A stretch of DNA of 64,000 nucleotides from Microbacterium dauci (lineage in GTDB: Bacteria; Actinomycetota; Actinomycetes; Actinomycetales; Microbacteriaceae). Shown here in pieces: positions 1-64,000 of the stretch. The notes under the pieces were generated by a model that did not search any database, was not told the DNA's origin, and was given only the letters and a program-made list of their open reading frames with translations. The stretch spans positions 434,001-498,000 of the forward strand of contig NZ_JASJND010000006.1 in the NCBI RefSeq assembly GCF_030065535.1, given 5' to 3'. A program made the translations under genes and the position numbers. Positions within the stretch are counted from its first letter, which is position 1; every line of letters begins with the position of its first letter.

Positions 1-541
1 TGATGGCGAGGTCGGGAAGCTCGACGCCCTCGTTGATCTCGGCGATCGCGGGGTCGTTCCACTTCTCGATCTTCTCGTTGAAGATGTCACCGATCAGGTC
101 GGGGGTGAGGTTGAGCTCCTCGACGCCCTCGAGGTTGAAGACGACGGCGACGGGCGAGATGTAGGCCGGAACCTCGACGATCTCGTCGGTGGCGCAGGTG
201 TTGAAGCCGCCTGCGGCGAGCTCCTCGGCGTTGAACGCGCGGTCCGAGCCGATGAACTGGCTCGAGCCGGCGAGGAAGTTGTCGCGACCGGTGCCCGAGC
301 CCGTGGGCTGGTAGTTGATGGTCACGCCACCGTGTGCGTCCTGGAACGCGGCGGTCCAGGCCTGCTGAGCGGCACCCTGCGACGATGCGCCGGTCGCGTT
401 GACCGTGCCGGAGAGCGTGCTGACGCCCTCGGAGGGCTCGCCACCGCCGGTGTTACCGGGCTCGTTGGCCGCGCAAGCGGTGAGCGAGAGGGCGGCAACT
501 GCTGCGACAGCGCCCAGGCGGGCGATGCGGTTGAGCTTCAC
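1..541 (-). CDS. pstS: PstS phosphate-binding lipoprotein (N-terminal part)
   Basis: High-affinity phosphate-binding subunit of the PstSCAB ABC transporter, anchored outside the membrane as a lipoprotein. The visible 180 codons start with a GTG at 541, preceded by AAGGA about 8 nt upstream. They encode a short lipoprotein signal peptide ending in LTAC, a Ser/Gly-rich linker, then PstS-type sequence (NATGASSQ, GSGTGRDNFL, FIGSDRAF, AYISPVAVVFN). The C-terminal half lies beyond position 1, where pstCAB would be expected. A two-unit PHO box and a TAGCGT -10 (599-594, minus strand) lie just upstream, so induction by phosphate starvation is likely. Identification is firm; the gene is incomplete only because the window ends. 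Confidence 0.93.
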   Translation of the reverse strand, partial: MKLNRIARLGAVAAVAALSLTACAANEPGNTGGGEPSEGVSTLSGTVNATGASSQGAAQQAWTAAFQDAHGGVTINYQPTGSGTGRDNFLAGSSQFIGSDRAFNAEELAAGGFNTCATDEIVEVPAYISPVAVVFNLEGVEELNLTPDLIGDIFNEKIEKWNDPAIAEINEGVELPDLAI

Positions 542-626
542 GTGAGAATCCTTCGGATTGTTCGGGAACACCCCGGTGCGGGGGCTGGGCTCGACGCTAA
601 AGTCCGCCGGTGACCAGACTCCGCTG

Positions 627-652
627 GCCAGGTGAACGACAGGTGAACGAAC
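627..652 (-). promoter_or_regulatory. PHO box upstream of pstS
   Basis: On the minus strand two direct repeats GTTCACCTG start exactly 11 bp apart (plus-strand ggtgaac at 631-637 and 642-648). This is the unit and period of actinobacterial PhoP/RegX3 boxes. A TAGCGT hexamer at 599-594 could be the -10 of the pstS promoter about 30 bp downstream. The candidate regulator, RegX3, is encoded at 11755-12438. The rest of the 170-bp gap holds nothing else recognisable. Confidence 0.8.
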
Positions 653-711
653 CGGGTCCGATCGGAATCACCGAAAAGCGAGTGGATGCCGCGCCCGCGG
701 CATCCACTCGC

Positions 712-1646
712 TCAGAGCTTCGGCTGGTGGGTCTCGATCGCGACGATGCCCGAACCGGGGTTCGTCGCGGAGAGGTGCACGACCGAGAACGCGCCGGTGT
801 CGAGCGCGGCGGACGTGCCGAGGTAGGACCCCGCGAGGGTGCCGGTCGCGAGCGCGAGTTCCCGCATGATGTCGGGCAGGACGGGGCCGTGCGAGCACAG
901 CACGACGGGCTTCCGTGCCCGGACGCGCTTGCCGACGACGCTGCGGATGTCGGCCGTCCCCGCCTCCCACGCGTCCTGTGAGATGAGTGGCGACGTGCGG
1001 ATGTCCTTGTGGAGCGCCTTCGCGATGGGCGCGACGGTGTCGACACAGCGCTTCGCGTCGCTCGAAACGACCTTGCGGACGCCGAAGGCCTGCAACGGGC
1101 CGACGAGCGCCTTCGCCTGCTTCGATCCGCGGTCGGTCAGCGGGCGCGCGGCATCCGCTCCGGTCCAGTCCTCGCGCGCGAGCGCCTTGCCGTGCCGGAG
1201 CACCGCGATCGGGAACGTGGCGAGCACGCCGTCGTCGACGAAGCGGAGGAAGTTCTCGAGGATCTCGATGTCGACCGGGTAGCTGAGCCGGGCGAGCGCC
1301 TTGCGGGGCGTCAGCCACTCGACGGCCGCGATCTCCTTGTTGGGGACGAACGCCGATGCGCGGATCGCCTCGTCACGCGCCTCGGCGCTCCAGTAGTGCA
1401 CGATCTTCTGCCGTTTGCTCGGCAGTCGGTACCTCGAGACGCCGATGGGCACACCGAGAGCGACCCGGATGCCGGTCTCTTCGAAGATCTCGCGCGCGGC
1501 GGTCTCGGCGAGCGACTCGCCAGGCTCGACCTTGCCCTTGGGGAGCGTCACGTCCGCGTACGCGGTCCGATGGATCACCAGGACGTGGAGCTTGCCGTCG
1601 ACGAGCCGCCACACCACGCCGCCCGCCGCGTACACCGCGGTGTCGG

Positions 1647-1650
<4 letters not shown>
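712..1650 (-). CDS. Nudix hydrolase fused to a histidine phosphatase (MutT1-like)
   Basis: Two-domain hydrolase of 312 residues. A Nudix domain covers about residues 5-135, with the box GKVEPGES...REIFEETG at 39-60. A histidine-phosphatase (SixA-like) domain follows, with LRHGKA at residues 151-156 and a later SHGP motif. Mycobacterial MutT1 has this arrangement and acts on 8-oxo-(d)GTP and dinucleoside polyphosphates; the substrate here is inferred from that family. The ATG at 1650 overlaps the ppk stop codon as ATGA, so the two are probably translationally coupled. An open frame continues upstream of this ATG, but it is antisense-style sequence inside ppk and was not used. Confidence 0.88.
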
Positions 1651-3815
<2,165 letters not shown>

Positions 3816-3836
3816 CCCCACATCATTGCAGGGGCC

Positions 3837-3854
3837 GGTGTCTGAGACGTGAAC
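3837..3854 (-). promoter_or_regulatory. Degenerate PHO-box-like repeat upstream of ppk
   Basis: Two minus-strand units 11 bp apart, one 6/7 (GTTCACG) and one 4/7 (AGACACC) match to GTTCACC, sit about 20-40 nt before the ppk start. A PHO box before ppk is known in Streptomyces, but this match is weak and could be chance. Confidence 0.3.
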
Positions 3855-3874
3855 GTGACGCGGATGCCGCCGGC

Positions 3875-4561
3875 TCAGGCGGGCGCACCGGGCATCTGCT
3901 CGTCCTCGTAGACGTTGAAGCGGTACCCGACGTTGCGCACGGTGCCGATCAGCTGTTCGAGGTCGCCGAGCTTGGCGCGCAGGCGTCGGACGTGCACGTC
4001 GACCGTGCGCGTGCCGCCGAAGTAGTCGTAGCCCCACACCTCGCTGAGCAGCTGCTCGCGGGTGAAGACGCGCGACGGGTGGGTCGCGAAGAAGTGGAGG
4101 AGCTGGAACTCCTTGTACGTGAGGTCGAGCGGACGCCCGTGCACCTTCGCCGAGTACGACGACTCGTCGATCGTGATGCCCGAGGTCTGGATGCGGGTCG
4201 AGACCTGCTCCTTCGACATCCGCCCCATGGCGAGGCGAATGCGCGCGTCGACCTCGGCGGGGCCGGCGCTGCCGAGGATGACGTCGTCGACGCCCCAGTC
4301 CGACGAGACGGCGGTGAGGCCGCCTTCGGTGACGACGAGCACGAGCGGGGCGTCCGCGCCGGTGGTCGTCATGATCTTGCACAGGGACTTCGCGCCGACG
4401 AGGTCGGCACGGGCGTCGACGAAGATGACGTCGGCGCTCGGGGCGTTGACGAGCTGCGCGGCCTCGGCCGGAATCTGTCGCACGCGGTGGCTGAGCAGTT
4501 CGAGCGCAGGCAGGACGGCGTCGCCGCTGGGTGCGGAGCTCAGGACGAGCAGCTGTGCCAA
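3875..4561 (-). CDS. glnR: GlnR-like OmpR-family transcriptional regulator
   Basis: DNA-binding regulator of 228 residues with an N-terminal receiver-like domain and a C-terminal winged helix ([49 protein letters not shown]). The receiver resembles mycobacterial and Streptomyces GlnR (EGGL, DARADL), the orphan regulator of nitrogen assimilation. The acidic pocket usual at the N-terminus is replaced by SSAPS and the conserved lysine by a VTEGG segment, so classical phosphorylation is unlikely. No kinase is adjacent. The TTG start at 4561 is chosen because GGGAGGGA lies 6 nt upstream; the longer upstream frame is arginine-rich shadow sequence. Its place beside ppk and pstS suggests nitrogen-phosphate cross-talk, which is inference. 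Confidence 0.78.
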
Positions 4562-4714
4562 AGGGGATCCCTCCCGATGCGGACCCGGAACCGGTCCCAT
4601 CCTAAGGTGTGTCGCTCCGCCCTCGTGCGCGCGTCGATCCGGTGCCCGTTCCTGCCGGCGCGCGCGACGCGATGCCCTCGTGCGCGTGGAGCGCCGCTGG
4701 GTCACAATGGACAT

Positions 4715-5005
4715 ATGGCCTCACCCGAGTTCCCGCCCCGCACCCGCTTCGGTGGCATCATCGCCGTCTGGGTGATCGCGGTCGTGGTCGCGCTGGCGAT
4801 CGGCGTATTCGCGGAGCCCGAGTGGCGCGGCGCTTGGCTGCCCGTAGGACTCGGCGTCTGCTTCTTCGCGGCGTTCGCCGTGCAGCTCGCCTCGGGCCGG
4901 TCGCAGGGCTTCATCATGCGGGTGTCGCTGAGCGTGCTCGGCGCGATGGTGGTCATGGGGTTGCTCGGCGCAGGGTTCGCGCTCGCCGAGCTGTTCGCCG
5001 GCTGA
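4715..5005 (+). CDS. Small membrane protein, three predicted helices
   Basis: Unrecognised protein of 96 residues. A short Pro-rich cytoplasmic N-terminus is followed by three hydrophobic segments at about residues 15-33, 42-57 and 68-93. There is no catalytic motif. It is transcribed divergently from the GlnR-like gene across a 153-bp gap and is followed by two more small or single-domain genes on the same strand. The ATG at 4715 has no strong ribosome-binding site. Function unknown. Confidence 0.75.
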
Positions 5006-5057
5006 CCAGGGCGCGGCATCCGCCCGCTCACGCCGGCTCGGCCGGTAGCATGGCGGT

Positions 5058-5171
5058 ATGGACCTCATCGCACTCGAGCTCTTCTTCGTCGGCCTGCTCG
5101 GCCTCGCGTCGCTCGCGATCGCGTTCGTCTCGGTCGTGGTGCTCAAGAACCTCTACCGCGGCCAGCGCTGA
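5058..5171 (+). CDS. 37-residue single-helix membrane peptide
   Basis: Short gene of 37 residues: MDLIALELFF, one continuous hydrophobic helix (about residues 5-27), then a basic tail LKNLYRGQR. That is the layout of a small single-pass protein with its C-terminus in the cytoplasm. Support beyond the frame itself: a TAGCAT -10 hexamer at 5046-5051 is exactly 6 nt before the ATG, the leaderless spacing used by many genes here, and the stop lies 4 nt before the nitrobindin start. Function unknown. Confidence 0.6.
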   Translation: MDLIALELFFVGLLGLASLAIAFVSVVVLKNLYRGQR

Positions 5172-5175
5172 ACAC

Positions 5176-5781
5176 GTGATCGATCTGCCGACCGACCTTC
5201 CGGCCGATCTCGTCCCGCTGTCGTGGCTGCTGGGCGTCTGGGAGGGCACCGGTGTGCTCGAGTACGACGCAGGCGGCCGATCGATGTCGGGCGAGTTCTC
5301 ACACCGCATCAGCTTCAGCCATGACGGTGGCGACGCGCTGAACTACGCCGCGACCGCCTGGTTCGAGACCGCCGACGGTGGCCGTAGCGACCTCGTCGCC
5401 GAGACCGGGTACTGGCGGCTCGCCCGCCCCGCGACCGAAGCCGACGCCGGCCCCGCGCTGCTCCCCGCACTCGCACCGCGCACATCGCCGCGCACGGTCG
5501 ACGACGTCGAAGCGCTGCGCGCCGAGGGCGGCGGGTTCGAGATCGAAGTTGCCCTCGTCCACTCGGACGGCATCAGCGAGCTCTACCTCGGCCAGGTCCG
5601 CGGTCCGCGCATCGACATCGCGACCGATGCGATCGTCCGCCCGGCCGGCGCGAAGGACTACAGCGCCGCCACCCGCATGTACGGCCTCGTCGACGGGGAC
5701 CTCCTCTGGGCGTGGGACGTCGCGGCGCTCGGCAGCCCGCTCGGCTCGCACGCCTCCGCGCGCCTCGCGAGGGTCCAGTGA
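5176..5781 (+). CDS. Nitrobindin-family haem-binding beta-barrel protein (FABP family)
   Basis: Protein of 201 residues of the nitrobindin/peroxynitrite isomerase family, a ten-stranded barrel that binds ferric haem and converts peroxynitrite to nitrate. The family signature PLSWLLGVWEGTGVLEY is near the N-terminus. The C-terminal LGSHASARL supplies the expected proximal haem ligand at about His192. The GTG at 5176 is the best start for full domain length although no good ribosome-binding site is visible; it follows the small peptide by 4 nt. The stop overlaps the GTG of the downstream ygfZ (GTGA). Pairing with an iron-sulfur cluster maintenance factor suggests a redox or nitrosative role, which is inference. 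Confidence 0.85.
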   Translation: MIDLPTDLPADLVPLSWLLGVWEGTGVLEYDAGGRSMSGEFSHRISFSHDGGDALNYAATAWFETADGGRSDLVAETGYWRLARPATEADAGPALLPALAPRTSPRTVDDVEALRAEGGGFEIEVALVHSDGISELYLGQVRGPRIDIATDAIVRPAGAKDYSAATRMYGLVDGDLLWAWDVAALGSPLGSHASARLARVQ

Positions 5782-6854
5782 CCTCCTTCGCTGCACTCCC
5801 CGGCGCGGTCATGGGCGACGACGGCGTCCTGCAGCACCTCGGTGAGCCGGTCCGCGAGCAGCGTGACCTCGCCGCGGGTCGTGCCCTCGCGCCGCTGGCC
5901 GACCGCGCGGTCCTCACCGTCGCCGGCGAGGACCGGCTTTCGTGGCTCGACTCGATCACGTCGCAGGCGCTGACCTCGCTCGCACCCGGCGTCGGCACCG
6001 AGTTGCTCGTGCTCGACCCGCAGGGGCACGTCGAGTACGCGGCATCCGTCGTCGACGACGGCGAACGCACCTGGCTCATCGTCGACCGTGACCGCGCCGC
6101 CGGCCTGTTGACGTGGCTGCAGCGCATGCGCTTCCGCCTTCGCGTCGACCCGCAAGCGGCGACCGACTACGCCGTCGTCGCCGGCACAGTGGATGCCACG
6201 GCCCACCTTCCCGCCGCAGTGACCTGGCGCGACCCGTGGCCCGCCGTCTCGCCCGGAGGCTGGGGCTACGCCGCCGTGACGCCCCACCCCGGCGAGGACC
6301 GCGACTGGACCGAGGCCATCGTCCCCGTGTCGGCGCTCGAGACGCTCGTCGAGGCCGCAGCCGCAGGCACGCAGCCGCTCGCGGGCGCGCTCGCGGCCGA
6401 GGCGCTGCGCATCGCCGCCTGGCGACCCCGCGCATCGGCGGAGGCCGACGGCCGCACGCTGCCGCACGAGGTGGACTGGCTCCGCACCGCCGTGCACCTC
6501 GAGAAGGGCTGCTACCGCGGGCAGGAGACCGTCGCGAAGGTCCACAACCTCGGCCACCCGCCGCGACGCCTCGTCTCGCTGCAGCTCGACGGCTCCGACG
6601 CCGAACTCCCGGCACCCGGTGCCGCCGTCCGCCGCGACGGCGTCGACGTCGGCGCCGTGACCTCGGTCGCCCGCCATCACGACGAGGGACCGATCGCGCT
6701 CGCGATCATCAAGCGCACGGTGCCGGTGGATGCCGCGCTCACGGTCGAGGTCGACGGCGGCGAGGTCGCCGCCGCGCAAGAGGTCATCGTGCCGCCTGAG
6801 GCCGGGCGCGCGGCATCCGTTCCGCGCCTGCCGCGGCTCTCGCAGCGTCGATGA
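5778..6854 (+). CDS. ygfZ: YgfZ/GcvT-like folate-binding iron-sulfur maintenance protein
   Basis: 358-residue member of the YgfZ (COG0354) family, GcvT-fold proteins that bind tetrahydrofolate and help maintain certain Fe-S enzymes. The diagnostic motif KGCYRGQE is present near residue 243, with the conserved Cys. The N-terminal ... LSWLDSITSQALTSL region matches the aminomethyltransferase fold. The GTG start overlaps the nitrobindin stop and the stop overlaps the FUSC start (ATGA), so the three are probably one transcript. Length is normal. Confidence 0.88.
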   Translation: MTSFAALPGAVMGDDGVLQHLGEPVREQRDLAAGRALAPLADRAVLTVAGEDRLSWLDSITSQALTSLAPGVGTELLVLDPQGHVEYAASVVDDGERTWLIVDRDRAAGLLTWLQRMRFRLRVDPQAATDYAVVAGTVDATAHLPAAVTWRDPWPAVSPGGWGYAAVTPHPGEDRDWTEAIVPVSALETLVEAAAAGTQPLAGALAAEALRIAAWRPRASAEADGRTLPHEVDWLRTAVHLEKGCYRGQETVAKVHNLGHPPRRLVSLQLDGSDAELPAPGAAVRRDGVDVGAVTSVARHHDEGPIALAIIKRTVPVDAALTVEVDGGEVAAAQEVIVPPEAGRAASVPRLPRLSQRR

Positions 6855-7954
6855 CGGCCCCGCCGCCACCGACCACACCGATCCCGACCGGCTGGTCGGC
6901 GAAGCGCTATCGGCGTGACGGACTCCGCCGCCTGCGCGCCTCGGCGGTCGCGATCGTGCAGATCGTCGTCGCCGCGACCGGCGCCTTCGCGATCGCCCAC
7001 TACGGTTTCGGCCACGCCGCGCCGCTGATCGCGGCGACCGTGACGGTGTCGAGTCTCGGGCTCGTGCGCGACGCCCGGCCGTGGCGTGTACTCGAGACGG
7101 TCATCGGCATGGTGCTCGGTGTCTTCGTCGCCGAGGCGGTCGTCTTCTTCGCCGGCGGTGGCTGGTGGCAGCTCGCGATCACGCTCGCAGCGAGCCTGAC
7201 GATCGCCCGGTTCGTGTCGCCGCAGGCGAGCTTCGCCATCGCGGCTGCGATCCAGTCGATCATCGTCGTGATCGTGCCTGCGCAGGCGCCGTTCCTCCGA
7301 CTGCTCGATGCGATCGTCGGCGGCGCGATGGCGCTGCTGGTGACCGCACTCATCCCGCGGAGCCCGCTCCGCACCGCGATCACCGACGGGCGTCGCCTGT
7401 TCGCCGCGTTCGACGCCGCGGCGGGCACCCTCGTGCAGGGGCTCCGCGGCGGAAGCCGGACCCGCGCCGAGCGCGGTCTCGAGAAGGCGCGCGAACTCCA
7501 GGCCCGCGTCGACGACTGGCGCACCTCGGTCGAGTCGGGTCGTGCGATCGCGCGGATCTCGCCGTTCCTGCGGCGGCAGCGCCACGAGCTCGAGCGCCAC
7601 GAGCGCATCCGCGCGGCCATGGATCTCGCCGTCCGCAACCTCCGCGTCGTCGCCCGTCGTTCGGCGTACCTGTGCGATGACGGCAAGCCCCGCGAGGTGC
7701 CCGCCGAGATCGTCGTCGAACTCGCCCGCGGCGCCGACCTGCTGGCATCCTCGCTCACCGACATCTCGTACGAACCCGTCGCCCGCGAGACGTTGCGCGC
7801 GGTGGCGGCACGGCTCGACCCGATCGCGCTCGTGCCCGACGGTTCGCTCGGCGATCAGACGCTCGTCAGTGCGTTGCGTCCGCTCGCCACCGACCTGCTC
7901 ACCGCCACCGGCCTCACCCCGGCCGAAGCCCGCGCCGTCCTGCCGCGCAGCTGA
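6851..7954 (+). CDS. FUSC-family integral membrane protein (aromatic acid exporter-like)
   Basis: 367-residue membrane protein. About six hydrophobic helices lie between residues 28 and 165 (AIVQIVVAATGAFAIAHYGF, HAAPLIAATVTVSSLGLV, IVVVIVPAQAPF), followed by a charged, helical cytoplasmic half with coiled-coil character. This is the FUSC/YccS-like arrangement found in predicted efflux proteins; the substrate is not known. The start overlaps the ygfZ stop by 4 nt. It ends 2 bp before the convergent methyltransferase gene, with no hairpin terminator between them. Confidence 0.75.
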   Translation: MTAPPPPTTPIPTGWSAKRYRRDGLRRLRASAVAIVQIVVAATGAFAIAHYGFGHAAPLIAATVTVSSLGLVRDARPWRVLETVIGMVLGVFVAEAVVFFAGGGWWQLAITLAASLTIARFVSPQASFAIAAAIQSIIVVIVPAQAPFLRLLDAIVGGAMALLVTALIPRSPLRTAITDGRRLFAAFDAAAGTLVQGLRGGSRTRAERGLEKARELQARVDDWRTSVESGRAIARISPFLRRQRHELERHERIRAAMDLAVRNLRVVARRSAYLCDDGKPREVPAEIVVELARGADLLASSLTDISYEPVARETLRAVAARLDPIALVPDGSLGDQTLVSALRPLATDLLTATGLTPAEARAVLPRS

Positions 7955-7955
7955 G

Positions 7956-8783
7956 TCACGCCTGCGGCGCGACCGCGTTCCACGGGAGCGTCAGCTCGCC
8001 GAGCCGCCAGCGGGCGCGGCCCGTCACCGGCCACCCTGCGGCCGCAAGTGCGCCGACGGCCGTCTGCCACCGCTGCACCGGTCCGAACGCGGATGCCGCG
8101 GCCGCGCGCGTCCATTCCGTGTCGAGCGCCGCGAGCGCGGCATGCACCCGCTCACCGGGGACGTTGCGGTGGATGAGCGCCTTCGGCAGCCGCTCGGCGG
8201 CGATCGCGGGGGAGTCCAGCCCCGCCAGGCGCAGCGACAGCGTGAGGCTGCGCGGCGCGGCATCCGGTCCCACCTCGATCCACGTCGAGACTCGACCGAG
8301 TTCGTCGCACGTGCCCTCGACGAGCATCCCGTCGGGGCGCAGCCGTGTGCACATGCGCGCCCAGGCGTCCGCCACGTCGGCCTCGTCGTATTGGCGCAGC
8401 ACGTTGAAGGCGCGGATGACCGCCGGGCGGCGACCCGCCGGCGTCGGCACCTCGAACCCGCCGCGGGCGAACGACACCCGGGCATCCGGCGCGAACGGCG
8501 TCGCCCCCGCGCGCACATCGGCGAGCTGCGCACGCGCACGTTCGACCCGGGTCGGCTCGATCTCGAGCCCCAGTACCTCGACGTCGGGGCGAGCCCGTCG
8601 CAGGCGCGCCTCGAGCTCGAACGCGGTCACGCCGCTCGCCCCGTACCCCAGGTCGACGACGAACGGATCCACCGTGCGGCGGACGATCGGATGCCGCGCG
8701 ATCCAGCGGTCCACGCGCCGGAGCCGGTTCGTGTTGGTGGTGCCGCGCGTCACCTGGCCCATGACCTTGTCTCCGCGCGTCAT
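7956..8783 (-). CDS. Class I SAM-dependent methyltransferase-like protein
   Basis: 275-residue Rossmann-type methyltransferase. The SAM-binding motif I is seen as [20 protein letters not shown] around residue 40, an acidic loop [13 protein letters not shown] follows, and a motif-IV-like segment lies near FNVLRQYDE. The substrate cannot be inferred. The start at 8783 has a possible alternative at an internal ATG 21 nt downstream (MGQVTRG). It is convergent with the FUSC gene and divergent from gpmA across 41 bp. Confidence 0.75.
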
Positions 8784-8824
8784 GCCCCCATGATCGCACC
8801 CGCCGCGCCGGTAGGATTGCGAGC

Positions 8825-9574
8825 ATGACAGCCCCGTACACGTTGATCCTCCTCCGGCACGGTCAGAGCGAGTGGAACAAGTCCAACCAGTTCACCGGCT
8901 GGGTGGACGTCCGCCTCACCGATCAGGGCAAGGCCGAGGCCCAGCGCGGCGGCGAGCTCATCAAGGAGTCCGGCCTCACGCCCGACATCCTCCACACCTC
9001 ACTCCTGTCCCGCGCGATCCAAACCGCGAACATCGCACTCGATGCGGCCGACCGCCTGTGGATCCCCGTGAAGCGCTCTTGGCGCCTCAACGAGCGCCAC
9101 TACGGTGCGCTGCAGGGCAAGGACAAGGCGCAGACGCTCGAGGAGTTCGGCGAAGACCAGTTCATGCTGTGGCGTCGCTCGTTCGACGTGCCGCCGCCGG
9201 ACATCGCCGACGACGACCCCTACACGCAGCTCCACGACCCGCGCTACGCGGGCATCGACGGCGACGTCCCCAAGACCGAGTCGCTGAAGATCGTCATCGA
9301 CCGCCTCCTGCCCTACTGGGAGGACGAGATCGTCCCCGACCTGAAGGCTGGCAAGACCGTCATCGTTGCCGCGCACGGCAACTCGCTGCGCGCGCTCGTG
9401 AAGCACCTCGACGGCATCAGTGACGACGACATCGCCGAGCTCAACATCCCCACCGGCATCCCGCTGGTCTACCGCCTCGGCGAAGACCTCAAGCCGCTCG
9501 GACCGGGCGAGTACCTCGACCCCGAGGCTGCTGCCGCCGGCGCCGCCGCGGTCGCCTCGCAGGGCAAGAAGTAA
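8825..9574 (+). CDS. gpmA: 2,3-bisphosphoglycerate-dependent phosphoglycerate mutase
   Basis: Glycolytic and gluconeogenic enzyme interconverting 3- and 2-phosphoglycerate in the cytosol. It has 249 residues. Seen: [10 protein letters not shown] with the phosphohistidine at His12, the family signatures [16 protein letters not shown] and RRSFDVPPP, and a second catalytic His in [14 protein letters not shown]. The C-terminus is an Ala-rich tail ([10 protein letters not shown]). The promoter is probably leaderless: TAGGAT at 8812-8817 lies 7 nt before the ATG. The gene runs into the extreme G/C hairpin described separately. Confidence 0.96.
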
Positions 9575-9581
9575 GACCGAA

Positions 9582-9694
9582 ACGAGAAGAGGGGGGGGGC
9601 CCGGGGGGGCGCGCGGGGGGGGGGGGGGGGGGGGGGGGGGCCGCGCCCCCCCCCCCCCCGCGGGGGGGCCCCCGGGCCCCCCCCCTCTTCTCGT
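9582..9694. terminator. Bidirectional terminator hairpin between gpmA and phoU with a G/C-only core
   Basis: A perfect 26-bp inverted repeat has arms 9582-9607 and 9669-9694 (ACGAGAAGAG plus G9 and its complement). It separates the convergent gpmA and phoU genes, as a shared terminator would. Between the arms is a 61-nt loop made only of G and C. From 9591 to 9685 there is no A or T for 95 nt, including a run of 26 G (9615-9640) and a run of 14 C (9646-9659). The outer stem is credible as a terminator; the core looks like unresolved sequence in a strong hairpin. Confidence 0.75.
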
Positions 9695-9708
9695 CTGTCG
9701 GGGAGGGG

Positions 9709-10377
9709 TCAGACCGCGTCGACGCCCTCGATGTCGGCGGCCCAGGTGCCCGTCGCGAGGTACGAGACCTTCTTCGCGACCGACAGCGCGTGGTCGCCGA
9801 AGCGCTCGTGGTAGCGCGATGCGAGCGTGGCGTCGACGGTCGCCGCAGCCTCGCCCTGCCAGGCCTCGCTGAGGACCTTCTCGAAGACCGAGAGGTGCAG
9901 CGCGTCGAGCTGGTCGTCGAGCTCGCTGAGCTTGTTGACGAGGTCGAGGTCCTCGGTGCGGAGGAGGTCCGCGAGCGTGCGCGCGACCTCGACGTCGATC
10001 TCACCCATCTTCGTGAACGTGCTCTTGAGGCCCTTGGGGATCGCCCGCTCGGGGAAGCGCATGCGGGTGAGCTGCGCGATGTGCTCGGCGATGTCACCCA
10101 TGCGCTCGAGCGAGGCGCTCACGCGGAGCGCGGCGACCACGATGCGCAAGTCGCGGGCGACCGGCTGCTGACGGGCGAGGATCTCGATCGCGAGCTCGTC
10201 GAGCTCGATCGCCTTGTCGTCGATGACCTGGTCGTTCTCGATGACCTCTTCGGCCAGCGCGACGTCGCCGGTGCCGAACGCGCGGGTCGCGCCCTCCATG
10301 GCGACGGCGACGAGGTCGGCGATTTCGACCAGTCGGGTCTGGACGTCCTCGAGGGACTGGTGGAACACTTCGCGCAT
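9709..10377 (-). CDS. phoU: PhoU phosphate-signalling regulator
   Basis: 222-residue all-helical PhoU protein, which links Pst transporter state to the SenX3/PhoR sensor kinase and dampens phosphate signalling. Two PhoU repeats are visible, each with the metal-binding E-x3-D pattern (ASLERMGDIAEHIAQL and SRYHERFGDHALSVAKKV). The ATG at 10377 is preceded by AGAAGG. It is transcribed away from senX3-regX3, the usual actinobacterial arrangement, across a shared 178-bp regulatory gap carrying a three-unit PHO box. Confidence 0.95.
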   Translation of the reverse strand: MREVFHQSLEDVQTRLVEIADLVAVAMEGATRAFGTGDVALAEEVIENDQVIDDKAIELDELAIEILARQQPVARDLRIVVAALRVSASLERMGDIAEHIAQLTRMRFPERAIPKGLKSTFTKMGEIDVEVARTLADLLRTEDLDLVNKLSELDDQLDALHLSVFEKVLSEAWQGEAAATVDATLASRYHERFGDHALSVAKKVSYLATGTWAADIEGVDAV

Positions 10378-10452
10378 CTGGCACCTTCTCTTGTGCGGCG
10401 GGAGGGATACGGGCGCGGGGATCTGCGCCGGAGCCGGGGCGATCCTCCCGCG

Positions 10453-10485
10453 CCAAGGTTAACGGTCGGTGCCGACGTGGTGAAC
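10453..10485 (-). promoter_or_regulatory. Three-unit PHO box in the phoU-senX3 intergenic region
   Basis: Reading the minus strand there are three consecutive 11-bp units: GTTCACCACGT, CGGCACCGACC and GTTAACCTTGG (plus-strand cores at 10479-10485, 10468-10474 and 10457-10463). The outer units match the GTTCACC consensus well and the middle one weakly, which is common. This suggests autoregulation of senX3-regX3 and control of phoU by RegX3. The senX3 -10 candidate TACGCT (10544-10549) lies about 60 bp away. Confidence 0.7.
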
Positions 10486-10555
10486 ATCCGACGATCCGAG
10501 CGGTACCGCGTCGATTCCGTTCGATGACGCTCCTCCGCCGTCTTACGCTGAAGCC

Positions 10556-11758
10556 ATGGATTCGACGCAGCTCGCGCTGCTTGGCCTCATCGTCGGCGCG
10601 CTCATCGGAGGCGCAGCCGTCGGACTGGTCGTTTTCGCGCTGCGCTCACGCGACCGGACGCGGCGCGTCACCTCGGTCGAGATCCCCGACGGTACGGACG
10701 CCGTCCTGCAGGGGATGGACGATGCGGCTGTGGTCGTGGACGCGTCGATGCTCGTGCTCTCGGCCTCTGCGGCGGCGGAGGTGTTCGGCCTGAGGGTCGG
10801 CGGCACGCTCGCGTCGGACTCGCTCAAGCTCCTCGTCCGCGGCGTGCGGACGACCGGCGTCGCTGCCACCGAGACGATGCAGTTGAGTCGGGGCGTCGAA
10901 CCCCGCCTCGTCGCGTCGCGCGCGAGTGTCATCACCCCGCGGCTCACGCTCATCGTCATCCGCGACATCACCGAGCGTGAGCGTGTCGAGCAGATGCGGC
11001 GCGATTTCGTCGCGAACACCTCGCACGAGCTCAAGACCCCCGTCGGCGCCGTCACGCTGCTCGCCGAGGCGATCGACTCCGCTGCCGACGACCCTGACCA
11101 GGTCCGCCACTTCGCTGGGCGGCTCACCGCTGAGGCGCTCCGCCTCGGTCAGCTCACCTCGCGCATCATGAACCTCTCGCGGCTCCAGTCCGCCGACGAC
11201 ATCGCCGAGATGCGAGACGTCGCGGTCGACGAGGTCGTGACCGCGGCGATCGAGTCGCAGGGCATCACCGCGGAGGCATCCGGGATCACGATCGCCAGAG
11301 GTGGCGAGCGCGGCCTCGTGGTGCGCGGCGACCGCCAGATCCTCACCGAGGCGATCGGCAACCTCCTCGCGAACGCAGTGGCATACTCACCGTCGGGTGC
11401 GCAGGTGGGCATCGGTGTGCGCGAGGCCGACGACACCGTCGAGATTGCCGTGGCCGATCACGGCATCGGCATCCACGAGGACGATCAGCAGCGCATCTTC
11501 GAGCGCTTCTACCGCGCCGATCAAGCCCGATCGCGACGCACCGGCGGCACCGGTCTCGGCCTCTCGATCGTCAAGCACGCCGTGCAACGTCACGGCGGCA
11601 CCGTCGAGCTGTGGTCGCGACCGGGGCGCGGATCGACGTTCACCATCCGTCTTCCGCTCGTGCGCGGGGCCGAACCGTCGGCCGCCCCGAAGCGCAAGTC
11701 CAAGAAGTCCATGAAGGCTGCCGGTGCGCGAGCATCGGCCAAAAGGGGAGCACTATGA
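10556..11758 (+). CDS. senX3: SenX3-type phosphate sensor histidine kinase
   Basis: 400-residue membrane histidine kinase that senses phosphate status with PstSCAB/PhoU and phosphorylates RegX3. Seen: one or two N-terminal hydrophobic segments (residues 6-29), a PAS-like region (45-135), the dimerisation/H-box FVANTSHELKTP with phospho-His157, then ATPase N, G1 and G2 boxes (GNLLANAVAYSP, DHGIGI, GGTGLGLSIVKH). A lysine-rich tail (RKSKKSMKAAGARASAKR) follows. TACGCT at 10544-10549, 6 nt before the ATG, indicates a leaderless transcript. The stop overlaps the regX3 start (ATGA). Confidence 0.93.
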   Translation: MDSTQLALLGLIVGALIGGAAVGLVVFALRSRDRTRRVTSVEIPDGTDAVLQGMDDAAVVVDASMLVLSASAAAEVFGLRVGGTLASDSLKLLVRGVRTTGVAATETMQLSRGVEPRLVASRASVITPRLTLIVIRDITERERVEQMRRDFVANTSHELKTPVGAVTLLAEAIDSAADDPDQVRHFAGRLTAEALRLGQLTSRIMNLSRLQSADDIAEMRDVAVDEVVTAAIESQGITAEASGITIARGGERGLVVRGDRQILTEAIGNLLANAVAYSPSGAQVGIGVREADDTVEIAVADHGIGIHEDDQQRIFERFYRADQARSRRTGGTGLGLSIVKHAVQRHGGTVELWSRPGRGSTFTIRLPLVRGAEPSAAPKRKSKKSMKAAGARASAKRGAL

Positions 11759-12438
11759 CCCGTGTCCTGATCGTCGAAGACGAGCCCGACCTCGCCGACC
11801 CGCTCGCGTACCTGCTGCGCCGCGAGGGGTTCGAGGTCGAGATCGCCGAGGACGGTGGCGTCGCGCTCGACGCGTTCACCGCGCGCGGCGCTGACATCGT
11901 CCTGCTCGACCTCATGCTGCCCGGGATGCCGGGTACCGAGGTGTGCCGCATCATCCGGACCACCTCGAAGGTGCCGATCATCATGCTGACCGCGAAGGAC
12001 AGCGAAGTCGACATCGTCGTGGGGCTCGAGCTCGGCGCCGACGACTACATCACCAAGCCGTACTCCTCGCGCGAGCTGCTGGCGCGCATGCGCGCGGTGC
12101 TGCGACGGAGCGAGGCGGACGAGCTCGAGGTCGACGACCGCATCATCGAGGGCGGCCGCGTCACCCTCGATATCGACCGGCACACGGTCGCGGTGGCGGG
12201 CAAGGAGATCTCCATGCCGCTCAAGGAATTCGAGCTCCTCGAGCTGCTCATGCGCAACGCCGGTCGCGTCCTCACGCGCGGGCAGCTCATCGACCGCGTG
12301 TGGGGGAGCGACTACTTCGGCGACACGAAGACGCTCGACGTGCACATCAAGCGCATCCGCTCGCGCATCGAGCAGAACCCGAGCGACCCGGTCATGCTGC
12401 TGACCGTGCGCGGCCTCGGATACCGTTTCGAAGCCTGA
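11755..12438 (+). CDS. regX3: RegX3-type phosphate response regulator
   Basis: 227-residue OmpR-family response regulator, the partner of SenX3 and the likely binder of the PHO boxes in this window. The receiver has the acidic pocket VEDE (residues 7-10), phosphoacceptor Asp52 in VLLDLMLPG, and Lys in ITKPYSS. The C-terminal winged helix shows MPLKEFELLELLMRNAGRVL, VWGSDYFGDTKTLDVHIKRI and VRGLGYRFE. Unlike the GlnR-like protein it keeps every phosphorylation residue. The start overlaps senX3 by 4 nt and a strong hairpin follows. Confidence 0.94.
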   Translation: MTRVLIVEDEPDLADPLAYLLRREGFEVEIAEDGGVALDAFTARGADIVLLDLMLPGMPGTEVCRIIRTTSKVPIIMLTAKDSEVDIVVGLELGADDYITKPYSSRELLARMRAVLRRSEADELEVDDRIIEGGRVTLDIDRHTVAVAGKEISMPLKEFELLELLMRNAGRVLTRGQLIDRVWGSDYFGDTKTLDVHIKRIRSRIEQNPSDPVMLLTVRGLGYRFEA

Positions 12439-12453
12439 CACGCGCCGCGAACG

Positions 12454-12487
12454 ACGAAGCCCCCTGCCGAGCGGCAGGGGGCTTCGT
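12454..12487. terminator. Rho-independent terminator after regX3 (bidirectional)
   Basis: Perfect 15-bp stem ACGAAGCCCCCTGCC / GGCAGGGGGCTTCGT with a GAGC loop, 16 nt after the regX3 stop and before the stop of the convergent lipoprotein gene. No long T tract, as is normal in high-GC actinobacteria. Confidence 0.9.
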
Positions 12488-12495
12488 GCGAGCGG

Positions 12496-12978
12496 TCAAT
12501 CGCCGGGCGTCGCCAGCGGCGTCGGGACGAACTCGGTGTAGTAGGGGAGCGTCCCGTCCAGGATCGGGATGGCCACCGCGGTGCCTTCGCCGTCGCCGGA
12601 TTGGAACGACACCTCGACGTCGGAACCGGGCGCAGCGCCCAGGTTCTCGAACAGCATGGGTGCCGACGTCACGCCGATGCTCACCGAGCTGCGCGCGGGG
12701 ACCGGGAGCGTCTGCAGGTCGGAACCGATCCCGACGTTCAGGACGAGGTCCTCGTCGGTCGAGTTCACGACGCCGCCGATGAGGTTGCCGAGCGACCCGT
12801 CCTCGTTCGCGATGATCATCGCGTTGCGGACCTTCAGCGGGCCGGACTCGGGGACGTTGCGGCCGTCCGATGCGGAGTACTCGATGGTCGTCGCCTGCGG
12901 CGCGAGCATGTTGCAACCGGTGGCGCCGAGGACGACTGCGGCGCCCAGGGCGAGGGACGCGATGAAACGCGATTTCAC
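12496..12978 (-). CDS. Predicted lipoprotein, unknown function
   Basis: 160-residue secreted lipoprotein. The signal peptide (VKSRFIASLALGAAVVLG) ends in a lipobox ATGC. The mature part is a single beta-rich domain (VRNAMIIANEDGSLGNLIGG, VVNSTDEDLVLNVGI, SVSIGVTSAPMLF) resembling DUF4307/DUF461-like extracytoplasmic proteins, though no family is assigned. The GTG at 12978 is chosen because GGAGG lies 4 nt upstream and the signal peptide begins there; an in-frame ATG further upstream would add a non-signal extension. It is convergent with regX3. Confidence 0.75.
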   Translation of the reverse strand: MKSRFIASLALGAAVVLGATGCNMLAPQATTIEYSASDGRNVPESGPLKVRNAMIIANEDGSLGNLIGGVVNSTDEDLVLNVGIGSDLQTLPVPARSSVSIGVTSAPMLFENLGAAPGSDVEVSFQSGDGEGTAVAIPILDGTLPYYTEFVPTPLATPGD

Positions 12979-13079
12979 GGATCCTCCAGGTGAAGCGAAC
13001 GGCATCCAGATCATCCTATGCGGTCGGCACCCTCAGTGAACGCCGGTGGGCGGCGAACTTTAGCGCATATCGCCTGTGG

Positions 13080-13085
13080 TATTCT
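13080..13085 (+). promoter_or_regulatory. Candidate -10 element of carD
   Basis: TATTCT in a local A+T-rich patch (tagcgcatat...ggtattctgg), about 27 nt before the carD ATG, which has its own AAAGGA site. A recognisable -35 at the right distance is not clear. Confidence 0.4.
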
Positions 13086-13111
13086 GGAGGTTGCCGAAAG
13101 GACACAACTGC

Positions 13112-13594
13112 ATGCTTTTTGAGGTTGGCGAGACCGTCGTCTATCCGCACCACGGCGCCGCGACGATCATCGAGGTCAAGGACCGTGTGATCAAGGGTGA
13201 GACGAAGAAATACCTGAAGCTCAACGTCACGCAGGGAGACCTCGTGATCGAGGTCCCGGCGGAGAACGTCGATCTGGTGGGTGTCCGCGACGTGATCGGC
13301 AAGGACGGTCTCGAGAAAGTGTTCGACGTGCTGCGTGCGCCGTTCACCGAGGAGCCGACCAACTGGTCGCGTCGCTACAAGGCGAACCTCGAGAAGCTCG
13401 CTTCCGGTGACGTGATCAAGGTCAGCGAGGTCGTCCGCGACCTGTGGCGCCGCGATCAGGACCGTGGCCTCTCCGCCGGTGAGAAGCGCATGCTCGCCAA
13501 GGCACGGCAGATCCTCATCTCCGAGATCGCCCTCGCGCTGAAGGCCGACGAAGAGAAGGCCTCGAGCGTCCTCGACGAGGTCCTCGCCTCCTGA
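13112..13594 (+). CDS. carD: CarD/CdnL RNA polymerase-binding transcription factor
   Basis: 160-residue essential actinobacterial factor that binds the RNA polymerase beta subunit and stabilises open promoter complexes, notably at rRNA promoters. The N-terminal Tudor-like RNAP-interaction domain begins [19 protein letters not shown]. The C-terminal helical DNA-binding domain contains [36 protein letters not shown] and [13 protein letters not shown]-type sequence. The ATG at 13112 follows GAAAGGAC by about 10 nt; an in-frame upstream start would add a non-conserved extension. A terminator follows before ispDF. Confidence 0.96.
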
Positions 13595-13599
13595 ACCAC

Positions 13600-13626
13600 C
13601 GAACGCCCGGCACCGCCGGGCGTTCG
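13600..13626 (+). terminator. Terminator after carD
   Basis: Perfect 12-bp stem CGAACGCCCGGC / GCCGGGCGTTCG with an ACC loop, starting 5 nt after the carD stop and followed by tcgtttcg. Confidence 0.85.
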
Positions 13627-13662
13627 TCGTTTCGGCCAGCCTCGCTGGGTACGCTCGGAGGC

Positions 13663-14829
13663 ATGAGCATCATCCCCGTGCCCCGCGTGGCCGTCGTCGT
13701 GGTGGCCGCAGGATCGGGCACCCGCCTCGCCGGTGGGGCACCGAAGGCGTTCGTCGGCGTCGACGGGCACACGATTCTGCATCACGCGCTCCGGTCGGTC
13801 TTCGCCGCAGCACCCGCACAGGTGGTCGTCGTCGCACCGGCATCCCGGGTCGGCGATGCCCTCACCGAAGTGGATGCCACAGCCGGCGACCGCCGCGATC
13901 TCGCAACCGTCGTCGCCGGTGGCGAGACCAGGCAGGACTCGGTCGCCGCCGGTCTCGCTGCGCTCTGGGCCGACGTCGAGGTCGTGCTCGTGCATGATGC
14001 GGCGCGCGCCCTCACGCCGCCCGAGGTCTTCGCCCGCGTCATCGCCGCGGTCGACGCGGGCCACGACGCGGTCGTGCCCGTTCTCCCGGTCGTCGACACG
14101 CTGAAGCGGGTAGCCGACGACGTGGTGGTCGAAGCCGTCGACCGGTCGGTCCTCGCTGCTGCGCAGACGCCGCAGGGGTTCCGTCGCGCCGTGTTGGATG
14201 CCGCGTACGCCGCGGCCACCGCGGAGTTCACCGACGACACCGCGCTCGTACAGCACGCTGGCCGCGCCGTGCACACCGTGGCGGGGGCGGACCTCTCGTT
14301 CAAGATCACCACCCAGGCCGATCTCGCCCGGGCTCGCGCCATCGTCGCGCCCGTCCCGCCGGCGCCTCGGGTCGGCGTCGGCACCGACGTACACGCGTTC
14401 GGCGGTGACGGCACGCTGTGGCTCGCAGGCCTCGAGTGGCCGGGAGAGGCCGGGCTGCACGGGCACTCCGACGGCGACGCCGTGGCGCACGCGATCGTCG
14501 ACGCCGTGCTCGCCGCGGCATCCCTCGGCGACATCGGCACTCACTTCGGCGTCGACAAGCCGGAGTACGCGGGCGCCCACGCACCGGCGTTCCTGCGCCG
14601 GACCGCCGAGATCCTCGCCGAGGCGGGGTGGCGGGTCGGCAACGTGAGCGTGCAGGTCCAGGCGAATCGGCCCCGCTTCGCGGCGCGGCGACTCGAAGCC
14701 GAGCAGGTGCTGTCGGCCGCACTCGGCGCACCGGTCTCGGTGTCGGCCACGACGACCGACGGCCTCGGGTTCACCGGTGCGGGTGAGGGCGTCGCCGCGT
14801 TCGCCGTCGCAGTCGTCGTCCCGCGCTGA
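13663..14829 (+). CDS. ispDF: Bifunctional IspD/IspF isoprenoid (MEP pathway) enzyme
   Basis: 388-residue fusion catalysing two MEP-pathway steps: cytidylyl transfer to methylerythritol phosphate (IspD, about residues 1-225) and cyclisation to MEcPP (IspF, about 232-388). The IspD half has the nucleotide-binding motif [29 protein letters not shown] and HDAARAL. The IspF half has [10 protein letters not shown] with metal ligands, [16 protein letters not shown] and [13 protein letters not shown]. IspDF fusions are best known from some proteobacteria but also occur in Microbacteriaceae. TACGCT at 13650-13655, 7 nt before the ATG, indicates a leaderless start. Confidence 0.95.
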
Positions 14830-14850
14830 GGGGCCGTCCCGGCGGAGCGC

Positions 14851-15318
14851 TCAGAGGGCGCGGGTCATGAAGGTCGACAGCGGGTCCAGCCGGTACGAGC
14901 CGAACGGGCCGCAGACCTCGAATCCCTCGCTCGCATAGAGGCCGCGGGCGGTCTGGAATCCGGCATCCGCTCCGGTCTCGAGCCAGAGCGCACGGATGCC
15001 GGCGGCGCGGGCCTCGGCGACGATGTGGCGGACGAGTGCTCGACCGACCCCGGTGCCGAGGTGGGTGTCTGCGACGCGCATCGACTTGATCTCTCCGTGG
15101 GCGTCGCCGAACCGCTTGAGCGCGCCGACACCGGCGATGTCGTCGCCCGCCCACGCCGACCAGACCGTGATGTCCGGATGCCGCAGCGCCTCGAGCCCGA
15201 GCGCGTGGACGCTCTCGGCCGGCGTCAGGGCGTGCATCCCGGCGAGGTGATGCGCGATGAGCGCTCGGGTCGGCTCACCCGACAGATCGTCGACGCGGAT
15301 CGTCAGTGCAGCGGTCAT
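14851..15318 (-). CDS. GNAT-family N-acetyltransferase
   Basis: 155-residue single-domain GCN5-related acetyltransferase. The acetyl-CoA pyrophosphate-binding loop is seen in THLGTGVGRALVRHIVAEAR (R/Q-x-x-G-x-G/A type), with the preceding strand GEIKSMRVA and the following LWLETGADAGFQTARGLY. It resembles the YsnE/PhnO-like subgroup; substrate unknown. The ATG at 15318 shares one base with the stop of the upstream EamA transporter (TGATG), so the two are probably cotranscribed. Longer upstream reading through the transporter is an artefact of high GC. Confidence 0.85.
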   Translation of the reverse strand: MTAALTIRVDDLSGEPTRALIAHHLAGMHALTPAESVHALGLEALRHPDITVWSAWAGDDIAGVGALKRFGDAHGEIKSMRVADTHLGTGVGRALVRHIVAEARAAGIRALWLETGADAGFQTARGLYASEGFEVCGPFGSYRLDPLSTFMTRAL

Positions 15319-16241
15319 CAGCCCTCCACGGCGAACGGGCGAGGGTCGCGGGTGCGACGCGAACCCCAGGCGAGGGTCGCGAGTCCGGCGGCCAGGACCA
15401 CGAGGCCGACGATCGCGAGGATCGACAGCTGCTCGCCGAGGACGGCGAGCCCGAGGATCGCCGCGGTGAGCGGTTCGCCGAGCGTGAGCGTCGCCGCGGT
15501 CGCTGCGGTCAGTCCCTGCAGCCCCCACGTGAACATCGTGTACGCCACGGCGATCGTCGCGAGGCCGAGCCACAGCGTCATGACGAGCCCGCTCGGCTCG
15601 AGCACCCATGCGAGGTCGACGAAGGGGAGTGCGAGTGCGCTGACGAGCGCGGACCCCAGGCCCATCGCGCCGACGACGGTGAAGGCATCCCAGCCGCTGT
15701 CGAGGAGCCTCCGCTGCGCGTTCGCGATGACGGCGAAGGACGCGCCCGCGCCGATCGCACCGAGGACGCCGATCGGGTCGGCCCCGCCCGACTCGGCACC
15801 GCCGCCGACGCCGAGGAGCACCACGCCGACCGTTGCGAGCGCCGTCGCCGACATCCAGATGGGGGAGGGGAGCCGACGCGTGAGCGCCCACTCCAGGAGG
15901 CCCGCCAGCACCGGTGCGGAGCCGAGGGCGATCACTGTGCTCACGGCGACGCCGTTGCGTTCGGTGCCCAAGAAGAAGAGCGGCTGGTACACCGCGAGGG
16001 CGACACCGGTAGCCGCCATGAGGAGCAGTGGTGTGGCGGTGAGCTTCGGCCTTGGCGCGGTCGAGGTGCGGGCGTGACGTGCCGCCAGCAGGAACGCGAT
16101 CAGCGCGAGCGCGGATCCGCCGACGACCATGCGCGCGACGCCGACGGCGAGGGGCGTCGTGCCGTCGGGGCCGAGGGCTTGCGAGGTGCCCGTGGTGCCG
16201 AACAGCACCGCTGCGGCGAGGACGGCGAGGACGTGCAGCAC
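15318..16241 (-). CDS. EamA-family (DMT superfamily) transporter
   Basis: 307-residue inner-membrane transporter with ten predicted helices arranged as two EamA repeats (about residues 5-140 and 150-295). Seen: LAAAVLFGTTGTSQALGP at the start of repeat one, NGVAVSTVIALGSAPVLAGLLEW, and in repeat two LTAATAATLTLGEPLTAAILG, the conserved glutamate region. These proteins export metabolites or amino acids; the substrate is unknown. The gene is divergent from cysS and leads into the GNAT gene. Confidence 0.85.
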   Translation of the reverse strand: MLHVLAVLAAAVLFGTTGTSQALGPDGTTPLAVGVARMVVGGSALALIAFLLAARHARTSTAPRPKLTATPLLLMAATGVALAVYQPLFFLGTERNGVAVSTVIALGSAPVLAGLLEWALTRRLPSPIWMSATALATVGVVLLGVGGGAESGGADPIGVLGAIGAGASFAVIANAQRRLLDSGWDAFTVVGAMGLGSALVSALALPFVDLAWVLEPSGLVMTLWLGLATIAVAYTMFTWGLQGLTAATAATLTLGEPLTAAILGLAVLGEQLSILAIVGLVVLAAGLATLAWGSRRTRDPRPFAVEG

Positions 16242-16314
16242 GCTTCCTTTCTACCTTCACGGCGACCGTGCTCCCGACCACGCGATCGCGCCGACCCCCA
16301 AGTAGGCTGGTGCG

Positions 16315-17718
16315 GTGACGGTTCGGCTCTATGACACCCAGGCGCAGGCGCTGCGCGACTTCGCGCCCGCGGAGCCGGGCAACGTCACGATGTACGTCTG
16401 CGGGCCGACCGTCCAGTCCGGCCCCCACATCGGGCACGTGCGCGCTGCGCTCAGCTTCGACCTGCTGCGGCGCTGGCTCGCGCACCGGTTCGGTCGCGTC
16501 ACCTTCGTCCGCAACGTCACCGACATCGACGACAAGGTGCTCGCGAACGCGACCGCCGACGAGCCGTGGTGGGCCCTCGCGTACCGCATGGAGCTCGAGT
16601 TCTCGCGGGCGTATGCCGCCGTCGGCATCCTGCCCCCGACCTACGAACCTCGCGCGACCGCGTCGATCCCGCAGATGCAGGAGCTCATCGAGCGCCTCAT
16701 CGACGCGGGGCATGCCTACGCTGCGGCGGGCGACGTGTACTTCGACGTGCGTTCCTGGTCCTCGTACGGTGCGCTGACCCGGCAGTCGGTCGACGCGATG
16801 GAGTCGGCCGCCGACGCCGACCCGCGCGGCAAGCGCGACCCCCGCGACTTCGCGCTCTGGAAGGGTGCGAAAGACGGTGAGCCGGCGGACGCCTCGTGGG
16901 CGTCGCCCTGGGGCGTCGGTCGCCCCGGCTGGCACATCGAGTGCTCCGCGATGAGCCGCCGCTACCTCGGCCCCGAGTTCGACATCCACGGCGGCGGGCT
17001 CGACCTGCGCTTCCCGCACCACGAGAACGAGCTCGCGCAGTCGACCGCGGCAGGCGACGGCTTCGCCCGCTACTGGGTGCACAACGGCCTCGTCACCGTC
17101 GGTGACCAGAAGATGTCGAAGTCGCTCGGGAACTTCCTCCTCGCGGCGGACGTCCTCGCCGAGCAGGACCCGCTCGTCGTCCGCTACGCCCTCGCGTCGG
17201 CGCACTACCGCTCGAACCTCGACATCTCGGAGGGGACGTTCGCGGAGGCGGCATCCGCCCTCGATCGCATCCGCTCGTTCCTGCAGCGCGCGGCACGTGA
17301 CGCCGCCGGCTCGTTCGAGTGGTCGGAGTCAGATGTGCCCGCCGCGTTCTCCGCGGCGATGGACGACGACCTCAGCGTTCCGCAGGCCATCGCGGTGCTG
17401 CACGAGACCGTCCGCACGGGCAACGCGCGACTGGATGCAGGCGACGCAGAGGCCGCGACGATCGCGCTGCGTCAGGTCGCTGCGATGACAGCACTCTTGG
17501 GCATCGACCCGCTCGACCCGCAGTGGGCGAAGGATGCCACCACCCCCGCGACCGACGCGCTCGACGCGCTCGTGCGCACCATGATCACCCAGCGCGCGGA
17601 CGCCCGCGCGAACAAGGACTGGGCGGCAGCCGACCGCATCCGCGACGCGATCGCGGCGGCCGGCATCGCCCTCGAAGACGGTCCCACCGGGACCCATTGG
17701 AGTCTGCACAATGGCTAA
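16315..17718 (+). CDS. cysS: Cysteinyl-tRNA synthetase
   Basis: 467-residue class Ia aminoacyl-tRNA synthetase charging tRNA-Cys. Signatures: [18 protein letters not shown] with the zinc Cys and the HIGH-type motif, [20 protein letters not shown] with zinc ligands, HHENELAQS, and the KMSKS loop as [10 protein letters not shown]. The C-terminal anticodon-binding domain contains [18 protein letters not shown]. Length is normal. The GTG start is leaderless (TAGGCT 16303-16308, 6 nt before it). It overlaps rlmB by 8 nt, a common actinobacterial operon. Confidence 0.97.
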
Positions 17719-18694
17719 GTTCGGAAACCCCTCCGCAGGTCGCGGCAAGAAGGGCCCCACCAAGGGCTCCGGCGGCAAGAACAGGCGCTCGCTCGAGGGT
17801 CGTGGCCCGACACCGAAGGCCGAGGACCGCGCCTGGCACCCCGCCGGCAAGCGGAAGGCCGCCAAGGAACGGTTCATCGCCGCCGGCGGCAAGCCGCAGC
17901 AGCGGTCGAGCCAGAACCGCGCCCCGAAGTCGAAGGCGGGCGACGACACCGAGACGGTCACCGGGCGCAACAGCGTGCTCGAGGCCCTCCGCGCGAAGAT
18001 CCCCGCGACGGCGTTCTACATCGCGCAGCGCGTCGAGATGGACGACCGCGTGAAAGAGATGCTGTCGATCACGACGAACCGCGGCATCCCCGTCCTCGAA
18101 GTGACCCGCCAGGAACTCGACCGCATGGCCGGCTTCGACGGCGTGCACCAGGGCGTCGCGCTGAAGGTGCCGCCGTACGAGTACGCGCACCCGCAGGACC
18201 TCCTCGAAGAGGTCATCGACCGCGGCCAGCTGCCGCTGTTCGTGGCCCTCGACGGCATCACCGACCCCCGCAACCTCGGCGCCATCATCCGTTCGACGGC
18301 CGCCTTCGGCGGTCAGGCGATCATCGTGCCGCAGCGTCGATCGGCGGGTGTGAACTCCGCCGCGTGGAAGACGAGCGCCGGCGCCGCAGCGCGCGTGCCC
18401 GTCGCGATCGCACCGAACCTGACGACGACGCTCAAGGAGTTCAAGAAGCAGGGCGTCTTCGTGCTCGGCCTCGACGGTGGCGGCGACGTCGCGCTTCCCG
18501 CGCTCGAGCTCGCCGACCGCCCGGTCGTCATCGTCATCGGTTCCGAGGGCAAGGGGCTCTCGCGCCTCGTCACCGAGACGTGCGACCAGATCGTCTCGAT
18601 CCCGATCTCGTCGGCGACCGAGTCGCTGAACGCCGGCATCGCGGCATCCGTCGCGCTCTACCAGGTCGCCACGCTCCGCTCCGTCTCGGAGTGA
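17711..18694 (+). CDS. rlmB: 23S rRNA (guanosine-2'-O-)-methyltransferase RlmB-type (SpoU family)
   Basis: 327-residue SPOUT methyltransferase with a basic, disordered N-terminal extension (residues 1-80, rich in K, R, G), a substrate-binding domain ([16 protein letters not shown]), and the C-terminal knot: [33 protein letters not shown] and [20 protein letters not shown], the SpoU motifs 1-3. It is predicted to methylate 23S rRNA. It starts inside the end of cysS and is cotranscribed with it. Confidence 0.93.
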
Positions 18695-18732
18695 CCCCGC
18701 GCCCTGCGCATCGTCCAACGAAGGGAACGCCC

Positions 18733-19371
18733 ATGGCACGCATCGCCGTCCTCGGTGGCACCGGATACGCCGGCCACCACATCGTCGCCGAAGCCGTCCA
18801 GCGCGGCCACACCGTCGTCTCGGTCGCCCGCACGGTGCCCGCAGAGCGCGTGGAGGGCGCGACGTACATCGAGGGCACGCTGCTCGATGTGCCGTCGCTG
18901 GCGGCCCAGCTCGACGGCGTCGACGTCGTGGTCTCGTCGGTCGCGCCCCGCGGTGACATGCTCGGCCAGGTTCGACCGAACCTCGAGGCGCTCGTGGCAG
19001 CACTGCCCGAGCACGTCCGGGTCGGGGTGATCGGCGGCGCCGGCGGCAGCCTCGTTGCACCGGGCGGCCCTCGCGTCGTCGACAGCGGATTCCCGGAGGA
19101 GTTCAAGCCCGAAGCGCTCGAGGCCATCGGCGTGCTCGAAGACCTGCAGGCCGACACGAGCGGTCGCGACTGGTTCTTCCTCCACCCGGCCGGCGGGTTC
19201 GGCGCGTGGAACCCGGGGGAGCGGACCGGCACCTACCGCGACGGCGGTGACGTCATCGTGACGGATGCCGCGGGCGAGTCGTTCATCTCCGGACCCGATC
19301 TCGCGGTCGCGGTCGTCGACGAGATCGAGACGCCCAAGCACTCCCGAGAGCGCTTCACCGTCGGCTACTGA
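18733..19371 (+). CDS. NAD(P)-binding SDR-like protein (NmrA/YwnB type)
   Basis: 212-residue Rossmann-fold protein. It begins MARIAVLGGTGYAGHHIVAE with the GxxGxxG dinucleotide motif and contains VVVSSVAPRGDM and GGAGGSLVAPGG, as in YwnB/NmrA-like NAD(P)H-binding proteins of the extended SDR group. The classical YxxxK is not obvious, so it may be a sensor or a reductase; substrate unknown. It lies 38 nt after rlmB on the same strand with AAGGGAACG before the ATG. Confidence 0.8.
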   Translation: MARIAVLGGTGYAGHHIVAEAVQRGHTVVSVARTVPAERVEGATYIEGTLLDVPSLAAQLDGVDVVVSSVAPRGDMLGQVRPNLEALVAALPEHVRVGVIGGAGGSLVAPGGPRVVDSGFPEEFKPEALEAIGVLEDLQADTSGRDWFFLHPAGGFGAWNPGERTGTYRDGGDVIVTDAAGESFISGPDLAVAVVDEIETPKHSRERFTVGY

Positions 19372-19380
19372 GCCCCCGGT

Positions 19381-20679
19381 TCAGACCAGGTCTCGCCAGT
19401 CGATCCCGTCCGTTGCGGTCGACACCTCGCCGGTGACGACGGGAATCGCCATCGTCTCGGTCGGCGGACCCATCACGGTCGCCTCGTCGCGACGGTGCCG
19501 CAGGACCCCGTCGATGTACGACGACAGCACCTGGGCGATCGGGATCGACCGGCCGCGTGCCTGGGACATGTACCAGCGGTGCTCCAGCACCTGATGGAAC
19601 ACCTCGGCGGGCTCGAGCTTGGCGCGCAGGTCCCACGGGATCGCCTTCACCACCGGCTCGAAGACGCGGGTGAGCCACTCGTGCGCGAGCATCTCCTCGT
19701 CGCTCCCGAGACGTGAGACGCGTGCCGCGAACTCGTCCATGTCGTTGAGCAGGCGACGCGCCTGGTTCTCCTGCACGTCCAGACCAGTGAGGCGGAGCAG
19801 GCGGCGCTGATGGTGCCCGGCATCCACCACCTTCGGCTGGATGAGCACCTTCGCCCCGTCGGACGTCTCATCGATCGACATCTCGCCGATGTCGAAGCCC
19901 AGCGAGTTGAGGCGCTGCACCCGCTCGGTGATGCGCCACGTCTCGTTCGCGGCAAACGTCTCGGTCTCGGTGAGGGCGCTCCACAGCGAGCGGTACGACG
20001 ACATGATGCCGTCGGCGATCGCGACCGCGTCGACGCCGCCCTCCAGGCGCCCGCCTGCCTCGAGGTCCATGATCTCGCCCGCGATGTTCGTCCGGGCGAC
20101 GTCGAGGTCGTGCTCCCGCTGCCCGCGGGTCAGCCCGTTCTCGTGGAGCTCGCCGGTCTCGGCGTCGACGAGGTAGGCGGCGAAGGCACCGGCATCCCGT
20201 CGGAACAGCGTGTTCGACAGCGACACGTCGCCCCAGAAGAACCCCACCGTGTGCAGGCGCACGAGGAGCAGCGCGAGCGCATCGACCAGGCGCGTCGCGG
20301 TGTCGGGCCGGAGCACCTGCGTGAACAGCGCGCGATAGGGGAGCGAGAACTTCAGGTGCGCCGTCACGAGCGCGGCCGGCAGCGGCTCGCCCTTCGGCGT
20401 GCGGCGTCCGTCGATGACGGCGACCCGGCTCACGCAGGGGACATCGAGGCGGGCGAGTGAGCCGAGCATCTCGTACTCGCGACGCGCCATCTCGGCCGTC
20501 GTCTCCTTCACCGCGACGACGCGCCCCGACAGGTTCGCGAACCGGACCAGGTGGCGCGAGAGCCCCTTCGGCAGCGACACGATCGTGTCGTTCGGCCACT
20601 CGGCGAGCGGCGTCGACCACGGCAAGGCGAGGAGTCCTGCGTCGACGCTGCTTGCGGTGATGCTCAGGGAGTGGACCAC
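19381..20679 (-). CDS. DUF4032 protein with lipopolysaccharide-kinase-like fold
   Basis: 432-residue protein of an actinobacterial family. The N-terminal half looks kinase-like (GRVVAVKETTAEMARREYEML as a candidate nucleotide-binding lysine/glutamate pair, LVRLHTVGFFWGDVSLSNTLF as an HxDxxxxN-like catalytic loop, YLVDAETGE as a DFG-like site), as in the RIO/APH-type fold. The C-terminal DUF4032 contains DMDEFAARVSRLGSDEE and HRWYMSQARGRSIP. Substrate unknown. The GTG start has GGAGG 7 nt upstream. It directly follows the sugar ABC ATPase gene, suggesting a link with sugar uptake. Confidence 0.85.
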   Translation of the reverse strand: MVHSLSITASSVDAGLLALPWSTPLAEWPNDTIVSLPKGLSRHLVRFANLSGRVVAVKETTAEMARREYEMLGSLARLDVPCVSRVAVIDGRRTPKGEPLPAALVTAHLKFSLPYRALFTQVLRPDTATRLVDALALLLVRLHTVGFFWGDVSLSNTLFRRDAGAFAAYLVDAETGELHENGLTRGQREHDLDVARTNIAGEIMDLEAGGRLEGGVDAVAIADGIMSSYRSLWSALTETETFAANETWRITERVQRLNSLGFDIGEMSIDETSDGAKVLIQPKVVDAGHHQRRLLRLTGLDVQENQARRLLNDMDEFAARVSRLGSDEEMLAHEWLTRVFEPVVKAIPWDLRAKLEPAEVFHQVLEHRWYMSQARGRSIPIAQVLSSYIDGVLRHRRDEATVMGPPTETMAIPVVTGEVSTATDGIDWRDLV

Positions 20680-20758
20680 GGGGATGCCTCCGGGTGACGC
20701 GCCGCGGCGCGGGAGGTCAGAAGACCCGCCCGCGCCGCGACACTGCTGGTGGTGACGA

Positions 20759-21862
<1,104 letters not shown>

Positions 21863-22080
21863 CGTTTCTTCTCCTTCACCGGCAGGTACGTGCCGGACGA
21901 TCCGTTGTGAAGCGAGCGGGGGTCTCCCCGCACACCCATCATTGGGTGCGGGATCAGTATGGCACGCGAACCTGGGCGGCGGACAAGAGGACTCGTCAGG
22001 CTTTTTCCAGGACGCGTGGCTAGCATCGAGGGGTCAGCCGCACTCCCGAGCGGCACGCAGATTCTTCTTTCCGAGGTTCC

Positions 22081-23037
22081 ATGTCCAACGACTCGAGCGA
22101 GCACACCCCGGCGGTCCCGGATCGCCGTGAGGCCGTCCGCGAGAAGGCGCAGCTCGTCCACGCCCGTCAGTCGCGCGCCCGCGTCGCCCGTCGCGTCGGC
22201 TTGAGCACGCTCGCCGCCGTCGCGGTCGCAGCGGTCGCCGGTGTCGTCGTGTGGTCGGTCATGTCGACCGTCGGCGGTCGCGACCTCTCGCCCCGGAACG
22301 TGACGGCCGACGGGTTCGCGATCACGTCGATCACCGGTGGTGTCCCCGACGACCTCCAGGCGATGGATGCCACGCCGACCCCGACGCCCACCGAGCAGGC
22401 CGGCGGCGGCGCGGAGCCCGCAGAGACCACGGCGGCGCCGGCACCGGTCGACATCCGCGTCTACGTCGACTACCTGTCGCCCGGCGCACGCGAATGGCAC
22501 CTCGCCAACGTCCAGCAGCTCACGACCTGGGTGGACGAGGGTGCTGCGACGCTCACCTACCACCCGGTGTCGATGCTCACCGCGAAGTCGAACGGCACGA
22601 AGTACTCGCTTCGCGCAGCCGCGGCATCCGCCTGCGTCGCCACCCATGCCGAAGATGTGTTCTTCGCCTACAACAGCGAACTGCTGACCCGTCAGCCCGC
22701 CATCGATTCCGACGGGTTCTCGAACGTCGAACTCGCCGACCTCGCACAGGCGATCGGCGCCGGTGACCCGAAGATCGTCCGCAGCTGCATCGAGGACGGC
22801 GACTTCGTCGAATGGGCGAAGGACGCCACCGAGCGCGCCGTCGAGGAACTTCCCGACACCGACGGGCTCTCGCTCACCGGAACCCCGACGATCCTCGTGA
22901 ACGGTCAGCCGTATCTCGGTGTGCTGACGGATGCCGCGGAGTTCTCGCAGTTCGTCCTCACCAACGCGAGCGACGCCTTCTACAAGCAGCAGGCCGAACT
23001 CCTCAGCCCGAGCCCGACCCCGACCCCGACTCCGTGA
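22081..23037 (+). CDS. Membrane-anchored DsbA/thioredoxin-like protein lacking the CxxC motif
   Basis: 318-residue protein with a charged cytoplasmic N-terminus (1-38), one transmembrane helix (about 40-62), a Pro/Thr linker (PTPTPTEQ), an extracytoplasmic DsbA-fold domain from residue 122, and a C-terminal PTPTPTP tail. The fold is indicated by DIRVYVDYLSPGAREWH, VEELPDTDG and LTGTPTILVNGQ with the cis-proline. Where the family has Cys-x-x-Cys this protein has SPGA, so oxidase activity is unlikely. It may bind or scaffold a partner. The ATG follows a 218-bp gap; the next feature is tRNA-Thr. Confidence 0.8.
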   Translation: MSNDSSEHTPAVPDRREAVREKAQLVHARQSRARVARRVGLSTLAAVAVAAVAGVVVWSVMSTVGGRDLSPRNVTADGFAITSITGGVPDDLQAMDATPTPTPTEQAGGGAEPAETTAAPAPVDIRVYVDYLSPGAREWHLANVQQLTTWVDEGAATLTYHPVSMLTAKSNGTKYSLRAAAASACVATHAEDVFFAYNSELLTRQPAIDSDGFSNVELADLAQAIGAGDPKIVRSCIEDGDFVEWAKDATERAVEELPDTDGLSLTGTPTILVNGQPYLGVLTDAAEFSQFVLTNASDAFYKQQAELLSPSPTPTPTP

Positions 23038-23069
23038 CGGGGCGGCGCCCCCGATAGACTGGGCGTTCT

Positions 23070-23142
23070 GCCGGCTTGGCGCAATTGGTAGCGCACCGTA
23101 CTTGTAATACGGGGGTTGCAGGTTCAAGTCCTGTAGCCGGCA
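23070..23142 (+). tRNA. tRNA-Thr (anticodon TGT)
   Basis: A complete cloverleaf can be folded: acceptor GCCGGCT (23070-23076) with AGCCGGC (23135-23141), anticodon stem CCGTA/TACGG, seven-base loop CTTGTAA giving anticodon TGT, and TTCAAGT in the T loop. The CCA end is not encoded. A TAGACT -10 at 23055-23060 lies 9 nt before the mature 5' end. The gene is followed by a partial copy of its own 3' half and then a hairpin. Confidence 0.95.
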
Positions 23143-23166
23143 CAGCTTGTCGCGTCGACACGCACG

Positions 23167-23213
23167 TTGTCATACGGGGGTTGCAGGTTCAAGTCCTGTA
23201 GCCGGCACAGCTT
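23167..23213 (+). repeat. Duplicated 3' half of tRNA-Thr (att-site-like direct repeat)
   Basis: Bases 23167-23213 repeat 23102-23148 with one mismatch in 47 nt (23106 vs 23171). The repeat runs from the anticodon triplet TGT through the T arm and acceptor 3' strand, plus the following CAGCTT. The period is 65 bp. There is no 5' half, so it cannot be a functional tRNA. The tRNA 3' end is a classic integrase attachment core, so this could be the scar of a lost element or a simple tandem duplication. No integrase is nearby. Confidence 0.85.
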
Positions 23214-23222
23214 TCCTGCGAG

Positions 23223-23280
23223 CGAGACGCAACCTGCCGGTCCCGCCGCGTGAATGCGTCGACCGGGAGGTTGCGTCTCG
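23223..23280. terminator. Long hairpin between tRNA-Thr and the CNNM/CorC gene
   Basis: Stem CGAGACGCAACCT (23223-23235) with AGGTTGCGTCTCG (23268-23280), a G-G mismatch, then CCGGTC (23237-23242) with GACCGG (23261-23266) and an 18-nt loop. It lies between convergent transcription units and is probably a shared terminator. It ends 14 nt before the stop codon of the downstream minus-strand gene. Confidence 0.7.
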
Positions 23281-23294
23281 ATGGCGCGGCGCGG

Positions 23295-24578
23295 TCAGAC
23301 CTCGTCGGCGGACGCCGCGCGGGTGACGCGCACCTCGGCGATGCGACGGCGGTCCATCGCGGTGACCTGCAACGTGACGCCCTCAAGCTCGACGACGTCG
23401 CCGACGACCGCGAGGCGGCCGAGGTGCTCGGTGACGAACCCGGCGACGGTGTCGGAGGCGCCGCGCGTCAGCTCGACGCCGGTGACCTCCTCGAACTCGG
23501 AGAGGTTCAGTCGACCGTCGACGACGCCGTCGGCCGAGGCTGGAGCGACGTCGCCGTCGTACTCGTCGAAGATCTCGCCGACGACCTCCTCGACGAGGTC
23601 CTCAAGGGTGACGATGCCGTCGGTGCCGCCGTACTCGTCGACGACCACCGCGATCTGGTGCCCCTCGGCGCGCATGCGCGTGAGCGTCGGCAGCACGCGA
23701 GCGGTCGAGGGGAAGTACGAGATCGGCCGCAGGACGCGATCGAGCGCGGCATCCGCGTCGTTCGCTCCGATGTCGAACAGGTCGCGCACGTGCACGAACC
23801 CGACGATGTCGTCGATCGACTTGTCGGCGACGGGGTACCGCGAGAACGGCAGGTCGCGGATCTGCGCGATCGCCTCGCCGACGGTCGCACCCTCGTCGAG
23901 GGCCGTCACATCTGGGCGCGGCCGCATGACCTCACTGATCTGGCGGTCGCGGAGCGAGAGGACGTCTTCGAGGATCCGGCGCTCCTCCTCGGGGAGACCC
24001 TCGTGGCTCGCGACGATGTCGCGGACTTCCTCGTCGGTCATCTCCTCGCCGGTCTTGTTCGGGTCGCCGCCGAGCAGGCGCACCAGCGCGTTCGTCGAGA
24101 CCGACAGCAGCCAGATCACCGGCCGCATGATGATCGCGAAGCCGTTCAGGATCGGCGCGACGGCGTATGCGAACTGGGCGTTCCGCTGGATCGCCAGCCG
24201 CTTGGGCACAAGCTCACCGAGCACGAGCGACAGATACGCGATCACGAGCGTCAGCAGGACGGTCGCAACGGTGCCCGCCACTTCGGGGGCGAGTCCCCAC
24301 GTCTCGAGCAGGGGCGTGACGTACGGCGCGATCGACGTGGCGCCGTATGCCGCCGACGCGAAGCCGGCGACCGTGACACCGATCTGTACGGCCGACAGGA
24401 ACGTGTTGGGATTCCTGGCCAGCCCCGCGACCTTTTCACCGCGGCGGCCACGGGCCGCGATCGCGTTGAGCTGGCTCTCGCGCAGTGTGACGAGCGCCAT
24501 CTCGGTGGCGGCGAACACTCCGCCGATGAGGACGAACGCCACGACAAGGGCGATGTTCAGGATGAGATCGCCGCTCAC
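23295..24578 (-). CDS. CNNM/CorC-family membrane protein (hemolysin-like)
   Basis: 427-residue membrane protein: an N-terminal CNNM (DUF21) domain with about four helices (residues 1-175, including FAATEMALVTLRESQL and LGELVPKRLAI), a CBS pair (MRPRPDVTALDEGATV to RVLPTLTRMRAEGHQIAVVVDEYGG, about 215-335), and a C-terminal CorC_HlyC domain (VGDVVELEGVTLQVTAMDRRRI). Such proteins are linked to magnesium/cobalt efflux or homeostasis; haemolysis is not implied. It is transcribed towards the tRNA hairpin, 71 bp after the terC stop. Confidence 0.9.
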   Translation of the reverse strand: MSGDLILNIALVVAFVLIGGVFAATEMALVTLRESQLNAIAARGRRGEKVAGLARNPNTFLSAVQIGVTVAGFASAAYGATSIAPYVTPLLETWGLAPEVAGTVATVLLTLVIAYLSLVLGELVPKRLAIQRNAQFAYAVAPILNGFAIIMRPVIWLLSVSTNALVRLLGGDPNKTGEEMTDEEVRDIVASHEGLPEEERRILEDVLSLRDRQISEVMRPRPDVTALDEGATVGEAIAQIRDLPFSRYPVADKSIDDIVGFVHVRDLFDIGANDADAALDRVLRPISYFPSTARVLPTLTRMRAEGHQIAVVVDEYGGTDGIVTLEDLVEEVVGEIFDEYDGDVAPASADGVVDGRLNLSEFEEVTGVELTRGASDTVAGFVTEHLGRLAVVGDVVELEGVTLQVTAMDRRRIAEVRVTRAASADEV

Positions 24579-24649
24579 CGGGCGTGCTCCTTTGCTCGAG
24601 GGATGTCAGTGGAGGATGCCGCAGAGCGGCTGGGTCTGTCATCCACCGT

Positions 24650-25702
24650 TCAGCGGTGTCCGTCCGAATTCGCCTCGGCGTCGTCGGCCGAGACGATCTC
24701 GGCCTCGCGCACCTGGGTGCGCTCGAGCGACTTCGGGTCGCGACGCGTCTTGATGAGGCTCGCGACGGTGGCGACGGCGATCGTCGCGCCGATGAACAGC
24801 AGCGAGAACCAGATCGGGATCTCGGGCGCCCACAGCATCTTCTCGCCGCCGTTGATGAACGGGACCTCGTTCACGTGCATCGCGTGGAGCACGAGCTTCA
24901 CGCCGATGAAGGCGAGGATGACCGCGAGGCCCTGTGCGAGATACACGAGGCGCTCGAGCAGACCGCCGATGAGGAAGTACAGCTGGCGGAGACCCATGAG
25001 GGCGAACGCGTTGGCGGTGAAGACGATGTACGCCTGCTCGGTGAGACCGTAGATCGCCGGGATCGAGTCGACCGCGAAGATCAGGTCGACGAAGCCGATG
25101 GCGATGATCGTGAGGAGCATCGGCGTGACGAAGCGCTTTCCGCCCTTCTTCACCGTGAGCTTGTCCTCGTGGTACTCGTCGGTGACGGGCAGGTGACGGC
25201 GGACGAACCGCATGAACTTTCCGTCGGCGGGGTTCGAGTCGCCGTGGGCGAACGCCTGGCGGTAGGCCAGGAACAGCAAGAGCGCACCGAAGATGTAGAA
25301 GATCCAGGAGAAGTTCTCGATCAGCGCGGCGCCGATGGCGATGAACCCGCCGCGCAGGATGAGCGCGATGACGATGCCGATCATCAGCACCTTCTGCTGG
25401 TAGATCTTGGGCACCGCGAAGCCCGCCATGACGATGAGGAAGACGAACAGGTTGTCGATCGACAGCGCCTTCTCGGTGAGGTACCCGGCGAAGTATTCGC
25501 CCGAGTAGCCCCAACCCCAATCGGGCACGAGCCCGATGACGACGCCGAAGATCAGCGCGAGACCGATGTAGAACGCCGACCAGCGGGCGGACTCGCCGAT
25601 GCTGGGCTCGTGCGGCTTGCGGACGTGCGCGAAGAACTCGTACACGAAGAAGGCGATCGTCACGGCGATCGTGATCGTCCAAACGAGGGGGGTGATGTTC
25701 AC
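24650..25702 (-). CDS. terC: TerC/Alx-family membrane protein (manganese-related)
   Basis: 350-residue integral membrane protein with about nine helices and the TerC signatures TEKALSIDNLFVFLIV and GFVDLIFAVDSIPAIYGLT, whose acidic residues line the predicted cation path. The C-terminus is charged. TerC/Alx proteins export Mn(II) or help load metal onto secreted proteins. A candidate yybP-ykoY manganese riboswitch lies in the 212-nt leader, consistent with that role. The ATG at 25702 follows CAGGAGCCTGACCGGTG. Confidence 0.92.
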   Translation of the reverse strand: MNITPLVWTITIAVTIAFFVYEFFAHVRKPHEPSIGESARWSAFYIGLALIFGVVIGLVPDWGWGYSGEYFAGYLTEKALSIDNLFVFLIVMAGFAVPKIYQQKVLMIGIVIALILRGGFIAIGAALIENFSWIFYIFGALLLFLAYRQAFAHGDSNPADGKFMRFVRRHLPVTDEYHEDKLTVKKGGKRFVTPMLLTIIAIGFVDLIFAVDSIPAIYGLTEQAYIVFTANAFALMGLRQLYFLIGGLLERLVYLAQGLAVILAFIGVKLVLHAMHVNEVPFINGGEKMLWAPEIPIWFSLLFIGATIAVATVASLIKTRRDPKSLERTQVREAEIVSADDAEANSDGHR

Positions 25703-25756
25703 CGGTCAGGCTCCTGAAGTCGTCGGCGCCGTGCTGTCGGCGTCGCGGAAGGTGGA

Positions 25757-25856
25757 CACCAGAGTCTCTTCCATCCCACTCGCGTGGGACCGGTGACCCG
25801 GGATGCGTGGCATCCGTAATGACGAGTCGACCGTGTCGGAGTACTCCCCCTGGAAC
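25757..25856 (-). promoter_or_regulatory. Candidate yybP-ykoY manganese riboswitch upstream of terC
   Basis: On the minus strand the leader shows CCAGGGGGAGTA (25853-25842), the GGGGAGTA signature of the first loop. It is followed by the CTCGTCATTACGG segment resembling the second conserved loop (consensus CGUCAAcACGG), hairpins GGATGC/GCATCC (25815-25801) and TCCCAC/GTGGGA (25789-25774), and the closing GGAAGAGACTCTGG that pairs back with CCAG. A TACGAT -10 (25867-25862) is placed so that transcription would begin at the aptamer. The element ends about 55 nt before the terC ATG. Identified by eye, not by covariance model. Confidence 0.72.
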
Positions 25857-25914
25857 TCACGATCGTAGAAGTGCCAGGTTTCGGGTTCCTGAGAATCCGC
25901 CCGGCGCGCGCGGC

Positions 25915-28026
25915 TCAGGCGTCGGCGAGCCCCAGGACATCGAGGAGCCAGGCGAGCTCGAAGGCGCGCTCGCGCCACGAGTTGTACCGGCCGCTCACGC
26001 CGCCGTGCCCGGCCACCATCTCGCACTTGAGGAGCGCGTCCGCCTCGACCTCGCGCAGGCGTGCGACCCACTTCGCCGGCTCGACGTAGAAGACCCGGGT
26101 GTCGTTGAGCGACGTGACCGCGAGGATCTTCGGGTAGGTCACGTCGGCCGCCACGTTCTCGTACGGCGTGTACGACTTCATGTAGGCATAGACATCGGCG
26201 TTGTGCAGCGGGTCGCCCCACTCGTCCCACTCGATGACCGTGAGCGGCAGCGACGGATCGAGGATCGTCGTCAGCGCGTCGACGAACGGCACGCCGGCCA
26301 CGATGCCCGCGAACAGGTCGGGTGCGAGGTTCGCGACCGCACCCATCAGCAGCCCGCCGGCCGACCCGCCCTCGGCGACGAGGCGATCGGGCGTCGTGTA
26401 CCCCTCGGCAACCAGGTGACGGCCGACGGCGACGAAGTCGGTGAACGTGTTGCGCTTGGCAAGGAGCTTGCCGTCCTCGTACCACTGGCGGCCCATCTCG
26501 CCGCCGCCGCGCACGTGCGCGATCGCGAAGACGACGCCGCGGTCGAGCATCGACAGGCGCGCAACCGAGAACCCGGGCTCGATCGAGTGCTCGTACGAGC
26601 CGTAGCCGTACAGGTGGAGCGGGCGGGGCGACTCGCCGGGGGCACCGAACGAGCGCTTCCAGACCACCGAGACCGGTACGCGGGTGCCGTCCTCCGCGAC
26701 CGCCCACACGCGTTCCTGGCCGTAGTCGGCGGGGTCGTACCCACCGAGGACCGGCTGGCGGCGGCGGAGCAGCAGGGCGCCCGTTGCGACCTCGTAGTCG
26801 TAGACGGTGCCGGGCGTGACGAACGACGCGTAGCCGAGGCGGATCACGGGCGGCGCCCACTCTGCCGACCCGGACGCACCGGCCGCGTAGAGCTCCTCGT
26901 CGAACGAGAGCTCGGTCACCGCATCGGTGGCGTAGTCGAGCACGCCGACGCGGGCGAGCCCCTCGCGGCGGTACTCGACGATCGCCCAGTCGCGGTACGC
27001 CGAGACATCGAGCAGACGGCGGCCCGGTTCGTGCGCGAGGACGACGTGACGATCGCCGGTCGGATCGGATGCCGCGACCCGCACGAGCTCGAAGTCGAGC
27101 GCACCCTCGTTGTGGAGGATGTAGAGGACGTCCTCGCCGCCGATGACGGCGTGGGTGAGGGAGTACTCGACGCCTTCGCGTCGCGGCCACACCGAGCGGG
27201 GCTCGGCCGTGAGGTCGGCGGCATCCACGAGATATTCCTCGGACGTGATGGATGAGCCGACGCCGATCACGAGATACCGGTCACTGCGCGTGAACCCAGC
27301 GCCCACCCAGTACCGCTCGTCGGGCTCGGTGAAGATCTTGCGATCGGATTCCGCTGCCGTGCCGACCTCATGGAGCCAGACGGTGTCGGGACGCCAGGCG
27401 TCGTCGACGGTCGTGTAGACGACGTGGCGGCCGTCGGGCGAGAAGACCGCCCCCGAGAAGGTGCCCTCGATCACGTCGTCGAAGTCGGCGCCGGTCGCGA
27501 GGTCGCGGATGCGGAGCGTGTACCGCTCGTCACCGGCGACGTCGACGCCGTAGAGCATGCGGGTGCCGTCGGTGGAGATGTCGAGGCTGCCCACGGAGAA
27601 GAACTCGTGGCCTTCGGCCTCGACGTTGCCGTCGAGCAGGATCTGCTCACCGGGCACGGGTGCGTCGGGGGAGAGGAGCGGCGGCGTCCAGTCGGCCTCG
27701 TCGGCGATCGGCGCGCGGCAGTTGATGCTGTACTGCTGGCCCTCGACGGTGCGGGCGTAGTACCACCACGCGCCTCGGCGGGACGGGACCGAGAGATCGG
27801 TCTCGAGCGTGCGGCCCTTGATCTCTTCGAAGATGCGCTCGCGCAGGGGCTCCAGGTGGGCGGTACGGGCATCCGTGTACGCGTTCTCGGCTTCGAGGTG
27901 CGCGATGACGTCGGCGTCCTCTTTCGCGCGAAGCCACTCGTAGCGGTCCTCGACGTCGTCCCCGTGGTGCGAACGGATGATCGGGCGGGCGTCGGCGACA
28001 GGGGGATGCAGTGCGTCTGAGGTCAC
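25915..28026 (-). CDS. ptrB: Oligopeptidase B (S9A serine peptidase)
   Basis: 703-residue cytosolic oligopeptidase cleaving short peptides after basic residues. An N-terminal seven-bladed propeller (about residues 70-410) precedes the alpha/beta-hydrolase catalytic domain. The nucleophile is in EGGSAGGLLMGA, with HVRGGGEMGRQWYEDGK before it and GHGGVSGRY carrying the catalytic His near the C-terminus. The GTG start has TAGCGT (28038-28033) 6 nt upstream, so the transcript is probably leaderless. It is divergent from pit. Downstream lies the terC leader. Confidence 0.94.
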   Translation of the reverse strand: MTSDALHPPVADARPIIRSHHGDDVEDRYEWLRAKEDADVIAHLEAENAYTDARTAHLEPLRERIFEEIKGRTLETDLSVPSRRGAWWYYARTVEGQQYSINCRAPIADEADWTPPLLSPDAPVPGEQILLDGNVEAEGHEFFSVGSLDISTDGTRMLYGVDVAGDERYTLRIRDLATGADFDDVIEGTFSGAVFSPDGRHVVYTTVDDAWRPDTVWLHEVGTAAESDRKIFTEPDERYWVGAGFTRSDRYLVIGVGSSITSEEYLVDAADLTAEPRSVWPRREGVEYSLTHAVIGGEDVLYILHNEGALDFELVRVAASDPTGDRHVVLAHEPGRRLLDVSAYRDWAIVEYRREGLARVGVLDYATDAVTELSFDEELYAAGASGSAEWAPPVIRLGYASFVTPGTVYDYEVATGALLLRRRQPVLGGYDPADYGQERVWAVAEDGTRVPVSVVWKRSFGAPGESPRPLHLYGYGSYEHSIEPGFSVARLSMLDRGVVFAIAHVRGGGEMGRQWYEDGKLLAKRNTFTDFVAVGRHLVAEGYTTPDRLVAEGGSAGGLLMGAVANLAPDLFAGIVAGVPFVDALTTILDPSLPLTVIEWDEWGDPLHNADVYAYMKSYTPYENVAADVTYPKILAVTSLNDTRVFYVEPAKWVARLREVEADALLKCEMVAGHGGVSGRYNSWRERAFELAWLLDVLGLADA

Positions 28027-28102
28027 CGCTCCACGCTAACGGACCCCGCGGATGCGGAACCGGGTTCTGCCCACGGCGATCATGTGCGAGGATTTCTGCG
28101 GC

Positions 28103-28135
28103 CCGGTCTGAACAACAGGTGACGACGGGGTGAAC
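28103..28135 (-). promoter_or_regulatory. Three-unit PHO box between ptrB and pit
   Basis: The minus strand reads GTTCACCCCGT, CGTCACCTGTT, GTTCAGACCGG: three direct 11-bp units. Relative to pit the repeats are on the template strand, opposite to the pstS box, and end 62 nt before the pit GTG. That suggests RegX3 control of pit, perhaps repression under starvation. The remaining bases of this 171-bp gap show only the ptrB -10. Confidence 0.65.
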
Positions 28136-28197
28136 TCTTCGTTCGCACGCCGATCGCCGCGGCATCCGTTCCCCCCGCTCCCGACGGAAAGTGAACT

Positions 28198-29433
28198 GTG
28201 GAAACCGCAGCCCTCATCGTCGTCCTCGTCATCGCGTTGGCGCTCTTCTTCGACTTCACCAACGGCTTCCACGACACCGCGAACGCCATGGCGACCCCCA
28301 TCGCCACCGGTGCGCTGCGTCCGAAGGTCGCCGTCCTCCTCGCCGCCATCCTGAACCTCGTCGGCGCCTTCCTCTCGACGGAGGTGGCGAAGACCATCTC
28401 GGGAGGCATGGTCCGGGAGGATCAGATCTCTGTCGACGTCTTCCCCGCGATCATCTTCGCCGGGCTCGTCGGCGCGATCACCTGGAACATGCTGACGTGG
28501 CTGCTGGGCCTGCCGTCGAGTTCGTCGCACGCCCTCTTCGGTGGGCTCATCGGCGCGACCCTCGTGGGCGCCTCGGTGTCGGCGATCGACTTCGGCGTCG
28601 TCCTCTCGAAGGTTGTCCTGCCGGCGCTCATCGCGCCGCTGACGGCAGGCATCATCGCGTTCGTCGTCACGAAGATCGCGTACAACGTCACCCGTCGCTA
28701 CGACAACAAGCCCGACGGCCGCGACGGGTTCCGGTGGGGACAGATCTTCACCTCGTCGCTGGTCGCCCTGGCGCACGGCACGAACGACGCGCAGAAGACC
28801 ATGGGCGTCATCACCCTGGCCATGATCACGGTCGGCTGGCAGTCGGCGGCACACCACGAACCCGAGCTGTGGGTCGTCATCGCCTGTGCCGTCACGATCG
28901 CGCTCGGCACCTATATGGGCGGCTGGCGCATCATCCGCACGCTCGGCAAGGGCCTCACCGACGTCAAGCCGGCGCAGGGCTTCTCGGCCGAGGCGTCGAC
29001 CGCGTCGACGATCCTCGCCTCGAGCGCGCTCGGCTTCGCCCTCTCGACGACGCAGGTCGCCTCGGGCTCGGTCATCGGCTCGGGCCTCGGTCGCCGCGGC
29101 TCGAAGGTGCGCTGGGGGACGGTCGGCCGCATCATGATCGGCTGGGTGCTCACACTCCCCGCCGCCGGCGGTGTCGGTGCGCTTGCGGCGCTCCTCGTCG
29201 TCTGGTTCGGCCAGCTCGTGGGTGTCATCATCGGGGCCATCGTCGCGGTCGGCATCATCCTCGGGATCTTCCTGCGCTCGCGCCGCAACGAGGTCACCCA
29301 CTCCAATGCGATGAGCGAAGTCGCCGACTCGGGTCGCGCGGTCAAGGTGAAGCGGAACCCGCCGCCCACGCGCCGCCAGCGCGCGGCCGCGTCGGCCACC
29401 GCCGACACCACCACCAAGGAGGACGGCCGATGA
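28198..29433 (+). CDS. pit: PiT-family low-affinity inorganic phosphate transporter
   Basis: 411-residue inner-membrane phosphate/metal symporter with about ten helices. The two inverted PiT signatures are present: GFHDTANAMATPIATGAL near residue 22 and LAHGTNDAQKTMGVITLA near residue 195, plus SSSHALFGGLIGA. A charged cytoplasmic tail closes the protein. The GTG start follows GGAAAG by 8 nt. It overlaps the next small membrane gene (ATGA). It complements the high-affinity Pst system at the start of the window. Confidence 0.95.
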   Translation: METAALIVVLVIALALFFDFTNGFHDTANAMATPIATGALRPKVAVLLAAILNLVGAFLSTEVAKTISGGMVREDQISVDVFPAIIFAGLVGAITWNMLTWLLGLPSSSSHALFGGLIGATLVGASVSAIDFGVVLSKVVLPALIAPLTAGIIAFVVTKIAYNVTRRYDNKPDGRDGFRWGQIFTSSLVALAHGTNDAQKTMGVITLAMITVGWQSAAHHEPELWVVIACAVTIALGTYMGGWRIIRTLGKGLTDVKPAQGFSAEASTASTILASSALGFALSTTQVASGSVIGSGLGRRGSKVRWGTVGRIMIGWVLTLPAAGGVGALAALLVVWFGQLVGVIIGAIVAVGIILGIFLRSRRNEVTHSNAMSEVADSGRAVKVKRNPPPTRRQRAAASATADTTTKEDGR

Positions 29434-29765
29434 GCGTCTCGATCGACTGGTTCGCCTTCGTCCAGGTCTTCGGTGCCGCACTCCTCGCGGCATCCCTCGT
29501 CGTCACCTTCTACGCGATCGGAGTCCGACTCCTCGTCCGCGGCGGCAAGGCACCCGTCGTCGCGCCCGCCGAGTTCACCGACGCGCTCACCGTCATCACC
29601 GAGAAGGACCAGCGCAGGGCAGCCAAGGCCGCGGCGAAGGCCGCGAAGAAGAGCCCGCTCACCGAGGGGCAGAAGCGCTTCGCGCTCGTCGGTGCGTACG
29701 CGTCCTTCACGGTCTGCGGACTTGCGGTGCTCAGCGGACTGCTGCTCATCCTCTTCAACCACTGA
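29430..29765 (+). CDS. Small two-helix membrane protein cotranscribed with pit
   Basis: 111 residues: a hydrophobic helix at about 10-33, a basic Ala/Lys-rich cytoplasmic segment (KDQRRAAKAAAKAAKKSP, about 60-77), and a second helix (VGAYASFTVCGLAVLSGLLLIL). No known catalytic motif. The start overlaps the pit stop as ATGA and is preceded by AAGGAGG inside pit, so translation is coupled. A role as an accessory subunit of the phosphate permease is plausible from context only. Confidence 0.8.
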   Translation: MSVSIDWFAFVQVFGAALLAASLVVTFYAIGVRLLVRGGKAPVVAPAEFTDALTVITEKDQRRAAKAAAKAAKKSPLTEGQKRFALVGAYASFTVCGLAVLSGLLLILFNH

Positions 29766-29850
29766 CGCACTCGATGCGGGCGTTCCGTCTCGGTTCGCTC
29801 GCGGGCCGCTCGAGCGCGACACCGTCGGCGGTGCTCCGTAGGCTGGCGGC

Positions 29851-30756
29851 ATGCAGCCCGTCACCTTCGGCCAGCACGCACCCGCGGTCCGGACCCTCGT
29901 CCACCTGAGCGACACCCATCTGCTCGCCGGCGACGTCCACCTCGGTGGACGGTACGACTCGACCGGCGGCGCCGCTGCGGCGCTCGCGGCCGTCGAGCGC
30001 ACCGGCATCCGTCCTGACGCCATCGTCATCACGGGTGACCTCACCGATCTCGGCGAACCGGCCGCGTACCGGCGCCTGCGCGAGCTGGTCGAACCCGTCG
30101 CCGAGCGTCTCGGTGCCCCCGTGGTGTGGGTCGCCGGCAACCACGATGAGCGCCCCGCGATGCGGGAGGGGCTCTTCGACGTCGCCGGCACTGAGGAGCC
30201 GATCACGGGTGTCTGGGACCTCGGTGGACTGCGGTTGATCGCGCTCGATTCCACCGTGCCCGGGTGGCACCACGGGGAGCTTGGCGCCGATCAGCTCGAC
30301 TGGCTGCGGGGTGTACTCGCCGAACCGGCGCCGCTCGGGACGGTCCTCGCGCTCCACCACCCGCCGCTGCCGTCGCACATCCCGTTCTTCGACATCCTCG
30401 AGCTGCGCCGCCAGCACGAGCTCGCGGACGTCATCGCCGGCACCGATGTGCGCGGCATCCTGGCGGGCCACCTCCACTACTCGACGAGCGGCACGTTCGC
30501 CGGTATCCCCGTGAACGTCGCGTCGGCCACGTGCTACACGATGAACCTGCAGCGCCCGGCGACATCGGTCAACGGCATGGATGCCGGGCAGTCGTTCCAC
30601 CTCGTCCACGTGTACCCCGACACCATCACGCACGCGGTCGTTCCCGTGGTCGAGGCCGACACCGCCGAGTACTTCACCCCGGAGTGGAACGCACGGATGG
30701 CGGCGCTGACCGCGGAGGAACGCCTCGAGGCGTTCTCGCGCAAGCCCGCGCGCTGA
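29851..30756 (+). CDS. Calcineurin-like metallophosphoesterase (CpdA/3',5'-cyclic-nucleotide PDE type)
   Basis: 301-residue binuclear metallophosphoesterase. All metal-binding blocks are present in order: SDTHL (DxH), VITGDLTDLG (GDxxD), VAGNHDER (GNHD), LALHHPP and LAGHLHYS (GHxH). Similarity to CpdA suggests hydrolysis of cyclic nucleotides, but phospholipid or other diester substrates are possible. TAGGCT at 29839-29844, 6 nt before the ATG, marks a leaderless promoter. It is followed by the MerR operon. Confidence 0.88.
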   Translation: MQPVTFGQHAPAVRTLVHLSDTHLLAGDVHLGGRYDSTGGAAAALAAVERTGIRPDAIVITGDLTDLGEPAAYRRLRELVEPVAERLGAPVVWVAGNHDERPAMREGLFDVAGTEEPITGVWDLGGLRLIALDSTVPGWHHGELGADQLDWLRGVLAEPAPLGTVLALHHPPLPSHIPFFDILELRRQHELADVIAGTDVRGILAGHLHYSTSGTFAGIPVNVASATCYTMNLQRPATSVNGMDAGQSFHLVHVYPDTITHAVVPVVEADTAEYFTPEWNARMAALTAEERLEAFSRKPAR

Positions 30757-30762
30757 GTCCGC

Positions 30763-30793
30763 TTGACTTCGAGCGCACTCGAAGTTCTACCGT
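30763..30793 (+). promoter_or_regulatory. MerR-type promoter/operator with 19-bp spacer
   Basis: TTGACT (30763-30768) and TACCGT (30788-30793) are separated by 19 bp, the over-long spacing that MerR proteins correct by twisting DNA. The spacer contains a perfect dyad ACTTCGAG-CGCA-CTCGAAGT (30766-30785). The -10 lies 6 nt before the regulator's ATG, so the operon is leaderless and autoregulated. Confidence 0.88.
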
Positions 30794-30799
30794 GAGGGC

Positions 30800-31221
30800 A
30801 TGACCACCGCCCCCACCTCCGACCCTGTCGCCGACGCGACGGTTCCGGATGCCGCCTCCCGAGGCCTCTCGATCGCCCAGGCCAGTGCCGCGACCGGCGT
30901 CTCCACTCACACGCTGCGCTATTACGAGCGCGAAGGCCTCATGCTGATGCCCGTCGATCGGGCGTCCTCGACTCACCGTCGTTACACCGACGCCGACCTC
31001 AGCTGGGTCCGCTTCCTCACCCGGCTGCGCTGGGCGGACATGCCGATCGCCGTCATGCGCCGCTACACGGAGCTCGCGCGAGAAGGCGACACCACGGTCG
31101 CAGCTCGTCGAGCCCTGCTCGTCGAGCACCGCGAGAGCGTCCTCCAGCGACTCGATGAGGTCACTCAGAGCCTCGCCGCCATCGACCACAAGATCGACAT
31201 CTACGACAAGGAGATCTCGTC

Positions 31222-31225
<4 letters not shown>
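30800..31225 (+). CDS. MerR-family transcriptional regulator
   Basis: 141-residue regulator with a MerR winged-helix N-terminus (LSIAQASAATGVSTHTLRYYEREGL at about 24-48, then SSTHRRYTDADLSWVRFL) and a C-terminal coiled coil (EHRESVLQRLDEVTQSLAAIDHKI). There is no cysteine cluster, so it probably senses an organic effector rather than a metal. It binds, by inference, the dyad in its own promoter and controls the downstream aldo/keto reductase, whose start overlaps its stop (ATGA). Confidence 0.92.
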
Positions 31226-33806
<2,581 letters not shown>

Positions 33807-33884
33807 TCGGTCCTTGTCTCCAGACCCCGAACGCCGCTAGCGTCGGGGCGTATCCAGGCCGATCCGTGACCAGAAGGACGCGAC

Positions 33885-34340
33885 ATGACCGATCCGAACC
33901 AGCCGAATCCGCAGCACACGCCCCCGGCGGCGCCGCCCGCGTACGAGGCGCCCGGTTACCCGAACGCCCCGCAGTACTCGGCAGGTGCGCCCGCACCCGC
34001 CGCGCCGGCTCCCGGCAAGACGCTCGGCATCGTCGCGCTCATCCTGGCGATCGTTCCCGGCACGCAGATCATCGGTCTCATCCTGGGTATCGTCGCGATG
34101 GTCCAGAGCCGGAAGGCGGGCCGGAAGAACGGCTTCGCGCTCGCCGCGATCATCGTCAGCATCGTCTTGATCGTGGTCACCATCGTGATCATCGTGCTCG
34201 CAGTCGTGGCCTTCCAGGCTGTCGGCGGCGGCGACCTGGTCACGCAGATCAACGCGTGCCTCGAGGACCCGACCGGCACCGTGACCTACCAGGGCGTCAC
34301 CATGACCTGCGAGGAAGTGCTCGAGCAGTCGGGGTACTGA
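33885..34340 (+). CDS. DUF4190-type two-helix membrane protein
   Basis: 151 residues: a Pro/Ala/Tyr-rich cytoplasmic N-terminus (QPNPQHTPPAAPPAYEAPGY), the DUF4190 helical hairpin (KTLGIVALILAIVPGTQIIGLILGIVAMV ... FALAAIIVSIVLIV), and a short extracytoplasmic domain with two cysteines (INACLEDP and MTCEEV) that may form a disulfide. Function unknown. A TAGCGT -10 at about 33838 and AGAAGGACG-like site precede the ATG. A very strong terminator follows. Confidence 0.8.
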   Translation: MTDPNQPNPQHTPPAAPPAYEAPGYPNAPQYSAGAPAPAAPAPGKTLGIVALILAIVPGTQIIGLILGIVAMVQSRKAGRKNGFALAAIIVSIVLIVVTIVIIVLAVVAFQAVGGGDLVTQINACLEDPTGTVTYQGVTMTCEEVLEQSGY

Positions 34341-34351
34341 CCCCACGTTCC

Positions 34352-34393
34352 ACGGAGAAGGCCCGGATGCGATTGCATCCGGGCCTTCTCCGT
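34352..34393. terminator. Strong bidirectional terminator
   Basis: Perfect 19-bp stem (arms 34352-34370 and 34375-34393, beginning ACGGAGAAGGCCC) with a GATT loop. It lies between the convergent DUF4190 and fumarylacetoacetase-family genes and ends 6 nt before the latter's stop. Confidence 0.93.
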
Positions 34394-34398
34394 TCGGT

Positions 34399-35265
34399 TC
34401 AGTCGGTGATGCGGCAGAACGTCGTGAGTTCACCGATCCCGTCGACCCCGACGGTCACCGTCGAGCGGTCGCGGAGGAAGATCTGCGGGTCGCGCGAGTA
34501 GCCGGCGCCACCCGGGCTCCCCGTCGAGATGAGCGTCCCGGGCAGCAGTGTGGCCGAGCGGGAGAGATACGAGACGAGCTTCGCGACCGGGTGGATCATC
34601 TGCTCGGTCGAGGCATCCTGCACCGTCTGCCCGTCGACGACGGCCCAGATGTGCAGGTCCTGCGGGTCGGGGATCTCATCGGCCGTCACGACGAACGGAC
34701 CGGTCGGTGTGAAGCCGTCGAACGACTTGCAGCGCGACCACTGCGCCTCGGAGAACTGGATGTCGCGCGCCGTGATGTCGTTGACCACCGTGTAGCCCCA
34801 GACATGCGCGAGGCCGTCCTCGAGCGCGACGTCGCGGGCGCCGTGCCCGACGATGACGCCGAGTTCCGCCTCGTAGTCGACCGACTGGCTGAGCGAGCGC
34901 GGCCAGGTCGTGGTGTTCCGGTGTCCCGAGAGCGAGCCCGGCCACAGCGTGAAGATCGTCGGCGCGGCATCCGCCTTCAACCCCAGCTCGCTGGAGTGGG
35001 CGGCGTAGTTCAAGCCCACCGCGATGGTGACCGGATTGCCGATGATCGCCGAGGCGTAAGTCGCGCCGTCGAGCGGATGCCACTCGACCTCACCGGCCGC
35101 CGCAGTGCGGACCCGGTCGAGCAGGTCGTCGCCGCCGTCGATGAGGCGCTGGAGCGTCGCCGGGGCGCCGTTGAAGAGCTCCGAGACGATCGCGGCGCGG
35201 TCACCCTCGACCACCACCAACTGCGGATCGTCGGCACCGTCACGAACAATGTGGGCGAAACGCAT
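34399..35265 (-). CDS. Fumarylacetoacetate hydrolase-family protein
   Basis: 288-residue FAH-fold enzyme hydrolysing or decarboxylating beta-diketo acids. Metal-binding and catalytic segments: VGLNYAAHSSELG, DYEAELGVIVG with the E-x-E pair, GYTVVNDITARDIQ, KSFDGFTPTGPFVV, and LISTGSPGGAGY. The exact substrate (catechol meta-cleavage products, acylpyruvates or similar) cannot be told. TAGCCT (35277-35272) lies 6 nt before the ATG, so it is leaderless. It is divergent from the PrsW gene. Confidence 0.9.
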   Translation of the reverse strand: MRFAHIVRDGADDPQLVVVEGDRAAIVSELFNGAPATLQRLIDGGDDLLDRVRTAAAGEVEWHPLDGATYASAIIGNPVTIAVGLNYAAHSSELGLKADAAPTIFTLWPGSLSGHRNTTTWPRSLSQSVDYEAELGVIVGHGARDVALEDGLAHVWGYTVVNDITARDIQFSEAQWSRCKSFDGFTPTGPFVVTADEIPDPQDLHIWAVVDGQTVQDASTEQMIHPVAKLVSYLSRSATLLPGTLISTGSPGGAGYSRDPQIFLRDRSTVTVGVDGIGELTTFCRITD

Positions 35266-35369
35266 GCTGCAAGGCTACCGTCCGAGGCGCGGGCGCTTCC
35301 GGGTGAGACGCGGTCGAACTGGGCATCAATGCCGTCGTCCTGGGAATCGATCGCCCTAGGCTGAGCGGC

Positions 35370-36527
35370 ATGTCGTTCCCGTCGCCGTTCGCGCAGCCAC
35401 CGCACGTCGCGCCGGCGGCGCCGCCCCCGGCACCGGGCCCACGTCGGCTTCCGGTGCCCGCCCCTTCGCGTGGTCGATTCGTGCTGTGGCCAGTTGCGGC
35501 GATGCTCGGGGTCGCGGCACTCGGGCTCGTGGCCTACCTCCTGACGTTCTTGGGCGCGGAGGCTGCCGTCATCGCGGCGGTTCTCGCGCTGGTACCGCTC
35601 GCCGTCGTCCTTTTCGCGATCCGCGTCATCGACCGATGGGAACCGGAACCACGCGGCCTGGTCGTGTTCGCGATCGCGTGGGGCGCAGTCGCGGCAGTGT
35701 GCTTCGCGCTCCTGTTCGATCTGGTCGTCGTGCTGACGGTGGGGTCGCTGCCGGACGGGCTGTCTTCCGTCGTGCAGGCGCCGATCGTCGAGGAGATCGG
35801 AAAGGGGGCCGGCGTTTTCCTCATCTTCGCGACGGCCCGTCGCGCGTTCGACGGCCCGGTCGACGGCGTCGTTTACGGAGCGCTCGTGGGCGCGGGGTTC
35901 GCGTTCACCGAGAACATCCTCTATTTCGCCGACAGCCTGCTCGTCGGCGGTGCCGCCGACGCGGCGACCACCTTCTTCCTGCGCGGCATCCTGTCGCCGT
36001 TCGCGCATGTGATGTTCACGGCCGTCATCGGGTACGCACTCGGCCTCGCGGCCCGCGCGGGCGCATCACCGGCCGCCGCGCTTGGACCCTGGTTCGGAGG
36101 GCTCGTCGCCGGCATCGCGTTGCACGCGCTGTGGAACGGCTCGGCGGCGTTCGCCGACTTCTTCGCGCTGTACGTGACGCTGCAGGTTCCGCTGTTCATC
36201 CTGTTCATCGTCGGAATCGTGCTGCTCCGCAGGGAGGAGGCTCGTCTCACCCGTGCCCGGTTGGGCGAGTATGCCGCGGCCGGGTGGTTCTCGACCGCCG
36301 AGGTCGAGTTGCTGGCGACACGGGCCGGACGCTCGCAGGCGATCGCCTGGGCGCGGGGCCTTCCGGGTGACAGATCCGGTGTCATGCGCCGATTCATCGT
36401 CGAGGCGACCGCGCTCGCGGCGGCGAGGCAACGAGTGGTGACCGGTCGTGATCCGCGCGCCGCGGGGGACGAACGGGTGTACCTCGAGCGTGCGACAGCG
36501 GCTCGACGAGAGCTGCTGACGGCGTGA
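35370..36527 (+). CDS. PrsW-family intramembrane metalloprotease
   Basis: 385-residue polytopic membrane protein with a Pro-rich N-terminus (APPPAPGPRRLPVPAP). The PrsW motifs are all present within helices: VEEIGKG (EExxK), FAFTENILYF (conserved Glu), SPFAHVMFTA (His) and ALHALWNG (second His). PrsW in Bacillus cleaves an anti-sigma factor; no sigma/anti-sigma pair is adjacent, so the substrate is unknown. A cytoplasmic C-terminal domain of about 100 residues follows. TAGGCT at 35357-35362 is 7 nt before the ATG (leaderless). Confidence 0.88.
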   Translation: MSFPSPFAQPPHVAPAAPPPAPGPRRLPVPAPSRGRFVLWPVAAMLGVAALGLVAYLLTFLGAEAAVIAAVLALVPLAVVLFAIRVIDRWEPEPRGLVVFAIAWGAVAAVCFALLFDLVVVLTVGSLPDGLSSVVQAPIVEEIGKGAGVFLIFATARRAFDGPVDGVVYGALVGAGFAFTENILYFADSLLVGGAADAATTFFLRGILSPFAHVMFTAVIGYALGLAARAGASPAAALGPWFGGLVAGIALHALWNGSAAFADFFALYVTLQVPLFILFIVGIVLLRREEARLTRARLGEYAAAGWFSTAEVELLATRAGRSQAIAWARGLPGDRSGVMRRFIVEATALAAARQRVVTGRDPRAAGDERVYLERATAARRELLTA

Positions 36528-36557
36528 GTCGAACTGCGGACGCCTCGCCCAGAAAGG

Positions 36558-36609
36558 ACTCAGCGCCCGGTGCCGCGGCGATGCCTGCGAGTCTTCCCGG
36601 GCGCTGAGT
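36558..36609 (+). terminator. Terminator after the PrsW gene
   Basis: 13-bp stem ACTCAGCGCCCGG (36558-36570) / CCGGGCGCTGAGT (36597-36609) with a 26-nt loop, about 30 nt after the stop. It occupies the first part of the 256-bp gap before the YceI gene. Confidence 0.78.
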
Positions 36610-36694
36610 TGATCTGTTGCCATCTTCCCGCCGTGTCGGGGGAGTGTCAAGACCCCCTCCGGAGCGGCGGTCGCGGTGACCTCGACGAAGACAC

Positions 36695-36710
36695 TTTCCA
36701 TTCATGGAAA
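36695..36710. promoter_or_regulatory. Perfect dyad upstream of the YceI gene, candidate operator
   Basis: TTTCCAT-TC-ATGGAAA, 7-bp arms around 2 nt, in an unusually A+T-rich island (acactttccattcatggaaatagattt) within 70% GC surroundings, 74 nt before the YceI ATG. The size and symmetry suit a MarR- or TetR-type repressor; no such gene is adjacent. The A+T content may also include the promoter. Confidence 0.6.
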
Positions 36711-36783
36711 TAGATTTGGATGCCACGTGGTTCACACCACCGAACGCCGGCGACTGCCGGACGCCCCTGAACGAAGGACGACC

Positions 36784-37344
36784 ATGACCGACGCCACCGC
36801 ACTCGACATCCCCGGCTACAAGGCAGGCACTTGGGTGCTCGACGCCGCACACAGCGAGGTGGGCTTCAGCGTCCGCCACATGATGATCTCCAAGGTCCGC
36901 GGCCACTTCAACATCAAGGAAGCGACCCTCACCGCCCCCGAGAACCCGCTCGAGGCCACCCTCACCGCCAAGGTCGACGCGGCCTCGCTCGACACGAAGG
37001 ACGAGGGTCGCGACGGTCACCTCCGCAGTGCCGACTTCTTCGACGTCGAGACCTACCCGTCGATCACGTTCGTCTCGACGGGCGTGCGTTTCGAGGGTGG
37101 TGACTTCCTCGTCGACGGCGACCTCACCATCAAGGACGTCACGAAGCCCGTCACCTTCGACGTCGACTTCGGTGGCTTCGGCACCGACCCGTGGGGGAAC
37201 TACAAGGCGGGCGCGACCGCGAAGACCGTCATCGACCGCGAGGCGTTCGGTCTTACCTGGAACGCCGCGCTCGAGACCGGCGGCGTGCTCGTCGGCAAGG
37301 ACGTCACGATCGAGCTCGACCTCCAGGGCTCGGTCCAGGCCTGA
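36784..37344 (+). CDS. YceI-family lipid-binding protein
   Basis: 186-residue YceI-like protein, a lipocalin-type barrel that binds isoprenoid or other amphiphilic ligands. Hallmarks: GTWVLDAAHSEVGFSVRHMM near the N-terminus, DEGRDGHLRSADFFDVETYPSITF split by typical loops, and DLTIKDVTKPVTFDV. There is no signal peptide, so it is cytoplasmic here, as in other actinobacteria. AAGGACG precedes the ATG. It sits alone downstream of a candidate operator, suggesting tight transcriptional control. Confidence 0.93.
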   Translation: MTDATALDIPGYKAGTWVLDAAHSEVGFSVRHMMISKVRGHFNIKEATLTAPENPLEATLTAKVDAASLDTKDEGRDGHLRSADFFDVETYPSITFVSTGVRFEGGDFLVDGDLTIKDVTKPVTFDVDFGGFGTDPWGNYKAGATAKTVIDREAFGLTWNAALETGGVLVGKDVTIELDLQGSVQA

Positions 37345-37385
37345 CCCGCGTTGACCGGCCACGCCCGCTCGGCTTGGATGGAGTC

Positions 37386-37754
37386 ATGACTGCAGACCGC
37401 ACCAAGCCCGAGATCGACGCCCCGCTCGATCCCGCTCCCACCGACCTCGTCATCCGCGACCTCATCGAGGGCGAGGGGACCGAGGCGAAGCCCGGCGACA
37501 ACGTCACCGTGCACTACGTCGGTGTCGAGTACGTCTCCGGCGAGGAGTTCGATTCGTCCTGGAACCGCGGCGAGAGCATCCAGTTCCCGCTCCGTGGCCT
37601 CATCCAGGGGTGGCAGGACGGCATTCCCGGCATGAAGGTCGGCGGGCGCCGCGAGCTGGTCATCCCACCGCACCTCGCCTACGGCCCGGCGGGCGGGCAC
37701 TTCCTGGGCGGAAAGACGCTCATCTTCATCATCGACCTGCTGAACGTGGGCTGA
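37386..37754 (+). CDS. FKBP-type peptidyl-prolyl cis-trans isomerase
   Basis: 122-residue single FKBP domain. Active-site residues are visible: VTVHYVGVEY, EFDSSWNRGE, FPLRGLIQGWQDGIPGMKVGG and RRELVIPPHLAYG, ending LIFIIDLLNV. There is no signal peptide, so it acts in the cytosol on prolyl bonds of newly made proteins. It follows YceI by 41 nt on the same strand and is followed by a hairpin. Family assignment is secure; it is the small cytosolic type of about 120-130 residues. Confidence 0.95.
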   Translation: MTADRTKPEIDAPLDPAPTDLVIRDLIEGEGTEAKPGDNVTVHYVGVEYVSGEEFDSSWNRGESIQFPLRGLIQGWQDGIPGMKVGGRRELVIPPHLAYGPAGGHFLGGKTLIFIIDLLNVG

Positions 37755-37768
37755 CCCGCACCATCCAT

Positions 37769-37804
37769 CGACGACCCGGCCGGTTTACACTGGCCGGGTC
37801 GTCG
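37769..37804 (+). terminator. Terminator after the FKBP gene
   Basis: 13-bp perfect stem CGACGACCCGGCC / GGCCGGGTCGTCG with a 10-nt loop GGTTTACACT. The loop contains TACACT, a -10-like hexamer correctly oriented for the next gene 32 nt downstream, so termination and initiation signals may overlap. Confidence 0.82.
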
Positions 37805-37822
37805 CACGTATGGGGGAGTCTG

Positions 37823-39346
37823 ATGGTGCGCTGGAATGGTTCTGGATGGCTGGTCGTCGTCGGGGCGGTGATCGGCGCGCTGGCGGGTTCGCTGCTCGCG
37901 GGTCCGGCCTCGGCCGAGCCGGTATCCGTCGCGTCGTCGGTGAACGCCGAGCCGAGCCCGGAACCCACCTCGGGCGCCGAATCACCGGAGACCGACCCGA
38001 TCTATGGGTACTACCGCACGCCCTGGACCTCGACCAAGACGATCTACGAGTCCCGGCGCGACGGCACCGTGCGTAGGCTCACCCGGGCGGAGTGGGCCGA
38101 CCTGGGGCGCCCGCCCGTGACGGTCGCGCCCGTCCGCTATGTCCGGACGTCATGGTCGTCCTCCGTATACGCGCTCCTCACATGGCCGCACGCCGACGAC
38201 GACACCGCCGTCGACACCGTCGCGCACCTCACCCCGACCGCGTTCCGCTCAGCGGGATCGCCGCGCGGCGCGGTCGTCGGGCACGTCCCGTCGACCCGGT
38301 ACGTCCAGTACGCATCGGGTCCTCGCGACCTCCACGCACGCACACCCGACGGTGCGAACCATCTCATGACCTCGCAGGAGCGCCGGCTGGCCGGATCGCC
38401 GAGCGCCGAGCAGGTCCTCCAGGGCGGCTACTACCGCGCAGCCTGGTCGACACGCGTCTACTTCGTCCGTCCGGATGGCAGCCGCTACCAGGTGAGCGCC
38501 AAGACGCGCGCAGCGCGCGGGAACCCGCAGGTGGCGATCGCGCCGACCGTGTACGCGCGGACGCCGTGGTCGAGCACCGTGCACGCGTTGATCACCTGGC
38601 CGCACGCGCCAGGCGACCGATCGATCGATCAGGTCGGTCGACTGACGAGCGCGAACTATGCGGCCGCCGGGCGCCCGAAGACGACCGTGCGGTACCGCAT
38701 TCCCGGTGACGCCTTCGTGCGTCTCTCCATCGGGCGGACGATCTATCACCGGGTGTCGGGCACGCTCACGCCGGTCACCTGGTCGCAATGGCGGGCGGCC
38801 GGATCGCCCGCCCTCCGATCGCACTCGCTGTCGAAGCCGATGTACATCCGCGACATCCTCATCGTGAACAAGTCCATCCCGGTGCCGTCGAGCTACGGCA
38901 ATGGACTCCGCCCCGAACTCACGAAGGCGTTCGCCAAGATGCGCGCCGACGCCCGTGACGACGGGGTCTCGCTCACGATCATCTCGGGCTTCCGGTCGTA
39001 CGCGTCGCAGGCGGCGATCTACCCGGCGAAGATCCGGCAGTACGGCTACGAGATGGCGCAGCTGCGCGCCGCCCGTCCAGGGCACAGCGAGCACCAGACC
39101 GGGCTCGCCATCGACGTCAACTCGATCTCGCAGGCGTGGGGCGACACGAAGGCCGGCCGGTGGGTCGCGCGGTACGGCCACCGTTACGGCTTCATCGTGC
39201 GCTACCCGAAGGGCAAGACCGCCGTGACCGGCTACGCGTACGAACCGTGGCATCTGCGCCACGTCGGGGTCGAGGTCGCCACGCACCTGAAGAAGACGGG
39301 GCTCACGCTCGACGAGTATCTCGGCGTCCCGTCGAAGTACCGCTGA
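37823..39346 (+). CDS. Secreted M15-family D,D-carboxypeptidase with duplicated N-terminal repeats
   Basis: 507-residue secreted peptidase. The signal peptide (VVVGAVIGALAGSLLAGPASA) is at about 10-31. A Pro/Glu-rich linker follows, then two tandem copies of a module of about 139 residues (61-200 and 201-340), each with YYR-x2-W, a second R-T-x-WSS-x-V-x-AL-x-TWPHA and an AGSP/AGRP turn. The C-terminal M15B domain (345-507) has SGFRSYASQ, HSEHQTGLAID (Zn ligands His424 and Asp431) and EPWHLRH (catalytic Glu474, ligand His477). It probably trims peptidoglycan stem peptides while the repeats bind the wall. GGGGGAG lies 5 nt before the ATG. Confidence 0.9.
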   Translation: MVRWNGSGWLVVVGAVIGALAGSLLAGPASAEPVSVASSVNAEPSPEPTSGAESPETDPIYGYYRTPWTSTKTIYESRRDGTVRRLTRAEWADLGRPPVTVAPVRYVRTSWSSSVYALLTWPHADDDTAVDTVAHLTPTAFRSAGSPRGAVVGHVPSTRYVQYASGPRDLHARTPDGANHLMTSQERRLAGSPSAEQVLQGGYYRAAWSTRVYFVRPDGSRYQVSAKTRAARGNPQVAIAPTVYARTPWSSTVHALITWPHAPGDRSIDQVGRLTSANYAAAGRPKTTVRYRIPGDAFVRLSIGRTIYHRVSGTLTPVTWSQWRAAGSPALRSHSLSKPMYIRDILIVNKSIPVPSSYGNGLRPELTKAFAKMRADARDDGVSLTIISGFRSYASQAAIYPAKIRQYGYEMAQLRAARPGHSEHQTGLAIDVNSISQAWGDTKAGRWVARYGHRYGFIVRYPKGKTAVTGYAYEPWHLRHVGVEVATHLKKTGLTLDEYLGVPSKYR

Positions 39347-39398
39347 CCCGGATCACGCCACCGGATGCGGCGCGGTGTGTCACCGGCCACGAGGCTGG

Positions 39399-39493
39399 TA
39401 GACTCTTGTGGTTGCCGTTCGATCGGCCGCGGAGAAAGAGAGCCCACGCATCAGGCGTCGGGCGCCGCGCAACGAAGAGGAAGGGGATCACCT
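39399..39493 (+). promoter_or_regulatory. rpsO promoter and leader
   Basis: A TAGACT -10 (39399-39404) would give a leader of about 80 nt before rpsO, with an ACGC-atcag-GCGT hairpin and an AAGAGGAAGGGG ribosome-binding region. S15 often represses its own mRNA through leader structure; that is possible here but no specific fold is proven. Confidence 0.45.
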
Positions 39494-39763
39494 ATGGCAC
39501 TGGAAGCAGACGTCAAGAAGGCGATCATCGAAGAGTACGCGACGCACCCCGGTGACACCGGATCCCCCGAGGTGCAGGTCGCGATGCTGACGCAGCGCAT
39601 CAAGGATCTCACCGAGCACCTCAAGGAGCACAAGCACGACCACCACTCGCGTCGTGGGCTGTTCCTGCTCGTCGGTCAGCGCCGCCGTCTCCTGGGTTAC
39701 CTCCAGGACGTCGACATCAACCGGTACCGCTCGCTCATCGAGCGCCTCGGTCTCCGTCGATAA
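39494..39763 (+). CDS. rpsO: Ribosomal protein uS15
   Basis: 89-residue 30S primary-binding protein that contacts 16S rRNA helices 20-22. Typical sequence: [49 protein letters not shown] and [12 protein letters not shown]. The ATG at 39494 is preceded by AAGGGG. It is followed at once by a terminator and not by pnp, its frequent neighbour, which lies 12.9 kb further on. Confidence 0.98.
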
Positions 39764-39804
39764 GCATCGACTGCCAGCGTTCAATCGCGCAGAACATTCT
39801 TGAG

Positions 39805-39834
39805 AAGGCCGCCCCAGGTGTGGGGCGGCCTTCG
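39805..39834. terminator. Terminator between rpsO and the convergent oxygenase gene
   Basis: Perfect 13-bp stem GAAGGCCGCCCCA / TGGGGCGGCCTTC with a GGTG loop, followed by gtcgtt, 41 nt after the rpsO stop and 16 nt before the stop of the minus-strand gene. Confidence 0.92.
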
Positions 39835-39850
39835 TCGTTCCCGGCGCGGG

Positions 39851-40861
39851 TCAGCTGCGCGCGGCGACGAGGTCGGCGTGCCAGATCTCGGCGACGTCGG
39901 GGTGCGCGCGCAGGCGCGACTTCAGCGCGTTGTCGCCGTGCAGCCCGTGGATCGGGTTCCGCGGGTCCTGCGTCACGCCCCGCGCCTTCGCGGCGAGATC
40001 GGCCGGGAGGTCGATCCGCGGCAGTGCGGCGTCGAGTGAAGGATTGAAGAAAAACGGCACGGAGATGCGGTCGTGCGGGGCGCGCGGTGACACGACGCGG
40101 TGGTGCGTCGCGGTCAAGTAGCCGCCCGTCGCGTGCTCGAGGAGCTCGCCGATGTTCACGACGAACGCGCCCGGCACCGCAGGCGCGTCGACCCACGCGC
40201 CGTCGCGCTCGACCTGCAGGCCGCCCTTGCCTGGCTCGACCCAGAGCAGCGTCAGCACGCCGGCGTCCTTGTGCGCGCCGACGCCCTGCTGCGGCTCGGG
40301 CTCGTGCGAACCCGGGTACCGGACGATCTTCAGGAGCGTCTGGGCTTCGCCGAAGTGGTCTTCGAAGTACGTGGACGGGGCACCGAGCGCCTCGGCCCAC
40401 GCGCGGAGGAGCTTTCGAGAGATCTCCGACAGCTTCGCGACCCATTCCTCGGCGAGGGGCCGGAGCTCCGGCTGGGCGGACGGCCACAGGTTCGGGCCGA
40501 CGAGCACGGCGTAGTCGGGCGCATCTGCAGTGGTGACCGCCGGGCGTTCCGGACCGATGTCGATCTGCTCGCGCCAGTCGACCTTGCCCTGCGTGCGCTC
40601 ACCGCCGATCCTCGTGTACCCGCGGAAGTGCGGGCTCTTGATGTTCTCGATCTCGAGCTTCGCCTCGTCGGACAGCTCGAAGAACGCGCGCGCGGCACGG
40701 TGCAGCCGGGATTCCAGCTCGGGAGAGACCCCGGTTCCGGTCAGGTAGAAGAAGCCCACCTCGTGGGTCGCGGCGCGCAGGTCGGCGCGGAAGCGTTCGG
40801 CGGCGTCGGGGCCCTGATCGAGCAGCGACAGATCGAGAACGGGGAGAGAAGGCTCGGACAT
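39851..40861 (-). CDS. 2-oxoglutarate/Fe(II)-dependent oxygenase (isopenicillin N synthase-like)
   Basis: 336-residue non-haem iron oxygenase of the DIOX/IPNS superfamily. N-terminal DIOX_N domain: LPVLDLSLLD, VGFFYLTGTGVSPELES. The catalytic core has the iron triad in GAHKDAGVLTLLW (HxD) and ATHHRVVSP (distal His), with RIS-type Arg for 2-oxoglutarate. Such proteins in actinobacteria hydroxylate or desaturate small molecules; substrate unknown and not necessarily an antibiotic. TATCCT (40873-40868) lies 6 nt before the ATG, a leaderless start. Confidence 0.9.
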   Translation of the reverse strand: MSEPSLPVLDLSLLDQGPDAAERFRADLRAATHEVGFFYLTGTGVSPELESRLHRAARAFFELSDEAKLEIENIKSPHFRGYTRIGGERTQGKVDWREQIDIGPERPAVTTADAPDYAVLVGPNLWPSAQPELRPLAEEWVAKLSEISRKLLRAWAEALGAPSTYFEDHFGEAQTLLKIVRYPGSHEPEPQQGVGAHKDAGVLTLLWVEPGKGGLQVERDGAWVDAPAVPGAFVVNIGELLEHATGGYLTATHHRVVSPRAPHDRISVPFFFNPSLDAALPRIDLPADLAAKARGVTQDPRNPIHGLHGDNALKSRLRAHPDVAEIWHADLVAARS

Positions 40862-40950
40862 GCACCGAGGATAGGCACGCCCGGGCGCCTGCTCGGCGAT
40901 TGTTGCCGCCCGTTACCGCGGCATCCGCTCTGTCGGGTTCGATCGACGGA

Positions 40951-41457
40951 TCAATGGAACGCTGCCGCGACCCGATTACGGTGATAGTCGAAGATGATGC
41001 TCGTCCGGGTGTTCGCGACGCTTCCCTGCGCCGAGAGGTGCTCGACGACGAAGTCGCGGACGTCGCTCGAGCCGCCGACAGCGATGTGGATGAGGAAGTC
41101 GTCCGAGCCGCCGAGGAAGAACATCTGGATGACCTGGGGGAGCTCGCGCACCTCCTGCGCGAACGCGACGATGCTCTCCTGTCGGGAGCCGGGCCGCAGG
41201 GTCACGTGGACCATCGCCTGGAGCCCTGCGCCGACGACCCGCTGATCGACGCTCGCGTGGAACCCCGTGATCACGCCGCGGTCGACGAGCGATCGCATGC
41301 GGGTGTGCGCGGTCGACGGGGCGACCCCGATCCGCGCGGCGAGCTCCGCGTTGGTCAGGCGTCCATCACGCGCGAGCGCGTCGACGATGGCGGTGTCGAG
41401 CTCGTCCAGGTCGGACGTCTGTCGAAGATTCTTCGGCTGTGGAGCGGATGCGGGCAT
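40951..41457 (-). CDS. aldR: Lrp/AsnC-family regulator, probable AldR
   Basis: 168-residue feast/famine regulator: N-terminal helix-turn-helix (LDELDTAIVDALARDGRLTN, AELAARIGVAPSTAHTRMRSL) and C-terminal RAM ligand-binding domain (QAMVHVTLRPGSR, ELPQVIQMFFLGGSDDFLIHI). It is divergently transcribed from ald, the arrangement of AldR in mycobacteria, where alanine relieves or modulates control of ald. TACCAT (41469-41464) lies 6 nt before the ATG. A 19-bp dyad in the shared gap is the candidate operator. Confidence 0.88.
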   Translation of the reverse strand: MPASAPQPKNLRQTSDLDELDTAIVDALARDGRLTNAELAARIGVAPSTAHTRMRSLVDRGVITGFHASVDQRVVGAGLQAMVHVTLRPGSRQESIVAFAQEVRELPQVIQMFFLGGSDDFLIHIAVGGSSDVRDFVVEHLSAQGSVANTRTSIIFDYHRNRVAAAFH

Positions 41458-41492
41458 GAACGGATGGTATCGCAGCCGCCACGGGCGGCAGT

Positions 41493-41511
41493 GTCCGAAG
41501 GATCATCGGAC
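41493..41511. promoter_or_regulatory. Inverted repeat between aldR and ald, candidate Lrp/AldR operator
   Basis: GTCCGA-AGGATCA-TCGGAC, two 6-bp arms around 7 nt, in the 132-bp divergent gap, 79 nt before the ald ATG and about 36 nt before the regulator's start. Lrp-family proteins favour such imperfect dyads repeated along one face of DNA; only one clear copy is seen. Confidence 0.55.
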
Positions 41512-41589
41512 TTCACACGTCTGAAACGAATGCGCGGGAGGATTCCGGCAAGACCTGCGACCCTTCCGTCCGACAGAGAAGAGCCCGCC

Positions 41590-42681
41590 ATGCGCATCGG
41601 CGTCCCCACCGAGATCAAGAACAACGAGAACCGCGTCGCCATCACCCCGGCGGGCGTCGATGCGCTCGTCGCGCGGGGCCACGTGGTGCTGGTCGAGTCC
41701 GGTGCCGGCGCGGGCTCGCGGCTGCCGGATGCCGCGTTCGCCGACGCCGGCGCGACGATCGTCCCCACGGCTGAAGATGCGTGGGCGGCAGACCTGCTCG
41801 TGAAAGTCAAGGAACCCATCGCCGCCGAGTACGGCTACCTCCGCCCAGACCTGACGCTCTTCGCGTACCTGCACCTCGCGGCCGACCGGCCGCTCACCGA
41901 TGCACTGCTCGCATCGGGGACCACCGGCGTTGCGTACGAGACCGTGCAGCTCGCCGACCGCAGCCTGCCGCTGCTCTCGCCGATGAGCGAGGTCGCCGGT
42001 CGAATCTCGATCGCGGTGGGCGCGCACACCCTGATGAGTCCCGCGGGTGGCCGAGGGATGCTGCTCGGCGGTGTGCCCGGTACGCCGAAGGCGAAGGTCG
42101 TCGTCATCGGCGGTGGCGTCGCCGGTGAGCACGCGGCCGCGAACGCCCTCGGACTCGGGGCCGACGTCACCGTCATCGACATCTCCATTCCGCGCCTGCG
42201 CGAGCTCGAGAAGCGCTACCCGGGGCTGCACACGCGGATCTCGAGCCGATACGACATCGCCGAGCAGGTGGCATCCGCCGATCTCGTCATCGGCTCGGTG
42301 CTGATCCCGGGTGCGGCGGCGCCGAAGCTCGTCACGCTCGACATGGTCGCCGGAATGAAGCAGGGCGCGGTGCTCGTTGACATCGCGATCGACCAGGGTG
42401 GCTGCTTCGAGGGATCGCGCCCCACGACGCACGATGCGCCCACGTTCGCGGTCCACGACACCGTCTACTACTGCGTCGCGAACATGCCCGGCGCGGTGCC
42501 GGAGACGTCGACGCGCGCGCTGACCAACGCGACGCTCCCGTACGTCGTCGCGCTCGCCGACAACGGATGGGATGCCGCGGCCGCCGCGGACCCCGCGCTC
42601 GCCAGGGGCCTCAACACGGCTGCCGGCCGCGTCACCAACGAGGGCGTCGCCGCCGCGTTCGGGCTGCCGTTCGCGCCGTAG
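41590..42681 (+). CDS. ald: Alanine dehydrogenase
   Basis: 363-residue NAD-dependent enzyme interconverting alanine with pyruvate and ammonia. It begins MRIGVPTEIKNNENRVAITP, the AlaDh/PNT N-terminal signature. The Rossmann domain has KVVVIGGGVAGEHAAANALGLG; further signatures are EVAGRISI, MLLGGVPG and DQGGCFEGSRPTTHD. The ATG at 41590 is the conserved start. Regulation by the divergent Lrp-type protein is likely. It ends 3 bp before the stop of the convergent acyltransferase gene with no intervening terminator. Confidence 0.95.
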   Translation: MRIGVPTEIKNNENRVAITPAGVDALVARGHVVLVESGAGAGSRLPDAAFADAGATIVPTAEDAWAADLLVKVKEPIAAEYGYLRPDLTLFAYLHLAADRPLTDALLASGTTGVAYETVQLADRSLPLLSPMSEVAGRISIAVGAHTLMSPAGGRGMLLGGVPGTPKAKVVVIGGGVAGEHAAANALGLGADVTVIDISIPRLRELEKRYPGLHTRISSRYDIAEQVASADLVIGSVLIPGAAAPKLVTLDMVAGMKQGAVLVDIAIDQGGCFEGSRPTTHDAPTFAVHDTVYYCVANMPGAVPETSTRALTNATLPYVVALADNGWDAAAAADPALARGLNTAAGRVTNEGVAAAFGLPFAP

Positions 42682-42684
42682 GCC

Positions 42685-43830
42685 TCAGGCGCTCGGCGTC
42701 GCGTCTGTCGCCTTCGGTGGCTTCGGTCCACCCTGCGGGCGGCGCGATCCCGTCGGGTCGCTGCGGCGGTCGTCGCGGCGCGTCAACGACGGATCTGCGA
42801 ACAACCAGCCGGGGCGTGGTTCGACGAGCGGGCGGAACACCCGCCGGACGAGCGGCGAAGCGAGTGCGACGGTGACCACGACCGAGAGCACGAGCACGAG
42901 CGGCAGGAAGAGCCAGGTCGGCTCGAGCCCGCGGAGCACACCCGACTCACGGAACGGATAGAGTACGAACGAGTGCAGCAGGTAGATGTACATCGTGTAC
43001 GTGCCGATGGAGGTCCAGCGATACTGACCGCGCGGGATGAGCGCGACGAACGCGACGCTCAGCACCAGCGCGACGACCATGAGCAGCAGTCTCACGCCGC
43101 CTGCCCACCACTCGGTGCCGCCGATCGAGGCGTAGTTCTCGTCGTAGAACAGCCACTGCCGCAGGTTCATCGCCTCGAGCTCGTCGACGAAGAACCAGGC
43201 ACAGAAGCCGGCGACGACGAACACCGCTGCGGCCGCGACCCGCACCGACACGCGGCGCCGGTGGAGGATGTTGCGGCGCTCGAGGATCTTGTGGTGGCTG
43301 AGCCACCAGCCGAGCGTGAAGAACGGCAGGAGGCCCAGCGTGCGGGAGAGCGACAGCGTCGAATCGACGTTCGGGAGGTACCCGACGGTGAGCGAGATCA
43401 CGACGGTCCATGCCAGTGGCCATCGCAGCAGTGACAGATACGGCAGGACGAGGCGGAAGATCGCGAGCGCGAGCAGGAACCAGAGGGTCCACGACGGCTG
43501 AGTGATGTTGGGGTTCGCCTGCCCCTCGACGAGGAACTTCGTCGCCGTCCACAGCGCCTCGAAGATGACGTACGGCAGCACGATGTCGGTGAGAACCCGG
43601 GTCATCTGTCGACGGTTCGGCGGATCGGACTTGGAGAAGTAGCCCGAGATGATCGCGAACGCCGGCATGTGGAACGCGTAGATCAGGAAGTACAGCCCGA
43701 GTGCGATGTCGGAGTCGTACGTCAGGCGCTGGATCGCGTGGCCGAGGACCACGAGCAGGATGCAGGCCGCGCGGGCGTTGTCCCAGATCGGGACGCGCCG
43801 GCGCGGGGAAGCGGGGGCCGCGGTGCTCAT
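42685..43830 (-). CDS. Acyltransferase-3-family membrane protein
   Basis: 381-residue integral membrane acyltransferase with about ten helices. The N-terminal motif is WDNARAACILLVVLGHAIQRL, where the His is the presumed catalytic residue, followed by FHMPAFAIISGYFSKSD, as in fucose-4-O-acetylase-like proteins that O-acetylate envelope sugars. The C-terminus is a Pro/Arg-rich cytoplasmic tail. The ATG at 43830 is preferred because TACGCT (43843-43838) is exactly 7 nt upstream; an ATG at 43887 would add 19 unlike residues. Confidence 0.85.
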   Translation of the reverse strand: MSTAAPASPRRRVPIWDNARAACILLVVLGHAIQRLTYDSDIALGLYFLIYAFHMPAFAIISGYFSKSDPPNRRQMTRVLTDIVLPYVIFEALWTATKFLVEGQANPNITQPSWTLWFLLALAIFRLVLPYLSLLRWPLAWTVVISLTVGYLPNVDSTLSLSRTLGLLPFFTLGWWLSHHKILERRNILHRRRVSVRVAAAAVFVVAGFCAWFFVDELEAMNLRQWLFYDENYASIGGTEWWAGGVRLLLMVVALVLSVAFVALIPRGQYRWTSIGTYTMYIYLLHSFVLYPFRESGVLRGLEPTWLFLPLVLVLSVVVTVALASPLVRRVFRPLVEPRPGWLFADPSLTRRDDRRSDPTGSRRPQGGPKPPKATDATPSA

Positions 43831-43934
43831 CGGGGCCAGCGTACCGGCGGGAATACTGTGGATACGATCGCGTTGGAGCAGGTACATTCAGTTGCATGTA
43901 ATCGGACGTGATCCGTCCGGAAAGCGAGCACATC

Positions 43935-45164
43935 GTGAGCGACACGACCCCCACCACCGGTCCCGCCGTCCAGTTCGGCATCTTCACCGTCAGTGACATC
44001 ACCCAGGACCCGACCACGGGACAGACACCGAGCGAGCGGGAGCGCATCGCCGCGACGGTCGAGATCGCGAAGCACGCCGAAGAGGTCGGACTCGACGTCT
44101 TCGCCATCGGTGAGCACCACAACCCGCCGTTCTGGTCGTCCTCTCCCACGACGACGCTCGCGTACATCGCCGCCCAGACCGAGAAGCTCATCCTCTCGAC
44201 GTCGACGACGCTCATCACCACGAACGACCCGGTGAAGATCGCCGAGGACTACGCGATGCTGCAGCACCTCTCCGGCGGGCGCATGGACCTCATGCTCGGG
44301 CGCGGCAACACCGGCCCCGTCTACCCGTGGTTCGGGCAGGACATCCGTCAGGGCGTTCCGCTCGCCATCGAGAACTACGCCCTGCTCCACAAACTGTGGC
44401 GCGAGGACGTCGTGGACTGGGAGGGCAAGTTCCGCACGTCGCTGCAGGGCTTCACCTCGACTCCGCGTCCCCTCGACGGTGTGCCGCCGTTCGTGTGGCA
44501 CGGCTCGATCCGCACGCCCGAGATCGCCGAGCAGGCCGCGTACTACGGTGATGGCTTCTTCGCGAACAACATCTTCTGGCCCGCCGAGCACTACCAGCGC
44601 CTCATCGGCCTCTACCGTCAGCGCTGGGAGCACTACGGGCACGGCGCGCCCGAGACGGCGATCGTCGGCATCGGCGGGCAGACGTTCATGGCGAAGAACT
44701 CGCAGGACGCCGTCTCGCAGTTCCGCCCCTACTTCGACAACGCGCCCGTCTACGGGCATGGTCCGTCGATGGAGGACTTCGCCGAGATGACGCCCCTCAC
44801 CGTCGGCTCGCCGCAGCAGGTCATCGACCGTTACGCGGGCATGCGCGACCTCTTCGGCGACTTCCAGCGTCAGCTGTTCCTCGTCGACCATGCGGGGCTC
44901 CCGCTGAAGATGGTGCTCGAGCAGCTCGACTTCCTCGGCGGCGAGGTCGTGCCGGTGCTCCGCAAGGAGCTCGCCGAGCGTCGCCCCGCGAACGTCCCGG
45001 ACGCTCCGAACCACGCCGCGCGCGTCGCTGCCACCTACGGTGACGGCCCCGTCCGCGATGCCCGGCCCCGCGCCAACCGTGGCGACAACCTCTCTGGCCC
45101 GAGCCCGTACCAGGACACGCCCGCAGCCGCCGGCGCGAGCTTCGGTCTGGGTGGTGCACGATGA
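43935..45164 (+). CDS. CE1758-type FMN-dependent luciferase-like monooxygenase
   Basis: 409-residue flavin-dependent monooxygenase with a TIM-barrel bacterial-luciferase fold: FGIFTVSDITQD, GLDVFAIGEHHNPPFWSSSP, LSTSTTLITTNDPVKIAEDYAMLQHLSGGRMDLMLGRG in segments, and PPFVWHGSIRTPEIAEQA. It needs reduced FMN, which the next gene, a flavin reductase starting inside its stop (ATGA), would supply. Substrate unknown. The GTG at 43935 is chosen (GGAAAG upstream); a GTG at 43908 is an alternative adding nine residues. Confidence 0.9.
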   Translation: MSDTTPTTGPAVQFGIFTVSDITQDPTTGQTPSERERIAATVEIAKHAEEVGLDVFAIGEHHNPPFWSSSPTTTLAYIAAQTEKLILSTSTTLITTNDPVKIAEDYAMLQHLSGGRMDLMLGRGNTGPVYPWFGQDIRQGVPLAIENYALLHKLWREDVVDWEGKFRTSLQGFTSTPRPLDGVPPFVWHGSIRTPEIAEQAAYYGDGFFANNIFWPAEHYQRLIGLYRQRWEHYGHGAPETAIVGIGGQTFMAKNSQDAVSQFRPYFDNAPVYGHGPSMEDFAEMTPLTVGSPQQVIDRYAGMRDLFGDFQRQLFLVDHAGLPLKMVLEQLDFLGGEVVPVLRKELAERRPANVPDAPNHAARVAATYGDGPVRDARPRANRGDNLSGPSPYQDTPAAAGASFGLGGAR

Positions 45165-45805
45165 CCGCCCGGCGCATCGCCGTCGTCTCGGCGGGGCTGT
45201 CGAACCCGTCCTCCACGAGGATGCTCGCCGACAAGCTCGCCGCGGCGACGGTCGCCGACCTCGCGGGGCGCGACGTGGTGGCATCCGTCGACGCGTTCGA
45301 ACTCCGCGAGTACGCACATGACATCACGAACAACCTGCTCACCGGCTTCGCGCCGCCCGCGCTCGAGACCATGCTCAGCGCGGTCGTCTCGGCCGACGCG
45401 CTCATCGTCGTGACGCCGATCTTCTCGACGAGCTACTCCGGGCTGTTCAAGTCGTTCATCGACGTGATCGATCCGGACGCACTCCACGGGATGCCGGTGC
45501 TGATCGGCGCCAACGCGGGGACGGCGCGGCACTCCCTCGCCATCGACTACGCGATCCGCCCGCTCTTCACCTACCTGCGTGCTGAGCCCGTGCCGACCGG
45601 CGTCTTCGCGGCGTCGTCGGACTGGGGCGCCCGCGCCGACGACGTGAAGCCGCTCAGCGCGCGCATCGACCGCGCCGCGCGCGAGCTCGCCGACGCGATC
45701 GACCGTCGACCCGTGGCATCCGGTCTCGACCCGTTCGACCCCGAGGCCTACCTCGGCAAGGGCGGATCTTTCGGCCACCTGCTGGGCGGGCTCAGCGGGG
45801 AGTGA
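45161..45805 (+). CDS. CE1759-type NADPH-dependent FMN reductase
   Basis: 214-residue flavodoxin-fold reductase giving reduced flavin to the adjacent monooxygenase. Seen: RRIAVVSAGLSNPSSTRMLAD (phosphate-binding loop), TPIFSTSYSGLFKSFIDVID, and IGANAGTARHSLAIDYAIRPLF. Its start overlaps the monooxygenase stop. Its last 14 nt overlap the 3' end of the convergent DedA gene, and no terminator is seen. Confidence 0.92.
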   Translation: MTARRIAVVSAGLSNPSSTRMLADKLAAATVADLAGRDVVASVDAFELREYAHDITNNLLTGFAPPALETMLSAVVSADALIVVTPIFSTSYSGLFKSFIDVIDPDALHGMPVLIGANAGTARHSLAIDYAIRPLFTYLRAEPVPTGVFAASSDWGARADDVKPLSARIDRAARELADAIDRRPVASGLDPFDPEAYLGKGGSFGHLLGGLSGE

Positions 45806-46388
45806 CCCTGCGGCGGCGCGCGACCACGACGTCGATCGCGACGCCGAGGAGCAGTGCGGTGACGATCGACAACACGATCGCGAGGATCGGGTCACCGGGA
45901 AGCAGGGCGCCGATCGCGGCGCCCACGACCGCCTGGTAGCAGGCCCAGAGCAGCCCGGCCACGGCCACGACACTCAGATACCTCACCGCCGGCACGCGCG
46001 TCGCGCCGGCGGTGAGGTTCACCGCGAGTCTCGCGAACGGGATGAACCGAGCCGTGAAGACGACGGTCGCGGCCCCTCGGTCGAGCCGTGCGCCCGCCCA
46101 CTCGAGTGCGGCGACCACGCGGCGGTGCCGCATCCACCGCCACCGACCGAGGCCGACCGCACGGCCGAGCAGGTAACAGCCCAGATCGCCGCAGAACGCC
46201 GCGGCCGCCGCGACCGCGATCACCGCGAGCAGGGGTGGTGAGCCGACGGATGCCGCGAGGGCACCGGCCGCGCTCACGGCGATCTCTCCGGGGACGACGA
46301 CCAGGAGGGCGTCGAGCAGCACCAGGGCGAACAGTCCGGGCAGGAGCCACGGCCCGTCCAGCACCCCGGTGAGCAGATCCGCGACCAC
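45792..46388 (-). CDS. DedA-family membrane protein
   Basis: About 198 residues with the SNARE-associated/VTT domain: LLVVVPGEIAVSAAGALAAS, GDLGCYLLGRAVG, VVFTARFIPFARLAVNLTAG (the F-x-R-F-x-P-x-x-R motif) and GLLWACYQAVVGAAIG. Such proteins are flippases or proton-driven transporters for envelope lipids including undecaprenyl phosphate. The start is uncertain: GTG 46388 with GGAG close by gives the usual length. It is divergent from the glycosyltransferase fusion, another envelope gene. Confidence 0.82.
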   Translation of the reverse strand: MVADLLTGVLDGPWLLPGLFALVLLDALLVVVPGEIAVSAAGALAASVGSPPLLAVIAVAAAAAFCGDLGCYLLGRAVGLGRWRWMRHRRVVAALEWAGARLDRGAATVVFTARFIPFARLAVNLTAGATRVPAVRYLSVVAVAGLLWACYQAVVGAAIGALLPGDPILAIVLSIVTALLLGVAIDVVVARRRRVTPR

Positions 46389-46505
46389 GCTCCAGAGGTA
46401 GCGCGACCGGGTGAACGCAGGGCGAACGGGCGCTGCTCGAATGAGCGTCTCGGCTTGCCCGGAGAAGGGTCGACGACGCGCCGGTGACCGGTCGGGGGAG
46501 CGTTC

Positions 46506-48533
46506 GTGAACACTCGGAAACCCGGCCCCTCCGAGGCGCTCGAACCGGGGCTCGGTGTGCACCCTGGTCGTGTGAGAGTCGCGGTCATCACCGAGTCCTT
46601 CCTCCCCCACATGAACGGGGTCACAGGTTCCGTCCTCCAGGTGCGGGACCACCTCGAACGTGCCGGCCACGACGTTTTCGTCGTCGCACCGGCGGTCCGC
46701 AGGCATGCGCTCGGGATGCCGGGGCGCAGCGTCGCCTCCGTCCCGTTGCCCGCGTACCCCGCGGTGCGTGTGTCGATCCCGCCGTCGGCGAGCATCGCGC
46801 GAGACCTCCGCCGCTTCGATGCCGACGTCGTGCACCTCGCGTCGCCGTTCCTGCTCGGCTGGCAGGGGCTCGTCGCCGCCGACGCGCTGCAGCTGCCATC
46901 GGTCGCGGTCTACCAGACCGATGTCGTCGCCTATGCGGCGCGATACGGCGTCCCGCAGGCGACCGCGCTCGCCGAGGCGCACGTGCGCCGGCTGCACCGA
47001 CGTGCGACGCTGACCCTCGCACCCTCGGATGCCGCCAGGTCGCAGCTCGAGGGCCTCGGTGTCGACCGCGTCGCCCTGTGGGGGCGCGGTGTCGACGGCA
47101 TCCGCTTCGCCCCGCACAAGCGCGACGAGGCATGGCGTGCGCTGATCGCGCCGGGAGAGACGATCGTCGGCTACGTGGGTCGCCTGGCGCCCGAGAAGCA
47201 GGTCGAGGACCTCGTCGCGCTGCGTGGACTTCCCGGCATCCGTCTCGTCATCGTCGGTGACGGGCCCTCGCGTCCGATGCTCGAACAGCTCCTCCCCGAC
47301 GCGGTGTTCACGGGGCATCTCCAGGGCGACGAGCTCGCCGCGGCGATGGCGAGCTTCGACGTCTTCGTTCACCCCGGCGAGAGCGAGACGTTCGGGCAGA
47401 CGATCCAAGAGGCGCAGGCGAGCGGTGTGCCCGTCGTCGCGACCGGCCGCGGGGGTCCGCTCGACCTCGTCCGCAGCAGCATCGACGGCTGGCTGTACCG
47501 TCCCGGCGACGCCGACGACCTGCGCGCGCGGGTCGCCGACCTCGCCGGCGACCCGGCGAAGCGCCGAGCCTTCGCGGATGCCGCTCGCGGCGCGGTCGCC
47601 GGCCGGACATGGTCGCACCTGGGCGACCGGTTGCTCGAGCACTACGACCGCGCGATGCACCTGTCACGGCTCGACCGCGGGCTTCGCGCCAAGGCGTGGC
47701 CGCGACCAGAGCTCCCGACGACGCCCGCCGATGAGGCCCGGCGTCGCTGGTCACGCTATGTCGCCCTCGGCGACTCCATCACCGAGGGCCTCTGCGACAC
47801 GTCTCGGATGCCGGAGGGACAGTTCCGCGGCTGGGCCGACCGACTCGCGCAACTCCTCGCCCTCTCCGGTCCGAGCCGACGCCCGTTCCGGTACGCGAAC
47901 CTCGCCGTCCGCAGTCGCCGTGTCGGGCACCTGCTGGCCGAGCAATTACCGCGCGCGCTGGAGCTGCGTCCCGACCTGGCATCCGTCCTCATCGGCGCCA
48001 ACGATCTCGTGGGGGCGCGCGTCGACGTCGACGCCCTCGCGCGCGATGTCGACACGGCGGTACGGAGGCTCCGGGCATCGGGCGCGGACGTCCTGCTCGC
48101 GACGGTGTTCCTCCCCGAGCGCGCGGCTGCGGGTCTCCTGGCGCGGCGCTTCGGGGCGTTCAACGCGCGGCTTCGGACCATCGCCGCAGAGACGGGCGCC
48201 ATCCTCCTCGACCTCGAGGCGCACCCCGAGCTCGGACGCCTCGACTTCTGGGCGGACGACCGCGTGCACCTCCGCTCGCGCGGCCACCGATACGTCGCCT
48301 ACCGCGCAGCCGAGGCGCTCGGCGTCCCGCACGCAGAGGCGCTCGCCGAGCTCGATGAGGCGTTCCACGTCGACGAGGAATCGCCCGCGCAGGGCACCTG
48401 GCTGCGTCGGGACGCGCTCCCCTGGGTGTGGCGTCGCATCCGCGGACGGACCGCCGGCGACGGGCGCACGGCGAAGCTGCCGGACTACGTCGTCGTGGGG
48501 CGAACCAGCGGGCGCACGTCCGCGCGCCACTGA
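46506..48533 (+). CDS. GT4 glycosyltransferase fused to an SGNH/GDSL hydrolase
   Basis: 675-residue two-domain protein. Residues about 20-385 form a GT4 retaining glycosyltransferase of the PimB/MgtA type (VAVITESFLPHMNGVTGSV, GYVGRLAPEKQVEDL near 220, HPGESETFGQTIQEAQASG near 290 with the E-x7-E motif). Residues about 415-650 form an SGNH hydrolase: YVALGDSITEG with Ser near 423, LIGANDLV with Asn, and WADDRVHL with the Asp/His pair. The reading frame runs through the junction (EARRRWSRYVAL) without a stop. The first half would add mannose or glucose to a lipid; the second would remove acyl groups. GGGGGAG is 4-5 nt before the GTG; an internal GTG at 46572 is possible. Confidence 0.85.
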   Translation: MNTRKPGPSEALEPGLGVHPGRVRVAVITESFLPHMNGVTGSVLQVRDHLERAGHDVFVVAPAVRRHALGMPGRSVASVPLPAYPAVRVSIPPSASIARDLRRFDADVVHLASPFLLGWQGLVAADALQLPSVAVYQTDVVAYAARYGVPQATALAEAHVRRLHRRATLTLAPSDAARSQLEGLGVDRVALWGRGVDGIRFAPHKRDEAWRALIAPGETIVGYVGRLAPEKQVEDLVALRGLPGIRLVIVGDGPSRPMLEQLLPDAVFTGHLQGDELAAAMASFDVFVHPGESETFGQTIQEAQASGVPVVATGRGGPLDLVRSSIDGWLYRPGDADDLRARVADLAGDPAKRRAFADAARGAVAGRTWSHLGDRLLEHYDRAMHLSRLDRGLRAKAWPRPELPTTPADEARRRWSRYVALGDSITEGLCDTSRMPEGQFRGWADRLAQLLALSGPSRRPFRYANLAVRSRRVGHLLAEQLPRALELRPDLASVLIGANDLVGARVDVDALARDVDTAVRRLRASGADVLLATVFLPERAAAGLLARRFGAFNARLRTIAAETGAILLDLEAHPELGRLDFWADDRVHLRSRGHRYVAYRAAEALGVPHAEALAELDEAFHVDEESPAQGTWLRRDALPWVWRRIRGRTAGDGRTAKLPDYVVVGRTSGRTSARH

Positions 48534-48534
48534 G

Positions 48535-49218
48535 TCAGGAGAGCCAGCGGTACTCCGCCTCGGGGCGGCCCGGCCCGCCGTAGCGCGACGCGCGCTCGGC
48601 ACGCCCGACATCGGCGAGGTGCTCGAGATAGCGCCGCGCAGCCACCCGGGACATGCCGAGGTGTTCGGCCGCTTCCAGTGCCGAGAGCGCCCCAGACTCG
48701 CGGAGCAGAGCGGAGACCCGTTCGAGGGTGTCCGGGGAGAGACCCTTCGGCAGTGCCGCGCGGGCGGTCGGGCGGAGGGCGCCGAGCATCGCGTCGATCT
48801 CGGCCTGTGTCGCTGCCCCGGCGGTCTGCTGCGCCTGTTCCCGGTAGCGCCGGTACCGCGCCATCCGGTCGGCGAAGTCGGCGAACGTGAACGGCTTCAC
48901 GAGGTACTGCACCGCGCCGAGGCCGATCGCCTGCCGGACGACGTCGGCGTCGCGCACCGAGGTGATCGCGATCACGTCGACGGCGCCGGCCCGGGCCCGC
49001 ACGTGGCGCAGCACGTCGAGGCCCGTGCCGTCGGGCATCGTCATGTCGAGCAGCACGAGGTCGATCTCCCCGGCCACCGGGCTCTCGAGGAGGGCACCGA
49101 CCGCGGCGCGGGCACCGGCGCACTCCGCGACGACGGTGAACCCCTCGAGTCGTGCCACGTATTCGCGGTGCAGGTCGAGGGTGAGGGCCTCGTCGTCGAC
49201 GAGCAGCACGCCGATCAT
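48535..49218 (-). CDS. dctR: CitB/DcuR-type response regulator
   Basis: 227-residue response regulator. The receiver has acidic residues Asp8/Asp9, phosphoacceptor Asp58 in LVLLDMTMPDG, and Lys in YLVKPFTF. The C-terminal domain (LSPDTLERVSALLRESGALSA, EAAEHLGMSRVAARRYLEHL) is the helix-turn-helix found in DcuR/DctR/CitT proteins. The start overlaps the kinase gene upstream (ATGA). Because dctA is divergent from this pair, it very likely activates dctA in response to C4-dicarboxylates. The gene name is by analogy. Confidence 0.9.
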   Translation of the reverse strand: MIGVLLVDDEALTLDLHREYVARLEGFTVVAECAGARAAVGALLESPVAGEIDLVLLDMTMPDGTGLDVLRHVRARAGAVDVIAITSVRDADVVRQAIGLGAVQYLVKPFTFADFADRMARYRRYREQAQQTAGAATQAEIDAMLGALRPTARAALPKGLSPDTLERVSALLRESGALSALEAAEHLGMSRVAARRYLEHLADVGRAERASRYGGPGRPEAEYRWLS

Positions 49219-50480
49219 GCGTCCCTCCGGGGCAGGATGACGCGGAACGTCGTCGGGCCCTCCGAGAGGGTGAGGATGCCGCCGGCGTCGTCGACGATCC
49301 CGCGAACCAGCGCGAGGCCGACGCCGCGTCCCGCGGCGCCCGCGGGCTTGGTCGAGAACCCGTGCTCGAGGATCCGCGCTCGGAGGTTGTCGGGGACGCC
49401 CGACCCGCTGTCGGCGACCGCGATCTCGAGTTCGTTCTCGTCGGTGCGGGTCATACGGACGTCGACCCATCGAGGCTGATCTCCGGATGCCGCCGCGTCC
49501 AGCGCATTGTCGATGAGATTCCCGACGACCGAGACCGCGTCGATGGGGGAGAGCGCCGAGCGAGGTGCGTCGGGGTCGATGCGGGCGCGCCACTGCACGC
49601 CGCGCTCTTTGGCCTGCGACGCCTTGCCGAGCAGGAGCGCGCCGACAGTCGGATCGCCGTCGCGCCGAGCCGCGACCTGGTCGACGAGCAGCTGACTCTG
49701 GCGCGAGTTCTCGGCGAGGATGTCGATCGCCTCGCGCGTGCGCCCGAGCTCGAGAAGGGCGATTGCGGTGTGGAGGCGATTCCCGTGCTCGTGGGTCTGC
49801 GCGCGCAGCGCCTCGCCGAGGGTGCGGAGCGACTCGTACGACGACACTGCGTCCCGCACCGCGCCCGCCGGCAGGTCGCCCGTCACCCGTCGAGTCGCCC
49901 GCCGTGCGATGACCGCGCCGACGAGGCCCGCGAACGCGAGCGCGGCCGCGATGGCGACGGCGACGAGGATGCGCGGCGCGAGCGTCGCCGAGATCGTGCC
50001 CACCGTGACCCCCACCGACACCCAGCCGACCTGCTCGCCGTCGAGGTGCACGGGCACGATCGTGCGGACCGATGGCCCGAGCGTGCCGGTGAACTCCTCG
50101 GTGAGTGCGACGTCGTCGTCGGGGATCGTGCCGAGATAGGTCTTCCCGATCTGCTCGCGGTCGCGGTGGGTGATGCGGACGCCGTCCGGGTCCATGATCG
50201 TCACGAAGTCGACGTCGGCGTCGGCCATGACCGCCTCGATCTGCGGCTGGAGCGCCGCGGATGCGGCATCCCGATCTCCCGCCGCCAACGCCTCGGCGAC
50301 CTCACCGGTGTCGGCGACGGTCTGCGCGACGGCGCTCGTGACCCGCTCCGCCTCGGCCCGTACGGCGCGCTGGCCGTCCCACAGCAAGATGCCCGCCGTT
50401 ACCAGCGCCAGGACGACGACCGCGCCCGCCGAGAGTGCGAAGACGCGGGATGCCGCGCTGCGACCACGCCGTCGCTCCAT
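49215..50480 (-). CDS. dctS: CitA/DcuS-type dicarboxylate sensor histidine kinase
   Basis: 421-residue sensor kinase: transmembrane helices at about 14-34 and 171-192 flank an extracytoplasmic sCache/PAS domain. The binding-site signature DPDGVRITHRDREQIGKTY resembles the citrate/fumarate pockets of CitA and DcuS. The cytoplasmic part has the H-box THEHGNRLH (229-237) and an HATPase domain (GNLIDNALDAA, DSGSGVP, GRGVGLALVRGI). The ATG at 50480 has GGAGG 5 nt upstream; a longer frame upstream lacks conservation. It is translationally coupled to dctR. Confidence 0.92.
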   Translation of the reverse strand: MERRRGRSAASRVFALSAGAVVVLALVTAGILLWDGQRAVRAEAERVTSAVAQTVADTGEVAEALAAGDRDAASAALQPQIEAVMADADVDFVTIMDPDGVRITHRDREQIGKTYLGTIPDDDVALTEEFTGTLGPSVRTIVPVHLDGEQVGWVSVGVTVGTISATLAPRILVAVAIAAALAFAGLVGAVIARRATRRVTGDLPAGAVRDAVSSYESLRTLGEALRAQTHEHGNRLHTAIALLELGRTREAIDILAENSRQSQLLVDQVAARRDGDPTVGALLLGKASQAKERGVQWRARIDPDAPRSALSPIDAVSVVGNLIDNALDAAASGDQPRWVDVRMTRTDENELEIAVADSGSGVPDNLRARILEHGFSTKPAGAAGRGVGLALVRGIVDDAGGILTLSEGPTTFRVILPRRDA

Positions 50481-50614
50481 CGCCACCTCCTCGGGACTCG
50501 GGTGATGTCCGCGACCAATACGACCACAACTCGGCCGGAATCCGCATGACCGCGACAGTGGGGAGCGGCCGACAGCGCAGTCGGCATCGACAACGACTGT
50601 CACCTGGAGGAGAA

Positions 50615-52051
50615 ATGGCCCTCACCACATCGTTCCGGCTCCCGGGCTACAACGCCCGACGTGGAAAGCAGGCCTGGGACAAGCACACCTGGCTCTACGT
50701 CTCGGTCATCCTCGCGGTCGTCGCCGGCGCCGTCGTCGGCCTGCTCTGGCCAGCGTTCGGCGTCGCGCTCGAGCCGCTCGGCAAGGCGTTCGTGAACCTC
50801 ATCAAGATGATGATCGCGCCGATCATCTTCTGCACGATCGTCGTCGGTGTCGGCTCCATCGCCAAGGCTGCGACCGTCGGCCGAATCGGCGGCCTCGCGC
50901 TGCTCTACTTCATGGTCATGTCGACGTTCGCGCTCGCCATCGGCCTGGTCGTCGGCAACATCATCCACCCGGGCGAGGGTCTCAACATGCAGAGCGCGAC
51001 GTACGACGTCGAGGGTGCCGGCGAGGCGAAGTCGACCGTCGACTTCGTGCTCGGCATCATCCCCACGACGTTCTTCTCGTCGTTCACCGGCGAGAGCGTG
51101 CTCCAGGTCCTCTTCGTCGCGCTGCTCGTCGGCTTCGCGCTGCAGAAGCTCGGTGCGAAGGGCGAGCCGATCATGAGTGCGGTCAAGCACCTCCAGACGC
51201 TCGTGTTCCGCATCCTCGGCATGATCTTGTGGCTCGCACCGATCGGCGCCTTCGGCGCGATCGCCGCCGTGGTCGGCAAGACCGGTGTCGCGGCGATCGT
51301 GAGCCTCGGCATCCTGATGATCGCGTTCTACATCACCTGCATCGTCTTCGTCGTCGGCATCCTCGGCACCCTCCTGTACGCCGTCGCACGGGTGAACATC
51401 TTCCGCCTCATGAAGTACCTCGCCCGCGAGTACCTCCTGATCGTCGGTACCTCCTCCAGCGAGTCGGCACTGCCGCGCCTCATCGCGAAGATGGAGCACC
51501 TCGGCGTCTCGAAGCCGGTCGTCGGCATCACCGTCCCCACGGGCTACTCGTTCAACCTCGACGGCACCGCGATCTACTTGACGATGGCGTCGCTGTTCAT
51601 CGCCTCGGGCATGGGTGCGCCCATGTCGATCCCCGAGCAGATCGGCCTGCTGGTCTTCATGATCATCGCGTCGAAGGGCGCCGCCGGCGTGACCGGTGCC
51701 GGTCTCGCCACGCTCGCCGGTGGTCTGCAGGCCTACCGTCCCGACCTCGTGAACGGCGTCGGTGTCATCGTCGGCATCGACCGGTTCATGTCCGAGGGGC
51801 GCGCGCTCACGAACTTCACCGGCAACGCCGTCGCGACCGTGCTCATCGGCACGTGGACGAAGGAGATCGACCGCGAGCGCACCCGCGCGGTGCTCGCGGG
51901 CGAGCAGCCGTTCGACGAGTCGACGCTGACCGGTCACGGCATGTCCGACGACACCGGCGCGGTCGACACGCACGGGCTCGGCGAAGCTGCCGTGTCCGAG
52001 ATGGCCGCGAAGGAGGAGCGCGCCCGCGAGCGCGTGGCCGCCGGCCGCTGA
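50615..52051 (+). CDS. dctA: C4-dicarboxylate:cation symporter DctA (DAACS family)
   Basis: 478-residue membrane transporter importing succinate, fumarate, malate or related substrates. Signatures: FVNLIKMMIAPIIFCTIVVG, the serine-rich re-entrant loop LIVGTSSSESALPRL, GYSFNLDGTAIYLTMASLFIA, and FMIIASKGAAGVTGAG. The C-terminus is a charged, disordered tail of about 55 residues. GGAGGAG lies just before the ATG. It is divergent from the dctSR sensor pair across 134 bp and ends with a strong terminator. Together with aspA and ald it fits use of C4 acids. Confidence 0.94.
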   Translation: MALTTSFRLPGYNARRGKQAWDKHTWLYVSVILAVVAGAVVGLLWPAFGVALEPLGKAFVNLIKMMIAPIIFCTIVVGVGSIAKAATVGRIGGLALLYFMVMSTFALAIGLVVGNIIHPGEGLNMQSATYDVEGAGEAKSTVDFVLGIIPTTFFSSFTGESVLQVLFVALLVGFALQKLGAKGEPIMSAVKHLQTLVFRILGMILWLAPIGAFGAIAAVVGKTGVAAIVSLGILMIAFYITCIVFVVGILGTLLYAVARVNIFRLMKYLAREYLLIVGTSSSESALPRLIAKMEHLGVSKPVVGITVPTGYSFNLDGTAIYLTMASLFIASGMGAPMSIPEQIGLLVFMIIASKGAAGVTGAGLATLAGGLQAYRPDLVNGVGVIVGIDRFMSEGRALTNFTGNAVATVLIGTWTKEIDRERTRAVLAGEQPFDESTLTGHGMSDDTGAVDTHGLGEAAVSEMAAKEERARERVAAGR

Positions 52052-52067
52052 TCCCTGCCCGCACGAC

Positions 52068-52099
52068 GAAGGCCCCGGACGATCATGTCCGGGGCCTTC
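52068..52099. terminator. Terminator after dctA
   Basis: Perfect 13-bp stem GAAGGCCCCGGAC / GTCCGGGGCCTTC with a GATCAT loop, between dctA and the convergent DUF5302 gene. Confidence 0.92.
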
Positions 52100-52117
52100 A
52101 TCCGTGTGTGGGGGCGG

Positions 52118-52300
52118 TCAGCCGCTCTTGCGACGGAACTCGCGCTTGGTCACCGCGCCGTGGGTGCCGTGGATCGCGGAGTCGCCGTCGAGGTGCGCCT
52201 CACCCTGACGGTGGTGCGCGTTCTTCTTCTCGAGCGCCTCCCTGAACTTCCGCTTCATGTCGTCGGATGCCGCGCCCGCGGCTTTCTGGTCATCACTCAT
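52118..52300 (-). CDS. DUF5302 small protein
   Basis: 60-residue hydrophilic protein of an actinobacterial family: SDDMKRKFREALEKKNAHH and a His/Gly-rich C-terminal half (GTHGAVTKREFRRKSG). Function unknown. The ATG at 52300 has TATCGT (52312-52307) exactly 6 nt upstream, supporting this start and a leaderless transcript. It is divergent from the pnp leader and convergent with dctA. Confidence 0.8.
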   Translation of the reverse strand: MSDDQKAAGAASDDMKRKFREALEKKNAHHRQGEAHLDGDSAIHGTHGAVTKREFRRKSG

Positions 52301-52332
52301 ACCGCCACGATACGCAGACACGGGGCCCGCTG

Positions 52333-52618
52333 ATAGGCTGAGTCGGGTTGCCGTGCGGCATCCGCACACAACTCAACACCGCCCCGTCGGCGTGATTCGT
52401 CCCGAATCCCCACGACGGGTCCATGGAGCAGGCCGGCAGGAAGCTGGTCCCCTGTGGTGGGTTCCCATCCGAGACGGATGGTGGTCTTCTACTGGTGGCC
52501 AGCGCAGGCGGTTTTCCGCGGATGCGTCCGCGCGCCCATATCTGCCTGTTCCTGCTCCTTCGAGCGACCCTCGCCCCTTACACGGAGGGACGAGGCTAAA
52601 CAAAGAAGGAGAGACCTC
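52333..52618 (+). ncRNA. Structured pnp 5' leader, candidate actino-pnp RNA motif
   Basis: The 318-bp gap before pnp (52301-52618) is not empty. A TAGGCT -10 (52333-52338) would give a leader of about 270 nt. Its middle folds well: outer stem GCTGGTCCC (52443-52451) with GGTGGCCAGC (52494-52503, one bulged T), enclosing hairpin CCATCCG-AGA-CGGATGG (52465-52481). Downstream hairpins include GCGGA-TGCG-TCCGC and CCTCG...CGAGG close to the ribosome-binding site AAGGAG. An actino-pnp element is known in PNPase leaders of Actinobacteria; the assignment is by position and shape. Confidence 0.65.
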
Positions 52619-54877
<2,259 letters not shown>

Positions 54878-54891
54878 GCATCACGCTCCCA

Positions 54892-54925
54892 GGACGCCCG
54901 TCCCTCTTCGGAGGGGCGGGCGTCC
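54892..54925 (+). terminator. Terminator after pnp with UUCG tetraloop
   Basis: 15-bp stem GGACGCCCGTCCCTC / GAGGGGCGGGCGTCC (one G-T wobble) closed by C-TTCG-G, the extra-stable tetraloop, 14 nt after the pnp stop. The 150 bp that follow before the next gene hold a TACGCT at 55010-55015 and a small ACGCATC/GATGCGT hairpin at 55021-55038. Confidence 0.93.
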
Positions 54926-55076
54926 GTCGTTCTGCCCCGTGACCCAATCGTTAAGAAACGCCGCGTCATCTGGGGCGCGATCAACCGGCGATGTCGCAGG
55001 CCTGCCCTACGCTCGGAGGTACGCATCGGGGGATGCGTCAGACCACGGATCCTCGGGCGCTCCGCAAGGAGGAACG

Positions 55077-56096
55077 ATGGACGTGTTCGGCTCGGCGACG
55101 CAGGCGCCGGCCAGTGTCGCGCCTGAGCGGCACCCGTCCGGACCCCTGCCCGTGCAAGGAGTGCCGGTGGGGCAGGCGGTGCGCAAGGCGCTCGGCGAGA
55201 CTGGGCTGCGGGTGTTCCCGCTGGTCCTGGGCGCAGCCGAGTTCGGCTGGCACGTCGACCTCCGCGCGGCGCACGCCATCCTCGACGCCTACCGTGAGCG
55301 CGGCGGCAACGCCGTGCACACGTCCGACAGCTTCGCCGCAGGCCGCAGCGAACACGTTGTCGGGCAGTGGTTCCGCTCGCGCGGCACCCGCGACGACACC
55401 GTCCTCGCCGTCCGAGTCGGTCGGAACCCCGACAATCCCGGCCTCGGGTCGGTGAATCTCGTCCGCGCCGTCGAGGCATCCCTCACGCGGCTCGCGACCG
55501 ATCGCATCGACGTGCTTTACCTCGACGGCACGGCCGACCGCGCGACGGTGCTCGAAGACACGCTCGCGACCGCGGAGTGGCTTGTGGAGTCCGGCAAGGT
55601 CCGCGCGCTCGGTGCCAGCGGGTACACCGCGGCCCAGCTCGTCGAGGCGCGCATCCTCTCGTCTGCCGGCTACCCGCGGTTCACCGTGCTCGACGTGCCG
55701 TACAACGTCCTCCGACGCAGCGAGTTCGACGGCGACCTGCGTCTCGTCGCCGGGGCGCAGGGTATCGCCGTGACGCCGTCGCAGGCGCTCGAGCACGGCT
55801 ACCTGTCAGGCGCGCATCGCGATCGCGACCGCATGGGGTCGTCGGTGCGCGGTCGTCAGCTCGCGGCCAGCATGAACCGGCGCGGGGCGCGCACCCTCCG
55901 GGCGCTCGACCACATCGCCGAGGAACTCGTGGTCCCGCCCGCCGCGATCGCGATCGCCTGGCTGCTTGCGCAGCGCGTCGTGTCGGCGCCCATCGTGAAC
56001 GCCTACGCGGCGCAGCACGTCGACGAGCTCGTGCAGGGCGTCGGCGTGCAGCTCAGCCGCGCGCACCTCGCCGAGATCGCCCGCGCGACCGATTGA
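55077..56096 (+). CDS. Aldo/keto reductase-fold protein with a degenerate catalytic tetrad
   Basis: 339-residue protein with the AKR barrel layout (LRVFPLVLGAAEFGWHVD, VEASLTRLATDRIDVLYLDG, AIAIAWLLAQRVVSAPIVNA). At the four catalytic positions it has His81 for Asp, Phe86 for Tyr (HTSDSFAAGRSE), Arg113 for Lys (AVRVG) and Asp150 for His (LYLD). Reductase activity is therefore unlikely; it may bind a nucleotide or regulate. The ATG at 55077 has AAGGAGGAACG before it. Neighbours on the same strand are a histidine phosphatase and a kinase-like protein. Sequence quality looks normal and there is no frameshift. Confidence 0.85.
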   Translation: MDVFGSATQAPASVAPERHPSGPLPVQGVPVGQAVRKALGETGLRVFPLVLGAAEFGWHVDLRAAHAILDAYRERGGNAVHTSDSFAAGRSEHVVGQWFRSRGTRDDTVLAVRVGRNPDNPGLGSVNLVRAVEASLTRLATDRIDVLYLDGTADRATVLEDTLATAEWLVESGKVRALGASGYTAAQLVEARILSSAGYPRFTVLDVPYNVLRRSEFDGDLRLVAGAQGIAVTPSQALEHGYLSGAHRDRDRMGSSVRGRQLAASMNRRGARTLRALDHIAEELVVPPAAIAIAWLLAQRVVSAPIVNAYAAQHVDELVQGVGVQLSRAHLAEIARATD

Positions 56097-56165
56097 CGGT
56101 GCCCTGACGTAGGGTGGAGGAAGCCGCGGCTTCCCGCCGCGGGGGACGACGAAGCGAGCCATGAC

Positions 56166-56765
56166 GTGACGCACTATCTGTATCTCGTGCGGCACGGTGA
56201 GCATCTCGACGCCGAGCACGGCATGGCCGACGGTCCGTTGTCGCCGCGCGGTCGCCGACAGGCCGAGCTGCTCGCCGACCGTCTGTCCGGAGTGCCGTTG
56301 ACCGCCGTGTGGCATTCGCCGCTCGAGCGCGCGGCCGAGACGGCGAGGGCGGTCGCGCAGCGATTGCCGGCGGTCGACCCGGTACCGAGCGCGCTGCTGT
56401 TCGACTGCGTGCCGAGCGGGATGACGCCCGACACCCCGAGTGTCTACGAGCCGTTCTTCGGCGGCGTCACCGAGGCCGAGATCGATGCGGGCGCCGCGCA
56501 GATGTCCGACGCGGTCGCCGAGTTCCTGGCGCACCGCCCGAACGCGCACGAGCTGCTCATCACCCACAATTTCGTCATCGCCTGGTTCGTGCGGCATGTC
56601 CTCGAAGCGCCGAACTGGCGGTGGCTGACGCTGAATCAGGCGAACGCAGGGCTCACCGTGCTCGCGCAGCGTCCCGGGCGCCCGTGGACCGTCCTGAGCC
56701 ACAACGACCTTGCGCACCTCCCGATGGAGCTGCGCACCGGCCTCCCGGAGTCCCCGCTGGTCTGA
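56166..56765 (+). CDS. Histidine phosphatase-family protein
   Basis: 199-residue phosphoglycerate-mutase-like phosphatase. LVRHGEHLDAEHG near the N-terminus holds the phosphohistidine; SPLERAAETARAVAQRL and LITHNFVIAWFVRHVL supply the Arg and second His. Substrate unknown; it differs from gpmA in lacking the mutase insert. The GTG at 56166 is the only reasonable start, since the nearby ATG at 56161 opens onto a stop. A TAGGGT -10 lies at about 56110. Confidence 0.88.
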   Translation: MTHYLYLVRHGEHLDAEHGMADGPLSPRGRRQAELLADRLSGVPLTAVWHSPLERAAETARAVAQRLPAVDPVPSALLFDCVPSGMTPDTPSVYEPFFGGVTEAEIDAGAAQMSDAVAEFLAHRPNAHELLITHNFVIAWFVRHVLEAPNWRWLTLNQANAGLTVLAQRPGRPWTVLSHNDLAHLPMELRTGLPESPLV

Positions 56766-56782
56766 CGTCCTACGCTGGACGG

Positions 56783-57628
56783 ATGCCGCAGCCGAGCCCC
56801 GAGGTCGACCTCAGCGTCGCCGAGGTCGACGCACTCGTCCGCGCACAGCACCCGGAGCTGACGGCATCCGTCGTCCGGGTCGGCGCAGGGTGGGACAACG
56901 CCGTGTACCGCTTGGGCGAGCGGCTCGCCGTGCGGGTGCCTCGTCGCGCGGTCGCCGTGCCGCTGCTGCGGAACGAGCAGCGGTGGCTGCCCGAGATCGC
57001 CGAGCGGATGCCGGTGGCCGTGCCCGCCCCCGTCGCGGTCGGCGAGCCCGGGCCGGAGTTCCCATGGCCGTGGAGCATCATGCCATGGTTCGACGGTGCG
57101 GTGGCCGCCTCGGCGTCGCAGGCAGCGCGGGACGGGATCGCGGAGGAGCTGGCTGCGGCGCTGCGTGCGCTGCATGTTCCCGCGCCGGCTGATGCCCCGT
57201 TCAACCCCGTACGCGGTGTCCCGCTCGCCGATCGCGACGCGGCGATCGATGACCGTTTCGCGGGTCGGCCGGCCCTCGAGCGTGCTTGGCGCGAGGGCGT
57301 CGCCGCGCCGATGTGGCCGCATGAGCCGGTGTGGGTGCACGGCGACGTGCATCCCGGGAACATCGTCCTCCAGGGCGGTGGCATCCAGGCACTCATCGAC
57401 TTCGGTGACATGTGCGCCGGCGACCCGGCATGCGATCTCGCGATCGCGTGGCTCGGGTTCTCAGCGGCCGGACGTGCTGCGTTCCGCGACGCCCTCGGTG
57501 ACTACGGCGACCCGCACCTCTGGACGCGCGCCAGCGCCTGGGCGGCCGCGATCGCCGCGCTCCTCGCCGACGCCGACGACGCGTGGCTTCGTGACATGTC
57601 CGCTCACGCGGTCCGCGAGCTCGGCTGA
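56783..57628 (+). CDS. Aminoglycoside phosphotransferase-family protein (APH fold)
   Basis: 281-residue kinase-like protein: VGAGWDNAVYRLGERLAVRVPRR in segments (nucleotide loop and lysine-equivalent), VHGDVHPGNIVL (catalytic HxD-x4-N loop) and LIDFGDMCAGDPACDLA (metal-binding DFG-like site). Members phosphorylate small hydroxylated metabolites; resistance to an antibiotic cannot be inferred from sequence alone. TACGCT (56771-56776) lies 6 nt before the ATG, indicating its own leaderless promoter. Confidence 0.9.
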   Translation: MPQPSPEVDLSVAEVDALVRAQHPELTASVVRVGAGWDNAVYRLGERLAVRVPRRAVAVPLLRNEQRWLPEIAERMPVAVPAPVAVGEPGPEFPWPWSIMPWFDGAVAASASQAARDGIAEELAAALRALHVPAPADAPFNPVRGVPLADRDAAIDDRFAGRPALERAWREGVAAPMWPHEPVWVHGDVHPGNIVLQGGGIQALIDFGDMCAGDPACDLAIAWLGFSAAGRAAFRDALGDYGDPHLWTRASAWAAAIAALLADADDAWLRDMSAHAVRELG

Positions 57629-57686
57629 CACGACGTCCAAGCGTCGCCGGTTTGGTGCGCGTGACCCAGCGGAGAAGAATCGTTCG

Positions 57687-58508
57687 GTGCTCGATGGACC
57701 GCTGCTCGCCGATTGGCTTCCCGTGTCGCTGGCGGCGCTCGTGTTCCTCATCGTCGCGGCCGGCGTCGCCGGGTGGGTCGACGCCGTCGTCGGCGGTGGC
57801 GGTCTGATCCAGCTGCCTGCGCTGGTCATCGCCGTGCCGCAGGATGTCTCGACGCCGTACATCCTCGGGACGAACAAGCTCTCCTCGTTTTTCGGCACGC
57901 TCTCGGCGAGCTGGGTCTATCTGCGCAGCATCCGCGTCCAACTGAATTTGCTCATCCCGCTCGTGGTCGGGGCGTTCGGCGGATCGGCGGTCGGTGCCGC
58001 CCTGTCGAGGTACGTCCCGCGCGACGTGTTGACACCGGTCGTGCTCGTCGCCGTCGTCGCGGTGGCCGTCTACACGCTCCTCAAGCCGAAGATGGGGCTC
58101 GAGCACGCGCCGCGCCACACCGGCAACATCGCGGTCGGGTGGCGGTCGGTCGCCATCGGCGTGGCTGTCGGGTTCTACGACGGCATCCTCGGGCCGGGGA
58201 CGGGATCGTTCTTCGTCATCCTCCTCGTCGCCGTCCTCGGATTCGGGTTCCTCCAGGCGAGCGTCAACGCGAAGATCGCCAACCTCACCACCAACCTCGC
58301 CGCGCTCGTGGTCTACGGCGTCCACGGCGAGGTCATCCTGATCCTCGGCATCGCGATGGCGCTCGCCAACATGGCGGGCGGGTTCATCGGGGCACGGATG
58401 GCGACGCGAAACGGCAACGGCTTCGTGAGGATCGTCTTCCTCGTCGTCCTGTCGCTCCTGGTCGTCAAGCTCGCCTGGGACACCGTCGTGCAGTTCACCG
58501 CCCCGTAG
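57687..58508 (+). CDS. TauE/SafE-family sulfite/anion exporter-like protein (TSUP)
   Basis: 273-residue membrane protein with about eight helices and two TauE repeats: GVAGWVDAVVGGGGLIQLPALV and, in the second half, VGFYDGILGPGTGSFFVILLV, the G-rich family signatures. It transports sulfite, sulfonates or other organic anions; substrate not known. The GTG at 57687 follows GGAGAAG by 9 nt. The reading frame continues upstream as shadow of the APH gene. A leaderless dapB starts 9 nt after its stop. Confidence 0.9.
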   Translation: MLDGPLLADWLPVSLAALVFLIVAAGVAGWVDAVVGGGGLIQLPALVIAVPQDVSTPYILGTNKLSSFFGTLSASWVYLRSIRVQLNLLIPLVVGAFGGSAVGAALSRYVPRDVLTPVVLVAVVAVAVYTLLKPKMGLEHAPRHTGNIAVGWRSVAIGVAVGFYDGILGPGTGSFFVILLVAVLGFGFLQASVNAKIANLTTNLAALVVYGVHGEVILILGIAMALANMAGGFIGARMATRNGNGFVRIVFLVVLSLLVVKLAWDTVVQFTAP

Positions 58509-58517
58509 GCTGGCAGC

Positions 58518-59330
58518 ATGACGACGCGCGTGGCCCTCGTGGGCGGCACCGGCAAGCTCGGCAGCATCATCGCTGCCGTGATCGACGCCACCGACGGGTT
58601 CGAGACGATCGCTGTGCTGGGTTCGGGCAGCGACCTCGGCGAGATGGACGGCGCCGACCTCGTCGTCGACGCATCGACCCCCGCGGTCTCGATCGACGTC
58701 GTCCGCGCGGCGATCGACCGTGGCATCAACGTCCTCGTCGGGACCTCAGGCTGGTCCGCCGAGCGGATTGCGCTGGTCCGTCCCCTCGTGGATGCCGCCG
58801 GCACCGGCGCCGTCTTCATCCCCAACTTCTCGCTCGGCTCGGTCATCGGGTCGGCGCTCGCCGCGGCATCCGCCCGGTTCTTCCCTTCGATCGAAATCGT
58901 CGAGACCCACCGTGAGACCAAGGTGGACTCGCCGAGCGGCACCGCTGTGCGCACGGCGGAGCTCATCGCCGCGGCGCGATCGGATGCCGGTCCCGTCGAG
59001 GCGCCGCACGTCGACCAGCGCGCCCGCGGTCAGCAGATCGCGAGCGTCCCGGTGCACTCGTTGCGTCGCCCCGGCGTCGTCGCCAAGCAGGAGACGATCC
59101 TGTCGGGCCCGGGGGAGTCGTTGACCATCGTTCACGACACGATCGATCCCGCCGCCGCCTACGCGCCCGGCATCCGCGTCGCGCTCGCCGCGGCCCGCGA
59201 CGCGAAGGGTGTCGTCATCGGCCTCGATTCGATGATCGACATCGGGCTTCGCACGCCGAGCTCTGGCCGCGCGGCGGCGCCGGTCGGCGATGCGGCATCC
59301 GGCCAGGTCGCCCGCGCCACCGACGTATGA
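58518..59330 (+). CDS. dapB: 4-hydroxy-tetrahydrodipicolinate reductase
   Basis: 270-residue enzyme of lysine and diaminopimelate synthesis, reducing the DapA product with NAD(P)H. Seen: VALVGGTGKLGSIIAAVID (cofactor loop), VVDASTPAVS, GTSGWSAE, NFSLGSVIGSAL, and the active-site segment ETHRETKVDSPSGTA. The catalytic His and Lys are kept, but the second His of the usual HH pair is Arg. TAGGCT (58506-58511) is 6 nt before the ATG. It overlaps the next small gene as ATGA. dapA, the previous pathway step, is at 63.1 kb. Confidence 0.93.
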   Translation: MTTRVALVGGTGKLGSIIAAVIDATDGFETIAVLGSGSDLGEMDGADLVVDASTPAVSIDVVRAAIDRGINVLVGTSGWSAERIALVRPLVDAAGTGAVFIPNFSLGSVIGSALAAASARFFPSIEIVETHRETKVDSPSGTAVRTAELIAAARSDAGPVEAPHVDQRARGQQIASVPVHSLRRPGVVAKQETILSGPGESLTIVHDTIDPAAAYAPGIRVALAAARDAKGVVIGLDSMIDIGLRTPSSGRAAAPVGDAASGQVARATDV

Positions 59331-59776
59331 GCACACGCATCGGCGTCGGCATCGTCGCCGCCGTCCTCGCGCTCTACATCGTGTTGGTCGGCCAACGCGC
59401 GTGGCTGCTGCTGACCAGCGGCGACGGCGTCGGCATCGCGATGGGCGTGGCGATGCTGCTGCTGCCGGTCGTTGCCGCGTGGGCGCTGTGGCGCGAGCTG
59501 TCGTTCGGTATTGGTGCGCAGCGACTCGGGCGGCGGCTCGAGCAGGACGGCGGTCTGCCGACCGAGGAGCTTGCGCTCCGCCCGAGCGGTCGCCCCGTCG
59601 CTGCCGAGGCCGACGCGCTCTTCCCCTCCTACCGCGAGGCGGTCGAAGCCGCGCCCGAAGACTGGCGTCCCTGGTACCGCATGGGGTTGCTGTACGACGG
59701 TGCCGGTGACCGACGTCGCGCACGATCGGCGATCCGCACGGCCATCACGCTCGAACGCGCCGAACGACGCGGCTGA
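59327..59776 (+). CDS. Membrane protein with C-terminal TPR-like segment, coupled to dapB
   Basis: 149 residues: two transmembrane helices (about 5-22 and 33-53) then a soluble part containing one TPR-like helix pair (DWRPWYRMGLLYDGAGDRRRARSAIRTAI). Not recognised beyond this. The ATG overlaps the dapB stop by 4 nt, a pairing that suggests cotranslation rather than a shared biochemical role. It ends 1 bp before the convergent epimerase gene. Confidence 0.82.
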   Translation: MSTRIGVGIVAAVLALYIVLVGQRAWLLLTSGDGVGIAMGVAMLLLPVVAAWALWRELSFGIGAQRLGRRLEQDGGLPTEELALRPSGRPVAAEADALFPSYREAVEAAPEDWRPWYRMGLLYDGAGDRRRARSAIRTAITLERAERRG

Positions 59777-59777
59777 G

Positions 59778-60668
59778 TCAGACCGCCGCGTCGACGGCGT
59801 CTTCGACGGTCGGATGCCGGAACGCGAACCCCGTCGATTCCAAAACCGACGGCACCACGAACACATCGTTCGCGAGCAGCGCCTCGACGGCATCCTTCCC
59901 GAGCACGAGTCGGAGCGCGAACAGCGGCGCTCGAAGGATGAACGGCCGTCCCATCCGCCGCGCCAGCGCGAAGCCCAGGTCGTTCGCCGTCGCCCGCACG
60001 GGTCCGGAGAGGTTGACCGGACCGGTGATGCCGTGGTCGATGACGTGGCGGATCGCGCCGACCTCGTCGTCGAGCGAGATCCACGGCCAGGTCTGCGTGC
60101 CGCTCCCGATCGGGCCGGAGAGGCCGAGCTTGGTGAGGAGCATGAGCGGCTTCAGCACACCGTCGCGGTGTACGACGGGGGCGGTGCGCAGCAGGGCCAC
60201 GCGCCCGCCGGCTGCCATTGCGGCCGCCTCCCACTCGCCGCAGAGGTCGGAGAGGAACGCGTCACCGCGGGCGCCGGACTCGTCGAACCGCTCGCCCGCG
60301 GCATCCGGCGGGTAGTACCCGACCGCCGACGAACTCACGAAGTGCGGTGCATCGTCACCGAGTTCGCGCAGCGCCGTGGCGAGCGTCTGCGTCGGGTGGA
60401 TCCGCGACCACAGCAGCGTCTTGCGATACGACTGCGTCCACGGAAAGCGGCCGATGCTTGCGCCGTTCAGGTTCACGACGGCCTCGGCGCCGCGGAGTAC
60501 CTCGGGGTCGAGCGGCGCACGACCCGGGTCCCACTGCACCTCGCGCGGTGCCATGGGCTCCCGTCGCACGAGTGTCGTCACGGCGACGCCGTCGGCCTCG
60601 AGCGAGGCGACGAGCGCCCGCCCGATCAGCCCGGACGCCCCCGAGACGACGACGCGGCGCTCAGGCAA
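59778..60668 (-). CDS. TIGR01777/YfcH-family NAD-dependent epimerase
   Basis: 296-residue extended-SDR protein: RVVVSGASGLIGRALVASLE (GxxGxxG), VVNLNGASIGRFPWTQSYRK, SSSAVGYYPPD and the C-terminal DUF1731 part with GRPFILRAPLFALRLVLG. Involvement in division or cell-shape pathways has been suggested for relatives; the reaction is unknown. The TTG at 60668 lies inside the last codons of the upstream OsmC gene (8-nt overlap), so the two are cotranscribed. Confidence 0.88.
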   Translation of the reverse strand: MPERRVVVSGASGLIGRALVASLEADGVAVTTLVRREPMAPREVQWDPGRAPLDPEVLRGAEAVVNLNGASIGRFPWTQSYRKTLLWSRIHPTQTLATALRELGDDAPHFVSSSAVGYYPPDAAGERFDESGARGDAFLSDLCGEWEAAAMAAGGRVALLRTAPVVHRDGVLKPLMLLTKLGLSGPIGSGTQTWPWISLDDEVGAIRHVIDHGITGPVNLSGPVRATANDLGFALARRMGRPFILRAPLFALRLVLGKDAVEALLANDVFVVPSVLESTGFAFRHPTVEDAVDAAV

Positions 60669-61086
60669 GCGTCGCCTCGAGCGTGATCTCGATACCGGTC
60701 AGCGCTGCCGACACGGGGCATCCGCTCTTCGCCTCCTGTGCGATGCGCTCGAAGTCCTCGGCCGAGAGTCCGGGCACCGTCGCGTTGACGTTCAGGTGCG
60801 ACCCGGTGATCCCGGTGCCGGGGATGAAGGTGACCGATGCCGTCGTCTCGACGGACTCCGGCGGGGTACCGTTGCCGGCCAGGGCGTGCGAGAGCGCCAT
60901 GCTGAAGCACGACGAGTGCGCCGCCGCGAGCAGTTCTTCGGGTGTCGTGACTGAGGTCGAACCCTCGCTGCGCGCCTTCCAGTTGACGGGGAGTGGCCCC
61001 TGGTTCGAACTCTCCAGGGCGATCTCGCCGGAGCCCTCGGCGAGGCTTCCCTTCCAGCTGGTGGTGGCTTCGCTCGTGACGCTCAT
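60661..61086 (-). CDS. osmC: OsmC-family peroxiredoxin
   Basis: 141-residue thiol peroxidase reducing organic hydroperoxides. The two catalytic cysteines are present: Cys60 in AAAHSSCFSMAL and Cys123 in EAKSGCPVSAAL, and TPEELLAAAHSSC matches the OsmC (not Ohr) subgroup. GGAG precedes the ATG. It is upstream of and overlapping the YfcH-type epimerase gene and 100 bp downstream of a DUF4395/thioredoxin pair on the same strand, forming a thiol-redox neighbourhood. Confidence 0.93.
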   Translation of the reverse strand: MSVTSEATTSWKGSLAEGSGEIALESSNQGPLPVNWKARSEGSTSVTTPEELLAAAHSSCFSMALSHALAGNGTPPESVETTASVTFIPGTGITGSHLNVNATVPGLSAEDFERIAQEAKSGCPVSAALTGIEITLEATLA

Positions 61087-61186
61087 CGGGTGCTCCTCGC
61101 AGAATCGGGGTCGATGTGGCCGAGCCTAGACCGCGCGTCATCGCCGCGGTACCGGTGGACAGGGTCCGCGCGATGTGAGAATGCGC

Positions 61187-61759
61187 TCAGGCGGCGCGGC
61201 CGACGAGCCCTCCCCGCTGCAGCAGCAGCCACAGCTGGCATCCGAGGCACAGGCCGAACACCGCGTTCAGGAATGCGGCGATGAAGGCCATACCCGCCGC
61301 CACCGGCAGCGCGTAGGGGACACCGACGAGGTGCAGGACGAGCCCGACACCCGTGACGAAGAGACCGACGCCCTGCGCGAAGCGCGGCGGCCGCGGGTCT
61401 TCGAGCTCGGCCGGCGGTGCGAGGCGCGGCTGGATGACCTTGCGGTAGAGCACGCCCCACGGCGCGGTCCGCGGGGCCACGACGCTCCACAGGAACAGCA
61501 GCGCGATGACGAGCACCGCGAGGAAGCCGGGGTCGAGGACGCGGGCGAGGACGGGCACGCTCGGCAGCGCCCACGAACCGGCGACGAACGCGAAATCGGC
61601 AGGGAGTGGCTGGTAAGCGAACCATCCGAACGACGCCGTGCTGAGCCTCGCCGTCGAGACCCCCACCAGCGCGAGGAACGTCGCCACGAGCAGCAGGACG
61701 GACGTGATGGATGCCGCGAACCGCGGTCCACGCGGGTCGATCCCTCGCACCTCAGCCAT
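61187..61759 (-). CDS. DUF4395 membrane protein with C-terminal CxxC
   Basis: 190-residue protein with about four helices: an N-terminal pair (SITSVLLLVATFLALVGV and LDPGFLAVLVIALLFLWSVV) and a C-terminal pair (RFAQGVGLFVTGVGLVL to GMAFIAAFLNAVF). It ends in GLCLGCQLW, a CxxC (Cys171 and Cys174) at the membrane face. The family is commonly found beside thioredoxin-like proteins. The start overlaps the stop of the membrane thioredoxin gene by 8 nt, and AGGAG precedes the ATG. Redox partnership is inferred. Confidence 0.85.
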   Translation of the reverse strand: MAEVRGIDPRGPRFAASITSVLLLVATFLALVGVSTARLSTASFGWFAYQPLPADFAFVAGSWALPSVPVLARVLDPGFLAVLVIALLFLWSVVAPRTAPWGVLYRKVIQPRLAPPAELEDPRPPRFAQGVGLFVTGVGLVLHLVGVPYALPVAAGMAFIAAFLNAVFGLCLGCQLWLLLQRGGLVGRAA

Positions 61760-62189
61760 ACGAGACTCCTGTCGTGACGCGGTTCAGTTCGAGTTCGACG
61801 ACGTGTCGGCTCGGAGTTCCGCCGAAGCGGGACTTCACGACGCCGCGTCCGTCGAGGATGAGCGTCGTCGGGGTCTGCAGCACCTGGAAGTGGCGTGCGA
61901 TGTCAGGCCGGTGCGTGAGATCGACGTCGAGGTGGCGAACACCGTCGGTGTCGTCGGCGATCGCCCGGAGGGTGCGGTGCACGCCGGGGCAGCGGCTGCA
62001 CATCTCGGTGCTGAACTGCAGCAACGTGGCGGTCTCGCCGAGGCCGTCCGCGCCGAGGCGCGCCGGGTCGACGGCTTCGCTCGGGTCGAAGCGTCGCGGG
62101 CGGTTCTGCCGCCACCGCAGCACGAGACCCGCGACGATGGTCGCCGCGAGCAGGGCGGCGAGCACGACGATGGCGGTAGTCAGATCCAT
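61752..62189 (-). CDS. Membrane-anchored thioredoxin-like protein
   Basis: 145 residues: one N-terminal transmembrane helix (LTTAIVVLAALLAATIVAGLVL) and a thioredoxin-fold domain with FSTEMCSRCPGVH (Cys64-x-x-Cys67) and the cis-Pro region LQTPTTLILDGRG. The fold and orientation suggest a disulfide reductase or relay acting with the DUF4395 protein translated from the overlapping next gene. The ATG at 62189 is placed directly before the membrane helix; a longer frame upstream lacks support. Confidence 0.87.
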   Translation of the reverse strand: MDLTTAIVVLAALLAATIVAGLVLRWRQNRPRRFDPSEAVDPARLGADGLGETATLLQFSTEMCSRCPGVHRTLRAIADDTDGVRHLDVDLTHRPDIARHFQVLQTPTTLILDGRGVVKSRFGGTPSRHVVELELNRVTTGVSYG

Positions 62190-62284
62190 GGCACCTGCAA
62201 CGGTACTGGCTGCCGTGAGGCACCGGCATCCGCTCGGCGTGCCCTCGTCATGGAGCGTCACAGCCCGCCGGTAGGGTGAGAGCC

Positions 62285-63028
62285 GTGAGTGAGCGCGACG
62301 ACAGCCCCGGTATCGAGTTCCGCAGCGATGTCACGGTCGAGATGGTGCGCTCCAGCGCCTCTGACAGCGACGTCCTCTTCGCCGCCCGGGTCTCGACCCA
62401 GGGCGAGCAGACGCTCACCGCAGCAGCCGAGGGCACCGAGGCGACCGCCCGTGACCGCGGCCTCATCAACTACCTCATGCGCGACCGCCACGGCTCGCCG
62501 TTCGAGCACAACTCGATGACGTTCTACGTGCAGGCGCCGATCTTCGTGTTCCGCGAGTTCATGCGCCACCGCATCGCCTCGTACAACGAGGAGTCGGGCC
62601 GCTATCGCGAGCTGCGTCCCGTGTTCTACGTGCCCGCTCCGGAGCGCAACCTGCTGCAGGTCGGCAAGCCCGGCGCGTACGAGTTCCTCCCCGGCACGCC
62701 CGAGCAGGTGAGCCTCGTCGACGAGACGACGCGCACGGCGTCGATCGCCGCGTTCGAGGCGTACCAGCGCATGCTCGAGGCCGGTGTCGCCCGTGAAGTC
62801 GCGCGCATCGTGCTGCCGCTGAACATCTACTCGTCCATGTACGTGACGATGAACGCCCGGTCGCTCATGAATTTCCTGTCCCTGCGCACCAAGCGCGAGG
62901 GCACGCACTTCCCGTCCTTCCCGCAGCGCGAGATCGAGATGTGCGCCGAGCAGATGGAGAACGCCTGGCGCGAGCTCATGCCGCTCACCTACGCCGCGTT
63001 CAACGCGAACGGCCGCGTCGCCCCCTGA
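62285..63028 (+). CDS. thyX: Flavin-dependent thymidylate synthase
   Basis: 247-residue ThyX, which makes dTMP from dUMP using methylenetetrahydrofolate and FAD, with NADPH as reductant. The signature RHRIASYNEESGRY (RHRx7S type) is present, with FEHNSMTFYVQAPIFVFREF before it and NARSLMNFLSLRTK (dUMP-binding Arg region) after. TAGGGT (62272-62277) lies 7 nt before GTG 62285, which selects this start over an in-frame GTG at 62276 that would overlap the promoter hexamer. It precedes dapA by 40 nt. Confidence 0.96.
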   Translation: MSERDDSPGIEFRSDVTVEMVRSSASDSDVLFAARVSTQGEQTLTAAAEGTEATARDRGLINYLMRDRHGSPFEHNSMTFYVQAPIFVFREFMRHRIASYNEESGRYRELRPVFYVPAPERNLLQVGKPGAYEFLPGTPEQVSLVDETTRTASIAAFEAYQRMLEAGVAREVARIVLPLNIYSSMYVTMNARSLMNFLSLRTKREGTHFPSFPQREIEMCAEQMENAWRELMPLTYAAFNANGRVAP

Positions 63029-63068
63029 CCCGCCTCGATCGGCCCGCTCGGACCGATACCCTTGAGGC

Positions 63069-64000
63069 ATGACGCACTCCGGTAATCCCTTCGGTCAGGT
63101 GCTCGTCGCGCTCATCACTCCGATGACCGCCGACGGCGAAGTGGATTGGCCCGCGGTCGAGAAGCACATCGACGACGTCATCACCGGCGGCGCCGACGGC
63201 ATCGTCGTGACCGGTACGACCGGCGAGACCTCGACGCTCACCGACGCTGAAAAGCTCAAGCTCGTCGAGGTCGGCAAGTCCGTCTCGGCCGGCCGCGCCA
63301 AGATCATCACCGGCGGCGGCTCGAACGAGACCGCCCACGCGATCGAGCTCTACAAGGCGAGCGAGAAGGCCGGCGCCGACGGCATCATGATCGTCACGCC
63401 GTACTACAACAAGCCCACGCAGGCCGGCATCCTCACGCACTTCCGCCTCGTCGCGGATGCCACCGACCTGCCGGTCATCCTGTACGACATCCCCGGCCGC
63501 ACCGGCGTGCCCATCAAGTACGAGACGATCCTGCGCCTCGCGAAGCACCCGAACATCCTCGCCGTGAAGGATGCGAAGGGCGACTTCAGCGAGGTGAGCC
63601 GTGTGCTCAACCAGACCGACCTGCTGTACTTCTCCGGCGACGATGCCAACGTCCTCCCGCACCTGTCGATCGGCGCCGCCGGTCTCATCGGCGTGACGGC
63701 GAACATCACCTCGGCGCCGTACAGGGCGATCGTCGACGCGGTCAACGCGGGCGACCTGACGACCGCGACGAAGGCGCACATGCAGCTCGAGCCGCTCGTG
63801 CGCGCCGTGATGACGCACGTTCCCGGTACCGTCAGCGCGAAGTACATCCTGCACGGCCTCGGGCGCATTTCGAGCCCCCGCGTGCGACTGCCGCTGGTGG
63901 GCCCGGAGGAGTGGGAAGCCGCCCTCATCGAGGACGAGCTCGCCCTTGTGAAGGACGTCGTCGGCGCCGACTTCTCGAACTTCCGACCCGACCGCAACGC
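63069..64000 (+). CDS. dapA: 4-hydroxy-tetrahydrodipicolinate synthase (C-terminus cut)
   Basis: The first enzyme of the lysine/DAP branch, condensing pyruvate with aspartate semialdehyde. 310 codons are visible, nearly full length. Seen: VALITPMTADGEVDW, VTGTTGETSTLT (the GTTGE motif), VTPYYNKPTQAGI (Tyr region), and the Schiff-base lysine in LAVKDAKGDFSEV. The reading frame is open at position 64000, so only the last few residues are missing. TACCCT (63057-63062) is 6 nt before the ATG (leaderless). Confidence 0.95.
   Translation, partial: MTHSGNPFGQVLVALITPMTADGEVDWPAVEKHIDDVITGGADGIVVTGTTGETSTLTDAEKLKLVEVGKSVSAGRAKIITGGGSNETAHAIELYKASEKAGADGIMIVTPYYNKPTQAGILTHFRLVADATDLPVILYDIPGRTGVPIKYETILRLAKHPNILAVKDAKGDFSEVSRVLNQTDLLYFSGDDANVLPHLSIGAAGLIGVTANITSAPYRAIVDAVNAGDLTTATKAHMQLEPLVRAVMTHVPGTVSAKYILHGLGRISSPRVRLPLVGPEEWEAALIEDELALVKDVVGADFSNFRPDRN

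What the first reader, a model, noticed from the sequence alone, without database searches (positions are those of the whole stretch)
46506..48533. GT4 glycosyltransferase and SGNH hydrolase in one polypeptide
A PimB/MgtA-like transferase and a complete SGNH esterase (GDSITEG, GANDLV, DxxH) are joined without a stop or frameshift. Placement opposite a DedA lipid-flippase-type gene and near an O-acyltransferase gene suggests a combined glycosylation and deacylation step in making an envelope glycolipid. I do not know of a described enzyme with this pairing.
Basis: partly seen in the sequence, partly recalled or inferred. Interest (0 to 1): 0.6.

Follow-up and report, generated by a model that had tools for sequence, protein, structure and literature searches.

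The report
Fused sugar-transferase and lipid-esterase enzyme
Microbacterium and some related bacteria make one protein that joins a probable mannose-adding enzyme to an ester-cutting enzyme; unfused relatives often sit side by side elsewhere, which points to a shared job in making an unusual membrane glycolipid.

Summary
The fusion is real. Window 46572 (or 46506) to 48530, + strand, encodes one protein with a GT4 transferase and a GDSL/SGNH hydrolase. It is not an assembly error: all 80 kept relatives span both domains, as do 91 of 119 genomes of the genus, one of them frameshifted. Both domains trace to single clades. Fusions were seen only in Microbacteriaceae (ranked lists). Catalytic residues of both domains are kept in 116 of 116 rows.

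Unfused GT orthologs often have an SGNH gene beside them: 25 of 97 loci not picked for that, in 11 families, against 1 partial hit in 20 control windows. Usually a second GT lies between. Those operon SGNHs form another clade, so the partnership probably arose more than once. The GT resembles MgtA (Rv0557), judged by its locus near menD.

Best reading: mannose transfer to a glycerolipid coupled to acyl-ester remodelling. This fits published Microbacterium lipids with an acyl chain on mannose C6. No activity has been measured; hydrolysis versus acyl transfer is open.

The parts
46572..48530 (+). GT4-SGNH fusion gene (653 aa; the longest possible start is GTG 46506; stop 48531-48533)
   Evidence: both domains in 80 of 80 kept loci and in 91 of 119 genus genomes, one frameshifted
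46614..47588 (+). GT4 glycosyltransferase domain, Pfam extent; R204 (47181), K209 (47196), E-x7-E E272 (47385) and E280 (47409), 653-aa numbering
   Evidence: Pfam; residues kept in 116 of 116 rows; Foldseek to MshA, PimB', PimA
47670..47753 (+). variable linker joining the two domains
   Evidence: length and low conservation across 96 rows
47763..48290 (+). GDSL/SGNH hydrolase domain, Pfam extent; Ser402 (47775), block II Ser448 in place of Gly (47913), Asn477 (48000), Asp563 (48258), His566 (48267)
   Evidence: Pfam; residues kept in 116 of 116 rows; fold match Z about 21 to GDSL esterases
48291..48530 (+). C-terminal extension with a W...P...RR helix, seen also in separate SGNHs of this group; function unknown
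   Evidence: W218, P225, R229, R230 listed as nearly invariant in A2 (many rows there end early); helix 218-231 in the model
45807..46400 (-). DedA/VTT membrane protein gene, divergent neighbour; possible lipid translocator (inference)
   Evidence: Pfam VTT; opposite strand, upstream, in 76 of 80 fused loci

Best explanation
A two-step glycolipid enzyme, probably on the cytoplasmic face of the membrane (inference; no signal-peptide or membrane-span prediction was run). The GT4 domain, of the MgtA (Rv0557) type, transfers alpha-mannose from GDP-mannose to a glycerolipid, most likely diacylglycerol. The tethered SGNH domain then attacks an acyl ester of the product with Ser402. It removes the acyl chain from the glycerol, probably at sn-2, and either releases it or passes it to mannose O6. 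The outcome would be glycolipids with acyl on mannose C6 or on one glycerol position, such as those isolated from Microbacterium. Shown: the fusion, its conservation, both sets of catalytic residues, and repeated genomic linkage of this GT with SGNH genes. Inferred: location, donor, acceptor, acyl position, and hydrolysis versus transfer.
For: Both domains in one frame in 80 of 80 kept relatives and both domains in 91 of 119 genus genomes, one frameshifted; both active sites kept in 116 of 116 rows, a few of them the same gene fetched twice. Unfused GT orthologs: 29 of 101 loci have an SGNH gene within 2.1 kb and none elsewhere in the held stretch; 23 have a second GT as well, 3 are direct GT-SGNH tandems (L180, L219, L250), 3 have other orientations; 20 control windows gave one partial SGNH and no second GT. 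Four of the 29 (L193, L194, L214, L250) were picked for adjacency; without them 25 of 97. Fused and operon SGNHs are separate clades. Mannose donor: in 11 of 101 unfused loci, all Microbacteriaceae, a gene related to mannose-1-phosphate guanylyltransferase is divergently beside the GT. The f22 counterparts lie near menD, where Rv0557 lies; Rv0557 (MgtA) makes a mannosylated GlcA-diacylglycerol lipid (PMC3229680, passages). Chemistry: M. testaceum testacosides A-C carry the acyl on mannose C6, D on glycerol C3 (PMC10786734, sections read); Microbacterium DSM 12583 makes 1-O-acyl-3-[Glc-(6-O-acyl-Man)]-glycerol. Six records named M. testaceum carry the fusion. DedA neighbour in 76 of 80.
Against: No enzyme activity, lipid profile or mutant was found for this gene. 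The testacoside strain was identified by 16S, and its genotype at this locus is unknown. Another Microbacterium lipid is a plain diacyl galactosyl glycerol. 72 of 101 unfused GT loci have no SGNH nearby, including 17 of 18 from family f6 and all 4 from f22. Two genus genomes, one a single contig, keep the GT domain and have no SGNH within the 13 kb held, so the GT can do without a linked one. The SGNH fold is about equally close to acetylxylan esterases, other GDSL esterases and TesA, so a long-chain acyl substrate is not shown. The guanylyltransferase representative scores below the NCBIfam equivalog cut-off (253 vs 373 bits), and only one of the 11 was scanned. The own genome has no close ortholog of the operon's second GT (best 29%).
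Confidence: 0.45

Rival explanations
1. The SGNH domain is a plain hydrolase for quality control or turnover: it removes acyl chains from the mannosyl-glycerolipid (or from lysolipids), and mannose C6 is acylated by a separate acyltransferase.
For: SGNH enzymes are mostly esterases (recalled); fold neighbours include TesA/lysophospholipase L1. Testacosides are monoacyl lipids.
Against: Pairing with a synthetic enzyme in one protein and in operons of several families favours a productive step; other SGNH domains act as acyl transferases in AT3-SGNH proteins (PMC9558356, passages).
Confidence: 0.25
2. The SGNH domain acts on a short-chain ester or another small substrate (for example O-acetyl groups on sugars), and the fusion only secures joint expression.
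For: The best Foldseek matches include acetylxylan esterase Axe2; the closest separate SGNHs sit beside an exonuclease-type gene, not beside a GT.
Against: Different SGNH clades are linked to the same GT.
Confidence: 0.15
3. The GT works on another lipid acceptor (glucuronosyl-diacylglycerol as in MgtA, a phosphoinositide, or a polyprenol) for a lipoglycan, and the SGNH domain edits that anchor.
For: MgtA acts on GlcA-diacylglycerol (PMC3229680, passages); the DedA neighbour matches UptA-type transporters, though below cut-off.
Against: Published Microbacterium lipids include ones with mannose directly on glycerol.
Confidence: 0.12
4. Two genes joined by an assembly or sequencing error.
For: None found.
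Against: 80 of 80 kept relatives span both domains; no stop across the junction in 96 rows.
Confidence: 0.005

Closest known systems
MgtA (Rv0557 / NCgl0452) GT4 alpha-mannosyltransferase
   Same: GT domain 49-52% identical to the f22 proteins encoded near menD; GT4 E-x7-E; expected glycerolipid acceptor
   Different: stands alone, with no SGNH in 4 of 4 f22 loci; acceptor of the Microbacterium enzyme is unknown
PimA and PimB' phosphatidylinositol mannosyltransferases
   Same: same fold
   Different: 20-25% identity in the Foldseek alignments; no SGNH domain (recalled)
TesA/lysophospholipase L1 and GDSL acetylesterases (Axe2)
   Same: same fold and the Ser, Asn, Asp, His set (their residues recalled)
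   Different: block II Gly is Ser in all 116 fused rows; C-terminal extension; fused to a GT
AT3-SGNH acyltransferases (OatA, OafB)
   Same: SGNH joined to a second catalytic domain, used for acyl transfer onto sugars (PMC9558356, passages)
   Different: their partner is a membrane acyltransferase and the SGNH faces outside; here the partner is a GT4 enzyme

Membership tests
GT4 glycosyltransferases (Pfam Glyco_transf_4 + Glycos_transf_1) | both half-domains above gathering score | tested here: met
   83 vs 28.5 and 92.7 vs 26.4 bits
GT4 glycosyltransferases (Pfam Glyco_transf_4 + Glycos_transf_1) | E-x7-E motif and the Arg/Lys pair (roles recalled from PimA work) | tested here: met
   116 of 116 rows
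MgtA (Rv0557) mannosyltransferase | mycobacterial counterpart sits at the Rv0557 locus, near menD | tested here: met
   menD on the same strand 1.3-1.4 kb from the GT in 4 of 4 f22 loci, one called gene between in L246 and L247; MenD identified; menD = Rv0555, menH = Rv0558. Caveats: f22 is unnamed, the test is one-way best match, and the flanking gene tried in L246 did not match a menH family
MgtA (Rv0557) mannosyltransferase | GDP-mannose donor and GlcA-diacylglycerol acceptor | not testable with these tools
   biochemistry needed; only guanylyltransferase-like neighbours in 11 of 101 unfused loci
N-acetylglucosaminyl phosphatidylglycerol synthase (NF053787) | score above the curated cut-off | tested here: not met
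   147.2 vs 480 bits
GDSL hydrolases (Pfam Lipase_GDSL_2) | profile above gathering score and the fold | tested here: met
   96 vs 32.9 bits; Z about 21
GDSL hydrolases (Pfam Lipase_GDSL_2) | Ser, Asn, Asp and His of blocks I, III and V | tested here: met
   116 of 116 rows
canonical SGNH subfamily | block II Gly | tested here: not met
   Ser in 116 of 116 fused rows, while several separate relatives have Gly and some have Ser; its backbone amide could still serve (inference)
UptA undecaprenyl-phosphate transporter (DedA neighbour) | score above the curated cut-off | tested here: not met
   41 vs 250 bits; VTT domain itself met

The most novel reading that the evidence does not exclude
One polypeptide first mannosylates diacylglycerol and then moves the sn-2 acyl chain onto mannose O6 through an acyl-serine intermediate. 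It would thus make the 6-O-acyl-mannosyl glycerolipids of actinobacteria, and the separate GT-GT2-SGNH operons of other families would run the same pathway with split enzymes.
Probability: 0.28. Interest if true: 0.8.

Novelty: new variant of a known kind. Interest (0 to 1): 0.58.

Why it matters
Glycerolipids with an acyl chain on mannose are reported from many actinobacteria (PMC4365757, passages), and the passages and sections seen here name no gene for the acyl placement. A conserved fusion and a recurrent GT-SGNH operon give a concrete candidate, so an old structural oddity becomes testable with one knockout and one purified protein.

Tried and rejected
Rejected: assembly error or frameshift in the window gene. 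Rejected as a conserved partner: the O-acyltransferase gene (19 of 80 within the held flanks). Rejected: that the fused SGNH descends from the operon SGNH (separate clades; quick tree, SH-aLRT only). No close ortholog of the operon's second GT in the own genome. Context of the closest separate SGNHs (a same-strand gene next door in 11 of 12 loci, its representative an RNase_T-type exonuclease) gave no lipid clue. A hydrophobic-moment scan did not single out the C-terminal helix. Searches for the fusion or for acyl-placement genes (searches returned none; 72, 73, 74 and 89 seen as listings) gave nothing on target. Passages of PMC3836763 and PMC4071594 added nothing used. No signal-peptide or membrane-span prediction was run.

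Limits of the counts: the unfused loci were picked by hand from ranked lists, the control windows sit at arbitrary other coordinates of 20 of the same genomes, and 11 of the 29 SGNH-linked loci come from one genus (g94), so the loci are not independent. The SGNH profile was built from rows that include several of the linked SGNHs. One SGNH hit (L262) is cut by a contig end. Long rows L265, L212 and L250 are placed unsurely. The GT tree used 75 of the 101 unfused GTs (one held a stop in the matched stretch, 25 were left out to save time) and 25 fused ones. Among the 116 fused rows a few are one gene fetched twice. print only the best-ranked matches.

Full report
A single frame from 46506 (most likely start 46572) to 48530 encodes a GT4 transferase followed by a GDSL/SGNH hydrolase. 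Nine of 96 aligned rows have a stop at query position 9 or 12, upstream of 46572, and none has one later. The window lies in a 2.88 Mb genome of 13 contigs; its nearest named relatives are records titled Microbacterium.

The fusion is conserved and has one origin. All 80 kept genome contigs relatives (the best of 388 confirmed) span both domains. Among whole genomes, both domains are fused in 17 of 199 Microbacteriaceae, in 8 of 85 genera, in 20 of 396 genomes of the order and in 14 of 394 of the class, all in family f1. These samples share genomes, and print only the best-ranked matches. In the genus sample 93 of 119 genomes match at 1e-60. Of these, 91 carry both domains (one, G937, with a frameshift; two begin at a contig end). 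Two, G966 and G1007, keep the GT domain alone with no SGNH in the 13 kb held, and the DedA neighbour is not found there either. Fused GTs form one clade (SH-aLRT 99) and so do fused SGNHs (99).

Both halves look active. In 116 of 116 fused rows (a few of them one gene fetched twice) the GT Arg/Lys pair and both Glu of E-x7-E are kept, and so are the SGNH Ser, Asn, Asp and His. Block II holds Ser instead of the canonical Gly in all 116. AlphaFold2 gives pLDDT 91.1 and pTM 0.88 for the whole protein, and 90.3 and 0.89 for the SGNH part. Foldseek matches the GT to MshA, PimB' and PimA and the SGNH part to LAE5, Axe2 and TesA (VIA Z about 21 for the best). A shared fold does not fix the substrate.

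What the GT is. In four of four f22 genomes the counterpart (49-52% identical) lies 1.3-1.4 kb from menD on the same strand, with one called gene between in the two loci examined for genes. The MenD of L246 matches PDB chain 5erx_A at 1006 bits (recalled to be the M. tuberculosis enzyme, the call names only the molecule). A paper gives menD as Rv0555 and menH as Rv0558 (PMC3317779, passage), so the GT sits where Rv0557 (MgtA) sits. The flanking gene tried in L246 did not match a menH family, so that side is unconfirmed. MgtA makes a mannosylated glucuronic-acid diacylglycerol lipid (PMC3229680, passages). In 11 of 101 unfused loci, all Microbacteriaceae, a gene related to mannose-1-phosphate guanylyltransferase is divergently next to the GT. 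One representative was scanned: it scores below the NCBIfam cut-off and above Pfam's for NTP_transferase and ManC_GMP_beta-helix. The other ten are 63-83% identical to it. Both lines point to GDP-mannose, without proving it.

The GT and SGNH partnership recurs without fusion. With a profile built from these SGNHs, 29 of 101 unfused GT loci have an SGNH gene within 2.1 kb of the GT, and none has one elsewhere in the held stretch; 20 windows at other coordinates of 20 of the same genomes gave one partial hit. Four of the 29 loci (L193, L194, L214, L250) had been picked because adjacency was visible; without them the count is 25 of 97. Twenty-three loci read GT, second GT, SGNH; six have an SGNH and no second GT; four have a second GT and no SGNH (one of these, L257, distant and on the other strand); controls had no second GT. 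The 29 span 12 families, 11 without the picked loci, and 11 of the 29 are one genus. Direct GT-SGNH tandems are L180, L219 and L250. In the SGNH tree the 22 operon rows and L250 lie apart (99) from the fused rows; L180 and L219, and the three loci of other orientation, fall in two further groups nearer the fused ones. So at least two SGNH lineages, probably more, became linked to this GT. Against a strict coupling, 72 of 101 loci show no SGNH nearby, including 17 of 18 f6 loci.

Neighbours. DedA is upstream on the opposite strand in 76 of 80 fused loci; the O-acyltransferase is near in only 19 of 80. A DedA gene also follows GT-SGNH in L180 and the GT in L181.

The chemistry that fits. M. testaceum testacosides A-C are 1-[Glc-alpha-1,3-(6-O-acyl-alpha-Man)]-glycerols, and D has the acyl on glycerol C3 (PMC10786734: section 17 part 1 and section 19 read). 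Microbacterium sp. DSM 12583 makes 1-O-acyl-3-[Glc-(6-O-acyl-Man)]-glycerol (PMC10786734 section 19 and PMC2866492 passages). Similar dimannosyl lipids with an acyl on mannose C6 are listed for Rothia, Arthrobacter and others (PMC4365757, passages). Against this, a Microbacterium sp. M874 lipid is a plain diacyl galactosyl glycerol. Six records named M. testaceum carry the fusion (L023, L033, L039, L044, L046, L049). A mannosyltransferase tied to an acyl-ester enzyme is what the acyl-on-mannose lipids would need. This link is inference: the producing strain was typed by 16S, and no gene has been tested.

Verdict: a real, conserved two-domain enzyme built from two known families, with good genomic support for one shared glycolipid pathway. 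The order and nature of the ester step are open.

Noticed in passing
L078 5001-7010: A record titled Planococcus sp. APC 4015 carries the Microbacterium-type locus (fusion 62% identical; DedA, LLM, DctA neighbours), so the label or the assembly looks wrong.
   Followed up: no
L328 3750-5662: The fused gene of G937 is split by a frameshift near residue 561.
   Followed up: partly
L326 6001-7140; L327 6001-7179: Two genus genomes have the GT half alone, and no DedA was found in the held stretch.
   Followed up: partly
L195-L206: The closest separate SGNHs are followed by a conserved gene in 11 of 12 loci; its representative is an RNase_T-type exonuclease.
   Followed up: no
window 43938-45802: A gene recalled as a luciferase-like oxidoreductase (not scanned) and a CE1759-family FMN reductase gene lie upstream and are often kept near the fusion (55 and 65 of 80 loci).
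   Followed up: no
L231, L232, L291: GT followed by the second GT but without an SGNH gene in the held stretch.
   Followed up: no
window 48291-48530: The C-terminal W...P...RR stretch is listed as nearly invariant among fused and separate SGNHs, a possible family mark.
   Followed up: partly
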